From an uncultured Armatimonadota bacterium (GTDB lineage: Bacteria > Armatimonadota > Fimbriimonadia > Fimbriimonadales > Fimbriimonadaceae): a stretch of 64,000 nucleotides of DNA. A model generated the notes under the pieces. The model worked only from the letters and a program-made list of their open reading frames with translations, was not told the origin of the DNA and did not search any database. Below are positions 1 through 64,000 of the stretch, piece by piece; the stretch's first letter is position 1; every line of letters begins with the position of its first letter. The stretch covers positions 1 through 64,000 of the forward strand of contig CAIUHP010000046.1 of assembly GCA_903899015.1 (NCBI GenBank). Reading direction: 5' to 3'. The position numbers were made by a program, and so were the translations under genes.

Positions 1-1
1 A

Positions 2-148
2 CGCCGGTGTTGCGAAGTTGAAACCGTCTTCGGTCAAGTCAAACAGAACAAAGGATTTCGACGGTTACTGCTCAAGAGCAAAGAAAAAGTCCAAGTTGAA
101 CTCGGACTGCTCCTCCTTGCCCACAATCTCTCAAAAATTGCCGCCTGA
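2..148 (+). CDS. Transposase, C-terminal fragment (IS1182-like DDE)
   Basis: An open frame runs in from the left edge and stops with TGA at 146-148. Its 48 residues include VETVFGQVKQNKGFRRLLLK followed by a LLLLAHNLSKIA tail, which is how IS1182/IS4-like DDE transposases end: the Glu before xVFGQ is the usual third catalytic acid and the AHNL segment closes the RNase H-like fold. Only the C-terminus is visible, so I cannot say whether the element is complete. No terminal inverted repeat could be recognised in the following 100 nt. Its presence marks a possible insertion or rearrangement boundary just upstream of the sepF operon terminator. Confidence 0.75.
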   Translation, partial: RRCCEVETVFGQVKQNKGFRRLLLKSKEKVQVELGLLLLAHNLSKIAA

Positions 149-266
149 AGCAATTCGAAAGCTAACGGGCATCGATATTGGTTCGCAATGGGCCCCATTT
201 ATTGTTGATTAAGGCAATAACTACGCAATTGCTACGCGGCACGTCCAAACAACAGGCTCAAACAGG

Positions 267-296
267 AAAAAGGGGCCGCCTTTATGAGACGGCCCC
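267..296 (-). terminator. Rho-independent terminator of yggS-sepF
   Basis: Read on the minus strand, a GGGGCCG/CGGCCCC stem (272-278 with 290-296, 11-nt loop) is followed directly by five T residues. It lies about 20 nt after the sepF stop codon. The region between the transposase end and this hairpin (149-266) shows no gene. Confidence 0.85.
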
Positions 297-313
297 GTGA
301 TCCGTGAGAAATC

Positions 314-730
314 TTAATTGCGCATTGCAGTCATGCGAGGAGTCGGGGGAGCCACTTCCACATAGGCGTTTGCGGGAACGATGAGGTAGACATTGTCTCC
401 GATTTCTTCCCACGTGCCTTCTTGAGCGTAGTTCACACCGCACATGAAGTCCACAATCTTTTGTCGAGTAACCGCATCGGTCATTGTGAGATTGAGAATC
501 TGCTGATCTCCTCTTTTAAGACCATTTGCAGCAGCCATTGCGTCATCAAACGATGTGATTTGTCGTCTCACTGTGACGGTATATCGGTAGTTAGCTCGAA
601 CTTGAAGTCCGCCGTTTGCCGCTTTCTCTGGGGTCATCTCAGTTTCTTCCTCAATCTCTTCCGAGCGAGTAAAGATCCCAGCGATGCGACTCATAAAACC
701 AGGTTTATCCTGTATAACCATTTCATCCAT
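314..730 (-). CDS. sepF: Cell division protein SepF
   Basis: 138 residues. After a short N-terminal segment (MVIQDKPGFMSRIAGIF, resembling the membrane-anchoring amphipathic helix of SepF) and an acidic linker, residues 45-130 match the SepF/DUF552 fold: an RQITSFDDAMAAANGLKRGD segment, then QQILNLTMTDAVTRQKIVDF and an EEIGDNVYLIVPANAYVE strand. SepF bundles FtsZ filaments and ties them to the membrane at the division septum. The gene sits 30 nt after yggS, an association common in Gram-positive bacteria and cyanobacteria. A very strong Shine-Dalgarno (AGGAGGGG) lies 8 nt before ATG. Identification is from family pattern recognition and is firm. Confidence 0.93.
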   Translation of the reverse strand: MDEMVIQDKPGFMSRIAGIFTRSEEIEEETEMTPEKAANGGLQVRANYRYTVTVRRQITSFDDAMAAANGLKRGDQQILNLTMTDAVTRQKIVDFMCGVNYAQEGTWEEIGDNVYLIVPANAYVEVAPPTPRMTAMRN

Positions 731-760
731 GATTTAAGCCCCTCCTAATAGGGTGGTTCG

Positions 761-1411
761 TTACTGTCTTGATCCGAAGATCGCCGTTCCAATTCTGATG
801 TGGCTCGCTCCTTCCTGGATCGCCACCTCAAAGTCCCCGCTCATTCCCATACTGATGCTTTCTGATCCAACTCTCTCGGCCAAGCTCCTGAGTTCCTTAA
901 AGTAAGGACGCATTTGCTCTGGTTCAAGACCGGCTGGTCCAATCGTCATCAGTCCACGAAAGTGTACGTGCTTAGATTGTAAAAGCTTCGCATGGAGTTC
1001 GTCAAGCTCGAAGGGTGCAATTCCAGACTTTTGGACCTCAGAAGCGATATTCACTTCGATAAAGCAGTCGATCGAGTGTTGCGCCTTGTCTGCTTCAAAA
1101 ACCTGCGGTTCCTTGCAAAAAGTATGGACGGTTGAAAAGACGGAAGCGATTCGCTTCGCTTTATTTGATTGAAGGGTTCCAATAAAATGCCAATGAATGT
1201 CCTTCGGCATTGCCTCAATCTTAGGCAAGGCCTCTTGCAGGCGACTCTCACCAAAATGTCGGATTCCTAAGGCATAGGCTTCTTGGAGGAGCTCAAGAGG
1301 TTGTGTTTTTGAAACGGCAACCAAGGTGATCTCTTCCGGTCTCCGGTTCGCACTTTTGGCGGCCAGATCAATTCTCGTTTGAATGTTCTCAAGTTGAGAT
1401 TTGATGGACAT
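761..1411 (-). CDS. yggS: PLP homeostasis protein YggS/PLPBP
   Basis: 216 residues from ATG 1411. The product is the single-domain TIM-barrel PLP-binding protein that buffers pyridoxal 5'-phosphate and affects amino-acid and keto-acid balance in the cytosol. Diagnostic features are LVAVSKTQP with the Schiff-base Lys35, HFGESRLQEA, WHFIGTLQSNKAKR, the GLMTIGP strand and the phosphate-binding SMGMSGDFEVAIQEGA and IRIGTAIFG near the end. An in-frame GTG at 1441 would add ten residues (RATSRYPSL) unlike the family, and the ATG at 1411 has a TACCCT hexamer exactly 6 nt before it, so I prefer the shorter form. It is the first gene of the yggS-sepF operon. Confidence 0.93.
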   Translation of the reverse strand: MSIKSQLENIQTRIDLAAKSANRRPEEITLVAVSKTQPLELLQEAYALGIRHFGESRLQEALPKIEAMPKDIHWHFIGTLQSNKAKRIASVFSTVHTFCKEPQVFEADKAQHSIDCFIEVNIASEVQKSGIAPFELDELHAKLLQSKHVHFRGLMTIGPAGLEPEQMRPYFKELRSLAERVGSESISMGMSGDFEVAIQEGASHIRIGTAIFGSRQ

Positions 1412-1538
1412 AAGGCTAGGGTACCGCGAGGTAGCTCTCACAAAGGGAGAGAGAGCTTCGAACTTTATCTCCGGTACCTCCCCTCCTTGGTGAGATGATT
1501 GTTCCTATCTGTTATGTGCGTTCTGGACGAGGGCTAAC

Positions 1539-1568
1539 CTGTCATTTTGTAGTGTCAGCAGGTATAAC
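1539..1568 (+). promoter_or_regulatory. Putative hisB promoter (leaderless)
   Basis: CTGTCA at 1539-1544 and TATAAC at 1563-1568 are separated by 18 bp and match the sigma-70-type consensus at 4 and 5 of 6 positions. The -10 box ends only 6 nt before the hisB ATG, so transcription should start at or next to the start codon. No Shine-Dalgarno sequence is present in front of hisB. Confidence 0.5.
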
Positions 1569-1574
1569 CCTCGC

Positions 1575-2180
1575 ATGAGCAAGGAAGCCCCTGGCGTCCG
1601 CTATGCGGAGATTTATAGAGAGACTGCAGAAACGCGCATTCAAGTAGTTCTTGACTTGGATGGCGGTACGCGTCGTGATATCTCTACGGGCATTGGCTTT
1701 TTTGACCATATGCTTGCTCAATTAGCATTTCACGGTCAATTTGATATCGGCATCAGTGCTGAAGGCGATTTGGAAATCGATGACCACCACACCGTTGAAG
1801 ATGTTGGAATTGTTCTCGGGAAAGCCCTTGCTCAAGCGCTTGATCAGTCAGATCCTATTGTCCGATATGGCAATTCGATTACCCCGATGGACGAATCGCT
1901 CGTGATGGTGGCGCTTGATTTTAGCGGTCGTGGAGGACTTTTCTACGACGTTGAATTTACGCGAGAAATGATCGGCGAGATGTCGACTGAGTGTGTACGC
2001 GAGTTTTTCCGAGCCCTGGCGTCCCATGCAGGAATTACGCTGCACATTAGGAAGATTGCTGGTGAGAATAATCACCATATTGCCGAAGCGATGTTCAAAG
2101 GCTTCGGACTCGCTATGCATGAAGCTACGAGACGTTCTGAGCGGCGGGGCTCTTCGTCTACCAAGGGGTCTCGAGACTGA
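1575..2180 (+). CDS. hisB: Imidazoleglycerol-phosphate dehydratase
   Basis: 201 residues. Catalyses dehydration of imidazole-glycerol phosphate to imidazole-acetol phosphate in histidine biosynthesis. Seen in the protein: TGIGFFDHMLAQLAFHG, the metal-binding DDHHTVEDVGI, and a second metal site IAGENNHHIAEAMFKGFG, all in the order of the monofunctional enzyme, with no phosphatase domain. The C-terminus carries a short basic/Ser tail (RRSERRGSSSTKGSRD) beyond the family core. It begins a his cluster with hisH overlapping its stop codon. The upstream sequence offers a -10 box but no ribosome-binding site, suggesting a leaderless transcript. Confidence 0.97.
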   Translation: MSKEAPGVRYAEIYRETAETRIQVVLDLDGGTRRDISTGIGFFDHMLAQLAFHGQFDIGISAEGDLEIDDHHTVEDVGIVLGKALAQALDQSDPIVRYGNSITPMDESLVMVALDFSGRGGLFYDVEFTREMIGEMSTECVREFFRALASHAGITLHIRKIAGENNHHIAEAMFKGFGLAMHEATRRSERRGSSSTKGSRD

Positions 2181-2767
2181 TTACGGTTCTCGACTACGGC
2201 ATGGGAAACCTCCGTTCAGTAGAAAAAGCCATTGAATATATAGGCTTTGATTGCCGGGTCTCCAATAATATTCACGGAGCCTCGAAGCTGATTATTCCGG
2301 GTGTCGGCGCGTTTGGGGCTGCGATGGAGCGCCTCAAGCCGATCGAAGTTGAGATAAAAGCTTTCGCGGCTTCCGGTGGCCCATTATTGGGCATCTGTCT
2401 TGGCCAACAGTTATTGTTTGACGTGAGCGAAGAGCATGGCGAAACCGAAGGGCTCGGACTAATTGCTGGACGAGTGCGTTATTTCCCCCCTGACATGGGC
2501 CTGAAAGTTCCTCATATTGGCTGGAGTGCGATCGACTACAAAATTGAAGGCGGGCTCGCCAAGGACGGGCACGACGGGGAACAAGTCTTTTTCGTCCACT
2601 CTCTCTATACCGATTGCTTTGAGACTCAAGACGTCGCTGCGACTGCGGATTATGGTTTGACATTCGCGGCTGCGGTTCAAAAAGAGAATGTCTGGGGAAC
2701 TCAATTCCATCCCGAAAAGAGTAGCTCGGTTGGTCTGCGTATCCTTAAAAATTTCCTCGAATGCTAA
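2177..2767 (+). CDS. hisH: Imidazole glycerol phosphate synthase, glutaminase subunit (CTG start)
   Basis: HisH supplies ammonia from glutamine to HisF. The frame reads (L)ITVLDYGMGNLRSVEKA, so the family N-terminus begins upstream of the first ATG (2201), which falls inside the conserved DYGMGN motif and would remove the first strand. Between the preceding in-frame stop (2138) and that ATG there is no ATG, GTG or TTG; the codon at the expected start is CTG (2177-2179), overlapping the hisB stop as CTGA, with AAGGGG 8 nt upstream. I therefore place the start at CTG, giving 196 residues. The nucleophile is Cys74 in GICLGQQ; His and Glu are in QFHPEKS. hisA overlaps its end by 7 nt. hisF is not in the window. 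Confidence 0.9.
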   Translation: MITVLDYGMGNLRSVEKAIEYIGFDCRVSNNIHGASKLIIPGVGAFGAAMERLKPIEVEIKAFAASGGPLLGICLGQQLLFDVSEEHGETEGLGLIAGRVRYFPPDMGLKVPHIGWSAIDYKIEGGLAKDGHDGEQVFFVHSLYTDCFETQDVAATADYGLTFAAAVQKENVWGTQFHPEKSSSVGLRILKNFLEC

Positions 2768-3489
2768 TACTTCCAGCCATTGATCTTCGTGCCGGACAAT
2801 GCGTCCGCTTAACTCAAGGCGATTACGCCCAAGAAAAGGTGTACGACTCAGATCCCGTAAAGGTCGCCTTGGATTTCCAAGATGAAGGCGCGCAGTGGAT
2901 CCATATCGTGGATCTTGATGGAGCCAAGAGCGGAGAACCTCAGAACTGGGATGCCCTTCAATCTATTTTGAGGTCCGTCGATTGTTCCGTCGAAGTCGGC
3001 GGAGGAGTCAGAAGTCCGGAAACGGCAAGACGCCTGATTGACATGGGTGCATCACGCGTTGTTGTGGGAACGAAACTCATTCAAGATCCCGAGTTAGCGG
3101 CGCAAATGTTTGCCGAGTTTGGAGAAAAGATCGTTGCCGGCATTGACGCCAGGAACGGTCAAGTCGCGGTAGCGGGATGGATTGAGCAATCGTCGACGAC
3201 AGCAATCGAACTTGCAAAGCGGATGGAATCTCAGGGTGCGAAGAGGATTATCTTGACCGATATCTCGAAGGACGGGATGCTTTCTGGGCCCAATTTAGAA
3301 TTGCTGGACGCTGTTAGCCAAGCGGTTGCGATACCGATTATTCACAGTGGCGGAATAGGCGTACTAGAAGACTTGAAATTGCTGTACGATAAAGCGAAAG
3401 TTCGCCCTGAAGGGGTGATTGTCGGACGCGCTATTTATGAGGGACGATTCACGGTGAAAGAAGCTTGTGAACTATCCGCATCCTTTTAG
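2761..3489 (+). CDS. hisA: ProFAR isomerase HisA
   Basis: 242 residues, the usual length for HisA. The enzyme performs the Amadori rearrangement of ProFAR to PRFAR, the substrate of HisF/HisH. The (beta-alpha)8 signature is clear: LILPAIDLRAGQCVRLTQGD at the start with the catalytic base Asp, the first phosphate loop SVEVGGGVRS, GIDARNGQVAVAGW, ILTDISKDGMLSGPN with the second catalytic Asp, and IIHSGGIG plus GVIVGRAIYEGRF for the second phosphate site. The ATG lies inside the end of hisH (7-nt overlap), consistent with translational coupling. Confidence 0.97.
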   Translation: MLILPAIDLRAGQCVRLTQGDYAQEKVYDSDPVKVALDFQDEGAQWIHIVDLDGAKSGEPQNWDALQSILRSVDCSVEVGGGVRSPETARRLIDMGASRVVVGTKLIQDPELAAQMFAEFGEKIVAGIDARNGQVAVAGWIEQSSTTAIELAKRMESQGAKRIILTDISKDGMLSGPNLELLDAVSQAVAIPIIHSGGIGVLEDLKLLYDKAKVRPEGVIVGRAIYEGRFTVKEACELSASF

Positions 3490-3523
3490 TTGGGTGTCCG
3501 TAGTATCTGGTTGATATCGATTA

Positions 3524-3838
3524 ATGATGAGTGGATTCATGCTTTTTCACCTACCTTTGTTAGCTTATTTGGATCCGGGCCAGATTGCGGTGATGATTCC
3601 GATTTTCGCGCTTTCAATTCCCATAGTCGCGATGTTGATAAAGCATCAACAGCGAATGGCTGAGATTATTCACGGCACCGCTCGACAACAAGGTGATGCG
3701 GAAATCGCACAGTTGCGAAGTGAAGTTTACGAACTCAAGCAACTCGTTCATCAACAGATGATCTCGGTTGATTCTTTGGTGTCGATGAAAGTGAAAGACA
3801 CTGACACGCCATTACAGCAGCGGCTGGAGCAACGGTAG
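3524..3838 (+). CDS. Small membrane protein with coiled coil (PspB-like layout)
   Basis: 104 residues. One hydrophobic segment near residues 18-40 (IAVMIPIFALSIPIVAMLI) is followed by a charged, heptad-like region (GDAEIAQLRSEVYELKQLVH) and a short C-terminal tail ending RLEQR. The plan of one N-terminal helix then a cytoplasmic coiled coil resembles phage-shock protein B, but I do not recognise a named family and infer no function. It starts 34 nt after hisA and ends with TAG immediately before the ATG of a related gene. Residues from AEIAQL to LVSM align without gaps to that neighbour, so the pair arose by tandem duplication. Confidence 0.75.
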   Translation: MMSGFMLFHLPLLAYLDPGQIAVMIPIFALSIPIVAMLIKHQQRMAEIIHGTARQQGDAEIAQLRSEVYELKQLVHQQMISVDSLVSMKVKDTDTPLQQRLEQR

Positions 3839-4120
3839 ATGCACGAATTCTTCATTTTTATGGTGCTTCTCCTTGCTGTGGTCATTGCCATCGTAATCAT
3901 TGCAACACACCATGTAAGAAAGATGGCGGAACTTGAAAACAGAAAGAATGACAACGGATCCACTAGCCGAATCAATGCGCTAGAAGCCGAAGTGGCAAGC
4001 CTTAGGCAAATCGTTGCGGAGTAGGCCATTGCGTTGGATGACGTTTCGTCCATGCACCGCCGCCTTCTGGATCGAGCCATTACGGATTCTGGTATTCGAG
4101 AACGACTCGAAACGAAGTAG
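3839..4120 (+). pseudogene. Tandem paralogue of the small membrane protein, interrupted by TAG
   Basis: ATG follows the previous stop with no gap and in the same frame. The first 61 codons give a hydrophobic helix (FFIFMVLLLAVVIAIVIIAT) and coiled coil ending SLRQIVAE, then TAG (4022-4024). The same frame continues with AIALDDVSSM and ends RLETK TAG at 4118-4120. This continuation matches the tail of the upstream paralogue (QMISVDSLVSM, ending RLEQR), and the internal TAG sits exactly opposite a CAG (Gln) codon there, so one C-to-T change explains it. TAG is the normal stop of other genes here (for example hisA and rmlD), so readthrough is unlikely. The truncated 61-residue form keeps the helix and most of the coil and may still be made. 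Confidence 0.7.
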
Positions 4121-4131
4121 CTTCCTACTGC

Positions 4132-4150
4132 TGGCTCGCATCCTTGAGCC
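4132..4150 (+). other. Small hairpin upstream of rpoB
   Basis: GGCTC at 4132-4136 pairs with GAGCC at 4146-4150 around a 9-nt loop; A-rich sequence follows rather than T. It may end the his-associated transcript or do nothing. The rest of 4121-4218 shows no gene. CTTGAGC (4143-4149) and GCTCAAG (4177-4183) also form an inverted pair, 27 nt apart. Confidence 0.3.
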
Positions 4151-4218
4151 TAAAACCCACCCGGGAATAAAAACTTGCTCAAGCGAGTAAGGAAAGGTTT
4201 GTCAAGCCATTAAATTTG

Positions 4219-4247
4219 TTGATTTCGTAACGTGGGCCGGGTATAGT
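4219..4247 (+). promoter_or_regulatory. rpoB promoter
   Basis: TTGATT (4219-4224) and TATAGT (4242-4247) are separated by exactly 17 bp, a good sigma-70-type promoter. The start site would be near 4254, leaving a leader of about 25 nt that contains GGAGG 4 nt before ATG 4279. The alternative upstream GTG (4246) lies inside the -10 box and is excluded. Confidence 0.75.
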
Positions 4248-4278
4248 GAAAGTTCGCGCACACACGTCCGGAGGCTTG

Positions 4279-7200
4279 ATGAGAATTATTCAGCCGACCT
4301 CGAAGCGAATCGGCCGGTTCCTCGAGGTCCCAAACTTAATCGAACTACAGCTTAACTCATACAAGTGGTTTCTGGAAGAGGGACTCCCAGAACTTTTCAC
4401 CACTTTCAGCCCAATCTGGGATTTCACACAGACAAACTACATAGAACTCGTCAGCTTTACGCTCGGTGAACCGAAGTACTCCATCCAGGAGTGCCGAGAT
4501 CGAGATATGACCTTTGAGGCGCCTATTAAGGCGATCGTCCGTTTTGGCGGACGAGAAAGGGAAGTGATCGAATCTGAGGTTTATCTCGGCGATCTCCCCC
4601 TGATGACAGACAAGGGAACGTTCATTATCAATGGACGCGAGCGGGTAATCGTTAGCCAGCTCAGCCGATCTCCAGGTCTTTACTTTGAAGAAGGTGTGGA
4701 CAGCTCGATGCAAGTCATCGTGTCTGCTCGCGTCATTCCGAATGAAGGTCCTTGGCTTGAAGTTGAGTCGGATGCGAATTTCGTCGTTCGAACCCAAATC
4801 AGTCAGACAAAGAAACTTCCTCTCACTCAGCTGATCAAGGCGCTCTTTTACTTTGAAAGAGGCCGGGGTCGGTCGTATCACGTGATAGCTAAGGCCGCTG
4901 GAAAGCGGATCGTTGAGCCGATCGTGGATATCGAGACAGGTGAAGTTCTCGTTGAAACTGGCACTTTGTTGACGGAAGAGATTATCTCGGGAATTCCGGA
5001 AGCCATTCAGCAGTCGAAGGTCTTTGCTGAGACTCCACTTGGAACGAACGAAGACATCCTCAGGGCATTCAGTAAGAATGTCGTTCTCGAAGAGCCAGAT
5101 GTCGAGACTCTAATCGGCAAGCGCCCTCTCGAAGACATTGTTGATGGTGACGAAGTCATCATCAAGAAGGGTGAGAAGATCGAGCGCGAAACCGCAAAGC
5201 GAATCGAATCACTTAAGTTGGCGACCCTGCCAGTGCTTGATGTTTTGGGTCTTGTCGAATCCACATTGGAAGCTGACCCGACTCACACCTCACGAGAAGC
5301 TCTGCTCGATATCTACAAGCGACTTCGACCCGGTGAAGCAGCTAACGAAGAAGCTGCCAAGCAATTGGTATACGGATTGTTCTTCGATGTTAAGCGCTAC
5401 GACCTTGGAAAGGTTGGACGCCGCTTCCTTAATCAGAAGCTGCATATTGATGTACCACTTGGAACTCGAAGCCTTACTTCAGAGGACCTTGCTGGCATCT
5501 TGCAAGCGATGTTGCCTTACGTTCAGCGTGAAGCGGAGCGAGATGACATTGACGACTTGAAGAATAAGCGTGTTCGAAGTGTTGGTGAACTCCTACAGAG
5601 CCAACTCCGACTCGGATTTGTCCGAATGGAGAAGGTTGCGCGAGAGCGAATGACTTCAACGGATCAGGAGAATTTGCTCCCCGGAATCATTCTTAGCGTC
5701 AAGCCAGTCAGCGCATCGATCAAGAGCTTCTTCAGTAGCAACCAGCTGTCAACGTTTATGGATCAGACGAATCCGCTTTCGGAAATCACGAATAAGCGAC
5801 GTTTGTCATCCCTTGGACCTGGTGGTTTGCAGCGAACAAGCGCCAAGCTTGAAGTTCGTGACGTCCACCGTTCGCACTACGGTCGAATCTGTCCGATTGA
5901 AACACCAGAAGGTCCAAACATTGGACTTATCTCGCAGCTCACGACTCATGCTCGAGTTGACGAGTTCGGGTTCATCATGACTCCGTACCGTAAGGTAACT
6001 AACGGACATGTAACCGACGATATCGTCTATTTGACGGCTCAAGAGGAAACGGGGCAGCTCGTTTTGCCTGCTGACGTTGAAACCGACGAGACCGGCTTCA
6101 TTGTAAACGAGCGAGTTCAGTGCCGATGCGCTGGTGGTGACATTGGTGGTGCAAGCTACCCTCTTACTACTCGCGACAAGATCGACTACATGGACGTTTC
6201 GCCCGTGCAGATCATCTCCGTTGCGACCGCGCTTATTCCATTCCTTGAGAACGACGACGCCAACCGTGCCCTTATGGGTGCGAACATGCAACGCCAGGCT
6301 GTTCCAACCCTTCGGTCTGAACGACCGCTGGTTGGTACCGGTTATGAGCGAGTAGCGGCAGTTGACTCTGGAGCAGCGGTAGTTGCCAAAGCTTCGGGCG
6401 TAGTTGAATACGTTACTTCTCTTGAGATTCGTGTTCGAAACGATGACGGCGAGCTTCAGAAGTATCCGCTCATGCATCTGGTGCAGAGCAACAAATCGAC
6501 CTGTTTCACTCACCGACCGGTTGTGAATCTTGGTCAGCGAGTCCTAAAGGGCGATGCTCTTGCGGACGGCGCTTGTTGCGATAATGCTCAACTTGCTCTT
6601 GGCAAGAACGTCTTAGTCGCGTTTATGCCTTGGAACGGATACAACTATGAAGACGCCATCCTCATCTCGGAGCGCATGGTTAAGGACGATGTCTATACGT
6701 CGATTCACATCGAACGACATGAGACGGAAGCCGTTGATACCAAGCTTGGACCGGAAGAAATTACTCGCGACATTCCAAACGTCGGCGAAGATGCTCTGAA
6801 GGATCTGGATGAGAACGGAATTATTCGAATTGGCGCAGAAGTGCGACCGGAAGACATTCTTGTCGGTAAGGTAGCTCCGAAGGGCCAGGTTGAGATGACT
6901 GCTGAAGAGCGACTCATTATCGCGATCTTTGGTAAAAAAGCAGAAGAGACTCGAGACGTTTCACTCCGATTGCCACACGGCGAAAAGGGAATTATCGTCG
7001 ACGTCAAGGTCTTTAGCCGCTACAAGTACCTCAGCCCATCGATTAACTACATTTACAAGGAAAGCAAGAAGCGAGAGCGACTTGTTTGCGATCGAACCGA
7101 CGAGCCTCTTCTCCAGATTCCTGGTGATGAATTGCCAGCCGGTACGAATATGACTGTTCAGGTTTATGTTGCCCAAAAGCGAAAGCTGATGGTTGGTGAC

Positions 7201-8295
7201 AAGATGGCCGGACGTCACGGAAACAAGGGAGTTATCTCCAAGGTTTTGGCTGCGGAAGACATGCCGTTCCTTTCGGATGGTACGCCGGTTGATATTGTTC
7301 TGAACCCACTTGGTGTTCCGAGTCGTATGAACATCGGTCAGATCCTTGAGACCCACCTTGGGTACGTCGGAAAGCACTTGGGAATCGAGTATCGATGCCC
7401 AGCTTTTGAAGGCGCTACAGAAGGTGAGATTCTTGGTGAGATGGATCGACTCGCAAATCACATGCGTGGTCAAGCGCTTGCCGCTTACATCAATGCCGAA
7501 TTGCTTCTCGATATTCGATTTGAGAGAGATGACACCTTTGACCAGATGATGGTCAAGGTTGAAGAGCGACTCCGAAAACTCGGAACCAACGGTCTGGAGC
7601 GAGTCTCCCGAATCGTCGGCGCTCCTCCTGTCAAGACACTTGGTGAGCTTGGCGAAGTCGATCTCGAAACGTTTGTTCCCGAAGTACCTGAGGATGAAAT
7701 TGGTGAGGAAGCTGTCATTGCAGACGCTGAGGTCTACCAAGGCATTCTTGCGAACATTGAGCGAAATATCTTTGATCGCGCTGGTATCGATCCTGAAACA
7801 TGTAAGAGCAGCATCCGAGATGGTCTGACCGGTGAGAAATTGCCGAACAACATCACGGTAGGAATGATCTACATGCTGAAGCTCGAGCACCTTGCGGACG
7901 AGAAGATTCACGCACGTTCTATCGGCCCATACTCGCTCGTCACGCAGCAGCCACTCGGTGGTAAAGCTCAGTTTGGTGGCCAGCGATTTGGAGAAATGGA
8001 AGTGTGGGCTCTTGAAGCTTACGGTGCGGCATACACTCTCCAAGAGTTGCTCACGATCAAGTCTGACGACGTCAACGGACGTGTAAAGGCTTACGAGAGC
8101 ATTGTTAAAGGTGAGACGCTTGCCGAGCCAGGTATTCCTGAGTCGTTCAAGATTCTAGTGAATGAACTTCGGTCACTTTGTTTGAAGGTGGCGGTTGAAG
8201 ACGTCGCGAACAAGGAGCTTCCGTTGAAGGATCTAGATGAGCTTAACGGTGGAGACGACATGCGTCTCGCCCGCTCAGTCGGCTTCTTTAACTAA
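4279..8295 (+). CDS. rpoB: DNA-directed RNA polymerase subunit beta
   Basis: 1338 residues from ATG 4279, chosen because GGAGG precedes it and the promoter overlaps the earlier GTG. Beta forms one pincer of the polymerase clamp and part of the active centre. Family landmarks are present: [15 protein letters not shown], the fork/rif region [76 protein letters not shown], and near the end [20 protein letters not shown] and [15 protein letters not shown]. In the rifampicin pocket, Asn505 replaces the His526-equivalent and Thr492 the Gln513-equivalent (E. coli numbering). No rplJ/rplL precedes it, unlike the usual bacterial order. rpoC follows after a 172-nt gap with a perfect hairpin. Confidence 0.98.
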
Positions 8296-8301
8296 GGAAT
8301 C

Positions 8302-8334
8302 GTCCGGACGGTCACATAAAGTGACCGTCCGGAC
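8302..8334 (+). repeat. Perfect 14-bp inverted repeat between rpoB and rpoC
   Basis: GTCCGGACGGTCAC (8302-8315) and its exact complement (8321-8334) enclose the loop ATAAA, 6 nt after the rpoB stop. No T tract follows on either strand (CTAAAAG on plus), so it is not a standard terminator. It could be an RNase processing site, an attenuator or a pause hairpin separating rpoB from rpoC expression. Confidence 0.85.
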
Positions 8335-8385
8335 CTAAAAGTTTATGCGGTTGAGTTTGTCCGCTGGTTTGTCGAAGGATCGACA

Positions 8386-8451
8386 ATGCCTTCAAACTAC
8401 GATCGCCGAATTGTGAATCGGTTGGATCTCGCTCTAAAAGGCGGGAAGTAG
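8386..8451 (+). CDS. Possible 21-codon leader ORF before rpoC
   Basis: ATG 8386 is preceded at 6 nt by GAAGGA and opens a 21-codon frame (MPSNYDRRIVNRLDLALKGG and a final K) that ends at TAG 8449-8451. That stop overlaps AGGAG, the only ribosome-binding site available to rpoC, 16 nt before its ATG. The product is basic with no recognisable domain. The arrangement would allow coupling of rpoC translation to a leader peptide, but an ORF this short can arise by chance. Confidence 0.3.
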   Translation: MPSNYDRRIVNRLDLALKGGK

Positions 8452-8467
8452 GAGATAAGAAAGATAT

Positions 8468-11400
8468 ATGGCAGACGTCAGCCTGTTCGACAAGATCAGA
8501 ATCGGAATCGCGAGCAGTGAAGACATCATGGGGTGGTCTCACGGCGAAGTAAAGAAGCCAGAGACTATTAACTACCGTACGTTCAAGCCTGAGCGTGACG
8601 GTTTGTTCTGTGAGCGCATCTTCGGCCCGGTAAAGGATTGGGAGTGTGCTTGCGGCCGTTATAAGAAGATTAAATACAGGGGCATCGTTTGCGAACGATG
8701 TGGAGTTGAAGTCACCCGAAGCAAGGTTCGACGTGAGCGAATGGGCCACGTGGAATTGGCTGCTCCGGTTTGCCACATTTGGTACCTAAAGGGTGTTCCA
8801 TCTCCGCTGTCCTTGATCTTGGATATTTCTCCAAGGCTTCTTGAGAAGGTTATTTACTTCGCGAGCTTCATCATCATCGATATCGAAAACGAGAAGATTC
8901 AGGAAATTCTTCCTGAGATTCGAGTTGCCGTCGAAGGTGAGAAGGCCAATCTGCAAATGCAGATGCGCGAATTGGAAGAAGAGTCTTTCCGACGCTTCGC
9001 CGATGACCTTAACAATAACCGAGAAGAATATGATGAAGTCTTCGCTCGAGAGCGGGCAAAGGCAGTCAACGATCGAATCAAGGCTGAATACCGAGATGCC
9101 GACGATCGTCTGAAGGATCTTGACCTCGCAGTTGACATTCTCGGCAAGCTTGAGCGCAATCAGCTCATCGACGAGGACAAGTACCGCGCAGTTAGCAAGT
9201 TGCTCGATTCCGTGGGATACAGCCTCAAGAAGGACTTGAGAAGCCTCGTTCGCGCCAACATCGGCGCCGAAGCGATCAAGGAACTCTTGAACCGAGTCGA
9301 TCTTGAGCGATTGGCACGTGGACTTCGTCAAGAAATCATCATGACGACCAGTCAGCGACGCGCTCGTGCAATTAAGCGACTGGAAGTCACGGAAGCGCTG
9401 ATCAGCTCGAAGAGCCGACCAGAGTGGATGATTCTGGACATCGTTCCTGTCATCTCACCAGAACTTCGCCCAATGGTCCAGCTTGATGGCGGTCGATTTG
9501 CGACTTCCGATCTTAACGATCTCTATCGAAGAATCATCAATCGAAACAATCGATTGAAGAAGATTATCGAGATTCATGCTCCTGAATCGATCATCAACCA
9601 CGAGAAGCGATTGCTCCAAGAAGCAGTTGACGCATTGATCGACAATGGTCGAAGAGCTCGCCCGGTCGTCGGATCGAACTCTCGCCCACTCAAGTCGCTC
9701 AGTGACATGCTTAAGGGTAAGGAAGGTCGTTTCCGAAAGAACCTACTTGGTAAGCGCGTGGACTACTCTGGACGATCCGTTATCGTCGTCGGTCCGCACC
9801 TCAAGCTTCACCAGGCTGGATTGCCAAAGGAAATGGCTCTTGAGCTGTTCAAGCCATTCGTGATGAAGAGCTTGGTCGAGAAGAAGATCACTCAGAACAT
9901 CAAGACTGCGAAGCGCATGATCGATCGAATGCACCCAGCCGTTTGGGATGGATTGGAAGAGGTCATTAAGGAGCATCCAATTCTCCTTAACCGTGCTCCA
10001 ACCCTTCACCGACTCGGTATTCAGGCGTTCGAGCCCATCCTTGTAGACGGTAAAGCGATCCAGGTTCACCCCCTCGTTTGTAACGCCTATAATGCTGACT
10101 TTGACGGTGACCAGATGGCTGTTCACATTCCGCTTAGCACGCAGGCTCAGGCTGAAGCCCGAGTTCTCATGCTGTCTACGCAGAATCTGTTCTCTCCAGC
10201 TGATGGTCGACCGACATGTGCGCCGGTTCAGGACATCATCCTTGGCAACTACGCTCTCACATTCGTTTCGCACGAAGGTCGAGCGGCTCTTGCTGAGCAA
10301 GAGCGATTGTTCGCAGAAGATCCGATCAACAATCCTGGGCCTAAGACATACGGAAAGCCAGAGGAAGTTATTGCCGCCCTCGACACTCCTATTAAGGAGC
10401 AGAGGATCGCAACGAACGTTCCGATCAAGTGTAGAATCACTCGTCCCTTGTATCGACCTGATTCTGAAGTGGATTACCGAGATGCCTTCACAGGCGTCGA
10501 ATATAAGAAGGTCACTACGAAGACTGAAGAGGGTGAGGACTTCCAAGAACTGGTTGCCTATCCTCAGGAATTCGAGACTTTCATTGCTACGGTCACACCT
10601 GGTCAGCTCGTGCTCAATACGATCTTGCCTCATCCGCTGCGACATTCCGATGAGTTCTTGAAGGTTGAGCTGAATAAGAAAGCGCTGTCTGAAATGATTC
10701 TCACGGTTCATCGCCGTGCAGGAGTCGGCGCAACGATCAAGTTGCTCGACGACATGAAGGACATGGGCTTCAAGTGGGCTACTCGATACGGTCTCTCGGT
10801 CGCTATTACGGACATGGATCCACCCGAACGACGTGAGGAAATGATCAAGGAAGCGGATGACCGCTCCACTAAGATCACTCAGCAGTTCCGACGTGGAATG
10901 CTCACCTATAACGAAATGACGCAGACGCTGGTTAAGCTCTGGACAGACACATATGACGAAATCGGTAAAGAAATCGTTAACGGTCTCAAACAGTTCAACC
11001 CGCTCAGCATCACCACCGTTTCTGGTGCTCGTGGTTCGGTTAAGCAGCTTGCTCAGCTTGCTGGAATGCGCGGACTCATGTTTAACCAGTTCAACGAAGT
11101 TATTTACGAGTTGCCGGTTAAGAGCTCCTTCCATAAAGGACTGAGCATGCTTGAGTACTTCGTTACAACTCACGGAGCACGTAAGGGATTGGCCGATACC
11201 GCTCTACGAACGGCTGATGCTGGTTACCTCACACGACGTCTTTGCGACGTAGCCCAAGACGTTATTGTTAAGGCTCACGATTGTGGAACGTCAGACGGCA
11301 TCCTCGCCCACCGTATCACGGATCAGGGTGAAGCAATTGAGCAGATTTCCGATCGTATCTTCGGTCGAGTTGCTCTTTCGTCGATCACCGACCCAGATAC

Positions 11401-13186
11401 CGGTGCAGAGCTCACTTCGTACCAAAAGTCGATCAGCCGAGACAGTGCCAAGAGAATTGCGGAGATCGAGAACCGATTCGTTGCCGAATACAATGCAGCC
11501 GAAACGGAAGAAGATCGCCAGAAGATCGTGGACACCTATCGGGGCTTCGGCTTCGACATGGACGAGCACGGCTATTTAAGCGTTCTTATTCGAAGCCCGT
11601 TGACTTGCGAATTGGAGCAGGGTATCTGTTCCGTCTGCTACGGATGGGATCTTTCTTCGAGCCGAAACGTTGAAGTCGGCGTCTCAGTGGGAATCATCGC
11701 CGCACAGTCGATCGGTGAACCTGGAACGCAGCTTACGATGAGAACGTTCCACACCGGTGGTGTTGCTGGATCGGCCACGATTGCTCGTACTAACCAGTAT
11801 AAGACTGGTAAGTTCATCCGACAGTTCATGGAAGACTTTGCGGTCGCCACGGACACGGATATGAAGCAGTTCGATCCGACCAAGCTTCTTGAGAACCAAG
11901 AGAGCGTCGTTAAGTCGTTCTTCCAGAACAAGGAGTCCGCACCTCTTACGATCAACCAGGGAGATGCCGATTCGGCTGATCCTAAGGTTAAGCGCAAGAC
12001 CGAGCGAGCGACCAAGGCTGCTCAAAAGGCTGCTGATAAGGCGGACAGCGATTCGAAGAAGCTATGGGAAAGATCTCGAAAGACCTTCTTCTACGCTTGG
12101 ACGGGTGAGTCGTCTGGTATCGTCCGCGTCGAAGAAATCTTTGAAGCGCGACGCCAGCCTCGTGGTAAGGCGATCATCTGCCCGGTAACCGGTGTCGTTC
12201 GAGACATTCGAGAATCGAGCTTTGGTCGATGGGTCATCGTTGAGGCAAGCGTGCCTGTTACAACGGCGATTAAGGATGCTTACGTAGGCGACGTTCAAAA
12301 CTGGCCAAAGAATGAGTTTGGTGAGTTTGATGGCGGTCTACAGAAGATCGTTGGTCAGAAATTGGTTACCGCGACGCTTGCAGTCTTGAGAAAGGCGGAA
12401 GTTGAAAAGGTCAATATTTTCTACCCGATCCTGGTTCCACCACTTGGAAAGCTACCGGTAAGCCGAGGCACTCGTGTTATCAAGGGAGACCCTCTAACAG
12501 AAGGTCCTCGAGATCCACATGAAGTTCTTGAGCTTGCGGGTGCCTCTGCGGTTTATGACTACTTCGTAGAGAACCTACAAAGCGTCTATAAGAGCCAGGG
12601 CGTTGACATCAACGATAAGCACATCGAAGTTATCATTCGACAGATGCTTCGAAAACGACAGGTTAAGGAGCCGGGTGATACTCCATTCCTTCCTGGACAG
12701 ATCGTTGACCGATTCAGCTATCAGCGAGCGAACGACAGCGTTCGTCAGTTGATTAACGCCGGAAAGAAGATCAAGTACATCGACCCGATCACGACCGAGA
12801 ACATTGAGCGAGATCCTAAGGAAGCAACCGCGACCTGGATTCTCCTTGGTATCACGGAAGCATCGTTGGCGACGGATTCGTTCCTCTCAGCCGCTTCCTT
12901 CCAGAAGACGACCCGTGTTCTTACCGAAGCCGCGGTTCGTGGAAAGAAGGACCACCTCGTTGGACTCAAAGAAAACGTTATCATCGGCCGCCTGATTCCT
13001 TCGGGAACGGGTGTGAAGTACTACCGAGACGTTGCAGTCGACGTTCAGAGAGGTCCAAGTTGGGCCGAGCAATCGCTTACCGCACTCGTGGAAGCGGATG
13101 ATCGTGGAATCGAAGACAATCTCAGTTCGTTGGCGTTCCCATCGCTTGCCGATATGGCTGCCGATGAAGGGCTCGACGACGAATAA
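8468..13186 (+). CDS. rpoC: DNA-directed RNA polymerase subunit beta'
   Basis: 1572 residues. Carries the catalytic Mg site and the second pincer of the polymerase. Seen: N-terminal zinc site C60xC62...C75xxC78 within [20 protein letters not shown], the clamp region, [12 protein letters not shown] with Asp544, Asp546 and Asp548, the bridge-helix region, a second zinc site (DCGT plus [13 protein letters not shown]), and the trigger loop beginning [14 protein letters not shown] at about residue 1093. Between TFHTGGVAG and [12 protein letters not shown] there are 115 extra residues (1102-1216), including an Ala/Lys-rich helix, where short-form enzymes have fewer than ten. The C-terminal region is otherwise standard and ends with an acidic tail (AADEGLDDE). 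Confidence 0.98.
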
Positions 13187-13225
13187 GAAACGATAGGGAA
13201 GTAAAGAATCCTTTAATTTTCTTAA

Positions 13226-13253
13226 GGGGCCAGCCTTTTTTAAGGCTGGCCCC
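13226..13253 (+). terminator. Terminator of rpoBC
   Basis: A perfect 12-bp stem, GGGGCCAGCCTT with AAGGCTGGCCCC, closes over a TTTT loop 40 nt after the rpoC stop. The tail AAACTATTTTC is only moderately T-rich. Confidence 0.8.
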
Positions 13254-13353
13254 AAACTATTTTCAGACTCACTTCTGTCTATCTACTGGAAGATCGAAAC
13301 TGTAACGGTGCAGAGAAACTTCCAAGCCGTTGTCTGCAGTATGGATAACTGGC

Positions 13354-13521
13354 ATGGCTAAGAAGATCAGAATGGAACCGAATGAATCAACTCGCACCCT
13401 GGCCCCAACTTGGCTAGTCTCGGTGCTCGAATCTCACATAAATGAACCGGACTCCGATCCGAGCGAGCAGATGCCCGCACCTTTGCCTCAGCCAACTCCT
13501 GCGCCTTTGGGCTTCGTTTAG
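13354..13521 (+). CDS. Possible small protein with Pro-rich tail
   Basis: 55 codons from ATG 13354: a basic start (MAKKIRMEPNESTRTLAPTW), a short hydrophobic stretch (LVSVLESHI) and a tail with the repeat QMPAPLPQPTPAPL. No family is recognised and there is no clear ribosome-binding site. It lies in the 280-nt gap between the rpoC terminator and the convergent hspR gene. It may be a real short gene or chance; nothing else is seen in this gap. Confidence 0.3.
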   Translation: MAKKIRMEPNESTRTLAPTWLVSVLESHINEPDSDPSEQMPAPLPQPTPAPLGFV

Positions 13522-13532
13522 TGCCGCAAAGG

Positions 13533-13934
13533 CTAGAGTTCAAGCTTGCGCAGTCGAATGTTGGGAACGGGCAAAAGACGCTCGTCTCGCCGAATAGGCG
13601 TCTTAGGGGAATCCATCATTTGCACGATGCGCTTTTCAGCTTCGGTGACGTAATCCTCTAATTGCTGTTCCATATCTCGACGCATATCTTCCATGTCGTC
13701 TAGCAAGCGCAAAATCAACTCGACGCCGGCGAGATTAACACCCATTTCCTGGGTTAATCGCTGAATACGTTGAACCCTCTTGATATCAATCTCGCTATAA
13801 AGCCGATTCTTTGCTCCTGCGCGAGAAGGGATGACTAAACCGAGTCGCTCATATTGCCGCAGTGTCTGAGGGTGGACGCCACAGAGCGCTGCCGCAACGC
13901 CGATCATATAAACAGGTTGATTTTCGGTTCTCAA
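13533..13934 (-). CDS. hspR: Heat-shock repressor HspR (MerR family)
   Basis: 133 residues. N-terminal winged helix-turn-helix of the MerR superfamily: [20 protein letters not shown], then [20 protein letters not shown], followed by a long dimerisation helix ([20 protein letters not shown]). The [14 protein letters not shown] form and linkage to dnaJ are typical of HspR, which binds HAIR operators with DnaK as co-repressor. Its ATG overlaps the end of dnaJ by 4 nt. HAIR-like operators are present in front of dnaJ (14896-14916) and dnaK (28792-28812), supporting the assignment and autoregulation. Confidence 0.93.
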
Positions 13935-14875
13935 GCGGTCACCTTATCGAGTTCCAGAATCTGTCGAAGAAGTTCTTTTTCTCGTTCTGATGGCTTCTTG
14001 GGTGTTGTTATCTTAATGCGAGCCATCAGGTCACTTCGTGAGCCTTTTAGGTTCGATATACCTTGTGCACCTAGACGAAATGTCTGGCCACTCTGAGTGC
14101 CTTCGGGAATCTTCATGGTTACGGCGGATCGCAAAGTGGGCACCCGGATTTCGCCACCAAGAGCGGCCGTAGTGTACGGAACCGCAACTTCCACTTCAAG
14201 GTTCTCTCCTGCGGGCTTAAAGGTCGGGTGAGAAGCCCACTTGATGACCACGTAAAGGTCGCCAGCTTTTCCGTTTTGGCCCGCTGCACCTTTGCCGGGT
14301 ACACGAAGTTTCTTACCGTCTGAGATTCCCGCGGGAATTTTGACTTCGACTTTCTTCGTGGTTGGGACAGTTGTTACGCCATCTCGAAGACGTTGGGCAT
14401 CCATCGTCTGATAGGTGAGAACACGCTGTGTCCCGGTATCGATCTCTTCGAGGCTGATTTCGACAGTCTTCTCAACGTCTCGAGGTTGCATTGACTCAAT
14501 GTCCCCGTAATTCATGTTCATGCGAGTGCCGCTGGACCTTCCGCCTGAGAACAAGTGTTCAAAGATGTTCTCAAAGCCGCCAACTCCACCCATGTGTGAG
14601 TAGTCGCCAAAGTGTCCGCTATCGCCACCACCATCGGAATTGAAGTGCTGAGCCTGTTCCCAATTCGATCCATATTGGTCGTACATGGCGCGTTTCTCCG
14701 AGTCGCTCAGGACTTCGTAAGCTTCGCTCATCTCTTTGAACTTGGCTTCTGCAGCTTTGTCATTCGGGTTGACGTCGGGATGATACTTACGCGCTAACTT
14801 TCGATAAGCAGATTTAATCTCCTTTTCGTCAGCTCCCTTGGGGACTCCTAGTATCTGATAATAATCCTTTGCCAT
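13931..14875 (-). CDS. dnaJ: DnaJ-family co-chaperone without zinc finger (CbpA/DnaJ2 type)
   Basis: 314 residues. J domain at residues 4-66 with His32-Pro33-Asp34 ([12 protein letters not shown]), a Gly-rich linker with [12 protein letters not shown], then the two C-terminal substrate-binding beta domains ([56 protein letters not shown]). The four CxxCxGxG zinc motifs of type I DnaJ are missing, so this is the CbpA-like class. It stimulates DnaK ATPase and delivers substrates. First gene of the dnaJ-hspR operon, with AAAAGGTG near the ATG and a HAIR-like operator 20-40 nt upstream. Confidence 0.93.
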
Positions 14876-14895
14876 AACACCTTTTCACTCAATTA

Positions 14896-14916
14896 CATGA
14901 GTATACAACGCTCAAG
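14896..14916 (-). promoter_or_regulatory. HAIR operator of dnaJ-hspR
   Basis: On the minus strand CTTGAGC, 7 nt, ACTCATG matches the HspR operator consensus CTTGAGT-N7-ACTCAAG at 12 of 14 positions with the exact 7-nt spacer. It overlaps a TATACT hexamer that could be the -10 box of the operon, so HspR binding would block transcription. Confidence 0.8.
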
Positions 14917-14999
14917 TGCCCCAAGAAGTTTCAGCCTAGTTTTACTGTTTCAAAGTTCTCAATCAACTCAAAAATCTGAAGCTTAGAAACGTAAATACG

Positions 15000-15025
15000 C
15001 CCCAACTTCGGCTAAGAGGTTGGGG
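15000..15025 (-). terminator. Probable terminator of the EF-G paralogue
   Basis: CCCCAAC (15000-15006) pairs with GTTGGGG (15019-15025); the minus-strand tail CGTATTTACGTTT is moderately T-rich. It lies 14 nt beyond the stop codon of the EF-G-like gene. Confidence 0.6.
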
Positions 15026-15039
15026 TGATGAGCGATGGG

Positions 15040-17109
15040 TTAGTGATCTTCGTGTGAAGCTCGAACTTTGGCGTATTCGGCAACAAGTGTTTGCTGCTCG
15101 GCAAACGGCATCTCTTCGTAGTGAGATACCGATTGGCGGAAACGGCCACGTCCCTTTGTGATAGAGCGAAGATCAAGGGCGTAGCGCATCATGGTTGCCA
15201 TCGGTACGGTAGCCCGAACACGAGTCTTTCCCGGAGCGACCGGATCCATGCCTTGCAGGCGACCACGTCGGCCGTTAAGGTCGCCCACAACGTCTCCTAC
15301 GCATTCGTCAGGCACGTCCACCTCAACTCCCATTTGGGGCTCAAGGATGATCGCTTGGGCCTTTTCTGCAGCTGCTCTTAGAGCAATTGCACCAGCCATT
15401 TTGAAGGCTGCTTCATTGGAGTCGACATCGTGATAGCTACCATCGTAGACAGTTACCTTGAAGTCAGTTGCGGGATAGCCTGCAACCAGACCGTGGTCCA
15501 TCGCTTCTCGAATGCCCTTTTCGATCGCGGGGATGAAGTTCTTGGGAATGGAGCCGCCCACTACCTTGTTGTCGAAGTGGAAGCCTTGGCCCCTCTCAAG
15601 CGGTTCGATTTCAATCCAACAGTCGCCAAATTGTCCTTTACCGCCTGTTTGACGCTTGTGTCGGCCCTGTGCTTTGGCAGTGCCTTTCACGGTCTCGAGG
15701 TAGGGAACTCTCGCGTCCTCAGTTATCACGCTTACCCCGAACTTAGATTTCAGCTTCTCGATAACGGTATCGAGATGAATGTCTCCCATTCCTTCAAGAA
15801 TCTCTTGATGAACTGTGGCATCCCGAGTATGTCGGAACGTGGGATCTTCTTCTAAAAGCCTTTGAATCGCATTGCCTAGCTTGTCTTCATCGGCTTTCGT
15901 TGCCGGCCGAACCGCAACTCGATAGATCGGCTCTGGGAATTCGATCGTCGGCAACATAATTCGATCTTTCGCTGTGGTGAGGGTGTCTCCAGTGTGAGTA
16001 TCGGTGAGTTTGGCGATCGCACCAATATCTCCTGCAACGATGGCAGTCGAAGCATCCTGGCCCTTGCCGTGTGGAGTGAACAAGTTATGAACTCGCTCAG
16101 TGACATCTCGGTTGATATTGAGAACGGACTGGTCAACCTTCAGTGAGCCGCTGAACACTCGGACATAGTTGATTTTTCCAACAAACGGGTCAGCGGTTGT
16201 TTTGAAGACAAATCCTGCAAGCGGTCCATTTGCATCAGGTGCGAGGGCCTCTCCGTCGACCTTCTTAGGAACATCGACGGGAGAGGGAAGCTCACCGCAG
16301 ATGCGGTCAAGGAGTGTCGCAACGCCAATTCCACTCATGGCGGATCCGACCAGGACCGGAATCACACGACCGGATTCGATACCAACCAGGAGACCATGTT
16401 CGATTTCTTCTTCGGTAAGTTGCTCCCCTTCTAGATACTTCAGTGCGAGATCGTCATCTCCTTCTGCGGCCGCGTCCATCATCTTCTCGCGACGCTCGGC
16501 AGCTTCTTCGGTGTAACCAGACGGTACTTCTTCGATTTCTACGCCACGATCTTTGCCTTTATAGACCTTCATATTTAAGAGGTCGAGTACCCCGGAAAAG
16601 GCGGCTTGGTGGCCAATTGGAATTTGGGTGTTGACAACCTTACGGCCGTAAAGTTGGTGGAGTGTGTCCATCAGGCCGGAGAAGTCAGCATTATCACGTT
16701 CGAGTTTGTTGACAAAAATGCAGGTTGCCAGTCCATGCTGCTGGGCTACTTCATAGGCGAGTTCAAAGCCGACGTCGATATCACGCTTTGCTTCGCAGAC
16801 GATGATCATGGCCTCGACTACTCGAGCTACTCCGTGTAGATCACCAATAAAATCGGGATAACCTGGGACGTCGATCAGATTGATCTTGCAGCCATGCCAT
16901 TCAAGGGGCATGAGGCTTGCACTGAGAGAGATTTTGCGCCGAATTTCAAGTGGGTCGTAGTCGCTTTGCGTGTTTCCGGCGTCCACGCTACCAACTCGGT
17001 CGACTGCTCCGGCGGTATAGAGCATATGCTCAACGAGCATCGTTTTACCAGAACCGCCGTGGCCCACAATGGCCACGTTTCGTATTTTATCTGCGGTGTA
17101 TTGTTTCAC
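15040..17109 (-). CDS. Elongation factor G paralogue (EF-G-II type)
   Basis: 689 residues from GTG 17109, with GGAGGG 6 nt upstream. Domains follow EF-G order: GTPase domain with P-loop GHGGSGKT (16-23), Asp80 in DVPGYPDF, domain II, and domains III-V (EGMGDIHLDTVIEKLKSKFG, QTGGKGQFGDCWIEIEPLER, LNGRRGRLQGMDP). The GHGGSGKT loop and the EIRRKISLSA switch mark the EF-G-like paralogue family rather than canonical FusA (AHIDAGKT, RGITI). The guanine-specificity motif reads NKLERD, with Glu137 where NKxD has Asp. It probably acts on the ribosome as a GTP-dependent factor, but the exact role of this paralogue class is not settled. It stands apart from rpsL/rpsG/tuf. Confidence 0.9.
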   Translation of the reverse strand: MKQYTADKIRNVAIVGHGGSGKTMLVEHMLYTAGAVDRVGSVDAGNTQSDYDPLEIRRKISLSASLMPLEWHGCKINLIDVPGYPDFIGDLHGVARVVEAMIIVCEAKRDIDVGFELAYEVAQQHGLATCIFVNKLERDNADFSGLMDTLHQLYGRKVVNTQIPIGHQAAFSGVLDLLNMKVYKGKDRGVEIEEVPSGYTEEAAERREKMMDAAAEGDDDLALKYLEGEQLTEEEIEHGLLVGIESGRVIPVLVGSAMSGIGVATLLDRICGELPSPVDVPKKVDGEALAPDANGPLAGFVFKTTADPFVGKINYVRVFSGSLKVDQSVLNINRDVTERVHNLFTPHGKGQDASTAIVAGDIGAIAKLTDTHTGDTLTTAKDRIMLPTIEFPEPIYRVAVRPATKADEDKLGNAIQRLLEEDPTFRHTRDATVHQEILEGMGDIHLDTVIEKLKSKFGVSVITEDARVPYLETVKGTAKAQGRHKRQTGGKGQFGDCWIEIEPLERGQGFHFDNKVVGGSIPKNFIPAIEKGIREAMDHGLVAGYPATDFKVTVYDGSYHDVDSNEAAFKMAGAIALRAAAEKAQAIILEPQMGVEVDVPDECVGDVVGDLNGRRGRLQGMDPVAPGKTRVRATVPMATMMRYALDLRSITKGRGRFRQSVSHYEEMPFAEQQTLVAEYAKVRASHEDH

Positions 17110-17221
17110 CTGTTACCCTCCCTTGGGCAATTTGGCGTCGTCACAGACCTCGCAGTTGTTTGTCTGCGGCGGCGTCTATTAACAGCATACGCCTTTTTAC
17201 TGGCATTCGACTATTAACAAA

Positions 17222-17251
17222 AAATCCCCAAGTTTATGACCTTGGGGATTT
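17222..17251 (-). terminator. Terminator of the RRM protein gene
   Basis: AAATCCCCAAG and CTTGGGGATTT form an 11-bp stem with an 8-nt loop; on the minus strand it is followed by a run of six T. It lies 22 nt after the gene's stop codon. Confidence 0.85.
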
Positions 17252-17273
17252 GATTTTGTTCGCCGGGTTTTGC

Positions 17274-17708
17274 TTAGTAGCGTCCGCCGCCAGAGCTTCG
17301 ACCGCCGCCGCCACCGCGACCGCCTTTGCCACCACGACCACCACCACCGCCGCCGCCGTAGCCGCCGCTGTCTCGACCGCCGCCACCGCCGCCATAACCG
17401 CCGCCGCCGCCGCCGTAGCTACCTCCACCACCGCCGCCGCCGCCATAGCTTCGGCTTCCGCCACCACCACCGCCGCCTTCACCGCGAGGTCGTGCTTCGT
17501 TAACGGTCAACCTTCGTCCACCCATTTCTGAGTTGTTCTTGTCAGCAATCGCGGCTTCCAAGTGATCGGAATCGATATCGACGAAAGCAAAACCTCGACC
17601 TTCGATGATGCGAGGATTCTTGCCACCGTAGGCAGCGAAATGCTGAACGAGTTCTTCCTCGTTCGCTGAATAGGGGATGTTCCCTACATAGAGAGTCTTA
17701 ATTGCCAT
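17274..17708 (-). CDS. Glycine-rich RNA-binding protein (single RRM)
   Basis: 144 residues. Residues 1-75 form one RNA-recognition motif with RNP2 (LYVGNIPY) and RNP1 (RGFAFVDI). The rest is almost pure glycine with Tyr, Ser and Arg (GGGSRSY, RGGKGGRGG and an end SSGGGRY), the layout of the cyanobacterial Rbp and plant GRP proteins that bind single-stranded RNA and are often cold-induced. RGG-like repeats add non-specific RNA binding. AAGGA lies 5 nt before the ATG, and a perfect TATAAT about 130 nt upstream implies a long leader, which fits post-transcriptional or cold control. Confidence 0.9.
   Translation of the reverse strand: MAIKTLYVGNIPYSANEEELVQHFAAYGGKNPRIIEGRGFAFVDIDSDHLEAAIADKNNSEMGGRRLTVNEARPRGEGGGGGGGSRSYGGGGGGGGSYGGGGGGYGGGGGGRDSGGYGGGGGGGRGGKGGRGGGGGRSSGGGRY
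17277..17480 (-). repeat. GGN-codon tract encoding the Gly-rich tail
   Basis: About 200 bp of near-continuous GGC/GGT codons on the minus strand, broken by Tyr, Ser and Arg codons. The low complexity produces false open frames on the other strand and makes the tract liable to slippage and assembly error, so the exact repeat number is uncertain. Confidence 0.8.
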
Positions 17709-17833
17709 GTTATTCCTTGCCCACGCTCACCGTGAGCGACCGTAACTGTTCTGCGTATCCAAAGCTCTCTGACGTGGGAAATCCGTATCTGAGTGCGAAT
17801 CTTTTAGGCGCAAACCGTTCCGATGCCATCTAT

Positions 17834-17839
17834 ATTATA
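17834..17839 (-). promoter_or_regulatory. -10 box of the RRM gene
   Basis: A perfect TATAAT on the minus strand, without a good -35 match. It would give a leader of about 120 nt. That leader contains CGCTCAC-C-GTGAGCG (17724-17738), a 7-bp palindrome next to the ribosome-binding site. No gene is seen between 17709 and 17990. Confidence 0.5.
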
Positions 17840-17990
17840 GCTTGTTGCCTTTCTGTGCACGTAAATTTTGTGTTTAGGACCCAGTTTTGGTACCCGTCAG
17901 CACTCGAGTCAATCTAATCCTGAGAGGTTTTTATCTTTACTGCTAATGCGCAATAGGTTGCATCCTCAGCTTCGATGGATCGAAAAGGCA

Positions 17991-18662
17991 TTACTGGCCG
18001 ATGTCGATTCGAAGCTTTTGGCCATCGAAAATGCTGCGAATATGAAGATAGTCCGGAATAATTGCATCCGCAATTTGTAAGTCAGGTCGATCAACGCCTG
18101 ATGTAACCGCAACCACTTTCATGCCCGCCGCATGACCCGATCGGATTCCAGCGGCCGTGTCTTCAAATACAAGGCATGCCTCTGGAGAAAGACCAAGTTT
18201 TGAAGCAGCCAGGAGATAGGGTTCCGGATTTGGCTTTCCGTTTTCTACATCCTCTCCATACACCGCATAACTAGCAGACAGTCCGACTGCCTTCATTCTC
18301 GCCTTGGCAACCATGCTTGTTCCGGAAGTCACGATGCTCCAGCGATTGGAAGGAAGGGAAGCAACGAAGTTCATTGCACCTGCGACTTCAACGACTCCAT
18401 CCGTGTTGTTTGCCTCTTCTATTCTCATGCGCTCATCTTCTGCTTCGACGTCTAGGTGAGGCGTCAATGCGCGAATAGAGTCGATCGAGCGGCGACCGTG
18501 AATCTGAGGCAAGATCAATGCCGGTTCGAACCCATTTCGAATCGCCCACTTGGACCAAGCACGATCTACGACCGCGATGGAATCAACTAAAGTGCCATCA
18601 AGGTCAAAGAGAATTGCTTGACAAGTGAATGAAGTCATTGTGGGTTCGATAGTGATTGACAT
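17991..18662 (-). CDS. HAD-superfamily phosphatase (beta-phosphoglucomutase-like)
   Basis: 223 residues. HAD motif I is ILFDLDGTLVDS (Asp nucleophile near residue 20), motif II WSIVTSGT, motif III Lys in GKPNPEPYLLAA, and motif IV LVFEDTAAGIRSGHAAGM. The alpha-helical cap between motifs I and II places it in subfamily IA, which includes beta-phosphoglucomutases and small sugar-phosphate phosphatases. The substrate cannot be deduced. A second ATG at 18638 could also serve as start. It stands between the RRM gene and the aldehyde dehydrogenase, probably as its own unit. Confidence 0.9.
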   Translation of the reverse strand: MSITIEPTMTSFTCQAILFDLDGTLVDSIAVVDRAWSKWAIRNGFEPALILPQIHGRRSIDSIRALTPHLDVEAEDERMRIEEANNTDGVVEVAGAMNFVASLPSNRWSIVTSGTSMVAKARMKAVGLSASYAVYGEDVENGKPNPEPYLLAASKLGLSPEACLVFEDTAAGIRSGHAAGMKVVAVTSGVDRPDLQIADAIIPDYLHIRSIFDGQKLRIDIGQ

Positions 18663-18713
18663 TTTGTATTTGGGAAGCCTAACTGAGATTCGGAGAGACA
18701 GAAATCGAAGGGA

Positions 18714-20207
18714 TCAAACGTTCGTGGAAAGACCTTGAGCCATCAAGATTTCGTGAGCATGGTTCACGGTGAAGGCGATGCGATGCGTTACCGCATCCAT
18801 AATCCCCTCCGCTCCTGGGTGACCGTTGCCACTTGCTTTCACGCCACCAAAAGGCAAGTGGACTTCCGCACCGATGCTCGGTAAGTTGACGTAGCCGAGG
18901 CCGTAATCAGCGTGATCTCGTACCCATCGCCATTTTCGATAGTCCTCCGTGATGACTGCCATCGAAAGGCCGTAATCGGTGTCGTTGTATACGTCTACCG
19001 CTTGTTCCATGCCATCAACGGGAATAATCGCCACGTGAGGGCTGAAGGCTTCTTCTCGCAGGCAGAACGTGTTGGGTCGATATTCCATCTTGTAAACGAA
19101 TGGGCTCACAAAGTTTCCAAGATCGTAGTCGCCTCCACTGAGAACTTGACCATTTACGAGTACTTCGGCACCTTCTGCTTGGGCTTTCTGGTTATGAAGC
19201 TTCCACTTTTCTAGACCCGACTTCTCAATAAGTGGCCCCATGAAGTTTTCTTCATTCATTCCATTACCGACTTTGATTCGTTTGACCTTTTCGACGTACC
19301 TCTTGGTAAATTCGGCCTCGATTTTTCGATCAACGATGATTCGGCTTGTACTGACACAGCGCTGGCCTGAAGTCTTGAAGGCGCCAAGGATGCATGCATT
19401 AACTGCAATATCGAGGTCAGCATCTTCCAAGATAATGGTTCCGTTTTTGCCTCCCATTTCCGTCGCGACAAACTTGTAGGCATCTCCGGCTGCAACCTGC
19501 TGGATGTACTTGCCAACCGCTCGCGAACCCGTGAAGAGGATGCCGGCTACATCTTTGTGCTTCACCATTGGGTCTCCACAATCTTCGCCAGTTCCGTGCA
19601 CCAAATTGATGACCCCAGCAGGGAAGCCGGCTTCATGGAACAATTCCATGAGCTTGTGGCCAACGATCGGTGTTTGCTCGGCGGGTTTAAATACGACGGT
19701 ATTGCCTGCTAAAACGGAGGGAAGAATGACCCAAAGCGGAATGGCAGAAGGGAAATTCCAAGGGGTTATACAAGCGATGACACCTTTCGGCTTGCGCAGA
19801 ATGAATGCATCCTTTGCTGAAATTTCGGAGCTAACGGTATAGCCATTCGGAATGCGCCCGAGACCGGCCATGTACTGTGCCATGTGAAGGGCTTCCACGA
19901 CATCAGCACGTCCCTCGTTGATGGGTTTGCCGCACTCTTGAGTCACTAAGTTGGAGAGCTCATTTAGATCGCGCTTGATCAATTGAGCGAAAGTATCAAT
20001 GTATTCGGCTCGCTTAACCCAGCTTAGCTCTCGCCAAGAAAGGAAGGCTTGCTTCGCCGCAGATACTGCGTCATTAACTTCCTGAAGACCACTCAAAGGC
20101 GCGGTGCCAACGATTTCGTGTATGTTTGCGGGATTTACGCTTTCAAATTCTTGACTCGTCGTGGTCCACTCACCATTGACATAGTTCTTCGCCTTAATCG
20201 GGGTCAT
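18714..20207 (-). CDS. NAD(P)-dependent aldehyde dehydrogenase
   Basis: 497 residues. The ALDH fold is complete: ITPWNFPSAIPLW with the conserved Asn, VVFKPAEQTP for cofactor ribose, ILFTGSRAVGKYI for the pyrophosphate loop, general base Glu250 in FVATEMGGKNG and catalytic Cys284 in TSGQRCVSTSR, then EEAFSPHVAIIPV. It oxidises an aldehyde to an acid; the closest subgroups are broad semialdehyde or ALDH7-like enzymes, and the substrate is unknown. TAAACT lies 7 nt before the ATG and no ribosome-binding site is visible, suggesting a leaderless transcript. It is divergent from the exported protein at 20273. Confidence 0.93.
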   Translation of the reverse strand: MTPIKAKNYVNGEWTTTSQEFESVNPANIHEIVGTAPLSGLQEVNDAVSAAKQAFLSWRELSWVKRAEYIDTFAQLIKRDLNELSNLVTQECGKPINEGRADVVEALHMAQYMAGLGRIPNGYTVSSEISAKDAFILRKPKGVIACITPWNFPSAIPLWVILPSVLAGNTVVFKPAEQTPIVGHKLMELFHEAGFPAGVINLVHGTGEDCGDPMVKHKDVAGILFTGSRAVGKYIQQVAAGDAYKFVATEMGGKNGTIILEDADLDIAVNACILGAFKTSGQRCVSTSRIIVDRKIEAEFTKRYVEKVKRIKVGNGMNEENFMGPLIEKSGLEKWKLHNQKAQAEGAEVLVNGQVLSGGDYDLGNFVSPFVYKMEYRPNTFCLREEAFSPHVAIIPVDGMEQAVDVYNDTDYGLSMAVITEDYRKWRWVRDHADYGLGYVNLPSIGAEVHLPFGGVKASGNGHPGAEGIMDAVTHRIAFTVNHAHEILMAQGLSTNV

Positions 20208-20272
20208 AAAATCAAGTTTACCTGTCGTGACTGTTTGACCAATCCGTTCATCTGTCTGTGTAGAGGGTTCTG

Positions 20273-22123
20273 GTGAATCTGAACTGGTACTCTCTGGGGT
20301 CGAGCATGTCCCTAATCTCTGTGAGGCTTCCCGCTTTTTGCCTGGTCCTGATCACTGCTTGTTTGGGATATTCGGCTGAATCTCATGCCACTTCCGGGGT
20401 GGTATTTGTCAATAACGTTCCGGTTCTCAAGATTCTCAGCTCCTTCAAAGGGATCAGTCCGGATGCTCAGGCAAGCGCGATGTCAAAGGCGCTCCGACTT
20501 GCAACTCCCGAGGACACGGTGAAAGTCGTTCCGACGGGGAAAATCGTGATTGTTAAAGTGGGATCTCTTACGATTCGGGTTCAGGAAGACGAAGCTGTTC
20601 GACAAGGTAAACCCTTGTTGACATTGGCCGATTCCTGGGCTAAGAATCTTCAAGACGCACTTACTCTTCCTGAAATCAAATTCGGTGACCCCGACCTACT
20701 CCTTCCTCTCGGGGCGGTAAAGTCGACAAGTTTTGTGGGGAGTTTGGCGTTTCAATCAATCGTTACCTCCAGTAACCCTTCGGTGATTTCCGTGACCAAA
20801 GGCGAAGGCCAAATCAAGCTCAAGTCAATTGGAGTTGGCGATGCCGACGTCATCGCGGAAGCGGGGAATGTCACGAGACGACTGTCCGTCCGAGTTCGAA
20901 ATGTTGCGGCAATGTTTCCCCAGGCCCTGTCAGTTGAGGTCGTTGGCAATCCGGTCAATGGCAGCACGGTAGCTGGAGCGATCGAAGGCGCGATTCGAAC
21001 CAAGTTAGAGGTTGCGAACGGAGCAAAGGTAACGTTTGCACCGTTTCGATCGGAAGCATTGGGGCTCGGAAAAACGAAGACCTACTCCATCTGGACTAAA
21101 GCAGACGCAGCTGGAACGTTTCCTGCGGGAGGTTTTGTTGACGTAAAGGTTTCGAACCTGCCGATGGAGAGGAAGCGAGTGATTTCGCTTTGGTATTCGA
21201 ATATGCCGGAATCGATCAAGCAAATTGGCAATGTATTTTCCTCAGAGTTGAAACCTCAAACTCCGATTCGTTTCCTCTACCACCACATAAACGCTTCTTC
21301 TCAACCGATGCTATTCAGAGTTGAAGCGATCAATGATTCGGATTCTCCCGCCAGAGTACTTATTCAGTCTGCCGACACGGGGCCGGATAGGAACCCTGTC
21401 GCCGCGGGCATGGGGGTTGCAGTTCAGTTCTTGAAGTACTGGTCGACTCAATCGGGTGAGATCGTGACCGTACCCGCCCGCAGCACGATCCCGATTTCTT
21501 TTCGAAGGTTAAGCCCGACTGAATCGGTAAGTGGTCTGTGTACGCTGAATCTAATATCGGGGCCGACGGATATGCAGGTAAGAGCAGATGCTTTACCTCC
21601 CTTCGATCTCAATGAAAATTGGTACAACGCGACTTTTTCTCATTCTCCCTGGCATGCGGTTGCGCCCAAAGCAATCGATGACTATGATCGATCCACGTTT
21701 GAAAAATCGGATCACATCTATCCCAACCCATACAAGGTGGAAGAATTGAACTACAGCGTGGGAGGACGATTCGGGTCGGTGATGATTGGCCAAAAGCCCA
21801 TTTCAGGAGAGGACCACACCAATAATCTTGATGGCAATTACGGAGTCCTCTACACCATTCACACGACTCTCAAGAATCCAACGTCTTCGACGGCTGAGGT
21901 TGAAATTCTCCTAGAGTCGAGTGCGGGTTACACCGGAGGCTTGTTCTTGATCAATGGGCAACTCATTCAAACTCCTTATTTGGGGCCCAAAGCCACCCAC
22001 CGTGTGCTCAAGGTCTCGATTGGGCCAGGTGCATCGAAATCGTTCGACATTGTCACGGTTCCGATCAGCGGTGGGGCTTATCCCGTGACCGTTACGGCTC
22101 GACCGATAGACGCCGGTAAGTAA
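20273..22123 (+). CDS. Large exported protein of unknown function
   Basis: 616 residues from GTG 20273, or 605 from ATG 20306. The N-terminus is a signal peptide (LPAFCLVLITACLGYSAESH); ITAC could be a lipoprotein box. It then has a Pro/Ser beta-rich region with a bacterial Ig-like stretch near residues 150-205 (VTSSNPSVISVTKGEGQIKL followed by a VGDADVIAEAG strand), and a larger beta domain (ISLWYSNMPESIKQ, FLYHHINASSQPMLFRVEAI) ending PVTVTARPIDAGK. No enzyme motif is seen. It is most likely a periplasmic or surface protein. It is followed after 51 nt by the TPR gene. Confidence 0.75.
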   Translation: MNLNWYSLGSSMSLISVRLPAFCLVLITACLGYSAESHATSGVVFVNNVPVLKILSSFKGISPDAQASAMSKALRLATPEDTVKVVPTGKIVIVKVGSLTIRVQEDEAVRQGKPLLTLADSWAKNLQDALTLPEIKFGDPDLLLPLGAVKSTSFVGSLAFQSIVTSSNPSVISVTKGEGQIKLKSIGVGDADVIAEAGNVTRRLSVRVRNVAAMFPQALSVEVVGNPVNGSTVAGAIEGAIRTKLEVANGAKVTFAPFRSEALGLGKTKTYSIWTKADAAGTFPAGGFVDVKVSNLPMERKRVISLWYSNMPESIKQIGNVFSSELKPQTPIRFLYHHINASSQPMLFRVEAINDSDSPARVLIQSADTGPDRNPVAAGMGVAVQFLKYWSTQSGEIVTVPARSTIPISFRRLSPTESVSGLCTLNLISGPTDMQVRADALPPFDLNENWYNATFSHSPWHAVAPKAIDDYDRSTFEKSDHIYPNPYKVEELNYSVGGRFGSVMIGQKPISGEDHTNNLDGNYGVLYTIHTTLKNPTSSTAEVEILLESSAGYTGGLFLINGQLIQTPYLGPKATHRVLKVSIGPGASKSFDIVTVPISGGAYPVTVTARPIDAGK

Positions 22124-22174
22124 ACTGACTCCCTCTGAGCGTAGAAATAGGTCAGAGGCGTTACCTCAAATCAT

Positions 22175-23038
22175 ATGGAACCAACTTTTAAAGTCATCGC
22201 AGATCTCTTCCAAGTCCCTCAAGCCGAAGATTTGGAGGTTCTTGAATCGGGTCGCAAGAGGCACGGAGATAATTCCGAAGAAAGCCGTGAACTTGGCAAA
22301 CAAAGTCTAAATCAAGGCGATTATGCGACGGCGCTTAGGCATTTTCGAGAAGCAGTTGAAAATCGTGATCCAAACGATATTGAGTCGCTTATTGATCTTG
22401 GAGGAGCTTACGAGTATGGGGACGAATATCCTCAAGCTCTAAGACAATATGAAAAAGCTTTGCGTGCGAACGAGGAAGCAACGGAGCCAATTCTAGGCGT
22501 TGCCGACCTTTATAAGCGCTACGGACGGTTTAATGACGCGATCCTTAAACTCGAGGAAGCCGTCGAGCGACAACCAGGTAATGCCTTTAATCGCATCAAG
22601 CTGGCTGAAACACTTCGTGACGCCCGAGACCGCAAGCGAGCACTGGTAGCTGCTCAAGGGGCGATTCTTGCAAAACCGGACGAGGCTTATTATCACTACT
22701 GGACAGGCGATTTACTTATTGAAATGGAGAGATACAATGAAGCGCTCGAATACTTGCGGGCTGCTCTCGAACTCTCTCCCGGTGATGATTTCCTCTATCT
22801 GCGGACGACAGTTGCGTTCTGGTGTGCCGGTCGAAAAGTTGAAGCCATCAAGTCATTAAGACTCGCAAGCGACCTTGATCCTGAGAAACACTTTTATCAC
22901 GGACTGCTCGGGATTCTGTACGAGGAAACAGATCAGTCAGAAGAAGCGAAACTTGAAAGCGAACGTGCCGCGAAGATGGATCGATACGACCACGATCTTC
23001 TCTCGCGCCTCTTGATTGAAATGAAAATCGAACTCTAG
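22175..23038 (+). CDS. Tetratricopeptide repeat protein
   Basis: 287 residues without signal peptide or membrane helix. From about residue 45 there are at least six consecutive 34-residue TPR units, for example LGKQSLNQGDYATALRHFRE, DLGGAYEYGDEYPQALRQYE, ADLYKRYGRFNDAILKLEEA, TGDLLIEMERYNEALEYLRA. Such repeats form a superhelical scaffold for protein binding in the cytosol. No partner domain is present, so the specific role is unknown. It ends 6 nt before a convergent gene, leaving no room for a separate terminator. Confidence 0.88.
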   Translation: MEPTFKVIADLFQVPQAEDLEVLESGRKRHGDNSEESRELGKQSLNQGDYATALRHFREAVENRDPNDIESLIDLGGAYEYGDEYPQALRQYEKALRANEEATEPILGVADLYKRYGRFNDAILKLEEAVERQPGNAFNRIKLAETLRDARDRKRALVAAQGAILAKPDEAYYHYWTGDLLIEMERYNEALEYLRAALELSPGDDFLYLRTTVAFWCAGRKVEAIKSLRLASDLDPEKHFYHGLLGILYEETDQSEEAKLESERAAKMDRYDHDLLSRLLIEMKIEL

Positions 23039-23044
23039 GTTCGA

Positions 23045-23809
23045 CTACTTGGCCCGGAAATGAGCGGCAAGAATGGTATGCCACTCAAATAATCGGGTTT
23101 GGAGTTCGATTTTCTTCACGTCTTTGTAATTGCCGTCAATCGTGAATTTTGTCCCGTGCATATTGTCGAGACTTGCCAACGAAATTGGGTGAGCCGTCGA
23201 TTTTCCCTTCTTGTCTTGGATGGTTAGTGACACAGCTTCTTTCAAGACAGATTCGGGAAGTCGTACTGAAATCGTTGTGGTTGGTTTGCCTGGCTGACTC
23301 GTGGGATCTTCGACGACGATTGGAGCGAAGTCTGCGCCCATCTTAGACGTGACTTTGAGCCCCTTTTTATTACTGGAGAAAGAGACCGAACCCTTCGGAG
23401 TCCAGGGCCCCGTTGCGACTCCAACGGCCACATCCTGTTGTGAAGGTTGGCCACGCTTTGTTGCAAGACCGCCAATCCATCGCTTTCCATCCCTCGAGAG
23501 CCATAAAAGACCGGCATCAACTTGGTTCGTTGAAGGTAATTTGAAACGGACACAAGGCTCGTCTGCAGGTTGTCCTGTCGATTCCGATTGGGCTATCCAT
23601 GCGAGCAACACTGGGCTTTCGATTGAGTCGAAGAATTTCTCAGGAAGGTTTCTAGCAATGATTCCGGCATCAATAAGGCTGGAATCTGCGTGCCATGCCA
23701 GATTCGCAGATGGTTGGTAAAACGCAAGTGAGACTCTGGTGCCGTCCTTAAGGGTCCATATCCCTTGGTTCGAAGCAAAAGAAAGGTAAGCAGCAACGAT
23801 CGGAATCAT
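23045..23809 (-). CDS. Exported protein, family with the F.WHTI C-terminus (intact copy)
   Basis: 254 residues. A short hydrophobic N-terminus (MIPIVAAYLSFAS) acts as a probable signal peptide. The rest is beta-rich with no catalytic motif; the end reads GNYKDVKKIELQTRLFEWHT followed by ILAAHFRAK. The same ending occurs in the next gene downstream on the map (23904), showing tandem duplication. I do not recognise the family; similar W/H-containing C-terminal strands occur in secreted Armatimonadota and Planctomycetota proteins, from memory. A TATAAT lies 8 nt before the ATG, consistent with a leaderless mRNA. Confidence 0.7.
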   Translation of the reverse strand: MIPIVAAYLSFASNQGIWTLKDGTRVSLAFYQPSANLAWHADSSLIDAGIIARNLPEKFFDSIESPVLLAWIAQSESTGQPADEPCVRFKLPSTNQVDAGLLWLSRDGKRWIGGLATKRGQPSQQDVAVGVATGPWTPKGSVSFSSNKKGLKVTSKMGADFAPIVVEDPTSQPGKPTTTISVRLPESVLKEAVSLTIQDKKGKSTAHPISLASLDNMHGTKFTIDGNYKDVKKIELQTRLFEWHTILAAHFRAK

Positions 23810-23835
23810 TAAGTCCGATTATAAGCCAACATTCT

Positions 23836-23868
23836 GCCTTGAATCGTTCGATGAATTCGATTCAAGGC
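23836..23868. repeat. Inverted repeat upstream of the intact paralogue
   Basis: GCCTTGAATCG and CGATTCAAGGC form a perfect 11-bp palindrome with an 11-nt spacer. It ends 13 nt upstream of the TATAAT box of the 23045-23809 gene, about where a -35 element or regulator site would be. No T run follows on either strand, so an operator is as likely as a terminator of the neighbouring gene. Confidence 0.6.
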
Positions 23869-23903
23869 GAGCGGCTGATTTTAGCTCGTATTGTTACTTG
23901 CCC

Positions 23904-24680
23904 TTAGTGAGAGAGATGAACGCCAGGGATGGTATGCCACTTAAAAGATCGGGCTTGAAGTTTTAGCTGACTGACCGAATGATAATCGCCCTGAAAGAAG
24001 AATTTTGTGACGCCGGTGGTGTTTTTCGGTCGGTAATATCCGGCACCTTTCATTTCTTTTCCTTTGGCATCAAAAACGAGATATCTCACGGCAAGATCCT
24101 TAATTGAGTTTTTAGCCTGAACCGTTAATTCGGTAAACAGCTGGGTACTGCTAGCATCTTTTGATCGCGGTGCGGGCCCTATTTGAGCTTCAAAAGTCAC
24201 TCCGACGGTGGAATTTGGCTTGGAGTGATCTGATCCAATTCGATAATGCTTCGATCCCGCATCCCTCCAGGCTCCACTAGCGATGCCCATTTTTACGGAG
24301 TGAACTCCTGAGATATTGTCCAGCGGAATTGCCGATATCCAATTGCGGTCGGACCTGCCAAGCGCCACAAGTGGAAGATCCTGAACAGGAGTCCCGTCGA
24401 ATTGGAGCCTAAGATTCGGTAATTGAACTCCATGTGATGTTGCCGTACCTTGAACAACGAAGAGAGGTTGATCCATGCGTTCAATAACCATCCTCAATCC
24501 CAGTCGTTTTTGAAGTAGCTCGTCGAAAATGGCATGGCTGTCGGTCTTTGAACCGTCAATTGTCCAAGCCGCTCGGGTCTTAGGTCTCACCATCGCGATC
24601 GAACATCGAGTGTTGTCTTTGAGTTACCACTCTCCATGCGTAGCGAGTATTAGGGCGCTGGTAAGACTGGCAAGGATCAT
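23904..24680 (-). pseudogene. Exported paralogue broken by TAA after the signal peptide
   Basis: Starting at ATG 24680 the frame encodes MILASLTSALILATHGEW, a convincing signal peptide, then TAA (24624-24626), then LKDNTRCSIAMVRPKTRAAW and on to the stop at 23904. The intact neighbour reads GIWTLKDGTRVSLAFYQPSA at the same place, so the TAA replaces its Thr codon and the frame is otherwise continuous. Total length would be 258 codons against 254. The ending QGDYHSVSQLKLQARSFKWH followed by TIPGVHLSH matches the paralogue. Translation from ATG 24593 could give a 229-residue protein without an export signal. I therefore call it a nonsense-disrupted gene, unless the base is a sequencing error. 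Confidence 0.75.
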
Positions 24681-24707
24681 GGATTTCACTTAGGGATTGC
24701 AGCCGAC

Positions 24708-26174
24708 TCAGAGTCCTAATTGAGCAAGCTCTAGAGCGCGAAGAGCGGCCTTAGCCTTGTTGCATGACTCTTCGTATTCCTTTTCCGGAACTGAATCGTA
24801 AACAACTCCTCCACCTGCCTGTACATGTGCGACCCCATCCTTAATGTAGATCGTTCTGATTGCAATGCAACTGTCGAGATCGCCGGAATGGCTGAAGAAC
24901 CCAACGCTGCCTGCATAAGAGCCGCGACGAGTTGGCTCAAGTTCATCGATGATCTGCATTGCTCGGACCTTAGGGGCTCCCGACACAGTTCCTGCAGGGT
25001 GGCAGGCTCTAAATAAGTCGAACGCATCTTTGTCTGCTGCCAATTCTCCGGTAACGTCACTGACGATATGCATGACGTGGCTATATCGCTCAATCACCAT
25101 GAGGTCGTTCACGACAACCGAACCGTAGTCGCAAACTCGGCCCAGGTCGTTTCGACCGAGGTCGACGAGCATGATGTGCTCTGCCCGCTCCTTTTCGTCG
25201 GCGATTAGCTCGTTTCCTAGTTCAATATCTTCAGCGTCAGTTTTGCCTCTCCATCTCGTTCCCGCGATCGGTCGAACCCGGGATTTGCGACCGTGAACGC
25301 TGACAAGCAGTTCAGGTGAGGCTCCAACGAGATCAAAATCGCCAAATCGGAGAAGGAACATGTAAGGCGACGGATTGATGGATCGGAGCGCGCGATAGAC
25401 GGTTAAAGGATGCGCATCTGAACGAGTCGAGAACCTTTGAGATGGAACCATTTGAATGCCATCTCCTGCGGTTATGTACTCGATCATTTTTGAAACCATC
25501 TGCTCGAAATCCTTTTTCGTGACATTGGATTCAACCGGATGAACGGGGAATTTGCCGGTTGGCAAAGGAGGTAGAGGATTTGCGAGTCGGTCGAGAACCC
25601 AGTTGATTTCGGTAACCGCTTCGTCATAGCTATTCGAGGAACCGTCCGTCATGACGGTAACCCGAATGATGTTCTTCGCGTGGTCGAAAACCACAACCGT
25701 GTCCGCGAGCATCATAGCCATGTCGTCCACGTTCAAGTCGTCAACGGTGGTGTCAGGTAGGTTTTCAAAATAGCGGACAATGTCATAGCTCAGAAGTCCA
25801 ACCGCTCCACCTGCAAAACTAGGAAGTCCCGACACGTGAACAGGAACGTCTGAGAGCATCGCCTCTTTCAATAAATCAAGAGGGTCTTGTCCAGGAGCAA
25901 GTAGTTCCGTTTCGACTCCTTGGGTTCGGATTCTTCGAACTTCACCGTTTTTTGAACGCAAAACCAACTTCGGGCGAATGCCGAGGATCGAGTAGCGGCC
26001 AAGTTGCTCCCCACCGGTGACACTTTCAAGGAGAAAGCTATAAGTTTGATCGTGAGCCAGTTTCCAGTACGCACTCAAAGGGGTTTCTATGTCGGCAAGG
26101 ACATCCCGGTAAACGGCCATCGGACGGACACCGTTCGTTTGAGCTAAAAACTGGTCTTTGCTTGGTACGAGCAT
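24708..26174 (-). CDS. trpE: Anthranilate synthase component I
   Basis: 488 residues, normal for TrpE. Converts chorismate and ammonia to anthranilate at the head of tryptophan synthesis. The chorismate-binding domain is clear: [30 protein letters not shown], the [20 protein letters not shown] segment, [40 protein letters not shown], and [20 protein letters not shown]. The N-terminal region includes [19 protein letters not shown], where the LLES motif binds tryptophan for feedback inhibition. trpG and the other trp genes are not adjacent. The last residues lie 27 nt before the disrupted exported gene, on the same strand. Confidence 0.95.
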
Positions 26175-26303
26175 GGGCCTGAATTATGCCCTCATAATCG
26201 CTTAATCAGGAATCGCTTGGGAAGAAAGATCGCGGGAATCTTTCGGATTTTTGATCGTGGGGCTTTTCACTAGGATCATGCAACGTGTGTCAAACTGGCG
26301 TTT

Positions 26304-26891
26304 GTGGATGCATTTACCACCTATACCGGCAAAATAGCCGTCATTCCTGGCGACAATATCGATACTGATCGGATCATTCCTGCACGCTTTCTTACGAGGG
26401 TAAGTCGAAGCGGATACGGTGAATTGCTTTTCAGCGACGTTCGAGGGGCAGAATTTATCCTTGACCAACCCGAAGCAAAGGACACGTCGATCTTGGTCGC
26501 TGGTACGAACTTTGGATGCGGTTCATCACGCGAGCACGCGGTTTGGGCTATTCAGCAAGCCGGCTACAAAGCAGTCATTGCTCGGAAGACAGAAACGTCA
26601 CCCGGATATAGCGATATCTTTAGGCAAAATGCCGCCAACTGTGGGTTGTTGCTCGCAGAGTGTTCCCCTGAGGACCATGCAAAGCTGACAAGCGCGGGAA
26701 CAGGATGCGTTGCTCAAATCGATCTCCCTAATCAAACCATCGAAGTAAACGGTGAGAAATTCTCATTCCAAATCAATGAGGTCACTAAGCAGGCGCTTAT
26801 TGCGGGCTTGGATTTGATCGGAACCACGCTTATTTACTCGGATCAGATTGCAGAGTACGAATCGAAACACGATTCCTTCGCGTCGGCGTAA
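26304..26891 (+). CDS. leuD: 3-isopropylmalate dehydratase small subunit
   Basis: 195 residues from GTG 26304; no ATG exists upstream in frame. The aconitase-swivel domain is recognised by GDNIDTDRIIPARFL near the start, NFGCGSSREHAVWAIQQAGY and the DIFRQNAANCGLLLAE segment. With LeuC (Fe-S subunit) it isomerises 2- to 3-isopropylmalate in leucine synthesis. leuC is not in the window, so the pair is split. Homoaconitase small subunits look similar and cannot be fully excluded. The DUF192 gene follows after 22 nt and is probably co-transcribed. Confidence 0.88.
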   Translation: MDAFTTYTGKIAVIPGDNIDTDRIIPARFLTRVSRSGYGELLFSDVRGAEFILDQPEAKDTSILVAGTNFGCGSSREHAVWAIQQAGYKAVIARKTETSPGYSDIFRQNAANCGLLLAECSPEDHAKLTSAGTGCVAQIDLPNQTIEVNGEKFSFQINEVTKQALIAGLDLIGTTLIYSDQIAEYESKHDSFASA

Positions 26892-26913
26892 TAACACTTG
26901 ACGATCAACACCC

Positions 26914-27417
26914 ATGAAAACACTAGCTCGCTTTTCTGTTGTGGCCACTGCGGCTCTCGGCTTCGTTGCCCTTCAAGCTATTTCCTTAGGACAAGCTGTT
27001 AATCCAAGCAGGGTCCATCAGTTAAAGTCTCTGAAAGTCGCAAAGATTGAAGCGGCTGGTCACAGTATTGATGCTTGGGTAATGGATAACGAACAGAAGC
27101 GGGAAGAGGGAATGATGTTCCTCACCGATAAGGAAGTCAAAAGCAACCAAGGCATGATTTTCTTATTCGATACCGTTCAAGACCGCAAGTATGCGTTCTG
27201 GATGCACAACACGTACATTCCTCTGGACATCATCTATGTCAGCCCGTCGAAGAAAGTCGTGAATATTTGCGCCGGCAAAGTCCTTGATGACACACAACTC
27301 ATGCCCGCCGGACCTTATAAGTACGTCGTTGAGCTCAAGCTTGGCATGGCCAAAAAATTAGGAATCAAACCGGGAAGCCGATTCACCTTCCCGGCCGGCT
27401 TAAAAGCCATTGATTAA
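26914..27417 (+). CDS. Exported DUF192 protein
   Basis: 167 residues. Residues 1-27 form a signal peptide (ARFSVVATAALGFVALQAIS) and the remainder is one DUF192 domain: AWVMDNEQKREEGMMFLTD, GMIFLFDTVQDRKYAFWMHN, TYIPLDIIYVSPSKKVVNI and a last strand KYVVELKLGMAKKLGIKPG. The DUF192 fold is common in bacteria and archaea, usually periplasmic, and has no established function. It follows leuD closely on the same strand. Confidence 0.88.
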   Translation: MKTLARFSVVATAALGFVALQAISLGQAVNPSRVHQLKSLKVAKIEAAGHSIDAWVMDNEQKREEGMMFLTDKEVKSNQGMIFLFDTVQDRKYAFWMHNTYIPLDIIYVSPSKKVVNICAGKVLDDTQLMPAGPYKYVVELKLGMAKKLGIKPGSRFTFPAGLKAID

Positions 27418-27440
27418 GTAAGCGAAGAAGAGATGCGGGT

Positions 27441-27475
27441 ACCGGCGGACTGGTGGGGCTCACCAACCAACCGGT
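27441..27475. other. Hairpin between convergent genes
   Basis: Nested stems ACCGG/CCGGT and TGGTG/CACCA around a GGGCT loop, between the DUF192 gene and the convergent oxidoreductase. No T tract follows, so a terminator role is only possible. Confidence 0.35.
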
Positions 27476-27499
27476 TCATATTTATAGAGGTTCGATTCT

Positions 27500-28585
27500 T
27501 TAGGCCAGCTTCACCCGCTTTCCAATACGAGCAGACTCGTAAATGGCTTGAATGATCTTAATGTCGCGTAGACCCTCTTCGCCGGGTGTTGCTGGCTTTG
27601 AGTGCGAACGAATGCAATGCGAAAAGTGATCCATCTGGGCTGCCCATTGGTTATTGGGCTCAACAGACAGATCGTGACCGTCCAGTGTCAGGTGATCTCC
27701 CTCGTAGGCAGTAGCGGGATTCGCAGTCAGTTTGCCCTTTGAGCCGATAACCTCAAACTGGTTCTTGCCCGGACTCCACGAATAACCACCAGCACCTTGT
27801 GCGACCAAGCCGCTAGGGAAGGTTAGAGTGAATTCCACGGTGTCTTCGGTGTCCACAAACCGATCATCGTTCGGTGGGTTCGTGATTTTGGCGGAAACTT
27901 CGATTGGCTCCTCTCCCGATAGGTATCGAAGCGCATTGAGCGAATAGATCCCGATGTCCATCATCGAACCTCCCCCCGCGAGTGCCTTTTGAGTTCGCCA
28001 CTGCCCGTGTCCGATATTGAATCCGTGATCGGATCGCATGGATTGGATTTTTCCGAGTTCTCCGGATCGGACTGCTTTGATAGCACGCAGATTGTGGTTC
28101 TCATAGTGGCAGCGATATCCGATCTGAAGAAGTTTCTTCGCCTTCTTACACGCATCGATCATGGCTTGGCACTCGGCAACAGTTGGAGCCATCGGTTTCT
28201 CGCTACAGACATGTTTGCCTAGTTGCGCGGCACGAATGGTGAAGCCAGGATGGGTCGATGGCGTCGTAATGACATAAACAACCTCGATATCTGGATTGTT
28301 CTTGATCGCATCCATCGAGTCATAGGTGTATCGGTGAGTCTCTGGAATGCCGTATTGATCTCCAAATCGAACAAGTTTTTCGCTGTGACCACTGATGAGA
28401 GCAACGAGCTTTGACCCCTTGCAAAACTTCATATTGGGAATGATTTGATTGGTGGCATAGCCCCCGAGACCGAGAATCGCCCAGCCGACAGGTTTTTCTT
28501 CGAGTTCCTTCAATAACCCGATAGGACTGATTGCAGTAGCCAAAGCTCCTGCTAAAACTTCGCGTCGAGAAGGGTCGTAAGACAT
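27500..28585 (-). CDS. Gfo/Idh/MocA-family oxidoreductase with Tat-like signal
   Basis: 361 residues. The N-terminus SRREVLAGALATAISPIG has a twin-arginine pattern, though it lacks the full consensus and a strong cleavage site. A Rossmann domain follows (GWAILGLGGYATNQIIPNM), then the EKPMAPTVAECQ motif near residue 130 whose Lys is catalytic in the family, and the C-terminal beta-sheet domain (GGGSMMDIGIYSLNALRYLS). The closest functional relatives are glucose-fructose oxidoreductase-like and sugar dehydrogenases using tightly bound NADP. The substrate is unknown. TAGAAT lies 8 nt upstream of ATG. Confidence 0.88.
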   Translation of the reverse strand: MSYDPSRREVLAGALATAISPIGLLKELEEKPVGWAILGLGGYATNQIIPNMKFCKGSKLVALISGHSEKLVRFGDQYGIPETHRYTYDSMDAIKNNPDIEVVYVITTPSTHPGFTIRAAQLGKHVCSEKPMAPTVAECQAMIDACKKAKKLLQIGYRCHYENHNLRAIKAVRSGELGKIQSMRSDHGFNIGHGQWRTQKALAGGGSMMDIGIYSLNALRYLSGEEPIEVSAKITNPPNDDRFVDTEDTVEFTLTFPSGLVAQGAGGYSWSPGKNQFEVIGSKGKLTANPATAYEGDHLTLDGHDLSVEPNNQWAAQMDHFSHCIRSHSKPATPGEEGLRDIKIIQAIYESARIGKRVKLA

Positions 28586-28791
28586 ATGTCGCTATTCTAG
28601 TGCACCGCTGCAAGAAACTGAATGCTCAAGGGAACCCAGTTGGAAAATTCCGGTCTGAGCAGTTGGTGTGATACCGTTCGTTGCTTCAAATCAAGTTGAA
28701 CTTCCTCGAAATTTAAGGAAGCCCCGAATGATTTGAATGTCCCATGCAACCTTTCGGGAACGAATTGAGTACAATATCGGTTGATATGACC

Positions 28792-28812
28792 ATTGAGCGC
28801 AATGGACTCAAG
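28792..28812 (+). promoter_or_regulatory. HAIR operator of dnaK
   Basis: ATTGAGC, 7 nt, ACTCAAG matches CTTGAGT-N7-ACTCAAG at 12 of 14 positions with the exact spacer; the right half is perfect. It lies 40 nt before the dnaK start. TATAAC (28830-28835) follows and could be the -10 box. The remaining part of 28586-28791 shows no gene. Confidence 0.8.
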
Positions 28813-28851
28813 TGGATTGATTCCATTGATATAACAGAAGGAGCAAAATAA

Positions 28852-30750
<1,899 letters not shown>

Positions 30751-30762
30751 GAAAAGCTTAAG

Positions 30763-30806
30763 AGCCCCCTTGTACGAGCAAAGTGTTCGTACAAGGGGGC
30801 TTTTTT
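30763..30806 (+). terminator. Terminator of dnaK
   Basis: AGCCCCCTTGTACGA and TCGTACAAGGGGGCT form a perfect 15-bp stem with a 9-nt loop, followed by six T. It is the strongest intrinsic terminator in the window. Confidence 0.95.
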
Positions 30807-30845
30807 GGTTTTAGTGGCTGCGAAGACTTCTAATTCAAGAGCCGA

Positions 30846-31337
30846 CTATCCCACTTCAAACATCGATTCTGCAACCACTTCCGTTTCACCCCAAATGAGG
30901 GCGTGACTCTGCCAGAACGCCTCGCTCTGAGGGGTTGCATTAAAGTCCCAAGGTTCGGGTTCCGAAGCAATTCCGATGAACGCTGTGAGACACAGGTAAA
31001 GGTTTGGATCCCGACTCTTCTTGAGGACGACTCTCACGGTAGAACAATCTTCTGGAGCTCGATCGAGCACGAAACGAGTAACACCTTTTCGAAACGGACG
31101 CTTCGCGAAAACGATTTTGTCATTCTCGTTGGTCTCGACACAGATACGTTTTCCGACCACTCGCTCAAGGTCGATGAGTTCAACGATTTGGGCGCGCTTC
31201 TCGGAAGAAATTTTCGCAAGCACCTCCGGCAACAGGGAAGTGACGTCGCCTTGCAAGTGAGAAATGGGCCGATCAATTACTTGTTCTCCCGAGGCTAAGG
31301 TTCCAAGAATTGTTGTCGGGAGCTTCTTCGATTTCAT
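30846..31337 (-). CDS. Hypothetical protein
   Basis: 163 residues, no signal peptide or membrane segment. The middle is a basic, beta-rich region (ERVVGKRICVETNENDKIVF, RFVLDRAPEDCSTVRVVLKK) followed by NLYLCLTAFIGIASEPEPWD and an ending with FWQSHALIWGETEVV. The pattern of a YLCLTAF strand and a FWxxHAL helix suggests a compact enzyme or nuclease-like fold, but I do not recognise the family and assign no function. It is upstream of the HAD/mqnC genes on the same strand only by position; those are transcribed towards lower coordinates ahead of it, separated by 22 nt. Confidence 0.7.
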   Translation of the reverse strand: MKSKKLPTTILGTLASGEQVIDRPISHLQGDVTSLLPEVLAKISSEKRAQIVELIDLERVVGKRICVETNENDKIVFAKRPFRKGVTRFVLDRAPEDCSTVRVVLKKSRDPNLYLCLTAFIGIASEPEPWDFNATPQSEAFWQSHALIWGETEVVAESMFEVG

Positions 31338-31359
31338 GCGATTATCTGACGTGTCGAAC

Positions 31360-31995
31360 CTATGTCAGGTTCAATCCTTCAATGGCTTCTTCGAGTTCTT
31401 TTTGAAGAATATCAGCACTCTTAAAGTGAATTCCTGTTAACCCGGCCCGCTGTGCTCCTTCAACGTTCTCGATTCGATCATCGATGAAGATGGAGTCCTC
31501 GACTTCAAAAGATAGCTGCTTGCACAATGCCTTATAGATCTCAGGGTCGGGTTTAGATCGTCTAAATTCGGCGCTGACAAAGATGCGGTTTTCGAATATC
31601 TCTCGGAGTTCTGGAAAGAGATAGTCGATCATTTCTTTGAGCATCCAGCCGTTGTTAGTCAGGACGGATACTTGGTGATGCGTCGCTAGGTTTCGTGCGA
31701 TTGCCAGGGTATCGAAGTTTGGGCTCATACCCGACTTTCGGTATTGCATCCATTCTTCACGAGAGAGCGGTCTGTCAACTCTCTCTCCGAACTCCATTAA
31801 ATATTCGGAAGCCGAATAATCTCCGTTGTCCGAACTTGCTTCAAATCCAGAAGTCCAAATGGCATCTGCAAGGACATCGGTAGGTCTCCCAGTGAATTCG
31901 GAAAGAAACTCAATCCGACGATCATCGGATAGGTGACAGAGCACCCCATCCATATCGAAGATGACCAGCTTCCTTTGAGCTCTAGATGAGTTCAT
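31360..31995 (-). CDS. HAD-superfamily hydrolase
   Basis: 211 residues from ATG 31995, which overlaps the end of mqnC by 14 nt; an earlier in-frame start at 32049 would lie well inside mqnC. Motif I is LVIFDMDGVLCHLSDDRR, motif II VSVLTNNGW, motif III Lys in RRSKPDPEIYKALCKQL and motif IV SIFIDDRIENVEGAQRAGL. The IA cap and the FIDDRxxN motif IV are like those of the epoxide-hydrolase N-terminal and YihX-type phosphatases. The substrate is unknown. Overlap with mqnC suggests co-translation, which may be only a matter of compaction. Confidence 0.88.
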   Translation of the reverse strand: MNSSRAQRKLVIFDMDGVLCHLSDDRRIEFLSEFTGRPTDVLADAIWTSGFEASSDNGDYSASEYLMEFGERVDRPLSREEWMQYRKSGMSPNFDTLAIARNLATHHQVSVLTNNGWMLKEMIDYLFPELREIFENRIFVSAEFRRSKPDPEIYKALCKQLSFEVEDSIFIDDRIENVEGAQRAGLTGIHFKSADILQKELEEAIEGLNLT

Positions 31996-33073
31996 AGCGG
32001 GTATTTCGTCGCTTAGGAACGTATCCCGCATCCTGAATGATTCGCTCAAATTCTTCTGAACTTAAGATGAATTTGTTGCCGGCTGCCGATACGACGTTCT
32101 CTTCGATCATAACGGAGCCGAAATCGTTCGCACCGTAATTGAGGGCCGTTTGTGCGATCTTGGGGCCTTGGGTGAGGATGGAAACTTGAAGGTTGTCGAA
32201 GTTATCGAGGAACAGGCGAGAGACCGCTACCGTCTTCAGGTAATCCAAACCGCTTGCTTTGTGTGCAATGGGTAGATTCGTATCTTCTGGTTGGAAATTC
32301 CAGGTGATAAAGGCGCGGAAAGGGGAGCATTCGTCTTGAAGATCACGAATCCGGCCTAAGTGCTCCACGCGATCTTCAATCGTCTCCACGTGACCAAACA
32401 TCATCGAGGCGGTGCTTCGAATCCCGAGGGCAGAGGCGGTTCGCATGCACTCTAGCCATTCGTCAGTCGTGTCCTTGTATGGGGCAATAATCTTTCGAAC
32501 CCGGTCGACCAAGATTTCGCCGCCTGCACCCGGAATGGAATGCAAACCTGAAGCATGTAAGCGTTGAAGGGTCTCGTGCAGCGATAGCTTTGAGATGTGG
32601 GCGATATAGATGATCTCAGCCGGGGAGAGTGCATGGAGGATCACCTGAGGATAAGCTTCTTTTATCTTGCTGAAGATTCCCTCGTAATAGTCAATCTTGA
32701 GCTTAGGATTGAGTCCACCTTGAAAAAGAATTTCGACTCCACCCTTGTCGACGGTGTCTCCGACTTTCTCAAGAATGGCTTCGTCCGAGTGTACATAGCC
32801 TTCGCCGTGGCCGGGAACTCGGTAGAACGCACAGAATTTACAACGCACCCAGCACACGTTTGTGTAGTTGAGGATACGTCCAATGATGTACGTAACATTG
32901 TCCCCCGGGACTTTGCGTAGGCGTTGGAAGTTCGCCAGGTTCGCAAGGTCAAGCGGATTCGGGTGCTTGAAAAGAAATAGGGCGTCTTCGCTAGTCAGTC
33001 GCTCGCCTGCATAAACTTTGTCAGCGATGGTGTCAATCGAGATTCCTGAAAGTTCTGGAGCAAGTGTAGCCAT
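31982..33073 (-). CDS. mqnC: Cyclic dehypoxanthinyl futalosine synthase
   Basis: 363 residues. Radical SAM enzyme with C74xxxC78xxC81 (NVCWVRCKFCAFYR) binding the 4Fe-4S cluster. It cyclises dehypoxanthinyl futalosine in the futalosine route of menaquinone synthesis. Supporting features are EILFQGGLNPKLKIDYYEGI, HALSPAEI, GLHSIPGAGGEILVDRVR, STASMMFGHVETIEDRVEHL and the C-terminal GYVPKRRNTRYELI, all characteristic of MqnC rather than MqnE. No other mqn gene is in the window. The organism therefore probably makes menaquinone by the futalosine pathway. Confidence 0.95.
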   Translation of the reverse strand: MATLAPELSGISIDTIADKVYAGERLTSEDALFLFKHPNPLDLANLANFQRLRKVPGDNVTYIIGRILNYTNVCWVRCKFCAFYRVPGHGEGYVHSDEAILEKVGDTVDKGGVEILFQGGLNPKLKIDYYEGIFSKIKEAYPQVILHALSPAEIIYIAHISKLSLHETLQRLHASGLHSIPGAGGEILVDRVRKIIAPYKDTTDEWLECMRTASALGIRSTASMMFGHVETIEDRVEHLGRIRDLQDECSPFRAFITWNFQPEDTNLPIAHKASGLDYLKTVAVSRLFLDNFDNLQVSILTQGPKIAQTALNYGANDFGSVMIEENVVSAAGNKFILSSEEFERIIQDAGYVPKRRNTRYELI

Positions 33074-33108
33074 TTGTTCTGTATTTTACTTCCTAGAGGC
33101 TTCAGATT

Positions 33109-34386
33109 TCAGGATTTGTTGAAAGTTGATTGTGCGGCAGTTTCGCCCGCAACATATCCAGTCGCGAACGCCGCTTGAAGGTTATAACCCCCAACCGGTC
33201 CCGCGATGTCGAGAACTTCACCACAAAGGTAGAGACCGCCCACGCATTTCGATTTCATCGTTTGGGGATCGACTTCGTCCAACGCAATTCCGCCGGACAC
33301 GACTTCACCCTTTTCGAGCGGAACGGCTCGAACAGGGCCGAGAGACCAGCCCTTCAAGACGGTGATCAGACGATTTCTCGCCTTCTTTTCTAAGCGCATC
33401 CCAACGCAATCATGAGCAATCTCAGCAGCATCAAGGATCGATACGACTAAACTTCGAGGAACAAATTCTTCAACAATTGAAGCAATAAAACGTTTGGGAT
33501 GAACGGTGACAGCCGCGAGGATCTCTGCGCTCAGGGTTTCGTAAGATCGGTTCGGTGCCAGGTCGATTTCAAGCGTGACCGGACCTCCAGGCAAAGTTTC
33601 GGCGACGATTCGACTAATGCCGAGAACCGTGGGACCCGATACTCCATGGTGAGTGAAAAGCAGGTCTCCCGTCCATCGGGCAATTTCTTTGCCGGCAAAA
33701 CGTGCCTTGAGAAGGCAGTCCCGTAGCGCAATTCCGGACTGTTCAGCAAGCAATTCTGGATCCGTAGATAAATACATTGGCGCGAGCGCGGCCCGAATCT
33801 TGACCACCGTATGCCCGACTTCGTTTGCCCAATTCCAGCCGTCTCCCGTCGTTCCTGTGCCTGGATAGGAACTTCCTCCCACTGAAAGGATGACGGCAGG
33901 AGCCCGTAATTCCCGTTCAGTTTGAGTTGAGTCAAGATATCGAACTCCTGTTACCGAGCCATTGTTTGAAATTAAGCCGATGGCAGGAGATTCAAAGCGA
34001 ATTTCGACTCCAACTTCTTCGAGATACGAAGTAAGGATGCGCACGACATCTTTTGCCGTTTGCCCAACTGGGAAAATCCGACCGTCTGGACGGGTGTAGA
34101 CCTCTAACCCTCGACTCGTGAGCATCTCAACGATTTGATGATTTTGAAAACGATAGCAAGCGGGACGGATGAATCGTGCTTCGTTGGGCCGGAACGCCCG
34201 TAGCACCTCTTCCAAGGGGCCGTCGTGGGTGATATTGCACTTACCACCACCAGAGATCAGGATCTTGGTGCCAACCCGGGTCGTCTTTTCAAGAATCACG
34301 ACCTTGGCACCCTTGAGCGCCGCGCGCCAAGCTGCGATGATCCCTGCTGCTCCAGCTCCAACCACAATTACATCGGGATCTTCCAC
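33109..34386 (-). CDS. HI0933/BaiN-type flavoprotein oxidoreductase
   Basis: 425 residues from GTG 34386. An N-terminal FAD-binding Rossmann fold (VIVVGAGAAGIIAAWRAALK, then VVILEKTTRVGTKILISGGG KCN) is followed by the HI0933-specific central domain and a second dinucleotide region VSGGIALDEVDPQTM and CVGGLYLCGEVLDIAGPVGG YNLQAAFATG. The GGGKCN and GPVGGYN signatures define this family, whose members include 3-dehydro-bile-acid reductases and a proposed thiouridine/RNA-linked role; the physiological substrate here is unknown. The next gene in the same direction is mqnC, 36 nt downstream. Confidence 0.9.
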   Translation of the reverse strand: MEDPDVIVVGAGAAGIIAAWRAALKGAKVVILEKTTRVGTKILISGGGKCNITHDGPLEEVLRAFRPNEARFIRPACYRFQNHQIVEMLTSRGLEVYTRPDGRIFPVGQTAKDVVRILTSYLEEVGVEIRFESPAIGLISNNGSVTGVRYLDSTQTERELRAPAVILSVGGSSYPGTGTTGDGWNWANEVGHTVVKIRAALAPMYLSTDPELLAEQSGIALRDCLLKARFAGKEIARWTGDLLFTHHGVSGPTVLGISRIVAETLPGGPVTLEIDLAPNRSYETLSAEILAAVTVHPKRFIASIVEEFVPRSLVVSILDAAEIAHDCVGMRLEKKARNRLITVLKGWSLGPVRAVPLEKGEVVSGGIALDEVDPQTMKSKCVGGLYLCGEVLDIAGPVGGYNLQAAFATGYVAGETAAQSTFNKS

Positions 34387-34472
34387 GTGCCTTCATTTTG
34401 ACTCTCTAGAGTAGGCGGATGCTGACATTGGACTATAAATCAAGCGATGAAGCTTGGTAGTCTTGGCTCACG

Positions 34473-35663
34473 ATGAAATCACTGACAGGCGAAAAACTCA
34501 ACCAAGCAGTTGGACTCACGCAAGCTTCTGGAGCCGATGTGTGGTTAACATTTGTACGAGAAACTTCCGCGTGTGGTGATCCGGTCCTTAACCTGATACT
34601 TAACGGCGGACTCACGTGGTTGAGCGCATTGATCGTCGCGAAAACTGGTGAAAAAATCGCGGTCGTTGGTAACTACGACGCGGAACCCTTAGAGACGTCA
34701 GGCGATTGGGATGAAATCGTGCCGTACGTGCAAGGTATTCGTGAGCCGTTGATCCAAGTTCTCGAAAGGCTCGTATCACCTGATGGAACGATTGCGGTGA
34801 ATTATTCGACCAGTGATGTTCAGTCCGATGGCCTGAGCCATGGATTGTATTTGCTTCTTGAGGAGTACTTCCGAGGCACGCGCTTTGAAGACAAACTGGT
34901 GAGCGCAGAAAATATCACGATGGCGCTTCGAGGCATCAAGTCTCCAACAGAGGTGGCGCGCATAACTCAGGCGATTTTAGAGACGGATCAAATCTTTGAG
35001 GAGATCGGACAGTTTGCCAAAAATGGCAAGACCGAGCGAGCCATCTTCGAGTTCACACAGGAATGCGTCAAGAAAAGAGGTCTCGGTTACTCGTGGGATG
35101 CATCAGCAGATCCAATCGTAAACAGTGGTCCGAAGTCAATGATTGGCCACGGATACGCTTCAAGTTCGATCGTCTTAGAACCAGGCCATGTCTTCCATGT
35201 AGATCTGGGAGTGACCAAGGAAGATTATTCGTCCGACATACAGCGCTGCTGGTATGTCTCCGGTGGAGAGGAAATTCCAGAAGATGTTCTTGCCGTTTTG
35301 GAGGCAGTCAATGGTGCGATCACGGCGGCGGCTGAAGTGCTCCTGCCGGGGGCCCTGGGGCATGAGGTTGACGCGGCGGCAAGGAAGCATCTGACGAGTT
35401 GCGGTTACGAAGAGTATCTTCATGCCTTGGGTCATCAAGTGGGTCGGGTTGCCCACGATGGTGGAGCAGTCCTCGGCCCTTGCTGGGAGCGTTACGGCAA
35501 GACGCCCTATATCCCTGTCAAGGCCGGTGAAATTTACACTTTGGAGCTGGGCGTTATCATGCCAAATCGAGGTTATTTGGGATTAGAAGAAATGGTCCGA
35601 GTGACCCCAGAAGGGGTGGAATGGTTGACTTCTCGGCAGTGGAATCTCCCAGTCATTCAGTAA
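34473..35663 (+). CDS. M24-family metallopeptidase (Xaa-Pro peptidase-like)
   Basis: 396 residues. An N-terminal creatinase-type domain (1-160) precedes a pita-bread domain. The five metal ligands can be read: Asp244 (FHVDLG), Asp255 (SSDIQRCW), His321 (HALGHQVGR), Glu358 (YTLELG) and Glu372 or 373 (GLEEMVRV). This supports a two-metal aminopeptidase acting on Xaa-Pro or related bonds in the cytosol. Some M24 proteins are creatinases or prolidases; the ligand set favours an active peptidase. Its stop codon lies inside a 10-bp hairpin shared with the convergent neighbour. Confidence 0.88.
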   Translation: MKSLTGEKLNQAVGLTQASGADVWLTFVRETSACGDPVLNLILNGGLTWLSALIVAKTGEKIAVVGNYDAEPLETSGDWDEIVPYVQGIREPLIQVLERLVSPDGTIAVNYSTSDVQSDGLSHGLYLLLEEYFRGTRFEDKLVSAENITMALRGIKSPTEVARITQAILETDQIFEEIGQFAKNGKTERAIFEFTQECVKKRGLGYSWDASADPIVNSGPKSMIGHGYASSSIVLEPGHVFHVDLGVTKEDYSSDIQRCWYVSGGEEIPEDVLAVLEAVNGAITAAAEVLLPGALGHEVDAAARKHLTSCGYEEYLHALGHQVGRVAHDGGAVLGPCWERYGKTPYIPVKAGEIYTLELGVIMPNRGYLGLEEMVRVTPEGVEWLTSRQWNLPVIQ

Positions 35664-35675
35664 CGGGGAGATTCC
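35641..35675. terminator. Bidirectional hairpin spanning the M24 stop codon
   Basis: GGAATCTCCC (35641-35650) pairs with GGGAGATTCC (35666-35675); the TAA of the M24 gene is in the loop. It separates two convergent genes. The tails have few T residues. Confidence 0.5.
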
Positions 35676-35687
35676 TGAAATCAACGA

Positions 35688-37232
35688 TTACTCGTAACCA
35701 GGCCGGTCAGCGATTTCGAATGAGTAGATCTCTTCGATCTGTTCTGCAGAATGGTTCTGCAGGTCGTTTAGGTGTGCGACCAATCGATCAACGTCAGCAC
35801 CATCCGGCAATGCTAAGGCACCAAGGAGCGCGAATTTGTAACTCAAAATTCCTGCCAAGTCAGCGGTTTCATTCCGCGCATGACCAGCGGGATACATCAC
35901 AAAACCACTATCCATGGTTTGACCGGATTGGGTCGTAACGATTAGGGAAGTGGGAATACCATCGGGATACTTGGCGTCATACTCAGGACCGCCATGCTCG
36001 AAAGTGATTTTGTCCATCAGCTTTCTGGTTAACGGATGGAAGATCGCATCTTGATGGTAATCAAAGGGTGAAAGCATTAGGGCTTTCCACAACTCATCGG
36101 TTCCTTGAAGGTGGTTAATTGTTTCCTTCGCTTCAATGGCTTTTCTGAGCATGGTTGCGACGATGTAGACCATAGAGTGATCGGCCGACTGTCGCGTGTG
36201 CGGGTCTCGCTTTGCAGGGTCACCAATGATTCCAAATGCAGGCTCGTAAGCCTTTACTACGATCTTAGAAATGTTATCGCTGTCAAGCACGTCAGGATGT
36301 TGAGCGATGATGTCCAGCAAGCCTTGAAGCGCTCCTGCTGATTGATGCTCATAAAGGCCCATCTTGAAATGCATGCCCATCAGGGCAAAGTCCTCTCCCG
36401 AGTGGCTCAAGATCAGATCAAAAGGTGAGTCTCCGTTGGTTTTTACAAACTGCCGGAACATGCTCTCAGGATTGCGGAATATGTCCTTCGGGCCGATAAA
36501 GCCTTGAAGCGCTCGCTTCATACTCAGAATCGCGGCTTCGGTGCTAATGGCTGCACTCGCGCCCTTAGAATCGCTCAGTTGCTTACCCGCTCGAATCGCC
36601 CGCCAAGGAATGTAGTGCGCAACGAACATACCGATCGCAGATTCAATCTGATCGGCGTTTGCACCCATTAGTGCGCCATAGGTGGCCGCTGAAGCAATGG
36701 CGCCGTGTACGACATGGTCTATTCGATACGACTTGAGGCTGAAAACTTCGGCAAGGCGCCCTCTGATCTCATCGAGTAGAACCATGGCTTTAAGCGCAGT
36801 CGCACCGTCCAATCGTTGCTGTTGACAAGCGGCAATGACGACACCATAAAAGTCGTTGTGCCCGAACTCGCCTGCTGTGTTTCCAAGGGCTGGGTTGTAT
36901 CCAAAATTGGTTCCGTTACTATCCCACTCTCTCATCGCGCTCGAGTTTGCGACAATCGCCTTTTCGGCTTTGACTCGAACATTTGAACCGAGAGGAGTGG
37001 CTCCTTTGGAGTCGAGATAGTCCAATGCCTCGCGCTTCAAGATGACCGGAGCGTTTGTTTGGAGTGCGAGGGCAGAGGCCCCACAGAGAACAGCGTCGGT
37101 GTGAAGAAGGCGAACTCGATCGAGAACCGATTGACTTGGTCCTGAACCGAGCTTTGCGGCCATGAAGTCGATCGCAAATTGTCCAATGCCAAGAGCCTGG
37201 TTCGAATTTCGTGGAAGAGTAACGGTATTCAT
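35688..37232 (-). CDS. MmgE/PrpD-family protein
   Basis: 514 residues. The all-alpha N-terminal domain shows the SNSxxxREWD-like motif (ANSSAMREWDSNGTNFG), then DFYGVVIAACQQQRLDGATA, VLLDEIRGRLAEVFSLKSYR, the HGAIASAATYGALMGANADQ region and AHYIPWRAIRAGKQLSDSKG, with the smaller mixed domain following (IVVKAYEPAFGIIGDPAKRD, DHSMVYIVATMLRKAIE). PrpD members dehydrate 2-methylcitrate or isomerise aconitate; without prpB/prpC nearby, the substrate is uncertain. The DUF1800 gene starts upstream on the same strand after 28 nt. Confidence 0.88.
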   Translation of the reverse strand: MNTVTLPRNSNQALGIGQFAIDFMAAKLGSGPSQSVLDRVRLLHTDAVLCGASALALQTNAPVILKREALDYLDSKGATPLGSNVRVKAEKAIVANSSAMREWDSNGTNFGYNPALGNTAGEFGHNDFYGVVIAACQQQRLDGATALKAMVLLDEIRGRLAEVFSLKSYRIDHVVHGAIASAATYGALMGANADQIESAIGMFVAHYIPWRAIRAGKQLSDSKGASAAISTEAAILSMKRALQGFIGPKDIFRNPESMFRQFVKTNGDSPFDLILSHSGEDFALMGMHFKMGLYEHQSAGALQGLLDIIAQHPDVLDSDNISKIVVKAYEPAFGIIGDPAKRDPHTRQSADHSMVYIVATMLRKAIEAKETINHLQGTDELWKALMLSPFDYHQDAIFHPLTRKLMDKITFEHGGPEYDAKYPDGIPTSLIVTTQSGQTMDSGFVMYPAGHARNETADLAGILSYKFALLGALALPDGADVDRLVAHLNDLQNHSAEQIEEIYSFEIADRPGYE

Positions 37233-37260
37233 AATTAATGGATTGATGGAGCGTTAAATA

Positions 37261-38733
37261 CTAACAAAATTGGAACTCTGGGCTCGCGAACAGGAGACGA
37301 GCGACGGCACCCAAAGTTCGGGAAGCCCCCGACGGAGTCTCTAGAGAGGGAAGTCCTCCCTCCTTTTCGAATGCCTGAATGAGTAAGTATTGCTTTGAGG
37401 CAGGCAAATCAGCGTCAAACATGGAAAGAAACTTCACGATCGTGTTGTAAGACGTGATGGGATTGCTATCCAATATCTGCTTGGCAATATAAGCCGCAAG
37501 TGGCTGATCGGGTTGCCCAACTCCAAAAATGAGATTCGCAAACTCGGCGCGAGCCAACATGTTGTTTGGTGTGATCCAAGCTTTTCCTAAGTTCCATCCA
37601 CCCACATTAGGTGGAAAGAGTAGAACCATGCCTTGTTTTTGCATCGACACCAGGATGAGCCCCGCGGTATCCCGAAGGGGTTTTGCTAGCGGTGTGGTAG
37701 GCGTGGCCCCTTTGCCATGCATGGCCGTCATGATCGGCTGTAACTGGGCTTGCCTAAGGACAGAAACCACAAATTCAAGGGGGCTCTTAGGCAGATGTCG
37801 CACACAATCTTCGGCCCAGAACTCTTCTGTTTTTGCGATCTCACGCAGGATGGACTTGGTGTTTCCGTTCGTTTTGATGAACAGAGTGGCTAATCGGTTA
37901 GCGACTCGGGCAGGAATTTCGGTTCCGGCAAAGAAGTGCCAAAGTTTTTGCGTAATGTAGTACGCCGTCTGAGGTTTGAGTGCAATCTCGTCGATTAATG
38001 AATCGGCAGTATAGGGTGCTGACTTTCCGAAGATATTCTTCGCACTGTCGTCAAATAGGTCGGGACTGAAGCTGGAAGTCACCATGGGAATATTTCGGGC
38101 GATGCAGTTACGGACCTTTTCCTGAAAATCTTGACCCGGGTCTTCGTAAACTAGATATCGAATCGCCCAGCCGGTGAATGAGCGGGCTGCTTCGTGGATA
38201 TCGTTCTCCGTGTAGTTCCCCTTGCTGACTGTGAACAGCTCGAAAAATTCTCGCGCAAAATTCTCATTAGGGTGATCTCTTACGCTTGTATCTCCATCGA
38301 GATAATGAAGCATTGCCGGATCGCGACTGATGGCTTTCAGAAGGCTCGAAAAATCTCCAAATGCGTGAGATCGGAGCGTTTCCAGGTAGGTCAACAGCAT
38401 GGGGCCAAATTCGACTTTCTCGCCGCTGACAGCAAAGTGGTTGTGCCAAAAGAACGTTAGTTTTTGCTCTGCGGGGCGATGGGACATCAACAGCCGTAGC
38501 GCCCACCAACTGGAAAATCGATACCCATCGAGGTAGATCTCAGTCTTGTCCGTTTCGTGACAGAACTCCCAAGGACTGATCGGGAAAGCCTCATCGATGT
38601 TATCTTCGTTGAGCAAAAACTCAATCGTGCCTTCGACGCCAATCGGCTCCAAGCGGTCGAGGTCGGATTCCGTGGCGCCTAACGCAAAACGACGCATCAA
38701 GTGAGCAATCTTTTGTCGGTTCGTGAGTGACAT
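37261..38733 (-). CDS. DUF1800 protein
   Basis: 490 residues. Seen: HLMRRFALGATESDLDRLE at the start, the signature KLTFFWHNHFAVSGEKVEFG, AMLHYLDGDTSVRDHPNENF AREFFELFTVSKGNYTENDI, ARSFTGWAIRY, and MVLLFPPNVGGWNLGKAWIT. These are the defining blocks of DUF1800, usually encoded beside a DUF1501 (sulfatase-like) protein and linked to export or cell-surface functions that are not worked out. No DUF1501 gene is seen here. No obvious signal peptide is present at the chosen start. Confidence 0.9.
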   Translation of the reverse strand: MSLTNRQKIAHLMRRFALGATESDLDRLEPIGVEGTIEFLLNEDNIDEAFPISPWEFCHETDKTEIYLDGYRFSSWWALRLLMSHRPAEQKLTFFWHNHFAVSGEKVEFGPMLLTYLETLRSHAFGDFSSLLKAISRDPAMLHYLDGDTSVRDHPNENFAREFFELFTVSKGNYTENDIHEAARSFTGWAIRYLVYEDPGQDFQEKVRNCIARNIPMVTSSFSPDLFDDSAKNIFGKSAPYTADSLIDEIALKPQTAYYITQKLWHFFAGTEIPARVANRLATLFIKTNGNTKSILREIAKTEEFWAEDCVRHLPKSPLEFVVSVLRQAQLQPIMTAMHGKGATPTTPLAKPLRDTAGLILVSMQKQGMVLLFPPNVGGWNLGKAWITPNNMLARAEFANLIFGVGQPDQPLAAYIAKQILDSNPITSYNTIVKFLSMFDADLPASKQYLLIQAFEKEGGLPSLETPSGASRTLGAVARLLFASPEFQFC

Positions 38734-38776
38734 ACCGATGATTCTCAGCCTGATGCGTCGTGCATCTGGAGTTACT

Positions 38777-39931
38777 TTATGAAGCTTTCGCGAGGTCGAC
38801 GATCATTTTCGCGCCTTCCTGCACGGTTGAAGCAGGAATGATTCGCGAGCCAGCAAGAATCTTTCGACCCTCTTCTACTGCAGTGCCCTCAATTCGAGCA
38901 ACGACGGGAATGGTCGTATCGAGTTGCTCGAAAGCTGCCAGTACGCCCTTTGCTACCTCGTCAACTCGAGTGATGCCGCCAAAGATATTGATGAACAGTC
39001 CTTTGACTTCTGGGTCCATCAAAATCAATTCGACGCAGCTCTTCACTCGCTCGGCTTGTGCGCCGCCACCTACGTCAAGGAAGTTTGCCGGAGTGCCGCC
39101 AGCAGCTGTGATTTCGTCAAGCGACTGCATAACGAGACCTGCTCCGTTGCCAATGATTCCAATTTGGCCGCCAAGTTTGACATAGGCGATTCCGCGTCGG
39201 TTCGCTTCTGCTTCGATCGGATCTTCGGCACTGTCGCTGCTTGTTGCCTGGTAATCCTTATGACGGAAAAGAGAGTTGTCATCGATAGAAACTTTCGCGT
39301 CCGCCGCAATAAGCTTGCCGTCGGGAGTGAGAGCGCAAGGATTGATTTCGACCATTTCAGCGTCTGCAGCTTCATAGGCCTTTACCAAATTCTTGATCAT
39401 CGAGATCATCTGATTGCGAGCTTCTTTGGGGATTTTCGCATCCGTGACGGCTTTTCGTAATTCGTAATCGCAAAGACCGTAGGCAGGATCAATCGCGAGC
39501 TTGATAATCGCATCCGGATTGTGCTCGGCAACTTCCTCAATCTCCATTCCGCCTTCTGCACTGAGCATCACGATCGACTTTTGAATGTTTCGATCAAGGA
39601 GAATTGCTACGTAAAACTCTTTAGCGATATCAACCGTTTCGGCTACTAGGATCTTCTCGACAATCATTCCGGTGGGATTTTGATTGCTGACAAGTCTCTT
39701 GCCGATGAGGTCTTTTGCAAACGCCGCTGCATCGTCGGAATTGGTAAACAGCTTGACGCCGCCTGCCTTACCGCGACCTCCCATCAGAACTTGAGCTTTG
39801 ACAACTACATTGCCACCTAGCTTTTCGGCGATCTTCTTAGCTTCCGATGGATCGGAGGTCACGTCACCCTGAGGAACGGGAACTCCGAAGCGAGCAAGCA
39901 ATTCTTTTGATTGGTATTCGTGCAGCTTCAT
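38777..39931 (-). CDS. sucC: Succinyl-CoA synthetase beta subunit
   Basis: 384 residues. ATP-grasp enzyme of the TCA cycle that forms succinate and NTP from succinyl-CoA with the alpha subunit. Recognised from MKLHEYQSKELLARFGVPVP, VVVKAQVLMGGRGKAGGVKL, EFYVAILLDRNIQKSIVMLS, EINPCALTPDGKLIAADAKV, and the C-terminal ligase domain with GAGLVMQSLDEITAAGGTPA NFLDVGGGA and NIFGGITRVDEVAKGVL. sucD, normally next to it, is not in the window; the following minus-strand gene is DUF1800. TGTAAT lies 7 nt before ATG. Confidence 0.96.
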   Translation of the reverse strand: MKLHEYQSKELLARFGVPVPQGDVTSDPSEAKKIAEKLGGNVVVKAQVLMGGRGKAGGVKLFTNSDDAAAFAKDLIGKRLVSNQNPTGMIVEKILVAETVDIAKEFYVAILLDRNIQKSIVMLSAEGGMEIEEVAEHNPDAIIKLAIDPAYGLCDYELRKAVTDAKIPKEARNQMISMIKNLVKAYEAADAEMVEINPCALTPDGKLIAADAKVSIDDNSLFRHKDYQATSSDSAEDPIEAEANRRGIAYVKLGGQIGIIGNGAGLVMQSLDEITAAGGTPANFLDVGGGAQAERVKSCVELILMDPEVKGLFINIFGGITRVDEVAKGVLAAFEQLDTTIPVVARIEGTAVEEGRKILAGSRIIPASTVQEGAKMIVDLAKAS

Positions 39932-40009
39932 ATGATGGATTACAGGTTACCCGGCAAGTAGGATTTGAGTGAGTTGTGAAGCAACACTGAATCGAGGAGA
40001 TTGACAGAA

Positions 40010-40924
40010 TTAATGCTTGGCGTCTGGAGAAAAATCGAGGTGAAGTCCGGGGACTTTCACTTTGATTCGATAGACGCCATGTGCGGCTGTAATGAAGAGT
40101 GTTTGATAATCGGAACCGCCAAAACACAGGCTCGTAACCGCATCCTTAACAAAGATCAGACCCTTGTATTTACCGACGGAGTCAAATACCAGCACTCCTC
40201 CCGGTCCCGCTGCGTAAACATTGCCTTTGACATCGAGCCGAATCCCGCCTGGTGCACCAGCATTGTCACCCATCAGATAACTAAAGACTTGGCAATTCGT
40301 AATGCTTCCATCCGGCAATACGTCAAAGACATTCATACACATTCGGATCGTGTCGCTAACGAAGAGCTTCTTTTCATCTTTCGAGAAGGCAATTCCGTTC
40401 GGGAACGCTAGTTCTTTTGAGAGCAGATCGATCGTTCCGTCAGGCTTGATTCGATAGACGCCGCTAAACCCCATTTCAAGTTTTGTGCGGGGATCCACCG
40501 TTTTAGGGTCTGTGAAATAGATTGAGCCGTCGGATTTGATGGCTAAGTCGACGGGGCCGTTTAATCGTTTTCCGTCGAACATCGAAGCAAGAACTTTCAG
40601 TTTCGAGTCCTTCGACCGCTTGCCAACTACCCGTCCACCCTGCTGGCAGAAGCTAACCTGTCCCGATGCGTCAAGCGCATGCCCAAATTCTTTTGAGGAT
40701 GGATGAATGATGCGGTTGGCTTTGCCGTTAGCAAAGGTGAAGACGGCATCTTGGCCAGGATCACTAAAAAAGAGGCCCTGTGACTTAATCCATAGCGGTC
40801 CGCAAGCGTAAGCGCTTCCCCAAACAATCTGCTCCGGATGTTGGTCAATCGAAATAATGTCGATCGGCACCCTTGACTGAAGTGAGGCTGTTAGTAGGGC
40901 GGCAAGGATGAACTGGAGAGCCAC
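40010..40924 (-). CDS. Exported SMP-30/gluconolactonase-like protein
   Basis: 304 residues from GTG 40924. That start gives a standard signal peptide (ALQFILAALLTASLQS); an upstream TTG at 40960 would add twelve residues and TACGAC lies exactly 6 nt before the GTG. The body is a six-bladed beta-propeller: NGPVDLAIKSDGSIYFTDPK, GVYRIKPDGTIDLLSKELAF PNGIAFSKDEKKLFVSDT, GAPGGIRLDVKGNVYAAGPG. The acid and Asn/Asp residues in these loops are those that bind calcium in lactonases such as gluconolactonase. Likely a periplasmic lactonase; substrate unknown. Confidence 0.85.
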   Translation of the reverse strand: MALQFILAALLTASLQSRVPIDIISIDQHPEQIVWGSAYACGPLWIKSQGLFFSDPGQDAVFTFANGKANRIIHPSSKEFGHALDASGQVSFCQQGGRVVGKRSKDSKLKVLASMFDGKRLNGPVDLAIKSDGSIYFTDPKTVDPRTKLEMGFSGVYRIKPDGTIDLLSKELAFPNGIAFSKDEKKLFVSDTIRMCMNVFDVLPDGSITNCQVFSYLMGDNAGAPGGIRLDVKGNVYAAGPGGVLVFDSVGKYKGLIFVKDAVTSLCFGGSDYQTLFITAAHGVYRIKVKVPGLHLDFSPDAKH

Positions 40925-41031
40925 TGCTAGGTCGTACCTTATCAACGGGATGTGCGGCAACGGAACTTCAGATGAGAAGTCGAAAAGACATAAATTAAAC
41001 CTAATTGGCTTTTAATGGGTATTACGTTGCC

Positions 41032-43362
41032 ATGCGGCCTTATGCGCTCTTTTCACTGATTGTTTCTTGCTTGTTCGCTACAGCTCAAGCTGAAACCACA
41101 AAAATGATCATCACTTTCAAGGGTACGCCTGCGGGCGAGAACCTTTACGAACGAGGTCAAGACGGGAGTTTTAGCTCTTCAACGGACCTCACCATTGGCT
41201 CGATCCACATATTGAGCACTCTGACCGGCAAATGGGAAGGAAATCGAATTGTTTCCTACGAGTGGGTTCAGTCGGACCCCTCGACAAAAAACAAATCCGT
41301 CATCACTTACGCCAGTGGCAAATTTCACATTAAGGCGCAAGGGACCGAGAAAGACGTCACGATGGTGCTCAAGAACGAGCCCTATTTCGGGAATTTGCAT
41401 CCCCAATTTACTTCGTCTGTTCTTAGCGCTGTCGACTTCCAAAGCAAGAAATCTCAAGAGTTCCGATGCTTCTGCCCTGACGCCGCAAATTATATGTCTC
41501 CAAAATTCACTCCGCTGACGGAGAAGGTCACAGCTGCGGGTGTCGCAAAGCTGTTTGATATGCAGCTTGCGCCAGTTGCTGGGACTTATGCGATGGATTC
41601 TACGGGGCGTGTCGTCGCATTAGATGTTCCGGGCCAAATGCTGAGATTTATGGTTCCGGGTTGGGAATCACTATTCAAGGATCCCTTTGCAATGTATCCC
41701 GAGCTTAGCCAGCCAACTTATAAATTCAAGGTTGAAAAAGGGGTGACCATGAAGACTCGGGACGGTGTCACCTTGGTTCAAGACATTGTGCGACCGGATG
41801 CGCCCGGAAAATTCCCAGTTATCCTCGAGCGAACACCCTATGGACGTGGCAGCTCTGCCGCAGAAGGCCCGTTCTACGCAACACGAGGTTATGCTTTTGT
41901 TGTACAGGATTGCCGTGGTCGGTCGGATAGTGGCGGCAAGTGGGACCCGTTCATGTACGACCGCCAAGATGGATTCGACACGATTCAGTGGTTGGCGAAG
42001 CAACCTTGGAGCGACGCAAACGTTGGCATGATCGGTGCAAGCTACGGTGGATCGGTTCAATGGGCCGCCGCCGTCGAACGACCAAGTGCACTGAAATGCA
42101 TCGTCCCCCAAGTTTCCCCTCCCGACCCTTTCATGAACATCCCATATGACAACGGAGTCTTCTTCCTCTGGGGAGCCGTTTGGTGGGGAAAGATCGTCGC
42201 TGGAAAGGAAGCGGACATGTCTTCCTTCATGAAGAAATTGCCCAACGCAGAAGGCTTCAAAACTTTGCCATTATCAAGGGTCGACGAAGCGGTTCTTGGG
42301 CACAAGATTCCTTTCTACCAACAATGGCTTGATCGAACATCCCAGGCTTCGTGGACATCAGCCAATTTTGTTGACGACCTTAAGAACGTAACCATTCCTG
42401 CACTTCATATCAGCGGTTGGTTTGACGGAGACGAGATCGGAACGATGACCAATTGGCAACGCATGCGTAGTGCAGGCCGAAAGAATCAGTGGCTCATCTA
42501 TGGTCCTTGGACCCACCAATTCAACAACACTTCCAAGATTGGCGACACGGATTTCGGTCCTGATGCAGTGATTGATCTTGATTCGGTTTACTTACGCTGG
42601 TTCGACACTTGGCTGAAGCATAAGCAAGTTGGTTTGGAGAAGATGCCTCACGTGCGGGCATTCGTAACGGGTGCTAATAAGTGGGTTGAATCGTCTGACT
42701 GGCCCTTAAAAGAATCCAAAACAGAAACTTGGTATCTAGGCGCCAATGGTTCGGCGGTCGCTTACAATTCGAAGGGAACTCTTACGAAGCAGATCCCTAA
42801 GGGACAATCTCCGACTCGCTATTCTTTTGATCCAAAAGTTGTCGTCATTGATAAGCGACTTACTGATCCTGATCCTAATCACGTTTCGTTTGTCGTGAAT
42901 TTTGGAAAGGATAAGCTCGGCGACTTGCTGTTCAAGTCTGCACCACTATCAAAGGGAATGACCGTTTCGGGCCCCATTTCTTGTGACTTACGCTTCTCAA
43001 CATCTGCGAAAGACACCGACTTCTTTGCCACGATTGTCGATATCGACGAACATAACGTGGCTCATGTCGTTGGTCAAGCAGGCAAGATTCGTTGCACCTA
43101 CTTAAATGGACTAAATTCCTTCAACCTTTTGAAACCAGGGAAGATCTACAGCGCCAAGTTTCGTCTCTGGGATTTCGCCCATCGCTTTGACAAGGGGCAC
43201 CATCTGGGATTCATTCTGACGAGCTCTACCTTCCCAATGTTTGCTAGGAACTTAGGGACAGGTGAACCTATCAAGAATGCCACGAAGATGGTGATTCAGA
43301 ATCAGCGAATCTATCATGATCCTAAGAATCCAAGCTCCGTCACTTTTCAGGTGACGGACTAG
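41032..43362 (+). CDS. Exported CocE/NonD (S15-type) hydrolase
   Basis: 776 residues from ATG 41032, beginning with a signal peptide (MRPYALFSLIVSCLFATAQA). An N-terminal region of about 200 residues (starting ETTKMIITFKGTPAGENLYE) precedes the catalytic alpha/beta-hydrolase domain, which opens with TMKTRDGVTLVQDIVRPDAP. The nucleophile is Ser337 in MIGASYGGSVQWAA; the acid is probably in HISGWFDGDEI and the His in YGPWTHQF. The C-terminal jelly-roll (ISCDLRFSTSAKDTDFFATI) is the PepX_C domain. Members hydrolyse Xaa-Pro peptides, cocaine or beta-lactam esters; the natural substrate is unknown. TATTAC lies 6 nt before ATG. Confidence 0.88.
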   Translation: MRPYALFSLIVSCLFATAQAETTKMIITFKGTPAGENLYERGQDGSFSSSTDLTIGSIHILSTLTGKWEGNRIVSYEWVQSDPSTKNKSVITYASGKFHIKAQGTEKDVTMVLKNEPYFGNLHPQFTSSVLSAVDFQSKKSQEFRCFCPDAANYMSPKFTPLTEKVTAAGVAKLFDMQLAPVAGTYAMDSTGRVVALDVPGQMLRFMVPGWESLFKDPFAMYPELSQPTYKFKVEKGVTMKTRDGVTLVQDIVRPDAPGKFPVILERTPYGRGSSAAEGPFYATRGYAFVVQDCRGRSDSGGKWDPFMYDRQDGFDTIQWLAKQPWSDANVGMIGASYGGSVQWAAAVERPSALKCIVPQVSPPDPFMNIPYDNGVFFLWGAVWWGKIVAGKEADMSSFMKKLPNAEGFKTLPLSRVDEAVLGHKIPFYQQWLDRTSQASWTSANFVDDLKNVTIPALHISGWFDGDEIGTMTNWQRMRSAGRKNQWLIYGPWTHQFNNTSKIGDTDFGPDAVIDLDSVYLRWFDTWLKHKQVGLEKMPHVRAFVTGANKWVESSDWPLKESKTETWYLGANGSAVAYNSKGTLTKQIPKGQSPTRYSFDPKVVVIDKRLTDPDPNHVSFVVNFGKDKLGDLLFKSAPLSKGMTVSGPISCDLRFSTSAKDTDFFATIVDIDEHNVAHVVGQAGKIRCTYLNGLNSFNLLKPGKIYSAKFRLWDFAHRFDKGHHLGFILTSSTFPMFARNLGTGEPIKNATKMVIQNQRIYHDPKNPSSVTFQVTD

Positions 43363-43432
43363 GTAAGCGTTACCGTTTAGAGGGTTGATCGGGCTCTCTC
43401 TGTTTCGCCCGGTCTGCTCATGTTCTCATACA

Positions 43433-43456
43433 AAAGGCCCCATCGCTGGGGCCTTT
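43433..43456. terminator. Bidirectional terminator
   Basis: AAAGGCCCC and GGGGCCTTT form a 9-bp stem with a 6-nt loop, between convergent genes at 43362 and 43488. The minus-strand side has a TTTTG tail and the plus side TTTGTCTTG. Confidence 0.75.
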
Positions 43457-43487
43457 GTCTTGGGGTGAGGGTTGCCGATCGAAAGTG

Positions 43488-45182
43488 TTAGTTTGCTCGG
43501 TAGTTGCTTGTTCCGAATTCTCGAATGACATATTCGTCGCCTTCGTGAACTAGGAAGTAAGAGTGGTAGACGAATGTGCGAGCGCCCCAAGGATCAGTGT
43601 AGATGTGTTTCGCAACTACTTTTGCTGTTCCGTCTTGGTTTATCTTCACATCCATGATCTCGTAGCGATCCGTCTTCGTGCTCTCAATTCCATCAATGTA
43701 CGTGTCGTAGAAGTCTTTTGCAGCCAGGGAATAGCTGTATTGCCCATCCACATAGATATTTACGGTGCCGTTCTGAGGAACGAGCCGATCGATTGCCTTG
43801 TGATCGTCGCTCTGGAAGGCGCTGACGATATCATCTACCGAGTAGTCGAGGTCGCTACGTCCTTGCGATTCTTGTTGCGAGGGCTGCCAATTATAATCGT
43901 AGCCTCTCCAACCGGTGCTTGGGTATTGATCCACGATGATGACTCGGGGAGCTGCGATGTAGCCAGGTACACATGGGTAGTAATACCAAGGGCTAACGTA
44001 ACAGGTCTCGACGAACGGATCGAATACGTAGAACGGGTAGAAGAAGGATGTATCGCTCCACTCGGACCAGCAACTGTAATAGCCGTACCGGTAGCCGCCC
44101 CGAACGATTCCAACGCCTTCACGGTTGATATAGTGACCACCTCGGCCAGCGCCGATTGGACCACGGGGAGCCTGACCGATTCGCTGATTGTTGATGACAT
44201 GCCCGCCAACTCTCAGGTTATTGTTGCCACGGTAGGTAACAACTCCACTGTGGGACGAACCTATCGATTGGTTTCCGAAACTTCCGCCACCGGAGTAGCC
44301 ACCACCATTTCGTCCGGCATTGACGTTGCCGCCATTGCCGCGAGTGTTGCCATTGGAATTTCGACTCGAACCTCGGCCCTGGGTATTTCCTGCATCACTG
44401 TTGGCTCCCGAGTGACCCGAATAACGCGACCCATTGAGTCCTGTCCCAGGATCTCGACCGAATCCACCTGAATTCGTCGTATGGTTGGAATCATTCGTTC
44501 CTCGTCCCGATCCACCGGTGTAACCACCATAGCCTCCACGGCTGGATGAGGATGTGCCTCCGCCGTCGCTGCGGCCCGACGAGTATCCGCCTCCGCCCGA
44601 CCGACCTGACGAGTAACCGCCGCCACCAGAGCGAGACGAACCTCCTCCTCCTCCACGACTTCCGCGGTCGTAATTGTTATTCCCGTTGTTGTTGGAGTTG
44701 TTGCTGTTGGAGTTGTTCCCGCCGGTGTATCCGCCAGAATAGACGCCGGTTCCGCCGGATCTCTGGCTGTAGCCTCCCGAGCCGTATGTGCCCGTGCCCG
44801 TGCCCGTGCCGCGGCTCGATCCACCAGAATAACCGCCACCCGAACCGTAAGTGCCTGTGCCTCTGCTTGATCCACCAGAATATCCGCCACCGGTTTGAAC
44901 GCCTGACGAACCACCGGATCTTTGAGAGGAGCCACTACCGGTGTTGCCGCCGCTGGAGGCACCCCCGGAACCACTCGATCTCTGGGAACCACCTGATGAT
45001 TGCGATGACTCGCGGGAAGAGGAACCGCCACCATTTGATTGGCTGCTGCCTCGTTGCGAGCTACTGTTGGACGAGCCAGTATTTGTATTGGTGTCCTTCT
45101 TGCCTCGGTCTTGGGCGAATGAGCTTGCTACTAAGAGCAGTATTGCACCGTTGCAAATAATCCTAAATCTTTCTTGGTACAT
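43488..45182 (-). CDS. Exported Gly/Ser/Asn-rich protein with NTF2-like C-terminal domain
   Basis: 564 residues. A signal peptide (ICNGAILLLVASSFAQ) is followed by about 320 residues of low-complexity Gly/Ser/Asn/Arg sequence with internal repeats such as GGGYSGGSSRGTGTYGSG (twice) and GGGGYSSGRS (twice). Then comes an aromatic segment with Cys (GYYSCWSEWSDTSFFYPFYV, FVETCYVSPWYYYPCVPGY) and a final domain of about 110 residues (VDDIVSAFQSDDHKAIDRLV, KDFYDTYIDGIESTKTDRYE, FLVHEGDEYVIREFG) resembling SnoaL/NTF2-like cones. AGAGGG lies 8 nt before ATG. Probably a surface or matrix protein; no enzyme motif. Confidence 0.8.
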   Translation of the reverse strand: MYQERFRIICNGAILLLVASSFAQDRGKKDTNTNTGSSNSSSQRGSSQSNGGGSSSRESSQSSGGSQRSSGSGGASSGGNTGSGSSQRSGGSSGVQTGGGYSGGSSRGTGTYGSGGGYSGGSSRGTGTGTGTYGSGGYSQRSGGTGVYSGGYTGGNNSNSNNSNNNGNNNYDRGSRGGGGGSSRSGGGGYSSGRSGGGGYSSGRSDGGGTSSSSRGGYGGYTGGSGRGTNDSNHTTNSGGFGRDPGTGLNGSRYSGHSGANSDAGNTQGRGSSRNSNGNTRGNGGNVNAGRNGGGYSGGGSFGNQSIGSSHSGVVTYRGNNNLRVGGHVINNQRIGQAPRGPIGAGRGGHYINREGVGIVRGGYRYGYYSCWSEWSDTSFFYPFYVFDPFVETCYVSPWYYYPCVPGYIAAPRVIIVDQYPSTGWRGYDYNWQPSQQESQGRSDLDYSVDDIVSAFQSDDHKAIDRLVPQNGTVNIYVDGQYSYSLAAKDFYDTYIDGIESTKTDRYEIMDVKINQDGTAKVVAKHIYTDPWGARTFVYHSYFLVHEGDEYVIREFGTSNYRAN

Positions 45183-45405
45183 GTGTTTGTCCCTCTAACC
45201 GTTACTACGTTCTAAGACGTTGCCTGTTACGGACATTGTAGGGCAAAAACTGTCTCACAAAACAAGCTTAGAGCTATCCAAGCATAAGTTTAAATCCACT
45301 GTTTCAACTTATGGATTGTTTGGTCAGCTAAACCGCTAATGCTATTGGAATAGTTGTCCTTCTGTTTCTGTGCGATTAGCGTCTTGAATCAGTCAACATA
45401 TTGGT

Positions 45406-46419
45406 ATGGGTTTGCGTCGAATTGCTTTGATTCCTGGCGATGGAATTGGTCCCGAGATCATGTCGGCCACGATTGCGATATTGGAGGCGGCAGGTTTTGC
45501 AGCTGATTGGGTCCACTTAGAGGCCGGTCAAGTCTCTCTTGATAAGGGTAAGGGGGCGATGCCTCAGGAGACCTTGGATGCCGTTCGCGAAATTGGAATC
45601 GCTCTCAAGGGTCCGACGACGACTCCGATAGGTAAGGGGCATACCAGTGCCAACGTAGCGTTAAGAAAGGCTCTTGACCTATTCGCCAATGTTCGCCCAA
45701 CCCGGTCTTTGCCCGGTCTGAAAGGCTATTTCATGGACGCAAAGATCGACCTGATTATCGTTCGAGAAAATACGGAAGATCTCTATGCGGGAATTGAATT
45801 TCAGCCTCACCCGGACATTGCTCAAGCGGTTAAAGTCATCACTCGCCCGGGAAGCCATCGATTGAATAAATATGCTTTCGACATGGTTCGAAAGCAAGGT
45901 CGCAAGAAGATCACTGCCGTCCATAAGGCCAACATTATGAAGTTGACGGACGGAATGTTTCTTGAGGAATTCTACAAGGTTGCTGAGGAATATCCCGATA
46001 TCGAAGCGAGCGACATTATCGTCGATAACTGCTGTATGCAACTCGTCACTCACCCAGAAAAATTCGACGTCCTTGTGACCGAGAATCTCTACGGTGACAT
46101 CGTGAGTGATCTCTGCGCGGGACTTGTGGGCGGATTAGGCTTCGCAGCTGGAGCCAATATCGGCGTCGATTGTGCAGTCTTTGAAGCGGTGCACGGTTCG
46201 GCACCTGACATCGCTGGAAAGGGCATCGCGAACCCAACCGCGCTTCTCTTCAGTGCACTCATGATGCTAAGGCATATCGGCGAAGGCGCGATTGCCGACA
46301 AGATTGGAAAGTGCGTGTTGACAATGTTCTCAGAGGGCCAAGTTCTGATGCGCGACATGGGTGGCACGGCTTCCACCATCGATTTCCAGAATGAGGTCAT
46401 CAGAAGACTCGGTGCGTAG
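45406..46419 (+). CDS. NAD-dependent isocitrate dehydrogenase
   Basis: 337 residues of the beta-decarboxylating dehydrogenase family. Seen: ALIPGDGIGPEIMSATIAIL, substrate motif GHTSANVALRKALDLFANVR, IIVRENTEDLYAGIEFQ, the catalytic Lys in TAVHKANIMKLTDGMF, Asp metal ligands in ENLYGDIVSDLCAGLVGGLG and the cofactor segment HGSAPDIAGKGIANPTALLF. Ser and Asn before LRK favour isocitrate over isopropylmalate, and Asp in SAPDIAG favours NAD. Homoisocitrate or isopropylmalate use cannot be excluded from sequence alone. The rmlD gene starts 33 nt downstream. Confidence 0.88.
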   Translation: MGLRRIALIPGDGIGPEIMSATIAILEAAGFAADWVHLEAGQVSLDKGKGAMPQETLDAVREIGIALKGPTTTPIGKGHTSANVALRKALDLFANVRPTRSLPGLKGYFMDAKIDLIIVRENTEDLYAGIEFQPHPDIAQAVKVITRPGSHRLNKYAFDMVRKQGRKKITAVHKANIMKLTDGMFLEEFYKVAEEYPDIEASDIIVDNCCMQLVTHPEKFDVLVTENLYGDIVSDLCAGLVGGLGFAAGANIGVDCAVFEAVHGSAPDIAGKGIANPTALLFSALMMLRHIGEGAIADKIGKCVLTMFSEGQVLMRDMGGTASTIDFQNEVIRRLGA

Positions 46420-46452
46420 AGCGCGAGGATCCAAATCAATGATGGTGACGAA

Positions 46453-47322
46453 ATGAAGTTTCTTGTTATCGGAGGATCGGGCATGCTCGGCACGGACCTC
46501 GTTGCCGAGCTTACTAAGCGAGGACATTCGGTAGAGAGCCCCTCGTCAAAAGACCTCAATATCACCGATCCTTGTTCGGTTGCTCAGATTGCCGTTGAAC
46601 CGGGGAAATATGATTGGGCGATCAATTGTGCTGCTTATACCGCAGTGGATAAAGCAGAAACCGAAGTTCAAGCTGCCACCGAGTTGAACGCACTTGGACC
46701 AGCCTATCTGGGCAATGCGTGCAACGTTGCGGGGATTAAGGTGCTTCATGTCAGTACCGATTTTGTCTTCGACGGTACGGCATCCACGCCCTATTCCGAG
46801 TCGGCCGAAACGCACCCTCTTGGTGTCTACGGTTCGACGAAAAGAGAAGGGGAACTCGGTCTGTTGGCGGCAAACCCGAATGTTCTAATCGTGAGAACTT
46901 CATGGCTCTATGGCATTCACGGAAATTCGTTTCCTCGAACGATGATTCGTGCTTGGGAGGCTGGGAAAGAACTGAAGGTCGTGGCGGACCAAGTTGGTTG
47001 TCCGACATCCACAGTGGATCTAGCTCGAGTTTTGGTCGATCTGTGCGAGAAGAATGGCTATCCGGGAATCTATCACGCGTCAGGGCCGAACGCTACGACG
47101 TGGCACGCGTTTGCGATTGAAGCGATTCAAGCCTGGAAGGAATTTACGAGATCCGATCGAGCGGTTCAAATCGCACCGATTCCGACAGAGGCTTATCCCA
47201 CTCCCGCTAAGCGACCGAAGTACAGCGTGATGTCAATGGATAATCTAGCGTCCCTCGGTATTGCTCCGATGCGACCGATGAAAGAATCCATTCAAGAGTT
47301 CGTCGGCCGACTCAAGTTGTAG
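46453..47322 (+). CDS. rmlD: dTDP-4-dehydrorhamnose reductase
   Basis: 289 residues. Short-chain dehydrogenase fold with MKFLVIGGSGMLGTDLVAEL for NADP(H), INCAAYTAVDKAETEVQAAT, LHVSTDFVFDGTASTPYSES containing the catalytic Thr region, the YGSTKREGELGLLAA active-site Tyr/Lys pair, RTSWLYGIHGNSFPRTM and DQVGCPTSTVDLARVLVDL, typical of RmlD/RfbD. It makes dTDP-L-rhamnose for cell-surface polysaccharide. rmlA, B and C are not nearby. It is close to, and probably transcribed with, the isocitrate dehydrogenase gene. Confidence 0.93.
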   Translation: MKFLVIGGSGMLGTDLVAELTKRGHSVESPSSKDLNITDPCSVAQIAVEPGKYDWAINCAAYTAVDKAETEVQAATELNALGPAYLGNACNVAGIKVLHVSTDFVFDGTASTPYSESAETHPLGVYGSTKREGELGLLAANPNVLIVRTSWLYGIHGNSFPRTMIRAWEAGKELKVVADQVGCPTSTVDLARVLVDLCEKNGYPGIYHASGPNATTWHAFAIEAIQAWKEFTRSDRAVQIAPIPTEAYPTPAKRPKYSVMSMDNLASLGIAPMRPMKESIQEFVGRLKL

Positions 47323-47353
47323 CAAGCTTTGGCCACCGATCGGAAATCTGGTC

Positions 47354-47359
47354 TATACT
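47354..47359 (+). promoter_or_regulatory. -10 box of the TPP riboswitch transcript
   Basis: TATACT lies about 15 nt before the aptamer, in the 48-nt gap after rmlD. TTGGCC at 47329-47334 is a weak -35 candidate with a 19-bp spacer. It suggests the riboswitch RNA has its own promoter. Confidence 0.45.
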
Positions 47360-47370
47360 TGAAGAGCAAG

Positions 47371-47476
47371 AGACACCCGCAGGGGGAGCCAATTGGCTGA
47401 GAGTTTCATGTGCGCCACCGCACGATGAATGACCCCTCGAACCTGATCCGGTTAGTACCGGTGTAGGGATTGTGGA
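47371..47476 (+). ncRNA. TPP (THI-box) riboswitch
   Basis: All conserved blocks of the thiamin pyrophosphate aptamer are present in order on the plus strand: GGGGGAGCC pairing with GGCTGAGA (47395-47402; P2 and the pyrimidine-sensing CTGAGA), a variable P3 arm (TTCATGTGC with GCACGATGAA), GACCCC, GAACCTGATC and the P4/P5 arm CCGG-TTAGTA-CCGG, closing with GTGTAGGGA. AGGGAT at 47465-47470 can also pair with ATCCCT at 47484-47489, a candidate expression-platform switch. The only downstream gene in this direction is the prepilin-like gene at 47551. No thiamine gene is seen in the window. Confidence 0.95.
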
Positions 47477-47498
47477 AGAGGTCATCCCTGTTTTGGGG

Positions 47499-47526
47499 GC
47501 CACCCTTCGCAATCGCGAATGGTGGC
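47499..47526 (+). promoter_or_regulatory. Hairpin in the riboswitch expression platform
   Basis: GCCACC-C-TTCGC and GCGAA-T-GGTGGC pair around AATC with one mismatch. TCTTAGCATTT follows, a weak U tract, and the ribosome-binding site AAGGA (47538-47542) comes 12 nt later. It may act as a regulated terminator or as part of a translation switch. Confidence 0.5.
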
Positions 47527-47550
47527 TCTTAGCATTTAAGGATGGACTAA

Positions 47551-48363
47551 ATGTTAAACACCCAAATTCATGGGTCGGTATTCCCAAATCGGCGAGGATT
47601 TACGCTGATCGAATTACTCGTGGTCATCGCCATTATCGCGATCCTCGCGGCGATCCTTTTCCCGGTCTTTGCTCAGGCGAAAGAAGCGGCAAAGAGTACG
47701 GCAGAGCTCAGTAACGCCAAGGAAATTGGACTCGCCTACAAGATGTACATCAACGACAGTGATGACACGATGCCTATTTTCTATGCCTATAACAGCATTC
47801 CACCAAACGGAACGGCCGGGCATAAGGGAACTGAAGTATTGCTGCTCGCTTATACCGCGAATAAAGAAATCTTTAAGAGCCCTCTCGATTCGGGCGGCCC
47901 GTATCTTGCCGTTGATCCCGGGTTGGTTGCTTCGGGCAAGTCTTATGATTCGTACTACGCAGCCTACGGCACCTCTTTCCGATTCGACCATTGTATGTTC
48001 ACAACGGCCGCCAACGAGTCCAGTCAGAACAATATCCTGTACACAACCGATTCCGTTGTAAACGAGGGAAGTGTTGAGTTTCCGTCGGATACACGAGTCA
48101 TTCGTCTTGAGATGTTTCCATTCTTTTCGAGAAAGAATGATCCTGGTTGTGCCACTTACGGTTATGATTGCGATCCGGTCAGTTATTACAAGCAGTGGGG
48201 TTCGACCGGAGGGGCCATGATCTTTAGCGATAGCCACGCAAAGAAGATCACGAATGGAGGTCAATTTGACAAGACGATGGTAGATCCATTTGGCCATCGT
48301 TCAGGCGATTCTTCGACCGATCCAAACGCGTGGTCGGGCACCTGGTATAGCCTCTGCGACTAA
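47551..48363 (+). CDS. Prepilin-type (pseudopilin-like) exported protein
   Basis: 270 residues. The class III leader ends at RRG16 followed by [20 protein letters not shown]; Glu21 is the +5 Glu needed for methylation and assembly, and prepilin peptidase should cut between Gly16 and Phe17. The helix runs into [20 protein letters not shown], then a globular domain with [17 protein letters not shown] near the end, like the H-X9-DG segment of DUF1559-type proteins, which are multiplied in Armatimonadota and Planctomycetota. AAGGA lies 8 nt before ATG. The unusual point is its position directly behind a TPP riboswitch. Function unknown. Confidence 0.9.
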
Positions 48364-48371
48364 ATAAATTA

Positions 48372-48398
48372 GGCCCTCATCCCGAAGAAATGAGGGCC
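48372..48398. terminator. Hairpin between convergent prepilin and YHS genes
   Basis: GGCCCTCAT and ATGAGGGCC form a 9-bp stem with a 9-nt loop. On the minus strand TAATTTATTT follows, so it mainly suits the YHS gene. Confidence 0.65.
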
Positions 48399-48423
48399 AC
48401 CTGATGCGTTGAAAGGACGAGCC

Positions 48424-49002
48424 TTACTTAGGTGAATCCATAGCGGCTGGCTTGCTCACTTTTGCCGTCACCTTGGCGGTGAACTCACTTGGATTAGCTT
48501 TGAACTTAGCAAGGCAGTCTGGACAACACATGTAGTATCGAGTGTCGGCTACATCGACGAATCCGCCTGCCGCCGCATAGTTCTTGATTGCCTCTCCCGC
48601 GACGGCGCAGTAGAGAACTTCTTTCGTGGGTGCCTTCACAAACAGCTTTGGATTTGCGTCGAATTTCTCTTTCTCAGCCATGTTGGCAAAGAGGTAGCGA
48701 GTTCCCTTGTAATCGCTTGTTCCACCTTTGGCCGCCTTATCGTCAATTCTCTTGTTCGAGACTGGATCGAAGAGGAACACTCCAAAGGTCTTTCCGACTA
48801 GCTTTTCAGACTTGATCGCGGCGCTTGGGTCGCGCTTAAACATGTCAGGGCAGCCGCCGCAACACATGGCGAATCGAGTTCCTGCGAAGTCGATAGTTTG
48901 CGAACTGCTATTTACTTCTTCTGCGGTCATAGGACAAACCAGTCCTTTTACATCGTTGCCAGTCGATAGCATCGCGAATCCGAGTGCAATTGAGAGAATC
49001 AT
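48424..49002 (-). CDS. Exported protein with three YHS-like repeats
   Basis: 192 residues; signal peptide MILSIALGFAMLSTG. Three repeats of about 45 residues follow. The first (VCPMTAEEVN ... FAMCCGGCPDMFKRDP) and third (YCAVAGEAIKNY ... YYMCCPDCLAKFKANP) keep the metal-type Cys and CCxxC; the middle one (FDPVSNKRIDDK ... YLFANMAEKEKFDANP) has lost its cysteines. YHS/TRASH domains bind metals, often copper, in the periplasm or on transporters. No copper gene is adjacent. AAGGAG lies 7 nt before ATG. Confidence 0.8.
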   Translation of the reverse strand: MILSIALGFAMLSTGNDVKGLVCPMTAEEVNSSSQTIDFAGTRFAMCCGGCPDMFKRDPSAAIKSEKLVGKTFGVFLFDPVSNKRIDDKAAKGGTSDYKGTRYLFANMAEKEKFDANPKLFVKAPTKEVLYCAVAGEAIKNYAAAGGFVDVADTRYYMCCPDCLAKFKANPSEFTAKVTAKVSKPAAMDSPK

Positions 49003-49116
49003 AGGTGGGCTCCTTTTAAACCGAAAATCTGAAAGTGGTATTTCCTATTGTACGAGATGTCGCACCATAGGCATCGATAACTGGGACTGAATTGCTTCGA
49101 ATCCTGAAACGGAAAG

Positions 49117-49911
49117 TTATTCCACAACCGCGCCGAATTTACGGGTTCTTTGCTGGAATGTCGAAACCGCTTCAAGAAGTTGCTTGCTCGAGAATTCTGG
49201 CCAAGGAACTTCGGTGACGAACAATTCGCAGTAGGCAGACTGCCAGATCAGGAAGTTACTCCACCTCATTTCACCTGCGGTTCGAATCATTAAGTCGGGC
49301 TCAGGATGGTTTGGATTGTAAAGATGCTGTGAAATCAGATCTTCTGTGATTTGTTCAGCAGGAACGTTCTCGGTGATGAGAGACTTGACTGCATCAACGA
49401 TTTCAGCCCGACCACCATAGTTGACCGCTAAGGTGAAAGTGATGCCTGTGTTATCTTTCGTTGTTTCAATCCCGTGTTCAAGAGCTTTACGAAGTCCTAA
49501 CGGGATCTGCTCTTTTCGACCTGCAACGCAAACGCGCACGTTGTTCTGGTGCATCGCTCGGAGCTCATCTCGAGCCGCAGTCTCGATCAGCTTCATGAGT
49601 CCGGCTACTTCATCCTCGGGCCGTCGCCAGTTTTCGGCGGAGAAGGCGTAGACGGTCAGGTATTTGACACCCAGTTCGCTTGCTGCGAGGAGGATGCTTC
49701 GAAGAGTCTTGTATCCTTCGCGGTGTCCGAGTAACCGGGCGAACCCACGCTTCTTAGCCCACCTTCCGTTGCCATCCATGATGATCGCGATGTGAGACGG
49801 AAGGGCCTCAAGATTGATTCCCAGCTCGATTGCCGCTTTTTGAACGCTGTTAAGGGCCGTGGTATTGCCTGTAGATTCAGAGTGATGATTGTCTGTAATC
49901 CCTTGGCGCAT
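49117..49911 (-). CDS. uppS: Isoprenyl transferase (undecaprenyl diphosphate synthase)
   Basis: 264 residues. Cis-prenyltransferase adding isopentenyl units to make the lipid carrier for peptidoglycan. Recognised from HIAIIMDGNGRWAKKRG with catalytic Asp46, GHREGYKTLRSILLAASELG, VYAFSAENWRRPEDEV, LAVNYGGRAEIVDAVKSLI, DLMIRTAGEMRWSNFLIWQS AYCELF and WPEF. GEMRWSNF replaces the common GExRLSNF with a conserved Ser-Asn-Phe. It completes the rpsB-tsf-pyrH-frr-uppS cluster; a gap of 135 nt separates it from frr. Confidence 0.95.
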   Translation of the reverse strand: MRQGITDNHHSESTGNTTALNSVQKAAIELGINLEALPSHIAIIMDGNGRWAKKRGFARLLGHREGYKTLRSILLAASELGVKYLTVYAFSAENWRRPEDEVAGLMKLIETAARDELRAMHQNNVRVCVAGRKEQIPLGLRKALEHGIETTKDNTGITFTLAVNYGGRAEIVDAVKSLITENVPAEQITEDLISQHLYNPNHPEPDLMIRTAGEMRWSNFLIWQSAYCELFVTEVPWPEFSSKQLLEAVSTFQQRTRKFGAVVE

Positions 49912-50046
49912 AACTTTTTTGCTGATCCTTAATCCCGGTACGTTTCTGATCTGGTTCTGTGAACTGAACCTAATCTCAAGAGTCCAATGCTTGGTAATTC
50001 AACCAATCATTAGACCGCGAAAAGTGAGTGTTGCTGCGTTAACTGA

Positions 50047-50607
50047 CTAAACGAGCATCAATTCTGTTTCTTTAGCTTTTCCGAGTTCGTCGGCTTTCGC
50101 TACAAACTGATCCGTAAGCTTTTGAATTTTGGATTCGTTGCCTTTTACTTCGTCTTCGGTGATTTCCTTCTTCTTCTCAAGCGCTTTAAGATGCTCGATG
50201 GCGTCTCGGCGGACGTTACGAATGGCTATTCGAGCCTGTTCGGTTCGCGCATGAACTTGCTTGACCATGTCCTTTCTTCGGTCTTCGGTCATCTGAGGAA
50301 AGGTGAGTCGAATGCCGCTCCCATCACTGATGGGGTTCATTCCAAGGTCGCTCTTGAGGATCGCTCGCTCTATGAGAGGCGTGAGATGCTTCTCGTAAGG
50401 CTGGATGAGAAGCTGTCGTGGCTCAGGTGTGCTGATATTGGCAATCTGGCTGATCGGAGTCTCTACGCCGTAATACTCGACGTGAACTCTTTCCAAAACT
50501 GCGGACGAAGCCCTCCCGGTGCGGTAGGTGGAAAAGTCGTGCTTCATCGCATCAATAGCGGACTGCATACGATGCTCGGTGTCTTTAAGAATTTCTTGAA
50601 CTGCCAT
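50047..50607 (-). CDS. frr: Ribosome recycling factor
   Basis: 186 residues, the normal length. Splits post-termination ribosomes with EF-G. Features include MQSAIDAMKHDFSTYRTGRA, SSAVLERVHVEYYGVETPIS, the hinge ANISTPEPRQLLIQPYEKHL, LGMNPISDGSGIRLTFPQMT EDRRKDMVKQVH and the C-terminal coiled coil. GGAGG stands 8 nt before ATG, overlapping the end of pyrH, whose stop is 1 nt upstream, so the two are coupled. Confidence 0.97.
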   Translation of the reverse strand: MAVQEILKDTEHRMQSAIDAMKHDFSTYRTGRASSAVLERVHVEYYGVETPISQIANISTPEPRQLLIQPYEKHLTPLIERAILKSDLGMNPISDGSGIRLTFPQMTEDRRKDMVKQVHARTEQARIAIRNVRRDAIEHLKALEKKKEITEDEVKGNESKIQKLTDQFVAKADELGKAKETELMLV

Positions 50608-50608
50608 G

Positions 50609-51337
50609 TTATTCGCCTCCTACAAGCGTGCCAGTAGAGCCACCCGTCGAAGCATCGACGAGGCTACCGGGTTGATTAAAATCTAAGACAATGATCGGAA
50701 GTTTGTGTTCACGACACATTGTAAATGCTGTCTGATCCATGACTCCCAATCGGTTTTCGATCGCTTCACTGAACTCTAGTGTGTCGTACCGAACGGCATC
50801 GGGATACTTTTTGGGGTCCTTGTTATATACTCCGTCAACTTTGGTGGCCTTGATCAGGGCATGAGCGTCAATTTCGAGCGCTCGCAAGACAGCGGCAGTA
50901 TCAGTTGTAAAATACGGATTACCCGTGCCAGCGGCGAAGACGACGGCTCGTCCTTTCTCGAGGTGGCGAATGGCTCGTCTTCGAATGAAGGATTCTGCTA
51001 CCTGTGCGACGTTAACGGCGCTTTGAACTCGTGTCTCGACTCCCGCCGCTTCGAGTGCTGACTGAAGAGCAAGTGAATTCATCAACGTGCCTAACATGCC
51101 CATTTGGTCGGCGACGGTTCGTTCAATGCCGCCTTCGGCAGAGAAGGTTTCTCCCCGAATAAAGTTGCCGCCACCCACGACAATCGCGACTTCAACGCCA
51201 GCTAATCTGACTTTTGCAATTTCTTCTGCAATGTAACGAAAGGTCTTTGGGTCAAGTCCATGATCGAATGAGCCCGCCAGAGCCTCGCCGCTTAGTTTGA
51301 TGAGTACGCGTTTGAAGGGCTTTCGTTGGATGTTCAT
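50609..51337 (-). CDS. pyrH: UMP kinase
   Basis: 242 residues. Amino-acid-kinase fold phosphorylating UMP to UDP. Seen: RVLIKLSGEALAGSFDHGLD, VAIVVGGGNFIRGETFSAEG, ERTVADQMGMLGTLMNSLAL, VFAAGTGNPYFTTDTAAVLR and the ATKVDGVYNKDPKKYPDAVR segment. These match the hexameric bacterial PyrH. It is separated from tsf by a strong terminator (51444-51474), so it needs its own promoter or readthrough; no strong promoter is obvious in the 106 nt upstream. Confidence 0.97.
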   Translation of the reverse strand: MNIQRKPFKRVLIKLSGEALAGSFDHGLDPKTFRYIAEEIAKVRLAGVEVAIVVGGGNFIRGETFSAEGGIERTVADQMGMLGTLMNSLALQSALEAAGVETRVQSAVNVAQVAESFIRRRAIRHLEKGRAVVFAAGTGNPYFTTDTAAVLRALEIDAHALIKATKVDGVYNKDPKKYPDAVRYDTLEFSEAIENRLGVMDQTAFTMCREHKLPIIVLDFNQPGSLVDASTGGSTGTLVGGE

Positions 51338-51443
51338 GGGATTGCTCGAAGGTTTACCGCAGTTTTAAGGTTCCGTTACAGTCCGACCTTAAAGTTCGAC
51401 CGAAAGGAAGGAAATCTTGATTCAAAATCGTCTAACAAAAATG

Positions 51444-51474
51444 AAGCAGGCTCTCTGTTTCAGAGAGCCTGCTT
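51444..51474 (-). terminator. Terminator after rpsB-tsf
   Basis: AAGCAGGCTCTCTG and CAGAGAGCCTGCTT form a perfect 14-bp stem with a 3-nt loop; CATTTTTGTT follows on the minus strand. It is 6 nt past the tsf stop. Confidence 0.9.
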
Positions 51475-51480
51475 GAGTGT

Positions 51481-52284
51481 TTAGCCTTGACCGACGGCTA
51501 GATATTCGAATGAAGTAAGGGTTGTGCTCTTTGCTTCTTCTGCAAGGAACTGAGCAATGCTCTTGCTCGGATCAACATAGAAGGGTTGCTCGAGCAAAAC
51601 TGCTCGCTTAATGAACTCTTTGTTGACTCGACCCTGCGCGATATTTCGGGCAAGCTTTTCATCTTTACCTTCGTTGATCGCGCGCTGAGTCTCAATCTCA
51701 ACTTCTTCATTAAGTTTCTCTTGGGAGAGATCTTCCTTCTTGAGAACGTCAGGTGGGAACGCAACGACTTGAATCGCAACTTTTCGAACTGCGTCGTTGA
51801 ACTCGCCTGCGCAAAGTACGAGAGCACCCTTAGTACGGTCATGGTGAACATAACTTGAAATCGGATTCTCCGAAGTCACTCGTACACCCCTAGTAACCTT
51901 GATGTTCTCTCGAATCTTAGCGACTGCACCCTCAACGATCTCCTTGATCTGAGCTTCGTCAACGGTAACGTTGTCTCGATAGATTTCCGCAATCTGCTGT
52001 GCAATCGCGATGAAGTCAACATTGCGTGCTACGAAGTCGGTTTCGCTTTCAAGAACGATCGCTCCTGCTGTCTTGCTGTCATCTGACAAAGCAATTGCAA
52101 CCACGCCTGCAGCGGTCGATCGATCGGTTCGCTTGGCCGCAGCCGCTTTGCCCTTCTCTCGAAGAAGGTTTTTCGCTTTCTCGTAATCACCGTCAGCTTC
52201 ATCCAAAGCACCCTTGCACTCCATCATGGGAGCGTCGGTCTCTTCTCGAAGTTTCTTGACGTCTTGTGCTGTGTAATTAGCCAT
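51481..52284 (-). CDS. tsf: Elongation factor Ts
   Basis: 267 residues. Nucleotide exchange factor for EF-Tu. The N-terminal UBA-like domain reads YTAQDVKKLREETDAPMMEC KGALDEADGDYEKAKNLLRE, followed by the core with VALSDDSKTAGAIVLESETD FVARN, and a coiled-coil/second core region ending VLLEQPFYVDPSKSIAQFL. The conserved TDFV motif is intact. AAGGAG precedes ATG by 9 nt. It follows rpsB in the usual order. Confidence 0.97.
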   Translation of the reverse strand: MANYTAQDVKKLREETDAPMMECKGALDEADGDYEKAKNLLREKGKAAAAKRTDRSTAAGVVAIALSDDSKTAGAIVLESETDFVARNVDFIAIAQQIAEIYRDNVTVDEAQIKEIVEGAVAKIRENIKVTRGVRVTSENPISSYVHHDRTKGALVLCAGEFNDAVRKVAIQVVAFPPDVLKKEDLSQEKLNEEVEIETQRAINEGKDEKLARNIAQGRVNKEFIKRAVLLEQPFYVDPSKSIAQFLAEEAKSTTLTSFEYLAVGQG

Positions 52285-52428
52285 TTCTATTCTTCTCCTT
52301 AAATCGCTAAAGCGTTTTATCGTTGATGTTCAAACGATGCCCTTTCTTGACTTTTCAGGATGCATAAAGATGCATCAAAAGAAAGGGGATCAATTTGATC
52401 CCCCAGATTTGAATCTAGGGGATTGAGA

Positions 52429-53238
52429 TCACTCTTCTTCGGCGCCGAAAGCTCGAAGCAATTCAGCATCCAAAGGAGTCGCCGCGTAGTCCAATCCGGA
52501 CTCTACTTCCGCGAGGTCTCCGCCATCGGTCGTTGTTCCTTCCGTCAGAGCATCGCTAAGTGGTCTGGCTTCGAGAATAACATCGCTCACTTTTTGAGTG
52601 ACGAGGCGAATTGCTCGGATGGCGTCATCGTTTCCTGGGATGACGACGTCGGCAAGGTCAGGATCACAGTTGGTATCAACGATTGCCACGATCGGAATGC
52701 CAAGCTTTTTAGCTTCCTTAACGGCAATGGATTCCTTATTCAGGTCAACGATGAACATGATCGTTGGAGCAGCCGCCATATTGCGGATACCACCAAGAAA
52801 CTTGTGCAGCTCGTCTCGCTCTTCTCGTCGCTTTAGAGCTTCCTTCTTAGGAAGTCGATCGAAGTAGCCTTCGACGTCCATTCGGTCGAGCTCTTTAAGC
52901 CGGCCAACGCGACCCTGGATTGTCTTCCAGTTGGTCAACGTGCCACCAAGCCATCGCTCAGCGATGTAGTACTGTCCACTTCGCTCAGCAGCTTCTTTAA
53001 CAGCGGCCTGAGCCTGCTTCTTTGTGCCGACGAATAGAACGGTACCGCCATCTTCGACAACCTTCTTAACATAGTTAAGTGCGTCTTCGAAAAGCTTAAT
53101 CGTCTGATGTAGATCGATGATGTAAATGCCGTTTCGAGCGCCATAAATGTAGCGCTTCATCTTCGGATTCCATCGTCGCGTTTGGTGTCCAAAGTGAACA
53201 CCGGATTCAAGCAGCTCTTTCATGCTGAGCTGAGCCAT
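52429..53238 (-). CDS. rpsB: 30S ribosomal protein S2
   Basis: 269 residues from ATG 53238, chosen because GGAGG lies 6 nt upstream and the protein then starts [20 protein letters not shown]; a longer frame from 53373 would cover the promoter and leader. Other S2 blocks are [20 protein letters not shown], the [20 protein letters not shown] segment, [20 protein letters not shown] and [20 protein letters not shown]. The C-terminus is an acidic extension ending RAFGAEEE. It is the first gene of the cluster. Confidence 0.97.
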
Positions 53239-53356
53239 ATTCTGCCTCCAGGTTTTTCCTCCGAGTTGGCTTGTATTTACGCAGATAACCTTTCCGTAGA
53301 AAGGACCCGATCGCGCAACCAAACTCGTGTGTAGTGGGTTTGCGAGGGAGATTATA
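53239..53356 (-). promoter_or_regulatory. rpsB leader and -10 box
   Basis: A perfect TATAAT (53351-53356, minus strand) gives a leader of about 105 nt before rpsB. S2 leaders are often autoregulated by the ribosomal protein, but I could not recognise a specific RNA structure. The stretch 53239-53603 holds only this leader, the promoter and the region upstream of the divergent hydrolase. Confidence 0.55.
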
Positions 53357-53603
53357 CCCGCGCGTGAGGTCAAATGATCCTCTTCCAGGCCTGGATGTCC
53401 TTTTCGGGGCCAACCGTACGGTTCATATGCGGGATAACTTCGAGACCAGACGTGGGTTCACGGAATACGACCGGCTACCTTCGGATTGAACGCCAGGCGA
53501 AGGTTTGTGAGTGCCTGTGTCATTCCGAACGGATGACGTCCGCCAAGTTCCCGTATGGGACATGTTGCAACGGATGTCAATTCGTCGTCGTCCCTTGTTG
53601 TAC

Positions 53604-54464
53604 ATGAGGCTTCAAGCATTCCTTGTCCTTCTCGCGTTGTCTGGCTTAGCGTCGAAGGCGATGGCGAGCCCTTACTCTTTCTTAGTCAAGGTGAGTGGAC
53701 ATGGCAAGCCGATGATTCTCATTCCGGGGCTGTCTTGTGGGACGGACGAATGGACCAGCACCATTGAACACTTTCAAGGAAGATATGAGATTCATGCCAT
53801 CACGCTTCCCGGTTTTGCAGGACAGCCTCCCATTCCTGCACCGATGCTTCCACGAGTGAGGCAGGAAATACAGTCCTATATTCGCGACTTGCATTTAGAT
53901 CACCCGGTCATCATCGGTCATAGCCTTGGCGGACATATGGCGATGTGGATCGCTGCAACCTCTCCCAAATTAGTTAGTAAGGTTGTAAGCGTTGATGGTC
54001 CCGCTTCTCTTCCCGCCATTCTCGATCCAAATGCGACCGTGAAATCTGTTTCTAAAATGGCAGAGTCCATTCGAGACACGTTAGTAAAGTCGGACCCGAT
54101 CGCATTCAAGCAGAGTACAAAAAGGTCTTTGTCCTCAATGATCACGAAACCCAGCGACGCTGCTTGGATATTAGAATCCAGCGAGAAGTCAGATCCCCGC
54201 TCGGTTGGTGAGGCGATATATGAACTTTATTCCACCGACCTACGCCCACTCGTCGGGAAAATTGAATCTCCCGTTCTGATGCTTGCGGCGGGTGCATTCG
54301 TCACGTCCTCGGACATGGAAAAGCAAGTTCTAGCGGTCTATGAAGCTGAAGTGAAGACCATTCCCAAGCACAAGGTTGTCGTTTCACGGAAAGCGAGGCA
54401 CTTTATCATGCTGGACGATCCCGAATTCTATTTCCGGGAACTCGATTCTTTCCTTAATAACTAG
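53604..54464 (+). CDS. Exported alpha/beta hydrolase
   Basis: 286 residues from ATG 53604, which gives a compact signal peptide MRLQAFLVLLALSGLASKAM. Earlier in-frame starts exist at 53574 (adding SIRRRPLLY) and 53511, so the true start is uncertain. Catalytic motifs: PMILIPGLSCGTDEW for the oxyanion loop, nucleophile Ser in VIIGHSLGGHMAMWIA, an acid near SPVLMLAAGAF and His in SRKARHFIMLDDPEFYF. It is a generic esterase/lipase-like enzyme, probably periplasmic; substrate unknown. Confidence 0.85.
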   Translation: MRLQAFLVLLALSGLASKAMASPYSFLVKVSGHGKPMILIPGLSCGTDEWTSTIEHFQGRYEIHAITLPGFAGQPPIPAPMLPRVRQEIQSYIRDLHLDHPVIIGHSLGGHMAMWIAATSPKLVSKVVSVDGPASLPAILDPNATVKSVSKMAESIRDTLVKSDPIAFKQSTKRSLSSMITKPSDAAWILESSEKSDPRSVGEAIYELYSTDLRPLVGKIESPVLMLAAGAFVTSSDMEKQVLAVYEAEVKTIPKHKVVVSRKARHFIMLDDPEFYFRELDSFLNN

Positions 54465-54476
54465 TGAGAACAAGAA

Positions 54477-54510
54477 ACCGGCTCGGTGAAATAAATCGGC
54501 GAGCCGGTTG
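54477..54510 (-). terminator. Terminator of the DinB gene
   Basis: AACCGGCTCG and CGAGCCGGTT form a 10-bp stem with a 14-nt loop. The minus-strand tail TTTCTTGTTCTC is T-rich. Confidence 0.6.
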
Positions 54511-54527
54511 GCAGGATGAGTGAACCT

Positions 54528-54950
54528 CTAGTGGTTGTAGATGGAATATGGGTTCCAAGTCGGATCCTGCGCGATTCGGCTCGTGCAGATTTGTCCGACA
54601 TGGTAGTTGTCGTGACCAACAATAAATGCAGATCCTCGAAGAAGTGTTTCGTCTCTTTCGTCGGCCGTTACGAGGGCGATTGCCGCCGCTCGCAGTGAAA
54701 ACATCAAAGTAGTAAGGTTGGACCAAGATTTGTCTTCCACCGAGTATTCGCCCCAAGGATGGTCTTGACCTTTCGAGAGTGCATCGACGGCGGTATAAAC
54801 CTCGCACAGGTGCTCTACTTGCTCTCTGATCGAGAATGCCGACGGGACCACCTTGTAGTCGAGTTGCTCTTCCGTGAGTCCCTCCAAAACCTTATCAAGC
54901 TGATACGAAACATCGCTGACTTGCTTTTCTAGAAGCTCTTTTGCTGTCAT
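54528..54950 (-). CDS. DinB-family putative metal-dependent protein
   Basis: 140 residues, a four-helix bundle of the DinB/YfiT type. Metal-binding histidines are placed as expected: His in REQVEHLCEVY and the pair in HDNYHVGQICTSR. Members include thiol transferases with bacillithiol or mycothiol and DNA-damage-induced proteins; the role here is unknown. The protein ends TWNPYSIYNH. It is convergent with the hydrolase. Confidence 0.85.
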   Translation of the reverse strand: MTAKELLEKQVSDVSYQLDKVLEGLTEEQLDYKVVPSAFSIREQVEHLCEVYTAVDALSKGQDHPWGEYSVEDKSWSNLTTLMFSLRAAAIALVTADERDETLLRGSAFIVGHDNYHVGQICTSRIAQDPTWNPYSIYNH

Positions 54951-55015
54951 CTTGGATTGAATCTACCCATAATGACCGTTCAGTTGAATAATCCGAACCG
55001 TAAGAAGCATAGAGT

Positions 55016-55606
55016 ATGACAGGAGAAGAATTGACGCCATGGCTCATCCGTTATGGATATGAGCGCGGAGCCTTTCCTATGACCAATGAAAATGGGCTCG
55101 TCGATTGGTTTCAACCCAGAAAGCGATGCCTGTTTCCAATCGAAGGGATTCACGTAAGTCGATCGCTCAGCAAGACTATCGCCCAAGGCAAGTTTGAAAT
55201 CCGGTTTGACACTGCGTTTGAAAAGGTCATGCGGAATTGTCTTCGTCCAACGGATAACTGGATTAGCGAAGAATTTATTCGGGTCTACACCGAGATTCAT
55301 CGCCAAGGTTGGGGGCATTCGGCGGAATGCTGGTTGGATGGAGAACTCGTCGGTGGGGCATACGGAATCGCTCTTGGAACTTGTTTTTGTGCCGAATCCA
55401 TGTTTCACCGAGTCACCGATGCTTCAAAGGTTGCGCTTTGGGCTCTGGTAAAAGAATGCCATCGACGCGGCTTCACGATCTTCGACGCTCAAATTATGAA
55501 TCCCCATCTGGACTCGCTCGGTGCTTACGAGGTTCCTCATCTTGCCTTTGAAATCATGCTTAGTGATGCCTTAAAACGAACCACCAGTTGGTCGCCGAGT
55601 CAATAA
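55016..55606 (+). CDS. aat: Leucyl/phenylalanyl-tRNA--protein transferase
   Basis: 196 residues. Aat moves Leu or Phe to N-terminal Lys/Arg of proteins, creating N-degrons. Features: YERGAFPMTNENGLVDWFQP RKRCLFPIEG, RFDTAFEKVMRNCL, WISEEFIRVYTEIHRQGWGH SAECWLDGELVGGAYGIALG, FCAESMFHRVTDASKVALWA L and FDAQIMNPHLDSLGAYEV. These match the Aat GNAT fold. The downstream membrane-protein gene starts 2 nt after its stop. Confidence 0.95.
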   Translation: MTGEELTPWLIRYGYERGAFPMTNENGLVDWFQPRKRCLFPIEGIHVSRSLSKTIAQGKFEIRFDTAFEKVMRNCLRPTDNWISEEFIRVYTEIHRQGWGHSAECWLDGELVGGAYGIALGTCFCAESMFHRVTDASKVALWALVKECHRRGFTIFDAQIMNPHLDSLGAYEVPHLAFEIMLSDALKRTTSWSPSQ

Positions 55607-55608
55607 AT

Positions 55609-56127
55609 ATGGGGAAAAATATGCAAAGTCTCGATGGTCGTGGGGAAGGATTTGGCCGTTACCAGGGATTAACGATCGCGGAGATCGTCGACCTTTTTGA
55701 CGCATGCGTAGAGGAGCACAACATGCGCTCCATATCGGCAGTTCTTCGCATCACAAGGGAACAATTGGATGCCCGCGGTCAACTTGGAGTCTATCCCGTC
55801 TTTGCCTGGGTAGCCGCTGCCGTCACGGGAGGAGGTCTCTTTGCGCGGTTGGCTCTTGGTGACAAATACAGTGAGTGGACGACTAAAACGGCCATTGGTG
55901 GAGCATGTGTGTTCCTATTATTGCTGGTCAGCATCATTCCAACTCGCCATTCACGAAAGGGGAATTTGGGTCAAGAACAGGCGATTCGCGATGCAGCGGT
56001 TGAATCTTTGAATCGAATTCTTGAATATGAACCGGACCTAAAGCCTCTCACGATTGAGCAAGAAACGACCGTCAAAATCTTGCTCAAAAAGTCGAAAGGC
56101 AGTGAGAGATTGAGGATGCTTCTTTAG
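55609..56127 (+). CDS. Hypothetical membrane protein (two helices)
   Basis: 172 residues from ATG 55609 (a second ATG, 55621, has GGGGA in front and may be the true start). The N-terminal part is charged (LTIAEIVDLFDACVEEHNMR), then two membrane helices (YPVFAWVAAAVTGGGLFARL and IGGACVFLLLLVSIIPT) separated by a short loop, and a C-terminal helical segment rich in Lys and Glu. No known family. Close spacing to aat suggests co-transcription. It overlaps the convergent DUF2071 gene by 4 nt. Confidence 0.7.
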   Translation: MGKNMQSLDGRGEGFGRYQGLTIAEIVDLFDACVEEHNMRSISAVLRITREQLDARGQLGVYPVFAWVAAAVTGGGLFARLALGDKYSEWTTKTAIGGACVFLLLLVSIIPTRHSRKGNLGQEQAIRDAAVESLNRILEYEPDLKPLTIEQETTVKILLKKSKGSERLRMLL

Positions 56128-56876
56128 AGTTGTCTGAGCTCGCCTTGAAGTGCGAAAACTTCGACGTCTACTCCCCGACAGAAGAGAAAGCTCTTGAAGG
56201 GTTTCGCTTCAATCTCTGATGCTTCCAAAACGGTTTCTTTTACCGTGCATAGATCCACGCTTTCAACTTGATAGGGTTCGTGATGGACGCGACCGATCAT
56301 GATTCGCTCACCGTTCAGGCTATAAAGAAGATAGCGCTCCAGGAGGAAAAACTCCAGCGATCCCGGCTTTGGCTGAGGCATCGGGCTGCCCAGACTGCAT
56401 TTCACCTTTACAGACGCGAGGCCCTTTTTTCGCTTACTCTTGTATCGAATCGTTTTTGACTTGTCCTTGACTTCCATCTTTGCCGGGAAGTAGGGTAAGT
56501 GATAGAACTTGCGAGCAAATTTGCAGGCGATCGCGTTACCTGCATCGAGACTGAAGAACCAAACTCCTGGCTGCCGTCCCATTCGGTGGACGTAGGTTCG
56601 CACATTCGTTTCTGGAAAGGCATTCATTCCCGGGATCTTTGGTATCCGAGAAAACTTGACATCTTCCATGCGGAACGGTACCAAGCCGATCCAGGCCATT
56701 TCTCGTCCAGTTTCATCGGGGTAGGTATCCACGATTAGTCCGGGAGGAAGATGATCTTGAATCTCGGAGGGATTGACCGGAAAATGCATAAATAGCAAAG
56801 ATCGCCATTTTTGCGTCATGACCGGCTTGTCGATTGGCCGTGCACGGAGTCGTTCATATTCAGATAAAGGCAGCAT
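56124..56876 (-). CDS. DUF2071/YqjF-family protein
   Basis: 250 residues. Typical blocks are QKWRSLLFMHFPVNPSEIQD HLPPGLIVDTY, AWIGLVPFRMEDVKFSRIP, NAFPETNVRTYVHRMGRQPG VWFFSLDA and YHLPYFPAKMEVK, with LLERYLLYS later. The family has an acetoacetate-decarboxylase-like beta fold; no activity is established. TAAGTT lies 8 nt before ATG. Upstream on the same strand is trmFO, which ends 11 nt before it. Confidence 0.88.
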   Translation of the reverse strand: MLPLSEYERLRARPIDKPVMTQKWRSLLFMHFPVNPSEIQDHLPPGLIVDTYPDETGREMAWIGLVPFRMEDVKFSRIPKIPGMNAFPETNVRTYVHRMGRQPGVWFFSLDAGNAIACKFARKFYHLPYFPAKMEVKDKSKTIRYKSKRKKGLASVKVKCSLGSPMPQPKPGSLEFFLLERYLLYSLNGERIMIGRVHHEPYQVESVDLCTVKETVLEASEIEAKPFKSFLFCRGVDVEVFALQGELRQL

Positions 56877-56887
56877 GTTCGGTTAAC

Positions 56888-58255
56888 TTATTGAATCTGA
56901 TTCGGAGTCTCAGTTAGTTTTTCTTCCCATTGGGCAAAGGCATCTTGAGCTTGTTTGAGTTTCCAATTTCGCTTGATTTGCTTGTCACGAATCTCCGTTT
57001 CTGGGTCGGGAAACAGTCCCCAGTTGATGTTCATGGGCGCAAATTCTCTCGGAGTTGGGTCTTGTAAGTGGGAAATGAGTGATCCGTAAGCAGATGGTCG
57101 TGGGGGCACGATCTGATCCACCTTTCGCGTGTGACGGACCGCTGCGATTCCTGCGTAAATACCCATCGCCGCTGATTCAACATATCCTTCTACGCCCGTA
57201 ATCTGCCCTGCGATAAACAGGCCCGGATAATCCTGCATCTCTAACCAAGGCGTTAACACTTTCGGTGAGTCAATAAACGTGTTGCGATGTATGACTCCAA
57301 ATCGGACAAATTCAGCATTTTCGAGTCCGGGAACCATCCGGAAGATTCTCTTCTGCTCGCCCCACTTAAGTCGATTTTGGCAAGCAACTAAGGAATAGAG
57401 CGTTTTCTCACGATTCTCAGGTCGTAGCTGCAGTGCGGCGTAAGGGCGACGACCCGTGCGGGGATCGGTCAATCCGACCGGCTTGAAGTTACCGAAAGCC
57501 AATGATCTTTCTCCGCCTTCTGCAATGGCTTCAATGGGCGTACATCCGGCAAAGTACTTGATCTTCTCCAGAGTCTCATCGTCAGCGGCGACACCGTGGG
57601 GAAGGGCGCGTTCTGCATGTACCAACTCGTGGACGAACGCGAGATAGGAATCTTTCTCGAAAGGACAATTTAAGTAGTCATCGCCTCCCTTGTCATACCG
57701 GCTCTGAGCAAAAACGATGCTACGGTCCAAGGTGCTTGCATCAACGGTTGGGCTGACCGCATCGTAAAAGTAAAGATGCTTCTTACCTGTAAGTCCTGCA
57801 AGCCACTCTCCAAGCGGGCGACTGGTCAAGGGGCCGGTGCAGATGATCAGGGTCTCACCTTGTCCGAGCAGGGTATTCGCCATATCGGGTGTGAACTCTT
57901 GGCGGATGACTTCGATGAGCGGGTGGTTTAAGATTTTTTCTGTTACAGCGGACGCGAATTCGTCTCGATCCACACAAAGAGCCTCGCCTCCGGGAACGGA
58001 GTGGGTTTCAGCTGTAGGGAGGACGATCGATCCCAAAGCGAGCATTTCGGCCTTCAATTGTCCGGCCGGTGAAGTTAGCAGCTTGGACTTAAAGGAATTT
58101 GAACAAACGAGTTCTGCCAAGAAATCTGTCTTGTGCGCGCCTGTCTCGCAAATAGGACGCATTTCGAAGAGTTGGACCCTCTCGCCTCTATTTGCGGCTG
58201 CCCAGGCTGCCTCAACACCGGCGAATCCGCCGCCAACCACAGTAATCATTCTCAT
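56888..58255 (-). CDS. trmFO: tRNA (uracil-54) methyltransferase, folate/FAD type
   Basis: 455 residues from ATG 58255; ATGs at 58258 and 58249 are equally possible, and a longer frame from 58333 is unlike the family. Makes m5U54 in the tRNA T loop using methylene-tetrahydrofolate and FADH2. Seen: FAD loop ITVVGGGFAGVEAAWA, EMRPICETGAHKTDFLAELV CSNS with catalytic Cys51, second Cys in YFAGCTPIEA, QLRPENREKTLYSLVACQNR LKWGEQKR, FVRFGVIHRNTFIDSP and GQITGVEGYVESAAMGI. It is divergent from the TauE-type gene. No ribosome-binding site is clear. Confidence 0.95.
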   Translation of the reverse strand: MRMITVVGGGFAGVEAAWAAANRGERVQLFEMRPICETGAHKTDFLAELVCSNSFKSKLLTSPAGQLKAEMLALGSIVLPTAETHSVPGGEALCVDRDEFASAVTEKILNHPLIEVIRQEFTPDMANTLLGQGETLIICTGPLTSRPLGEWLAGLTGKKHLYFYDAVSPTVDASTLDRSIVFAQSRYDKGGDDYLNCPFEKDSYLAFVHELVHAERALPHGVAADDETLEKIKYFAGCTPIEAIAEGGERSLAFGNFKPVGLTDPRTGRRPYAALQLRPENREKTLYSLVACQNRLKWGEQKRIFRMVPGLENAEFVRFGVIHRNTFIDSPKVLTPWLEMQDYPGLFIAGQITGVEGYVESAAMGIYAGIAAVRHTRKVDQIVPPRPSAYGSLISHLQDPTPREFAPMNINWGLFPDPETEIRDKQIKRNWKLKQAQDAFAQWEEKLTETPNQIQ

Positions 58256-58312
58256 CATTGTGAAGCATTCGGATCCTGTTGCAGAGTCACACAGAAACGG
58301 GCATACTCTGCC

Positions 58313-59080
58313 GTGCACTTGGAACCTTGGCAATATGTTTGGGGAGCAATCGCTGCCCTAATCATCGGATTTTCAAAAACGGGTGTTCCGGGATCAGGAA
58401 TCTTAATGGTTCCCATCATGGCGAACGTGTTCGGCGCGCGGCTATCAGTCGGAGCTACACTGCCGATGCTCGTACTTGCCGATTGCTTTGCAGTCGCCTT
58501 TTATCGCACCCATGCACAATGGGATCGACTCAAGCAGTTACTTCCGTGGGTCGTGAGTGGGCTTTTTATTGGAACATGGTTCCTTCACTACATCGGTGAG
58601 CATAAGGCATCTAAAGACATCATGGGCCCAATTATTGGCACTCTTGTTCTCCTTATGTTGGGAGTCAGTTTGCTTCGTGGGAAATTGGGCGACCGCCTTG
58701 TCCCTCACTCAAAGGAAGGCACCGCGGTTACCGGTGTCGTTGCAGGTTTCAGCACCATGGTCAGCAACGCAGCGGGGCCGATCATGGGTATTTACATGAC
58801 CGCGACCGGGATGCCGAAGGAACAGTTGATGGGAACCAGTGCTTGGTATTTCTTCATCTTCAACCTTTCGAAGGTCCCCCTGCTCATCTTTCTTGCGTGG
58901 GACAATCCCAAAAACCCGATCATTACTCAACCCACACTCATTTTCAATTTGAAGATGTTTCCCGTGATCGTTTTTGGATCCTTGATGGGGAAGTGTTTGC
59001 TGAAATACATCCCTCAAAAGCCTTTCAATGCGACGATCCAGGTTCTCGCTGCCGCTTCCGCGGTGAAGCTATTCTTCTGA
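58313..59080 (+). CDS. TauE/SafE-type membrane permease
   Basis: 255 residues from GTG 58313. Seven or eight hydrophobic helices, beginning VWGAIAALIIGFSKTGVPGS with the family's GxxKTGxPG motif, then LSVGATLPMLVLADCFAVAF, SGLFIGTWFLHYI and GTAVTGVVAGFSTMVSNAAG PIMGIYM, the second repeat motif. TauE/SafE proteins (DUF81) export sulfite, sulfoacetate or other organic anions. Substrate not deducible. Upstream in frame residues to 58133 overlap trmFO and were rejected. The end overlaps the convergent gene at 59069 by 12 nt. Confidence 0.88.
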   Translation: MHLEPWQYVWGAIAALIIGFSKTGVPGSGILMVPIMANVFGARLSVGATLPMLVLADCFAVAFYRTHAQWDRLKQLLPWVVSGLFIGTWFLHYIGEHKASKDIMGPIIGTLVLLMLGVSLLRGKLGDRLVPHSKEGTAVTGVVAGFSTMVSNAAGPIMGIYMTATGMPKEQLMGTSAWYFFIFNLSKVPLLIFLAWDNPKNPIITQPTLIFNLKMFPVIVFGSLMGKCLLKYIPQKPFNATIQVLAAASAVKLFF

Positions 59081-59788
59081 ACGGTTTTTCCAAGCAGGCG
59101 CAGGCAATGTTACTTGGGCAACTTCCGTGAAGGTCGCGGCATAAGTTCCACGCATCGTTACATTCTCCGAAAGTATGCCCGTCACGTAGTTCCCGTCCTT
59201 TTTGCGTTTGGTAACCCAGCGTTTGATCGACCACCGGCCTCCCATTGATTTCACAATTGGATCATATAAGGCATGTTCCTGGAACCATTGACGAGTGACG
59301 ACTCCTTTCGAAAGTCCGAACGGGGAATGGTGCATGAGGTCATATTGGAGCCAATCTCCAAGGGCGATTTGTTTCGTGACTTGGTCATACGGAAGGATTT
59401 CGTAGCCCCTAAATGAATCCGCGCTCGACGGCAAATCGAATATCGTTCGAAGCCGAACGAAACACAGAGCCTCTGCTCCCGTTCGAATGCGAACCTTATG
59501 TGCAAATGACTCGATATTCGACATATCAAACCATTGTTCGCCCCGCTTTTGTAGCAGCCTCTGGTGACGACCGTTTGGCTCGTTCACAGCTGAAAGCCAA
59601 AGGCCGTCTCCCGGGAAGAAAAGGCATGTCAGGCGAGTTCCCAGGCGACGAGATTGACCAGACACGGTAACGATCGGTCCACTTGCTATTCGTGTGGCGA
59701 CTGGTGCTTGCTTAGGCGTTTGGGAAGGCAACCCTAGTAACACTACCGCGCCCAACATCGACGCAAAACTATGCGCAAGGAAATTCAC
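59069..59788 (-). CDS. Exported hypothetical protein
   Basis: 239 residues from GTG 59788. A signal peptide (NFLAHSFASMLGAVVLLGLP) is followed by a Gln/Pro/Thr linker and a beta-rich domain (PIVTVSGQSRRLGTRLTCLF FPGDGLWLSAV, KVRIRTGAEALCFVRLRTIF). The C-terminal half is basic (WSIKRWVTKRKKDGNYVTGI) and ends with VTLPAPAWKNRSEE. I recognise no family or catalytic motif. It is divergent from the methyltransferase, 43 nt away, and probably periplasmic. Confidence 0.7.
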   Translation of the reverse strand: MNFLAHSFASMLGAVVLLGLPSQTPKQAPVATRIASGPIVTVSGQSRRLGTRLTCLFFPGDGLWLSAVNEPNGRHQRLLQKRGEQWFDMSNIESFAHKVRIRTGAEALCFVRLRTIFDLPSSADSFRGYEILPYDQVTKQIALGDWLQYDLMHHSPFGLSKGVVTRQWFQEHALYDPIVKSMGGRWSIKRWVTKRKKDGNYVTGILSENVTMRGTYAATFTEVAQVTLPAPAWKNRSEE

Positions 59789-59831
59789 TTGTAAGCAGTT
59801 AGTCTACGACAGAAATGGGTAAACACAAGAC

Positions 59832-60548
59832 GTGAATCCGAAATCGTCCCAAGACGAATCCATGAGCGCGGCTCTCGAAGAGCAGAAAGCATACTATCGG
59901 GCTCGGGCAAGCGAATACGATGAATGGTTCCTTCGAACGGGACGCTATAACCGAGGCATCGAGCATACAAATATCTGGTTTCACGAAGTCCAGAGAGTCA
60001 TTGACCAGCTCGATAAGCATGCTCCATTCGGAGACGTTCTCGAGTTTGCGGGAGGTACCGGCCTGTGGAGTCAGCGTCTGTCTCAAAAAGCGGACTCGGT
60101 GACCGTGGTAGATGCGTCTCCGGAGATGATCGAAATTAATCGGGAACGAGTGAATAACGATTCCGTTTGTTACATTCACCAAGACATTTTCGAATTTGAA
60201 AGTGACCGCAAATTTGACTTAATCTTCTTCAGTTTTTGGCTGTCACACGTTCCATCCACCCGGTTTGACGAGTTTTGGGAGATCGTTCGAAGTCACCTCA
60301 AACCGGGTGGGCGCTTCTTTTTCATCGATTCTTTAAAAGAGGGGCGCTCGACGGCTGTCAATCATTGTCTTCCCGACGAAGATGATAGTGAGACCTTGAT
60401 TCGCAAGCTTAATGACGGAAGGGAATACCGGATCATTAAGATCTTTTATAAGCCATGGGAGCTCCAGAAGAAACTTGAAGGCTTGAGATTTAAGGCGAAT
60501 GTGACTCAGACAGATTCTTTCTTTCTGTTGGGTCATGGTGAGATTTAG
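59832..60548 (+). CDS. Class I SAM-dependent methyltransferase
   Basis: 238 residues from GTG 59832 (ATG 59862 also possible). Motif I is DVLEFAGGTGLWSQRLSQ, motif II SVTVVDASPEMIEINRERV with the Asp that binds the SAM ribose, then HQDIFEFESDRKFDLIFFSF and LKPGGRFFFIDSLKEG. The fold and the FFSFWLSHVPSTRFDEFW stretch are like small-molecule methyltransferases of the UbiE/Methyltransf_25 type; the substrate cannot be told. TAAACA lies 6 nt before GTG. Confidence 0.9.
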   Translation: MNPKSSQDESMSAALEEQKAYYRARASEYDEWFLRTGRYNRGIEHTNIWFHEVQRVIDQLDKHAPFGDVLEFAGGTGLWSQRLSQKADSVTVVDASPEMIEINRERVNNDSVCYIHQDIFEFESDRKFDLIFFSFWLSHVPSTRFDEFWEIVRSHLKPGGRFFFIDSLKEGRSTAVNHCLPDEDDSETLIRKLNDGREYRIIKIFYKPWELQKKLEGLRFKANVTQTDSFFLLGHGEI

Positions 60549-60594
60549 AGCCAGCAACGCTGCGCCTAAGTGAAAAATTAAAGGGGATTGAACG

Positions 60595-61563
60595 ATGGAA
60601 TATACAATGCTTGGCCGAACTGGCCTTAAGGTTAGTCGACTGTGTTTGGGGACGATGAATTTCGGACCTCGGACGACTGAAGAGGATAGTTTTGGCATTA
60701 TGGACCGAGCTCTTGAACTCGGTATCAACTTTTTCGACACTGCCAATGTGTACGGATGGAAGACCGGCGAAGGGATTACTGAGCAGATTATTGGCCGATG
60801 GTTCGCTCAAGGTGGAGGACGACGCGACAAGGTCGTTCTCGCGACAAAATGCTACGGAAATATGGGTGATTGGCCCAACACCGGTGGCCTCAGTGCTCTG
60901 CATATTCGGAAAGCATGTGACGAATCTCTTCGACGTATGCAGACGGACTACATCGATCTGTTCCAAATGCACCACGTTTTTCGAGCCGCTCCTTGGGAAG
61001 AGATCTGGCAAGCATTTGAAGTCCTCGTTCAACAGGGCAAGATCCTCTATGCTGGTAGCAGTAACTTCGGTGGTTATCACATAGCAAAGGCAAATGAAGC
61101 GGCCAAAGCACGCCACTTTATGGGCTTAGTCTGCGAGCAATCGCTTTATAACTTGAACGCTCGCACCGTCGAAATGGAGGTTGTTCCTGCCTGCGAAGAC
61201 TACGGCCTAGGGCTGATTCCATGGAGTCCACTTGGTGGTGGAATTCTCGGTGGTGTCCTAAGGGGAGAGCACACTGGTCGTCGGGGTGACGAAGGCATGA
61301 AGGCTAACATCGAGAAGAACCGAGACAAGCTGGAGAAGTGGGAAGCCTTGTGTGGAGAACTGGGCGAGCGTCCAGCCGATGTCGCTCTGGCATGGTTACT
61401 CCACCAGAAAGTAGTCACCGCTCCGATCATTGGTCCTCGAACCACAAGTCAACTGGACGAGTCACTTCGGGCTCTTGAAATTAAACTGTCATCCGAAACC
61501 CTCGCCAAACTTGACGAAATTTTCCCCGGCTACAAGACCTCACCCGAGCACTACGCCTGGTAA
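60595..61563 (+). CDS. Aldo/keto reductase
   Basis: 322 residues. NADPH-dependent oxidoreductase with a TIM barrel. Active-site tetrad: Asp in INFFDTANVYG with Tyr four residues later, Lys in KVVLATKCYG and His in DLFQMHHVF. The opening MEYTMLGRTGLKVSRLCLGT MNFG and the end IIGPRTTSQLDESLRALEI are those of the YajO/YhdN (AKR11-13-like) groups. AAAGGGG is 8 nt before ATG. The physiological substrate is unknown; a general aldehyde or sugar reductase is likely. Confidence 0.93.
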   Translation: MEYTMLGRTGLKVSRLCLGTMNFGPRTTEEDSFGIMDRALELGINFFDTANVYGWKTGEGITEQIIGRWFAQGGGRRDKVVLATKCYGNMGDWPNTGGLSALHIRKACDESLRRMQTDYIDLFQMHHVFRAAPWEEIWQAFEVLVQQGKILYAGSSNFGGYHIAKANEAAKARHFMGLVCEQSLYNLNARTVEMEVVPACEDYGLGLIPWSPLGGGILGGVLRGEHTGRRGDEGMKANIEKNRDKLEKWEALCGELGERPADVALAWLLHQKVVTAPIIGPRTTSQLDESLRALEIKLSSETLAKLDEIFPGYKTSPEHYAW

Positions 61564-61587
61564 GAAGTCAAAAAAATACGCGGCAAG

Positions 61588-61616
61588 TGCTTACTTTCCC
61601 TACCGGGGAGTAAGCA
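61588..61616 (+). terminator. Probable terminator of the aldo/keto reductase gene
   Basis: TGCTTAC and GTAAGCA pair (7 bp), extended inward by a TTTCC/GGGGA segment with wobble pairs; TTTGCTCGTTTTGG follows. It lies 25 nt after the stop codon. Confidence 0.6.
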
Positions 61617-61642
61617 TTTGCTCGTTTTGGGGTCGGGATATT

Positions 61643-63190
61643 CTACTCTTCGATTTCTAATACGTTGACGCTCATAGCAGGCAGATTCAAGGCAAAGCCA
61701 GTGTCCTTCAGGTCTGCAAAGTGCTGGATGTGAATCTTGGGACTCTCTTGGGTGACACTATATTGGCGAGTTTGTTTGCCTGGGCTGGCCATAGAAAGTT
61801 GGCACGACCTTGCACCCCCATATTGGTTAACTATCACCAGGACAACTTTCCCATTCTTGTGGGAGAATTTGCTCGCGTAGATGCTTACATGGGCTGGATC
61901 GGAGGATGTCGCCCCTAACGCTACGTCTCCAAACTGGGCACCATTGCCGTCGTAGTTTCGGAAGGCATCGAACCCCGCGTGCACAAAGGCGGCTTCTCCC
62001 GCGTATGGCCATAGTGCGGCTGCGTAAACTCCTTCGCGACCAAAGATCCCCAGCGTGTCAGCTTGCGCAATCGCCCCCGATATGTGGTTTTGACCACCGT
62101 ATTGATATTCGGTAAAGGCAAGTTTCGTGCCTGGGGAAGATTTTGCAATCTTGCTCATTATGAGGGGAATCAGGTTAATGGGTTTGTTGCCCAGGCTCTG
62201 AGTAATCCAACTATCCTCGACATAGGTTGGGTCCCAAAGAGAACGAGTGGCTTGCATTCGAGCTTTGGCGATCCCGGGAGTGGAATCGGGCTCAACAATG
62301 CGCTTATTGTCTCCGCGTGCCTCCGGATACCAGTGTAGATCCAAGACATCCACCAATCTCTTACCAGCGTCCTTGCTTGCTTCTTGCATCTCGGAAAGAT
62401 AGGTTTCTAAAAAGTCTCGCCCATTGGCATCGGGCGCATCCTGAAAGTGGGTGTAGCCCGCCCAGCCATAACTTGCAGGTCCAAAGATGAGGGTTTTAGG
62501 TGCTACCGCCTTGATCGCTTTTGCCATCGAAACAGACTTCTGGACGATTTCAGCATAAGTGCCCTTTTGAGGATGGATTCGGGAGTGAGTTCCTGACCAA
62601 ATGTCCGGTTCATTATCGAGGCTATACCAAATATGGGAAGTCTCCGATCGTACCGGGAACGCTTTTTCAAGCCACCATACGAATTCATCTTGATAGACGG
62701 AATCATCAGTTAAGTCTGGCGGATACTGAAATTTGGCCCCTTTTTTGGGAAGTGATTTGCGGAACCGTTTCTCCAGGTAATTGGGAGTCTTGTTAACGTC
62801 TCCATCGGCAAATTTGTCGGCGGCGACATATCCAAGTAAGGGAACCGTAACAAGGAAGGTCTTCTGATTATCTAGAGCATCCGCAACCGCTTTCCGTGGA
62901 ACTTCACCAGGGGTGTTGCCTCCACCGAGAAAGTCATCATTCTGGTTATGCCAATCGCCACCCGCGTTACTCGCGTTGTTTTCCCAATTGTAGGCCGTCA
63001 TTCGGTTGCCACCTTGACGACCAAAGGTTAGATATTTCCCAGACTTCGCCCAATCGTTCTCGTTGGATCCATAGATGTAGGGCGAGATATTACAAAGGAC
63101 CTTGGCGGTGTCCACCTTGAGAACAATGGGAGCGTCCAAAACCTGCGGTACACCGGTCGGGGATACCAAGACGAGCAACGATGCTAGCAT
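61643..63190 (-). CDS. Exported glycoside hydrolase family 44 (endoglucanase/xyloglucanase type)
   Basis: 515 residues. A short signal-like start (MLASLLVLVSPTGVPQVLDA) leads into the GH44 catalytic barrel: ISPYIYGSNENDW, FGRQGGNRMTAYNWENNASN AGGDWHNQND, acid/base Glu194 in WYSLDNEPDIWSGTHS, DVLDLHWYPEARGD and nucleophile Glu361 in LAFTEYQYGGQNHISGAIAQ, then a C-terminal beta domain (VNVLEIEE end). GH44 enzymes cleave beta-1,4-glucans such as carboxymethylcellulose and xyloglucan with retention. No carbohydrate-binding module is attached. TATAAT lies exactly 6 nt before ATG. Confidence 0.92.
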   Translation of the reverse strand: MLASLLVLVSPTGVPQVLDAPIVLKVDTAKVLCNISPYIYGSNENDWAKSGKYLTFGRQGGNRMTAYNWENNASNAGGDWHNQNDDFLGGGNTPGEVPRKAVADALDNQKTFLVTVPLLGYVAADKFADGDVNKTPNYLEKRFRKSLPKKGAKFQYPPDLTDDSVYQDEFVWWLEKAFPVRSETSHIWYSLDNEPDIWSGTHSRIHPQKGTYAEIVQKSVSMAKAIKAVAPKTLIFGPASYGWAGYTHFQDAPDANGRDFLETYLSEMQEASKDAGKRLVDVLDLHWYPEARGDNKRIVEPDSTPGIAKARMQATRSLWDPTYVEDSWITQSLGNKPINLIPLIMSKIAKSSPGTKLAFTEYQYGGQNHISGAIAQADTLGIFGREGVYAAALWPYAGEAAFVHAGFDAFRNYDGNGAQFGDVALGATSSDPAHVSIYASKFSHKNGKVVLVIVNQYGGARSCQLSMASPGKQTRQYSVTQESPKIHIQHFADLKDTGFALNLPAMSVNVLEIEE

Positions 63191-63202
63191 GACCTCATTA
63201 TA

Positions 63203-63557
63203 AGGTTAACGCGTTACTGTGGAGGAAACACTTTCAAGTTCTGGCGAGATTGATTCTTCCCTAGCTGACCAATATTTAGGTCTGGGTTCGCCGTTTTTAA
63301 CAGAATGACCCCGCGATGTCCCCTGTTCTAAGCTTCGCCTTTCTAGGTCTGACTAAGGTCGCGTTCGCGAAACAGTTTGCCTTCCGCATTTGTTCCGTCG
63401 TCGATCGACAGAGAGATCGTTACCCTTTTGCCGAGGTGAATCGTGAAATGGTATTCCGTCCTTTATCCAAGGTGGAACAGTGTCTTATCGTTTCGGTGGT
63501 CTGCCGCTAACTGCCCTCTGGGGCTCAGGCCGCTCCTCAAGACAAACAACGGTAATT
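63203..63557. other. Gene-free stretch with a possible gene remnant
   Basis: No complete gene is convincing here. A minus-strand frame between stops (63346-63462, ended by TAG at 63343) encodes TEYHFTIHLGKRVTISLSID and then DGTNAEGKLFRERDLSQT, which reads like the end of an exported beta-domain protein but has a TAA immediately upstream and no start. A plus-strand frame of 64 codons (63316-63510) overlaps it and looks random. The stretch may be decayed coding DNA. Confidence 0.35.
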
Positions 63558-63592
63558 CTCTGCCCGGAATCTTGTGCTATTCCGGGGCAGAG
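63558..63592 (-). terminator. Terminator of aspS
   Basis: CTCTGCCCGGAAT (63558-63570) pairs with ATTCCGGGGCAGAG (63579-63592) with one bulged G and an 8-nt loop. It lies 12 nt after the aspS stop on the minus strand; AATTACCGTTGTTTG follows. Confidence 0.75.
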
Positions 63593-63604
63593 AGTTGAAT
63601 GGAC

Positions 63605-64000
<396 letters not shown>

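Follow-up and report, generated by a model that had tools for sequence, protein, structure and literature searches.

The paralogue pA, at positions 23904-24680 (-) of the window (the whole 64,000-nucleotide stretch of DNA analysed here), is interrupted by an in-frame TAA at 24624-24626 (-) with homology in the same reading frame on both sides, the structure expected of a nonsense pseudogene. Probably, one real nonsense mutation has struck the older member of a tandem pair of paralogues for putatively exported proteins and made of it a young pseudogene or a null allele that still segregates. Translation of 24710-23901 (-) gives a hydrophobic leader of 18 residues with an ATG start (24627-24680 (-); MILASLTSALILATHGEW), then the stop, and then LKDNTRCSIAM... 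as far as the terminal stop, the 777-nt frame having 18 codons of leader before the TAA and 239 codons between it and the terminator. A GTG at 24689, nine bases farther out, is an alternative start that would give a 21-residue leader. The TAA is the only stop in the frame of 258 codons plus terminator, and no other lesion is present. Residues 12-251 of the intact neighbour pB (254 aa, 23045-23809 (-)) match pA across the stop (E 5.0e-23, with "1 TAA" inside the match), as does a profile of five family members (E 1.7e-37), and same-frame homology of this strength is not a product of chance; a 229-codon frame would be open by chance at this base composition with a probability of about 2e-5. The preliminary description had placed the TAA between the leader and LKDNTRCS, in frame with the intact neighbour, and translation and homology bear it out on both points. 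It had also equated the restored length with that of the neighbour; the two are close, but the 258 codons of pA are not the 254 of pB and count the stop itself.

The segment upstream of the stop resembles an export leader found throughout the family. By hydropathy and alignment, all ten other aligned members have a hydrophobic N-terminus, with best 11-residue hydropathy values of 1.83-3.27 compared with 2.32 in pA, and from its own N-terminal leader pA is predicted, on hydropathy, to be a protein of the Sec-exported type. The first ATG 3' of the TAA, at 24593, opens a 229-aa ORF (23904-24593 (-)) that is without the leader and the region aligned to pB residues 1-29. None of the ten members has a methionine in the column of that ATG, the starts of G004, G013_2, G008 and G030 having been picked by us inside longer open frames. 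According to the structural model of pB, the stop falls at the first predicted strand (17-19), and a product begun at 24593 would lose that strand and most of the second (25-32). The earlier view that a nonsense codon parts the leader from the mature region of an exported paralogue is upheld, while a natural start at 24593, against which that description had proposed an alignment with homologues, was rejected on the leaders (10 of 10) and the missing methionine (0 of 10).

The duplication that produced pA and pB is old. Identity between the two is 27-29%, depending on the aligner, with 69 of 248 aligned residues in common; 29 of those 69 residues have the same codon, where 28.1 are expected from codon usage, and this chance level of sharing (saturation) indicates an old event. 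Synonymous sites are saturated, NG86 being undefined, and no ortholog of pA was found. In a tree of 11 rows, with one of eight inner branches fully supported, pA lies outside the group formed by pB, the pB of the relative G013 and three further members from the genus, G013_2, G005 and G004 (supports 93/93 and 92/89). A recent tandem duplication was rejected on the amino acid identity, the codon sharing and the tree. The stop, in contrast, looks young, because there is no other lesion, the tip branch of pA is of ordinary length (1.40, against 1.43 in the intact G013_2 and 0.51-2.37 in the others), and conserved residues have been kept. Among columns conserved at 80%, pA retains 19 of 25 (0.76; 0.68-0.86 in the ten other members), and at 60% it retains 32 of 48 (0.48-0.78 in the ten). 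If the gene has been neutral since the mutation, the lack of any further lesion limits the age of the stop to some 0.04-0.10 substitutions per site, at the 5% level and depending on the indel rate assumed. Judged by its sequence, pA looks like a paralogue of long standing whose stop is young; the recent decay of a duplicate raised in the preliminary description is retained as to the stop and not as to the duplication, and a broken gene with an intact paralogue next to it does not have to stem from a recent duplication. The C-terminal 50 nt of pA and pB are 80% identical; gene conversion is not claimed there, as the same codon at 7 of 10 positions in the last 26 columns, against 4.7 expected, is too little.

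The two genes are separated by 94 nt and lie on the same strand downstream of trpE (anthranilate synthase component I, 24708-26174 (-)), with a gap of 27 nt between trpE and the pA ATG; leuD diverges from trpE. At its opposite end the syntenic block is bounded by a gene for a TPR protein (22175-23038 (+)) that converges on pB. Contig C47 of G013 (Fimbriimonas sp. MAG_BO249; identical to JARLGV010000121.1) is syntenic, with identities of 78% for the TPR protein, 43% for pB, 85% for trpE and 75% for leuD, and in it trpE is followed, 72 nt on, by the pB ortholog without a pA in between. Since pA is missing from this locus, no ortholog displays the ancestral codon at the stop, and the gene appears dispensable in the genus; either pA arose in its own lineage or it was lost in G013. 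Compared with its G013 counterpart (L037:632-1396), pB has a dN of 0.565, against 0.117 for trpE, 0.162 for the TPR gene, 0.198 for leuD and 0.206 for the gene at 27500, and it has thus changed several-fold faster than its neighbours.

Other features of the locus concern its promoters and spacer. The pB ATG is preceded, at a distance of 8 nt, by a TATAAT (23818-23823 (-)); no box of the TANNNT type was seen at the start of pA. Upstream of 45 listed window genes, 9 of 29 TANNNT occurrences within 40 nt end 6-9 nt before the start (a raw count), a spacing that suggests leaderless promoters. Between pA and pB lies an 11-bp perfect inverted repeat with an 11-nt loop (23836-23868), for which a repeat-element reading was rejected: a slightly shorter pattern occurs once in the whole genome, here.

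Were the mutation real, ribosomes starting at the pA leader would make only a stub the size of a signal peptide and then stop. The mature domain would go unmade, or a leaderless product might be made at a low level from the ATG at 24593, 31 nt downstream, and would stay in the cytoplasm. Loss of this copy would probably be tolerated because pB remains and could compensate; the family evolves fast and is absent from many relatives.

Several other explanations could account for the stop. First, the TAA could have entered the assembly as a base error in the consensus or from a minority strain, with the gene intact in most cells, which we think rather unlikely. The draft genome consists of 119 contigs, the four named relatives are metagenome bins, the remainder of pA resembles a working gene in its branch length, conserved residues and fold model, and two such stops occur in 64 kb. 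The second, which the preliminary description had likewise reported beside an intact paralogue, is a TAG at 4022-4024 (+) in a small predicted membrane ORF (3839-4120), where G013 has CAG; the adjoining paralogue (3524-3838 (+)) is indeed intact, with 34% identity to its G013 counterpart (E 3.8e-5). Against error stands a comparison of the window with G013 C47, in which no frameshift was found in a credible gene, a result that bears on indel-type errors and little on single-base errors. Matches were obtained for 44 of the 92 ORFs from G013 and for 47 of the 57 from the window, in an incomplete set, chosen greedily, from which both known stop cases had been displaced by longer overlapping ORFs. 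By our own sorting, the five rows with stops from G013 to the window comprise three upstream extensions, one case close to where hisA naturally ends and one ORF antisense to a real gene, and the three from the window to G013 comprise two at the very start and one antisense ORF; in the latter direction a small ORF at 47312-47587 gave frameshift-like pieces. A codon-usage scan for interrupted genes was dropped, because it passed over both known stops and flagged only 46417-46419, where one ORF borders on another.

Second, there is a small chance that pA is still expressed, either by low-level readthrough, which would yield some exported protein, or by reinitiation at 24593, which would yield a cytoplasmic form. 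The downstream frame is intact and keeps its conserved residues, the stop is early, 31 nt before the in-frame ATG, and the ORF from 24593 gives a confident structural model by itself; the conserved residues and the good fold prediction fit a gene still in use through readthrough and a consensus error equally well. Parts of the survey by Belinky et al. (2021; PMC7918605) describe in-frame stops in bacterial genes as widespread, mostly short-lived and, in the authors' view, often read through, and on that view low-level expression of pA stays viable. However, none of 44 tRNA matches in the genome search (the first look at which scored 150 of 280 candidates) has a suppressor anticodon (TTA, CTA or TCA), and the 46 listed window ORFs end in TAA (25), TAG (15) or TGA (6); as TAA and TAG together terminate 40 of these, neither is reassigned. 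Stop reassignment or a suppressor tRNA was rejected accordingly for the tRNAs found. As for reinitiation, no Shine-Dalgarno-like sequence was seen by eye before 24593, and the product would be the truncated one described above, beginning where no homologue has a methionine.

Third, the stops could be a reversible, selected off-switch, pA toggling by recurrent point mutation between exported and unexported or silent forms while pB stays on, with the TAG at 4022-4024, likewise in the second of a small paralogue pair, as another case; we consider this very unlikely. Finally, it is scarcely credible that the ORF from 24593, which the ORF caller gives as exactly 23904-24593, is simply the gene and has nothing to do with the leader, because an in-frame alignment with pB and the homologues runs across the stop through both the leader and the LKDNTR segment, and all ten homologues have leaders and none a methionine in that column.

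The protein family to which pA and pB belong appears, from sequences and models, to consist of fast-evolving exported proteins with a predicted beta-sandwich, found in Fimbriimonas-type Armatimonadota and patchily distributed in the Fimbriimonadaceae. At E <=0.001, matches came from 5 of 20 genomes in the genus with a single-protein query and from 12 of 113 in the order with a profile query, the genome of the window being counted in both; some of the order-level matches are confined to the C-terminal portion of larger open frames. At L056, L062 and L063, much larger open frames of 625-1042 codons end in a stretch that matches the C-terminal part of the family, and of the two such frames tested, one has CarboxypepD_reg-type domains and the other has no Pfam match. 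A contig search with pB alone gave nothing, whereas the profile later recovered the G013 locus in the same kind of search, so the negatives of such single-query searches carry little weight. Pfam and NCBIfam gave only below-cut-off matches for pA and pB, and a family of this kind, without a match in either collection, may deserve a name. L034 (G032:C36) holds a second head-to-tail pair of divergent members, both intact (2483-3232 and 3266-3997). At L060 (G005:C80), positions 1495-1665 carry a family gene as far as its codon 55, and unrelated sequence follows; contig C115 of that genome begins with a full copy, to which 168 of the 171 bases are identical, and the segment is either a strain variant or a copy that has been truncated.

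AlphaFold2 models, built with a seven-sequence alignment, are beta-strand-rich both for pB (pLDDT 84.6, pTM 0.80) and for the pA ORF from 24593, which is confidently modelled though shortened (pLDDT 81.1, pTM 0.73). They resemble tandem Ig-like or fibronectin-III-like beta-sandwich proteins in being beta-rich, and Ig and FnIII entries dominate the Foldseek and VIA-align lists. The likeness is one of fold only and is weak, with no Foldseek match at E <=0.001; the best VIA-align match was 4kh9, a DUF4785 protein (Z 8.0 over 100 residues), the next had Z 6.8, and a sequence search of the PDB gave no match below E 0.4. A structural or binding role outside the cytoplasm may be supposed for the family from these models.

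A young pseudogene or segregating null allele at pA, as we prefer to read it, is best seen against its relatives and against interrupted genes elsewhere. With pB, the pB ortholog of G013 and other Fimbriimonadaceae members, pA has in common the leader, the AW and VxxGxxxGxW motifs and a C-terminal end like VELQxRxxxW. Unlike them, it has the stop, and its branch lies outside the group containing pB. In annotation pA should be given as an interrupted exported gene and not as a 229-aa cytoplasmic protein. Events of this type are ordinary in bacterial genomes, and nothing here goes against current knowledge. The survey of Belinky et al. (2021; PMC7918605), in the parts that bear on this question, used stops common to orthologues in at least two species, whereas no ortholog of pA was found here. 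It places most bacterial in-frame stops on the time scale of population polymorphism, and pA, with one stop in a conserved frame, no other lesion and an expected short life, is like the young nonsense pseudogenes and polymorphisms described there.
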